5,881 nt of DNA from CAYFZR01 sp046760505 [NCBI: Candidatus Hydrothermarchaeota archaeon] (GTDB lineage Archaea > CAYFZR01): NCBI GenBank assembly GCA_046760505.1, contig JBHIEG010000063.1, positions 1 to 5,881 on the forward strand. The letters run 5' to 3'. The notes under the pieces are model-generated. The model had not been told where the DNA came from and searched no databases. It saw only the letters and a list, made by a program, of their open reading frames with translations. How positions within the stretch are numbered: the stretch's first letter is position 1; every line of letters starts with the position of its first letter. A program made the position numbers and the translations under genes. Below, one piece after another: positions 1-5,881 of the stretch.

Positions 1-1218
1 GAGGAAACAGAGTATTCTGTGCTCCTGGCTCAGGCAAAAAGTAAAATGTCTCTTTCTGGAAAAATAGATTATTTTCAACCCCTCACTCTGATTGAGCTGC
101 AGAAAGGATTCCTGGATGAAAAAACAATTATTGTTGAATATTTTCTCGGAGAACAAAAGTCTTTTCTGATGTCAATAGCAAAGAATGATTACCGGGTTTA
201 TTCTCTGCCACCCGCAGAGAAGATGAATGACCTGGTGGGCTCGTATCTTAAAATGTTATCTTATGATAATGAAAGTGGATTTCAAGCACAAGAAACAGCG
301 AAGCGCTTATACAGGGAACTTTTATTCCCTCTTGAAGAAATTGAGACAAAAACATTCGAAAATCTGGTGATTATTCCTGATGGTATCCTTTACTATCTTC
401 CTTTTGAAACCCTAATCGCTGAGGATGAATTTCTGATTAAAAAATATGCCATTTCCTATGCTCCTTCTTCTTCTTCTCTTGCTGTTTTGACTGAAAGAAG
501 AGCAGAATCAGAGGGGAAGTTTTTGCTTGCTTTCGGCAATCCGGTTTATTCTAGAGATAAAGATGAAAATTCAGGAGAGGCAAATTCTGAAGTAAATTTT
601 CTTCGAGATTTATATTTAAATCAGGGCTTCAGATTTTCACCTCTGCCCTACAGTGAGATTGAAGTTTCTGAAATAGCTAAATATTTTCCCGCTGAAGAAA
701 TAGACGTTTATGTCAGAGAAAGTGCAAAAGAAGAAATTATAAAAAGCTCATCTTTAAAAAAATATAAAATTATCCATTTCGCCTGTCACGGTTTTGTGGA
801 TGAAAAATTCCCATTTCGTTCAGCACTCGTTCTAACTCTGGATGAGGATGATAAAGAAGACGGATTTCTTCAGGCCAGGGAAATAAGCAATCTATGTCTC
901 GAAGCAGACCTGATAGTACTTTCTGCCTGCCAGACTGGTAAAGGGAAGCTGGAGCGTGGAGAGGGAGTGTTGGGTTTACCCCGAATTTTCTTTTACTCTG
1001 GAGCAAAGTCAATTCTTACCTCGCTCTGGGAAATTAACGATAAATCTACTTCTGAATTTATGAATTTTTTCTATAGATTTCTTTCTCAGGGAAAAAGTAA
1101 AGCCCAGGCACTGCGAGAAGCCAAATTAGAAATGCTCAGCACAGAATACAACCATCCTTATTACTGGGCCTCTTTTGTGCTGAACGGAGATTACACTTCA
1201 TCTATTTGTTTTGACTGA
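1..1218 (+). CDS. CHAT-domain protease-like protein, 5' end outside window
   Basis: The reading frame is open from base 1, so the 405 visible residues are the C-terminal part of a longer protein. The GTG at 19 is probably internal, because the first residues align with the middle of the second CHAT protein of this window, just before its CHAT domain. The visible part is almost wholly a CHAT domain (caspase HetF associated with TPRs), a separase/caspase-like cysteine peptidase fold. It shows the family landmarks: a YSLPP strand, an IIPDGILYYLPFE core, HFACHG with the probable catalytic His at nt 787-789, and LSACQTG with the probable catalytic Cys at nt 928-930, 47 residues later. A SLWEIND strand and a YYWASFVLNGD end follow. 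No C-terminal membrane segment is present, unlike the second CHAT protein. TPR repeats are expected upstream but not seen. The 3' end overlaps the anti-sigma gene by 21 bp, tail to tail. The substrate is unknown. Confidence 0.93.
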   Translation, partial: EETEYSVLLAQAKSKMSLSGKIDYFQPLTLIELQKGFLDEKTIIVEYFLGEQKSFLMSIAKNDYRVYSLPPAEKMNDLVGSYLKMLSYDNESGFQAQETAKRLYRELLFPLEEIETKTFENLVIIPDGILYYLPFETLIAEDEFLIKKYAISYAPSSSSLAVLTERRAESEGKFLLAFGNPVYSRDKDENSGEANSEVNFLRDLYLNQGFRFSPLPYSEIEVSEIAKYFPAEEIDVYVRESAKEEIIKSSSLKKYKIIHFACHGFVDEKFPFRSALVLTLDEDDKEDGFLQAREISNLCLEADLIVLSACQTGKGKLERGEGVLGLPRIFFYSGAKSILTSLWEINDKSTSEFMNFFYRFLSQGKSKAQALREAKLEMLSTEYNHPYYWASFVLNGDYTSSICFD

Positions 1219-1977
1219 ATCAAGAATTAAGAAAAAATCCTTTAAGAGAGATTCACTGAGTTTTTGGGTAGAAGAGTAGGCAGCGACACTCCAGAAATAT
1301 TTTTTATTATCTTTCAATCCATTTTTTACCTCGTGAGGAAGTTTTAATCGGTTTCTGGATATTTTTCCGCTTTTCCATATCAAATTTAGTTTTTCATCAT
1401 ATAATTCAAGAATGTAATATTTACAACCTTTTACTTTTTTCCATTTAAAAAGAAGCGAATCAGAATGAATTTTTGCGGGTAGTGGTCCAACCAATTCTAT
1501 CATCTGTTTTTTTTCGCCTCTTAGTTGAGTTTTTTCATCAATGTTTTTGGCACCTGTTCTGAAAAATAATAGAATACTTCCCACTAGGAGAGCCAGAGTA
1601 ACTCCAATTGACACATAATTAAAGGAGAGTTTAAACAGAGAAGGTTTTTGTCTGTTTTTCAATTCACACAGGATATCGTAAATTTTCAACCTCAATGAGG
1701 ATAAATCTTCTGCTTCTTCAGAAGAGTTAAGATCCTCTAGTTCTTTTCTTAATTTAAATCTAAGCGTCTTGAGGATAAAATCAAATTCTTCAAGACAGCA
1801 AGGACAGTTTGTGATATGGTCAATGATTTTTGTCTTCTGACGTTCTGATAGTTTTCCTCTGAAAAAATTCATTATTTTTATAGAAGAAGGACACTTTTTC
1901 CTGTCCGATACTGGTATTTGTTCCACATATTTTCTGTAGATTTTCTTTAAACCAATATTATTTATTCTCATAATCAA
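1198..1977 (-). CDS. Membrane anti-sigma factor with zinc-finger domain and FN3-like ectodomain
   Basis: This is a probable single-pass inner-membrane regulator that binds and silences the sigma factor encoded just upstream. Numbered from the upstream ATG at 1983, it has an N-terminal zinc-binding anti-sigma motif with C31, H56, C60 and C63. The H-x3-C-x2-C core, preceded by a Cys and a short helix, is typical of zf-HC2/ZAS anti-sigma factors. An acidic linker follows, then one membrane helix at about residues 121-141. The C-terminal 100 residues (about 160-258) form a beta-rich module with FKWKKVKG, YYILELYD, LKLPHEV and YFWSVAAY patterns, resembling a fibronectin type III-like fold and probably outside the membrane. 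Three starts are possible: ATG 1983, TTG 1977 and ATG 1971. TTG 1977 was chosen because AAGGAG lies 7 nt upstream; the spacing is 1 nt for ATG 1983 and 13 nt for ATG 1971. The gene overlaps the sigma gene end by about 20 bp, pointing to translational coupling. The family call is strong; the exact start is uncertain. Confidence 0.85.
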   Translation of the reverse strand: MIMRINNIGLKKIYRKYVEQIPVSDRKKCPSSIKIMNFFRGKLSERQKTKIIDHITNCPCCLEEFDFILKTLRFKLRKELEDLNSSEEAEDLSSLRLKIYDILCELKNRQKPSLFKLSFNYVSIGVTLALLVGSILLFFRTGAKNIDEKTQLRGEKKQMIELVGPLPAKIHSDSLLFKWKKVKGCKYYILELYDEKLNLIWKSGKISRNRLKLPHEVKNGLKDNKKYFWSVAAYSSTQKLSESLLKDFFLILDSVKTNR

Positions 1978-2503
1978 TCCCATTCTCCTTCAATATTTTT
2001 TTCAGGTCTGATAATCCTCTGTATAGTAAATTCCTTGTTTTATCTTTACTCCAAGTGAAGCAGGTGGCGATTTCTCCAATTGTCATTCCAAGCAGGAATA
2101 GTTTAACCACTTTACGCCGGCTATCGATGAGTAATTCGACAGCATGGCCAACAATTTCAGCGGCATTGTTTTCCCCATTTTCCTTTTCGCTCGTATAAAA
2201 ATTATACTGTTCTGCTATTTTTTTCTGTTTTTCATGATTTATAGCTGCTTTTTCTCTGTTCACTTTTCGGAGTTTATCAATCACAGATGAATTTACTATC
2301 TTCTTGATATAAGACGTACTGTTCTCAATTTTTTTCTCATTCTCAAGAACTTTCCACAGTTTTATTTTTACCTCCTGCAGGATGTCATCTCTATCCAGAC
2401 CGTACTTCTGGATGCTGTATTTGTTGATTTGAGCTTTGATAAAATTGGAGAATTTATTAAAAAGAGCTTCGAAATCTTTTGTTTTTTTATTTTCCCCGTC
2501 CAT
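1958..2503 (-). CDS. ECF-type RNA polymerase sigma factor
   Basis: This 181-residue protein is a small sigma-70 family factor with only regions 2 and 4, as in ECF factors, and would direct RNA polymerase to a dedicated promoter set. Region 2 covers about residues 10-85. It includes the DDILQEVKIKLWKVL helix (residues 39-53), the core-binding and -10 recognition part, and a SYIKKIVNSSVIDKLRK stretch matching the usual W-x-x-x-I-A-x-N-x-x-I-D-x-x-R pattern. After a polar linker, region 4 (about 121-171) has a helix-turn-helix of the form LLGMTIGEIATCF...SKDKTRNLLYRGLSDLKKIL that would read the -35 element. The frame extends upstream to a GTG at 2575. ATG 2503 was chosen because a strong extended -10 promoter sits just before it and the extra 24 residues are not sigma-like. 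No Shine-Dalgarno site precedes ATG 2503. The gene is followed by, and overlaps, its probable anti-sigma factor. It does not fit a named ECF group that can be recognised by eye. Confidence 0.88.
   Translation of the reverse strand: MDGENKKTKDFEALFNKFSNFIKAQINKYSIQKYGLDRDDILQEVKIKLWKVLENEKKIENSTSYIKKIVNSSVIDKLRKVNREKAAINHEKQKKIAEQYNFYTSEKENGENNAAEIVGHAVELLIDSRRKVVKLFLLGMTIGEIATCFTWSKDKTRNLLYRGLSDLKKILKENGIDYENK
1985..1990 (-). promoter_or_regulatory. Shine-Dalgarno site of the anti-sigma gene
   Basis: AAGGAG on the minus strand lies inside the last codons of the sigma gene. It is 7 nt from TTG 1977, 13 nt from ATG 1971 and only 1 nt from ATG 1983, so it argues against the longest reading. It is the only clear ribosome binding site found at a gene start in the window. 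Confidence 0.6.
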
Positions 2504-2513
2504 TGTTTTTCGA

Positions 2514-2542
2514 ATTATAGCATTCTGGCTATCTGTCAACAA
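2514..2542 (-). promoter_or_regulatory. Extended -10 promoter of the sigma/anti-sigma unit
   Basis: On the minus strand TGCTATAAT (2522-2514) is a perfect extended -10 element. At 17 bp upstream the -35 position reads TTGTTG (2542-2537), a weak match. A perfect TTGACA (2539-2534) is also present but only 14 bp from the -10. Transcription should start about 3-4 nt before ATG 2503, giving a nearly leaderless mRNA. This looks like a housekeeping promoter and lacks an evident ECF-type -35 (GGAAC-like), so autoregulation by the encoded sigma is not visible here. Confidence 0.6.
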
Positions 2543-2612
2543 TAATTTAATGGCGTTTATAATGACGAACAGCACGCTGGTTTTTTCTCATCGGTAGAAA
2601 ACTCTTATTCAC

Positions 2613-2641
2613 TTGACATTCCTTTATCCCTTAACTAACAT
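2613..2641 (+). promoter_or_regulatory. Possible distal promoter of the glycosyltransferase gene
   Basis: TTGACA at 2613-2618 is a perfect sigma-70 -35 hexamer. It is followed after 17 bp by TAACAT at 2636-2641, which matches the -10 consensus at four of six bases. It would give a leader of about 30 nt without a ribosome binding site. It is weaker overall than the proximal candidate, and the two could be alternatives. Confidence 0.35.
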
Positions 2642-2669
2642 TCAAAGCGAATAATTTCTGTGTTATATT
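2641..2669 (+). promoter_or_regulatory. Proximal extended -10 promoter of the glycosyltransferase gene
   Basis: TATATT at 2664-2669 is preceded by TG plus one base (2661-2663), an extended -10. A TTCAAA -35-like hexamer lies at 2641-2646 with a 17-bp spacer. Only 9 bases separate the -10 from ATG 2679, so the start point would fall within about 3 nt of the initiation codon. The layout mirrors that of the divergent sigma promoter. Confidence 0.5.
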
Positions 2670-2678
2670 ATTAATGCC

Positions 2679-4064
2679 ATGTGGGAAGATACGCTGTATG
2701 AGTTTGAACGAAGGTCTCGAGAGAAGGGAAATTTTTTTGATAATTTCTTCATCAGAGAAAAAATAGATACCATTCTCATCTTTCTCATTATTGTTGGAAG
2801 TTCAACAGTAGTGGTGATAGGTTTAAAGCTGCGGATTTTTCATCTCTGGCTGGATTTTCTATCAAGCAGCCATATCCTCAGGTTCTCAGCTTTAGTTTTT
2901 ACTGGCTCCACAGTATTCATCATCGCCGGCATTTTGTTCAGAACATTCCTCTGGATTAAATATCGGCCTTTAAAGCTCAAGCCAGCAGAAAAAATTGACT
3001 GGCCTTACGTTTCGGTAATTATGCCCGCTCTCAATGAAGAAGAGCTTATTGAAAAATCCATCGATTGCGTTTTTGCTTCTAAATACCCAGAAGAAAACCT
3101 TGAACTCATCTGTATCAATGATGGTTCAGCGGATAGAACTCTCTACAGAATGTTGAAGGCCAGGCAGAAGTACGGCCAGAGACTCAGAGTGATTAATTTC
3201 AGGAAGAATGTAGGTAAGAGGAAGGCTCTCTACGCAGGATTTAAGATGGCAAAAGGTGAAATAATTGTCACTTCTGATTCTGACAGTAAAATCGGGAGGA
3301 ATGCAATCCGGAACGTTGTTCTACCGTTGATAAAGGATAGAAATACAGGTGCTGTGGCAGGGAGAGTGGCAGTTCTTAACGAGAAAGAGAATTTTCTTAC
3401 CAGAATGCTTTCCATCCGCTATTCAATCTCTTTTGATTTCGGACGTGCTTACCAGAGTGTCTACGGCACAGTGTTCTGCTGCCCAGGAGCTCTGACGGCT
3501 TACAGGAAATCAGTGTTAATGAAGTTCGCTAAAGATTGGGTAAAACAGAAATTCCTTGATGTGGAGTGTACCTACGGTGAGGACAGATCTCTGACAACAA
3601 ATATTCTCAAGTGCGGATATATGACCAGATATCAGTCAAATGCAGTCGTTTATACCAGAGTTCCTTCAAGGCTTCGACAGGTAAGCAAAATGTATCTCCG
3701 CTGGACACGGAGTTATATACGTGAATCTGTGCTTTTTTCCATGTTCATGTTTTCCCCCTACCGTGAGCAGTATCGTCTGCTGCCTATCTGTGATTTTTTC
3801 TTTCTCAATTTCCTCCATCCGTTTCATTTGTTCGCCATCGCCCTTGTCTTCTATTCGGTTATTTTATATCCTGTTTTGATTGTGCGATATCTGCTCATCA
3901 TTGTCATTATCTCATTCTTCCTTTCTCTCTATTACTTACGAACAAACAGAAGCCTGACTTTTCTCTACGGGATTCCATATGCGGTTTTAACAGCTTTCTG
4001 TCTGTGGTGGATAGTTCCCTATGCTGCCTGTACCCTGAAAAATCAATCCTGGCTCACAAAATAA
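2679..4064 (+). CDS. Membrane glycosyltransferase family 2, hyaluronan synthase/NodC-like
   Basis: This 461-residue integral membrane enzyme probably polymerises a sugar nucleotide (UDP-GlcNAc or similar) into a polysaccharide or oligosaccharide at the inner membrane and may export it. Two N-terminal membrane helices (about 31-49 and 69-87) precede a cytoplasmic GT-A domain that starts at VSVIMPALNEEE. Visible motifs are NDGSAD (D148, D152) for nucleotide binding, the DSD metal site (D200-D202), the GEDR catalytic-base region (E301-D302) and LRWTRSYIRES, which matches the acceptor-site region of NodC and hyaluronan synthases. The usual QxxRW signature reads M338-Y-L-R-W342 here, so the Gln is replaced by Met. 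Hydrophobic helices fill residues from about 365 to 453, and the protein ends NQSWLTK, resembling the W-G/L-T-R/K end of hyaluronan synthases. The start has no Shine-Dalgarno site. The product is unknown; hyaluronan itself is not implied. It is divergent from the sigma gene and converges on the CHAT gene with a 5-bp gap. Confidence 0.9.
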   Translation: MWEDTLYEFERRSREKGNFFDNFFIREKIDTILIFLIIVGSSTVVVIGLKLRIFHLWLDFLSSSHILRFSALVFTGSTVFIIAGILFRTFLWIKYRPLKLKPAEKIDWPYVSVIMPALNEEELIEKSIDCVFASKYPEENLELICINDGSADRTLYRMLKARQKYGQRLRVINFRKNVGKRKALYAGFKMAKGEIIVTSDSDSKIGRNAIRNVVLPLIKDRNTGAVAGRVAVLNEKENFLTRMLSIRYSISFDFGRAYQSVYGTVFCCPGALTAYRKSVLMKFAKDWVKQKFLDVECTYGEDRSLTTNILKCGYMTRYQSNAVVYTRVPSRLRQVSKMYLRWTRSYIRESVLFSMFMFSPYREQYRLLPICDFFFLNFLHPFHLFAIALVFYSVILYPVLIVRYLLIIVIISFFLSLYYLRTNRSLTFLYGIPYAVLTAFCLWWIVPYAACTLKNQSWLTK

Positions 4065-4069
4065 ACAGA

Positions 4070-5881
4070 TTACATTTTCCGGTGGAGGTTTCTGAAGGTT
4101 ATTATTCCTGCTCCGGTGAGGAAGAGAGAGAGGAGAATAAATAATTTTTTGGAAGAAGAAGGGAAAATAATTCTATCTGCCATACCGGTGGCAAGGTATC
4201 CTGCCCAGAAGTAGGGGTGGGAAAGATTTCCGGAAGAGATCATTTCCAGTTTGGCCTTCCTCAGGGCCTCCATGATTGAGAAGGAGTGGCGGAGGTGGGA
4301 GTAGAATCTCTCCATGAGAATGGCGCTTGCCTGGTCGTTTACTGCCCAGAGAGTGATAAGGGCAGAAGAAGAGCCAGCGTAGAAAAAGGCCCTGTTGAGG
4401 CTTTCTATTCCTTCTCCTCTGATGAATTCTCCCAGACCTGTCTGGCAGGCAGAGAGTGTAACCAGGTCGCAGTTAAGGTCGAGGTTGAATATTTCTCTCA
4501 TCTGTAGGAATCCGTCCTCGTTGTCATTATTTTTAAGAGAAAGAACGATGGCAGAACGGGCCGGATTTTTTTCGTCAACCAGAGCGTGGGTGGCAAAGTG
4601 TAATATTTTATATTGAGAGAGAGGGATTTTTTTTATCAGTTCTTCAGATGCATTTTCTCGCCTGTAGATTGACTTTTTTGATTTCTTGAATAGAGAACCG
4701 ATTCTCTCAACTTCCTGGCTGCTGTGCTCCAGCCTGAAAAAATTGAAAGTATTAGAAGAGTAGTAGTCCTGAAAAATGTCCTTCTCGGAGTTTGTTATCT
4801 CATTTACTCCAAAAGAGGGATCACCAAAGGCAATCAGGTCTTTTTTTGGCCTCTGTTTTTTCATTTTTTTATGATTTTTAATCTCTGAGAGGACGGAAAG
4901 GGAAGGAATGTAGGAAACCCTGTAATCCTCTATCAGCCATCTTTTCGGGCTCTGCTGGGTAATGAGCGCTTCAAAAGGGAGAAAGTGAAGAATATCGTCG
5001 GGTGAAATGATAATCTTCCTTATTTTTTTATCCAGGCCAGGAAGGATGAGAGAAGAAAAGAGTTCATATCCTGGTTGAAATTCTGAACATTCCCTGTCAG
5101 TAATCAGGCCCAGGTAGTTTTTGACCTTTTTCTGTATTTCACGCGCAGGAGGAAGACTGAATATTTTTAATTTCTTTCTGGTGATGACAAAGGCATAGGA
5201 ATTTTCTCTACCGAGACAGTATTCAAAAAAGGCAGTGGTACGATCAGCCAGTTTTTTCTGGGCCTCTTTAACAGAAATAATCTGGGGGTACTTGAGGTCA
5301 GCGTAAGCAGGGCTCGAAATTCTTATTTCCCTCTTAACTGATTCAATTTCCTCTTCATGTTTTTTTAGCTGGCTGTAAAGTTCATTCCTTTTTTCTTCTG
5401 TAAGGTCGGGGGATAAAAGCGTTTTGTATATCTTTGAAATTTCCTGCATAAGTTCTTTTTCCCGCTCAATCAGCCTGAGGTCAACCCCAGCTGAAATGTC
5501 GATGTTTGATACCTCAAGACTGTCGAGGAATGAGCGTGCTTTGGCTCTCTCCATGTAGTTGAAAGCCTGGAGGTCGTATTCTTTTCCTGAGTGAGATTGG
5601 TGGAGTCTGGCAAGCAGGTCTATGAGGTTGTGAAAGGCTTCGAGTCGCCTGTCTGTGCCAAAATAGCTTGCCTTCAGTTCTTCGAGCTTAATCTTGGAAC
5701 GGATATCTTCGATGATATTTATCGAGTTTTTATAACTCTCAAGAGCTTTTTCATATTCCTTCTCTTTTCTGTAGGCATTGCCCATTTCAAGGTAGGCTTC
5801 CCAGAGAATCTGCCCTCCTTTTATCTCCAGTCCGAGGTCGATCGATTTCTGGAGGTACTTTATTGAGTCTTCGAGATTTCC
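4070..5881 (-). CDS. TPR-coiled coil-CHAT protease-like protein with C-terminal membrane anchor, 5' end outside window
   Basis: The frame runs open to the window end, so the Met at 5785 is internal and 603 residues are visible (residue 1 = nt 5881-5879). They begin with the last helix of one TPR and a full TPR (about 28-58: AYLEMGNAYRKEKEYEKALESY). Next come the MERAKARSFLDSL helix common in TPR-CHAT proteins (about 110-122) and a charged coiled coil (about 136-187). A CHAT domain follows, with YADLKYP and EYCLGRENSY strands, IISPDDILHFLPFEAL, HFATH with the probable catalytic His at nt 4588-4586, and LSACQTG with the probable catalytic Cys at nt 4447-4445. The His-Cys distance is 47 residues, as in the other CHAT protein. 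After the PYFWAGYLATG end of the domain, residues about 580-596 form one membrane helix with a basic RNLHRKM tail. A separase/caspase-like peptidase role with TPR-based sensing is known for the family; the substrate here is unknown. Whether the protein is cytoplasmic or exported depends on the unseen N-terminus. Confidence 0.94.
   Translation of the reverse strand, partial: GNLEDSIKYLQKSIDLGLEIKGGQILWEAYLEMGNAYRKEKEYEKALESYKNSINIIEDIRSKIKLEELKASYFGTDRRLEAFHNLIDLLARLHQSHSGKEYDLQAFNYMERAKARSFLDSLEVSNIDISAGVDLRLIEREKELMQEISKIYKTLLSPDLTEEKRNELYSQLKKHEEEIESVKREIRISSPAYADLKYPQIISVKEAQKKLADRTTAFFEYCLGRENSYAFVITRKKLKIFSLPPAREIQKKVKNYLGLITDRECSEFQPGYELFSSLILPGLDKKIRKIIISPDDILHFLPFEALITQQSPKRWLIEDYRVSYIPSLSVLSEIKNHKKMKKQRPKKDLIAFGDPSFGVNEITNSEKDIFQDYYSSNTFNFFRLEHSSQEVERIGSLFKKSKKSIYRRENASEELIKKIPLSQYKILHFATHALVDEKNPARSAIVLSLKNNDNEDGFLQMREIFNLDLNCDLVTLSACQTGLGEFIRGEGIESLNRAFFYAGSSSALITLWAVNDQASAILMERFYSHLRHSFSIMEALRKAKLEMISSGNLSHPYFWAGYLATGMADRIIFPSSSKKLFILLSLFLTGAGIITFRNLHRKM

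Follow-up and report, generated by a model that had tools for sequence, protein, structure and literature searches.

Proteolysis of a sigma factor inhibitor by a CHAT protease has been demonstrated for Csx29 of the type III-E CRISPR module Csx29-Csx30-CASP-sigma (PMC10028731), which is RNA-guided and works with the effector Cas7-11. In Myxococcus xanthus, the ECF sigma factor DdvS is paired with DdvA, which the titles of PDB entries 8rot and 8rw5 call a transmembrane anti-sigma factor with CHAT and which combines both parts in one chain. The ddvS promoter is reported to require DdvS, which is active once DdvA has been inactivated (PMC4374960), and a defence island is described as being under DdvS control (PMC12288465). 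CHAT-domain proteins also appear in the gene context of ECF54 sigma factors, which are described as working without an anti-sigma factor (PMC8999054). Finally, the membrane anti-sigma factors RseA (with the proteases DegS and RseP) and RsiW are opened by regulated proteolysis, and DegS is the protease that acts first on RseA (PMC10028731). A stand-alone module of sigma factor, anti-sigma factor and CHAT protein was not found in the literature that we searched by title and abstract opening, a search with partial coverage.

We analysed a stretch of 5,881 nucleotides, hereafter the window, which contains all five genes that a first-pass annotation had reported: two for CHAT proteins and one each for a sigma factor, an anti-sigma factor and a polysaccharide synthase. 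CHAT1, a CHAT protease-like protein (positions 1 to 1218, plus strand; Pfam CHAT, 2.9e-77), is open at its 5' end, with its N-terminus beyond the window, and has no C-terminal transmembrane (TM) segment. Its gene converges with that of the transmembrane anti-sigma factor (1198 to 1983, minus strand), which it overlaps by 21 bp, and next to the latter lies the gene of the ECF sigma factor (1958 to 2575, minus strand). A GT2 processive glycosyltransferase/polysaccharide synthase of the NodC/PgaC-like type (2679 to 4064, plus strand; Pfam/NCBIfam) is divergent from the sigma gene and convergent with CHAT2, a TPR-CHAT protein (4070 to 5881, minus strand; Pfam CHAT, 4.3e-71) that is likewise open at its 5' end and has its N-terminus beyond the window. 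Because CHAT1 is convergent and the glycosyltransferase gene sits between CHAT2 and the sigma gene, neither CHAT gene shares an operon with the sigma factor in the window. The sigma factor matches region 2 (Sigma70_r2, PF04542; 27 bits where 24 are required) and TIGR02937 (46.2 against 42.9 bits, spanning residues 34 to 195), and its region 4 stays below the curated cut-off (PF08281, 14.3 against 25.7 bits); its true start is probably at about 2503, where aligned relatives begin. The window held no Rfam match above the gathering score, and a PADLOC scan returned weak matches only, the best being BovA for CHAT1 at 25.5 bits. A search for the sigma factor among plasmids gave no match, and a scan of the genome contig set for the anti-sigma factor gave no relative. 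We read the locus as an envelope-located, CHAT-gated sigma switch, a split version of the DdvA plan in which the sigma factor would be freed by CHAT proteolysis, and we give this reading a little less than an even chance.

The pairing of CHAT and anti-sigma genes recurs throughout the class of Candidatus Aminicenantes JdFR-78, a group of uncultured bacteria, in which at least 150 CHAT genes are listed. Among these 150, at least 58 lie tail-to-tail downstream of a member of the anti-sigma family, at least 33 upstream on the same strand, and at least one downstream on the same strand, with no listed case upstream on the opposite strand; the remaining 58 have no listed anti-sigma gene nearby. A check for conserved co-occurrence was thus positive, with at least 92 of the 150 listed CHAT genes found within 6 kb of the anti-sigma family in fixed orientations. 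The tail-to-tail gaps are tight (between -68 and +30 bp in 41 of 43), orthologues of the glycosyltransferase accompany 12 of 51 other linked loci, and the convergent triple is also present in 3 of 40 Bacteroidota regions; five near-copies were dropped before one of the counts. This conservation of layout makes a chance association very unlikely. Neutral hitch-hiking of unrelated neighbours is an extremely improbable explanation as well: synteny among close relatives may last without function, but the orientation rule spans the whole class even though linked anti-sigma factors are only 13 to 39% identical to that of the window, and the convergent triple recurs in a few Bacteroidota. Several observations on linkage nevertheless count against a CHAT-gated switch. 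No convergent CHAT gene accompanies 21 of 64 anti-sigma genes examined, some of which belong to a CHAT-free group; among the matches listed, a CHAT match is lacking in 45 of 142 genomes, while the anti-sigma profile is found in 138; where a CHAT gene has no listed anti-sigma gene near it, 13 of 19 regions show no sigma/anti-sigma pair; and one locus (L001) has CHAT and anti-sigma genes without an adjoining sigma gene. Profiles built from the class and its neighbours, which may miss other kinds of sigma and anti-sigma factors, found neither in the flanks of 18 cyanobacterial CHAT loci (L002-L016, L018-L020), of a Spirochaetes locus (L021) or of L022-L024.

Both CHAT proteins of the window match the CHAT model (PF12770) and have intact His/Cys pairs, as the first-pass annotation had noticed, and are putative peptidases. 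As far as we know, substrates have yet to be assigned to most bacterial CHAT proteins. The catalytic His and Cys codons lie at 787 to 789 and 928 to 930 (plus strand) in CHAT1, both in invariant columns of the CHAT-domain alignment, and at 4586 to 4588 (His432) and 4445 to 4447 (Cys479; minus strand) in CHAT2. The identical spacing of 47 residues from His to Cys, which had been singled out earlier, is real in both proteins but is no special mark, as it was seen wherever the simple His/Cys motif matched (46 in one case). Two His residues and the Cys are invariant in 34 of 34 aligned CHAT domains, a set picked from 67 by its His motif; the simple dyad motif is unmatched in 6 of 43 CHAT1 proteins, which speaks against a proteolytic switch. 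In a tree built after removal of some short fragments and of eight CHAT proteins that lack the simple His motif, CHAT1 and CHAT2 proteins of the class fall into largely separate clades, and those of the window group with convergent and upstream CHATs, respectively. The AF2 model of CHAT1 (pLDDT 89) has the fold of Csx29, separase and the DdvA CHAT domain, and CHAT2 carries TPR repeats. A strongly hydrophobic N-terminal segment marks 29 of 34 full-length CHAT1 proteins and 10 of 11 CHAT2 proteins, as opposed to 1 of 68 sigma factors, and a C-terminal TM-like tail in 22 of 24 CHAT2 (4094 to 4150, minus strand, in the window) against 2 of 46 CHAT1 proteins; CHAT1 proteins of six loci outside the class are excluded from these counts. 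Judging by such segments, both proteins are predicted to be exported, with CHAT1 soluble and CHAT2 held by its C-terminal TM anchor, and should consequently meet the periplasmic rather than the cytoplasmic domain of the anti-sigma factor.

The first-pass annotation had placed the locus next to type III-E CRISPR as a stand-alone relative of its logic, and a CHAT protein of the same fold (Foldseek 5.5e-17 against Csx29) does lie beside a sigma factor and its putative inhibitor in both. This kinship holds but is not exclusive given DdvA, and while the idea of a stand-alone protease-gated switch is strengthened by the conserved linkage, its cytoplasmic Csx29-like logic conflicts with the predicted export. 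In contrast to the RNA-guided system, Pfam and NCBIfam scans of the five window genes found no Cas7-11 effector gene and no match to any Cas family, bar a weak one of CHAT1 to the Csx29 model NF041237 (36.3 bits, far from its cut-off of 300; CHAT2 gave no match up to E=1), and the anti-sigma factor has its own zinc/TM/Fn3 architecture. A literal transfer, in which a cytoplasmic Csx29-like CHAT protein would cut a cytoplasmic anti-sigma factor and the sigma factor would drive the glycosyltransferase, thus has fold and weak sequence kinship on its side, but we regard it as very improbable in view of the predicted export, the low score, the lack of a Cas gene among the five and the promoter-like motif described below, of which no site was seen before glycosyltransferase genes.

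The anti-sigma factor (all coordinates on the minus strand) is predicted to consist of an N-terminal zinc-type domain, a TM helix (residues 123 to 144, positions 1552 to 1617; a hydrophobic stretch that is helical in the AF2 model) and a periplasmic Fn3-like domain (residues 158 to 257, positions 1213 to 1512), with the two domains on opposite sides of the TM helix in the AF2 model. Its ZAS-like motif C31, H56-x3-C60-x2-C63 (1795 to 1893) has the H-x3-C-x2-C pattern with an upstream Cys that characterises ZAS proteins. All four residues are invariant in 12 of 12 anti-sigma factors, and H56, C60 and C63 in 47 of 47 linked ones, an alignment drawn from 50 short linked proteins by leaving out L017, L164 and L172 (two long ones, L098 and L108, stand outside the 50). 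No Pfam anti-sigma family matched the protein above its cut-off, and TIGR03988 reached only 15.5 of 62.5 bits; the putative anti-sigma role is supported by the gene order, with the sigma gene directly ahead, and the zinc region weakly matches PDB entries of the DdvA anti-sigma factor (8rlz, E=0.02; 8rot, E=0.75). The Fn3-like domain is modelled with pLDDT 93 to 98 over residues 181 to 250 and lower values at the edges, and structure comparison with Fn3 domains gave a VIA Z of about 10. Arg155 in the juxtamembrane linker (1519 to 1521) was rejected as a CHAT cleavage site: it is conserved in 95% of 41 CHAT-linked and 98% of 59 other anti-sigma factors, and this conclusion is unaffected by at least three linked proteins (L025, L027 and L029, duplicates filed under their first locus) among the 59. 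Its equal conservation without a CHAT neighbour also weighs against the switch that we prefer.

With DdvS-DdvA the window shares an ECF sigma factor and a transmembrane anti-sigma factor coupled to a CHAT domain, and the CHAT folds match (Foldseek 1.6e-12, VIA Z 21.2). Unlike in DdvA, anti-sigma factor and CHAT domain are encoded by separate convergent genes, the anti-sigma factor ends in the Fn3-like domain, and there are two CHAT paralogues, both with predicted export; the topology of the window proteins, with CHAT outside and the anti-sigma domain inside the cytoplasm, is predicted from hydrophobic segments, and that of DdvA is known as "transmembrane" from the PDB titles. The presence of an anti-sigma gene sets the window apart from ECF54 as described. 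The proposed scheme would resemble RseA and RsiW in opening a membrane anti-sigma factor by regulated proteolysis, but their proteases differ from the CHAT cysteine-protease fold, and here the anti-sigma factor has its own neighbouring CHAT protein. Fn3 domains act as binding modules, and the CHAT proteins could instead act without proteolysis, binding the Fn3-like domain as sensors or co-repressors; the locus would then be DdvA split in two, and DdvA's own architecture fits this explanation. We consider it unlikely, since proteins that serve as scaffolds alone should tend to lose the His/Cys dyad, which is retained in nearly all members examined. In the alignment, DdvA seems to retain His and Cys as well, which weakens this dyad argument.

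A motif search found TGAGAA-N17-CGTC twice on the minus strand of the window, upstream of the sigma gene (2564 to 2590) and within the coding sequence of the sigma factor, where it is oriented towards the anti-sigma gene (2313 to 2339). Across linked loci, TGAGAA-N16-18-CGTC precedes CHAT1 in 13 of 34 and lies within the sigma gene in 20 of 39, where the site is under DNA-level constraint, and TGAGAA-N17/18-(C/A)TCTA lies upstream of the sigma gene in 16 of 39; 12 of 52 linked loci were excluded from motif and constraint counts as near-copies, as lying outside the class or as having no sigma gene. The CHAT-free group has the motif in 0 of 29 sigma loci, and elsewhere in the same loci it occurs at 0.012 and 0.004 per kb-strand. 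Most loci are without it, with no match before CHAT1 in 21 of 34 and neither form before the sigma gene in 21 of 39, which counts against the preferred switch, and it is absent upstream of all 8 CHAT2 genes examined. The glycosyltransferase, earlier suggested as a possible output, is linked to the cluster, but no motif site was seen before it, so that its role as an output is putative. In six genomes picked for having the cluster, TGAGAAA-N15-17-CGTC gave 57 matches against 27 for a reversed control, or 47 against 27 after removal of ten already known cluster sites, with no excess in two of the six (G152 and G144). Inspection of 20 regions around selected matches led us to set aside those inside genes (L224, L225, L226, L232 and L241) and those at gene starts where the motif is formed by the initial codons (L231, L237 and L240).

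The motif may well be a promoter of the adjoining sigma factor, and its sharing would then probably close a regulatory circuit. It makes CHAT1 look as much like a target as like an input of the sigma factor, and this, together with the separate transcription of CHAT1 from sigma and anti-sigma genes, weakens the case for a CHAT-gated switch. The CHAT proteins could accordingly be outputs, with the sigma factor switching on CHAT1 and perhaps the glycosyltransferase, the proteases acting on other envelope proteins and the linkage reflecting co-regulation. This account, a serious one if on the doubtful side, draws on the motif before CHAT1, the convergent transcription units and the conservation of the glycosyltransferase in the cluster. 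However, tail-to-tail adjacency to the anti-sigma gene is kept where no CHAT2 or glycosyltransferase gene is seen, the DdvA anti-sigma factor itself includes a CHAT domain, and input proteases are commonly autoregulated too.

The CHAT-gated switch is favoured by the fixed layout, tight gaps, separate clades, invariant dyad, predicted export, predicted topology and shared motif, as well as by the precedents of a same-fold Csx29 that is reported to cleave a sigma inhibitor (PMC10028731) and of a CHAT domain within an anti-sigma factor in DdvA. Calculation gives us the gene set with its fixed orientation and conservation, the grouping of the paralogues, the intact dyads, the predicted topology and the shared motif; we infer that this motif is the promoter of the sigma factor and that CHAT acts as a protease here, with the anti-sigma factor as its substrate and an envelope cue as its trigger. 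The single-pass anti-sigma factor would hold the sigma factor at the membrane through its cytoplasmic zinc domain; CHAT1 and CHAT2 would sense the cue via TPR repeats and, as site-1 proteases, cut the periplasmic or juxtamembrane part, and further trimming would free the sigma factor. The latter would then transcribe its own gene, CHAT1, the anti-sigma gene from the promoter inside the sigma gene and targets elsewhere, for example a cassette of exporter, small peptide and propeller genes. More tentatively still, such loci may form a self-contained, caspase-like envelope switch in at least two phyla, in which exported CHAT proteins cut a zinc/TM/Fn3 anti-sigma factor and one motif in three places closes the loop, with DdvA as a fused form and type III-E CRISPR as a captured cytoplasmic form.

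The conserved pairing, orientation rule and shared motif name a candidate substrate, one anti-sigma family, for many CHAT proteins, and the promoter-like site within the sigma gene is a further oddity that can be checked. If our reading is true, the type III-E CRISPR proteases and DdvA would become part of a wider role of CHAT proteins in the control of sigma factors, and the site-1 proteases that activate envelope responses would gain a caspase-fold member.

The five genes that the first-pass annotation had read from this stretch were all present on re-analysis: CHAT1 (1-1218, plus strand, 5' end cut), an anti-sigma-like membrane protein (1198-1983, minus strand), an ECF sigma factor (1958-2575, minus strand), a GT2 polysaccharide synthase (2679-4064, plus strand), and the TPR-CHAT protein CHAT2 (4070-5881, minus strand, 5' end cut). 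Both CHAT proteins, which share 40% identity across 382 residues, have intact His/Cys pairs. The equal 47-residue spacing of these pairs, which had been noted beforehand, carries no weight because relatives all show 47 residues wherever a simple motif matched (46 in one). Among named genomes, the closest relative of CHAT2 is found in Candidatus Aminicenantes bacterium JdFR-78 (G001; 48% identity over the best-matching segment, residues 2-566 of the query). The class of this genome, to which the window presumably belongs and of which 142 genomes were searched, is referred to below simply as the class.

At least 138 of these 142 genomes had a match to the anti-sigma profile (the weaker ones often to its zinc end alone), and at least 97 encode a CHAT domain (PF12770). 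Conserved co-occurrence of CHAT proteins with this anti-sigma family, which the first-pass annotation had set as a check, is borne out: Among the matches listed, 58 of 150 CHAT genes lie downstream of an anti-sigma gene on the opposite strand (57 of them with no more than 120 bp between the matched stretches) and another 33 share its strand and precede it, while one follows it on its own strand and none precedes it on the opposite strand. Chance would account for fewer than 1 in 150; this is a rough figure, based on a density of about one listed anti-sigma in 3 Mb, and not a computed control. No anti-sigma was listed in the 6 kb around the remaining CHAT matches (58/150). We fetched 19 regions at such genes, plus one at a listed pair; 6 of the 19 do carry sigma and anti-sigma genes (L132, L134, L135, L139, L149, and L150), so that the linked count is a lower bound, and 13 do not, some of them lying on short contigs, so that CHAT genes outside this linkage exist as well. 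In ten chosen genomes, 20 of 23 CHAT genes were judged by eye to lie about 5 kb or less from an anti-sigma match, the three distant ones all belonging to G124; since the same genomes have 216 sigma matches, the pairing selects few among many.

Close examination of 64 anti-sigma genes revealed a convergent, tail-to-tail CHAT gene at 43, with a gap of -68 to +30 bp in 41 of these pairs. Across all examined loci, a sample chosen by anti-sigma or CHAT matches and thus not random, the count was 52 of 77, with a sigma gene at 49 of the 52. The second CHAT gene, when present upstream, shares the strand of the sigma gene. A tree built quickly from 121 CHAT domains places the convergent and upstream CHAT proteins of the class in largely separate groups. 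One set of 33 (support 95) contains all 24 upstream members, CHAT2 of the window among them, along with 2 convergent and 7 unassigned ones; the other (support 88, below the starred level) unites 31 more convergent members, among them CHAT1 of the window, with 5 unassigned ones. The polysaccharide synthase is also part of the conserved neighbourhood: Among 51 other linked loci, 12 (one cut) encode an orthologue with 46-64% identity, and 10 of 21 other loci with CHAT1, sigma, and CHAT2 have it between sigma and CHAT2 and opposite to sigma, which is the layout of the window. Seven of the other loci of this kind have only 79-137 bp between CHAT2 and sigma.

Outside the class list, a genome of the same phylum (G077) carries sigma, anti-sigma, and convergent CHAT genes at one locus (L040). 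Among Bacteroidota, 67 of 148 genomes encode CHAT proteins, and 3 of 40 fetched regions (L158, L161, and L172) hold the full convergent arrangement. L164 has anti-sigma and convergent CHAT genes, and L168 has all three genes on one strand. The arrangement is therefore present in Bacteroidota, yet it is not a general rule there; a sigma match anywhere in 18 of the 40 regions is a raw count with no background control. One Bacteroidales locus (L017) is convergent, but its anti-sigma-like gene is of another kind that lacks the zinc motif.

The anti-sigma protein was modelled by AlphaFold2 (pLDDT 82, pTM 0.46) with N-terminal helices, a transmembrane helix at residues 123-144, and, at the C-terminus, eight short strands packed into a beta sandwich that resembles Fn3 domains (Foldseek 1.5e-4; VIA Z about 10, residues 158-257). 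Cys31, His56, Cys60, and Cys63 are invariant across 12 relatives, and His56, Cys60, Cys63, and Trp181 across 47 CHAT-linked anti-sigmas. No Pfam family reached its cut-off, and a PDB profile search gave weak matches, with the anti-sigma factor DdvA at E=0.02 and Fn3 domains from E=0.06 upward. Many class genomes also have a second sigma/anti-sigma pair of the same anti-sigma family with no CHAT neighbour (L042-L071), which keeps the same conserved linker Arg; at the two such loci inspected (L038 and L039) the adjoining gene is one that we take, by eye, to be PSP1-type. Several variants were seen besides: a 653-residue, extended or fused anti-sigma frame (L139, 2008-3969, minus strand) and a very long CHAT protein encoded 3' of sigma/anti-sigma in the same orientation (L095), both in genome G125; an anti-sigma gene of this family convergent with a TPR-CHAT gene and no sigma gene adjoining (L001, 11850-12506, minus strand); and an anti-sigma-like Fn3 protein directly after a kinase-like gene (serine/threonine, by eye) with neither sigma nor CHAT adjacent (L026, in G001). 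At L073, L078, L083, and L084, sigma is flanked on the opposite strand by an AAA gene that by eye resembles a sigma-54 activator (ILGETGTGKD-type motif); a gene in a similar position occurs at L101.

A simple hydropathy test on stop-to-stop frames, which is not a signal-peptide predictor, found a strongly hydrophobic N-terminal segment in 29 of the 34 CHAT1 and 10 of the 11 CHAT2 proteins that are full-length, against 1 of 68 sigma genes; the N-termini of the window's own CHAT proteins lie beyond its ends. In the syntenic orthologue of CHAT1 at L072, a signal-like segment lies 5' of the first ATG/GTG/TTG codon. A transmembrane-like C-terminal tail is present in 22 of 24 CHAT2 versus 2 of 46 CHAT1 proteins. 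Given these segments, both CHAT proteins should be exported, with CHAT2 held by its tail. The CHAT1 model (pLDDT 89, pTM 0.91) matched Csx29 (Foldseek 5.5e-17), separases, gingipain, and DdvA (1.6e-12), with VIA Z of 27.5 for separase, 27.4 for Craspase TPR-CHAT, and 21.2 for DdvA.

The regions upstream of 44 sigma genes were searched blindly for spaced word pairs; GAGAA-N19-TCTA turned up in 15 of them, while the best pair in eight shuffles reached at most 9. In refined counts over 40 loci, with patterns derived from these same loci and hence not an independent set, TGAGAA-N17/18-(C/A)TCTA lies 5' of sigma in 16/39, and TGAGAA-N16-18-CGTC lies 5' of CHAT1 in 13/34, at the sigma start in 2/39 (including the window, 2590, minus strand), and within the sigma gene in 20/39 (window 2339, minus strand; 21/39 once L112 is added). 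Elsewhere in the same loci, the CGTC form occurs at 0.012 (9 matches) and the TCTA form at 0.004 (3) per kb of strand; neither CHAT2 (0/8) nor the CHAT-free sigma group (0/29) has the motif 5' of the gene or in the group, respectively. The internal site (2313-2339, minus strand) points toward the anti-sigma gene and recurs at the same place in relatives. There, in motif-bearing genes, the aligned Glu codon is GAG in 21/23 (mean 26% elsewhere) and Ser/Ala/Thr/Pro codons at the second position end in G in 28/32 (mean 17% elsewhere), kinship of the sequences being ignored. This site is thus under DNA-level constraint, its codons staying GAG and NCG although the residues differ, and we infer that the motif sites are this sigma factor's own promoters. 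Sites 5' of CHAT1 are also what the main rival explanation would predict, in which CHAT1 is merely a target of the sigma factor; on the reading that we prefer, CHAT1 would be both its target and its activator.

Across six genomes, a tighter pattern gave 57 matches versus 27 for a reversed control, or 47 versus 27 leaving out the cluster's own ten sites, with no excess in two of the six. Two related genomes have back-to-back TGAGAAA-CGTC sites (L222, about 3055-3061; L223, about 2814-2820) between genes for an ABC exporter (permease part fused to ATPase, scanned in L222) and a 6-bladed propeller (scanned in L223). In L223, a 94-residue frame that begins with a hydrophobic stretch and contains several Cys lies between site and propeller; it matched nothing in a family scan. 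This cassette is a lead to a possible distant target of the sigma factor rather than a result. Two related genomes also share an identical 27-base motif stretch (L227, 2112, minus strand; L228, 2415, plus strand) 56-60 bp 5' of what by eye is a cysteinyl-tRNA synthetase-like gene.

Three known systems follow a related plan, and by its defining features the module matches none of them. A CHAT protease of type III-E CRISPR is able to cleave a sigma inhibitor (PMC10028731), and a Myxococcus defence island is under control of DdvS (PMC12288465), which is activated upon DdvA inactivation (PMC4374960). The titles of PDB entries 8rot and 8rw5 name the transmembrane anti-sigma factor DdvA. This 991-residue chain has a terminal CHAT domain that keeps His and Cys at positions matching the CHAT1 dyad. 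With anti-sigma and CHAT in one chain, DdvA is a natural fusion of what are separate neighbouring genes in the window. CHAT proteins have been noted near ECF54 sigma factors, but these are described as acting without an anti-sigma (PMC8999054), whereas the window has an anti-sigma-like gene.

Linkage, orientation, predicted topology, and motif come directly from calculation. Most likely, exported TPR-CHAT proteins would sense an envelope cue and cleave the anti-sigma, their presumed substrate, on the outer side of the inner membrane; this proteolysis would set the sigma factor free, which may then boost its own gene, CHAT1, and the anti-sigma gene.
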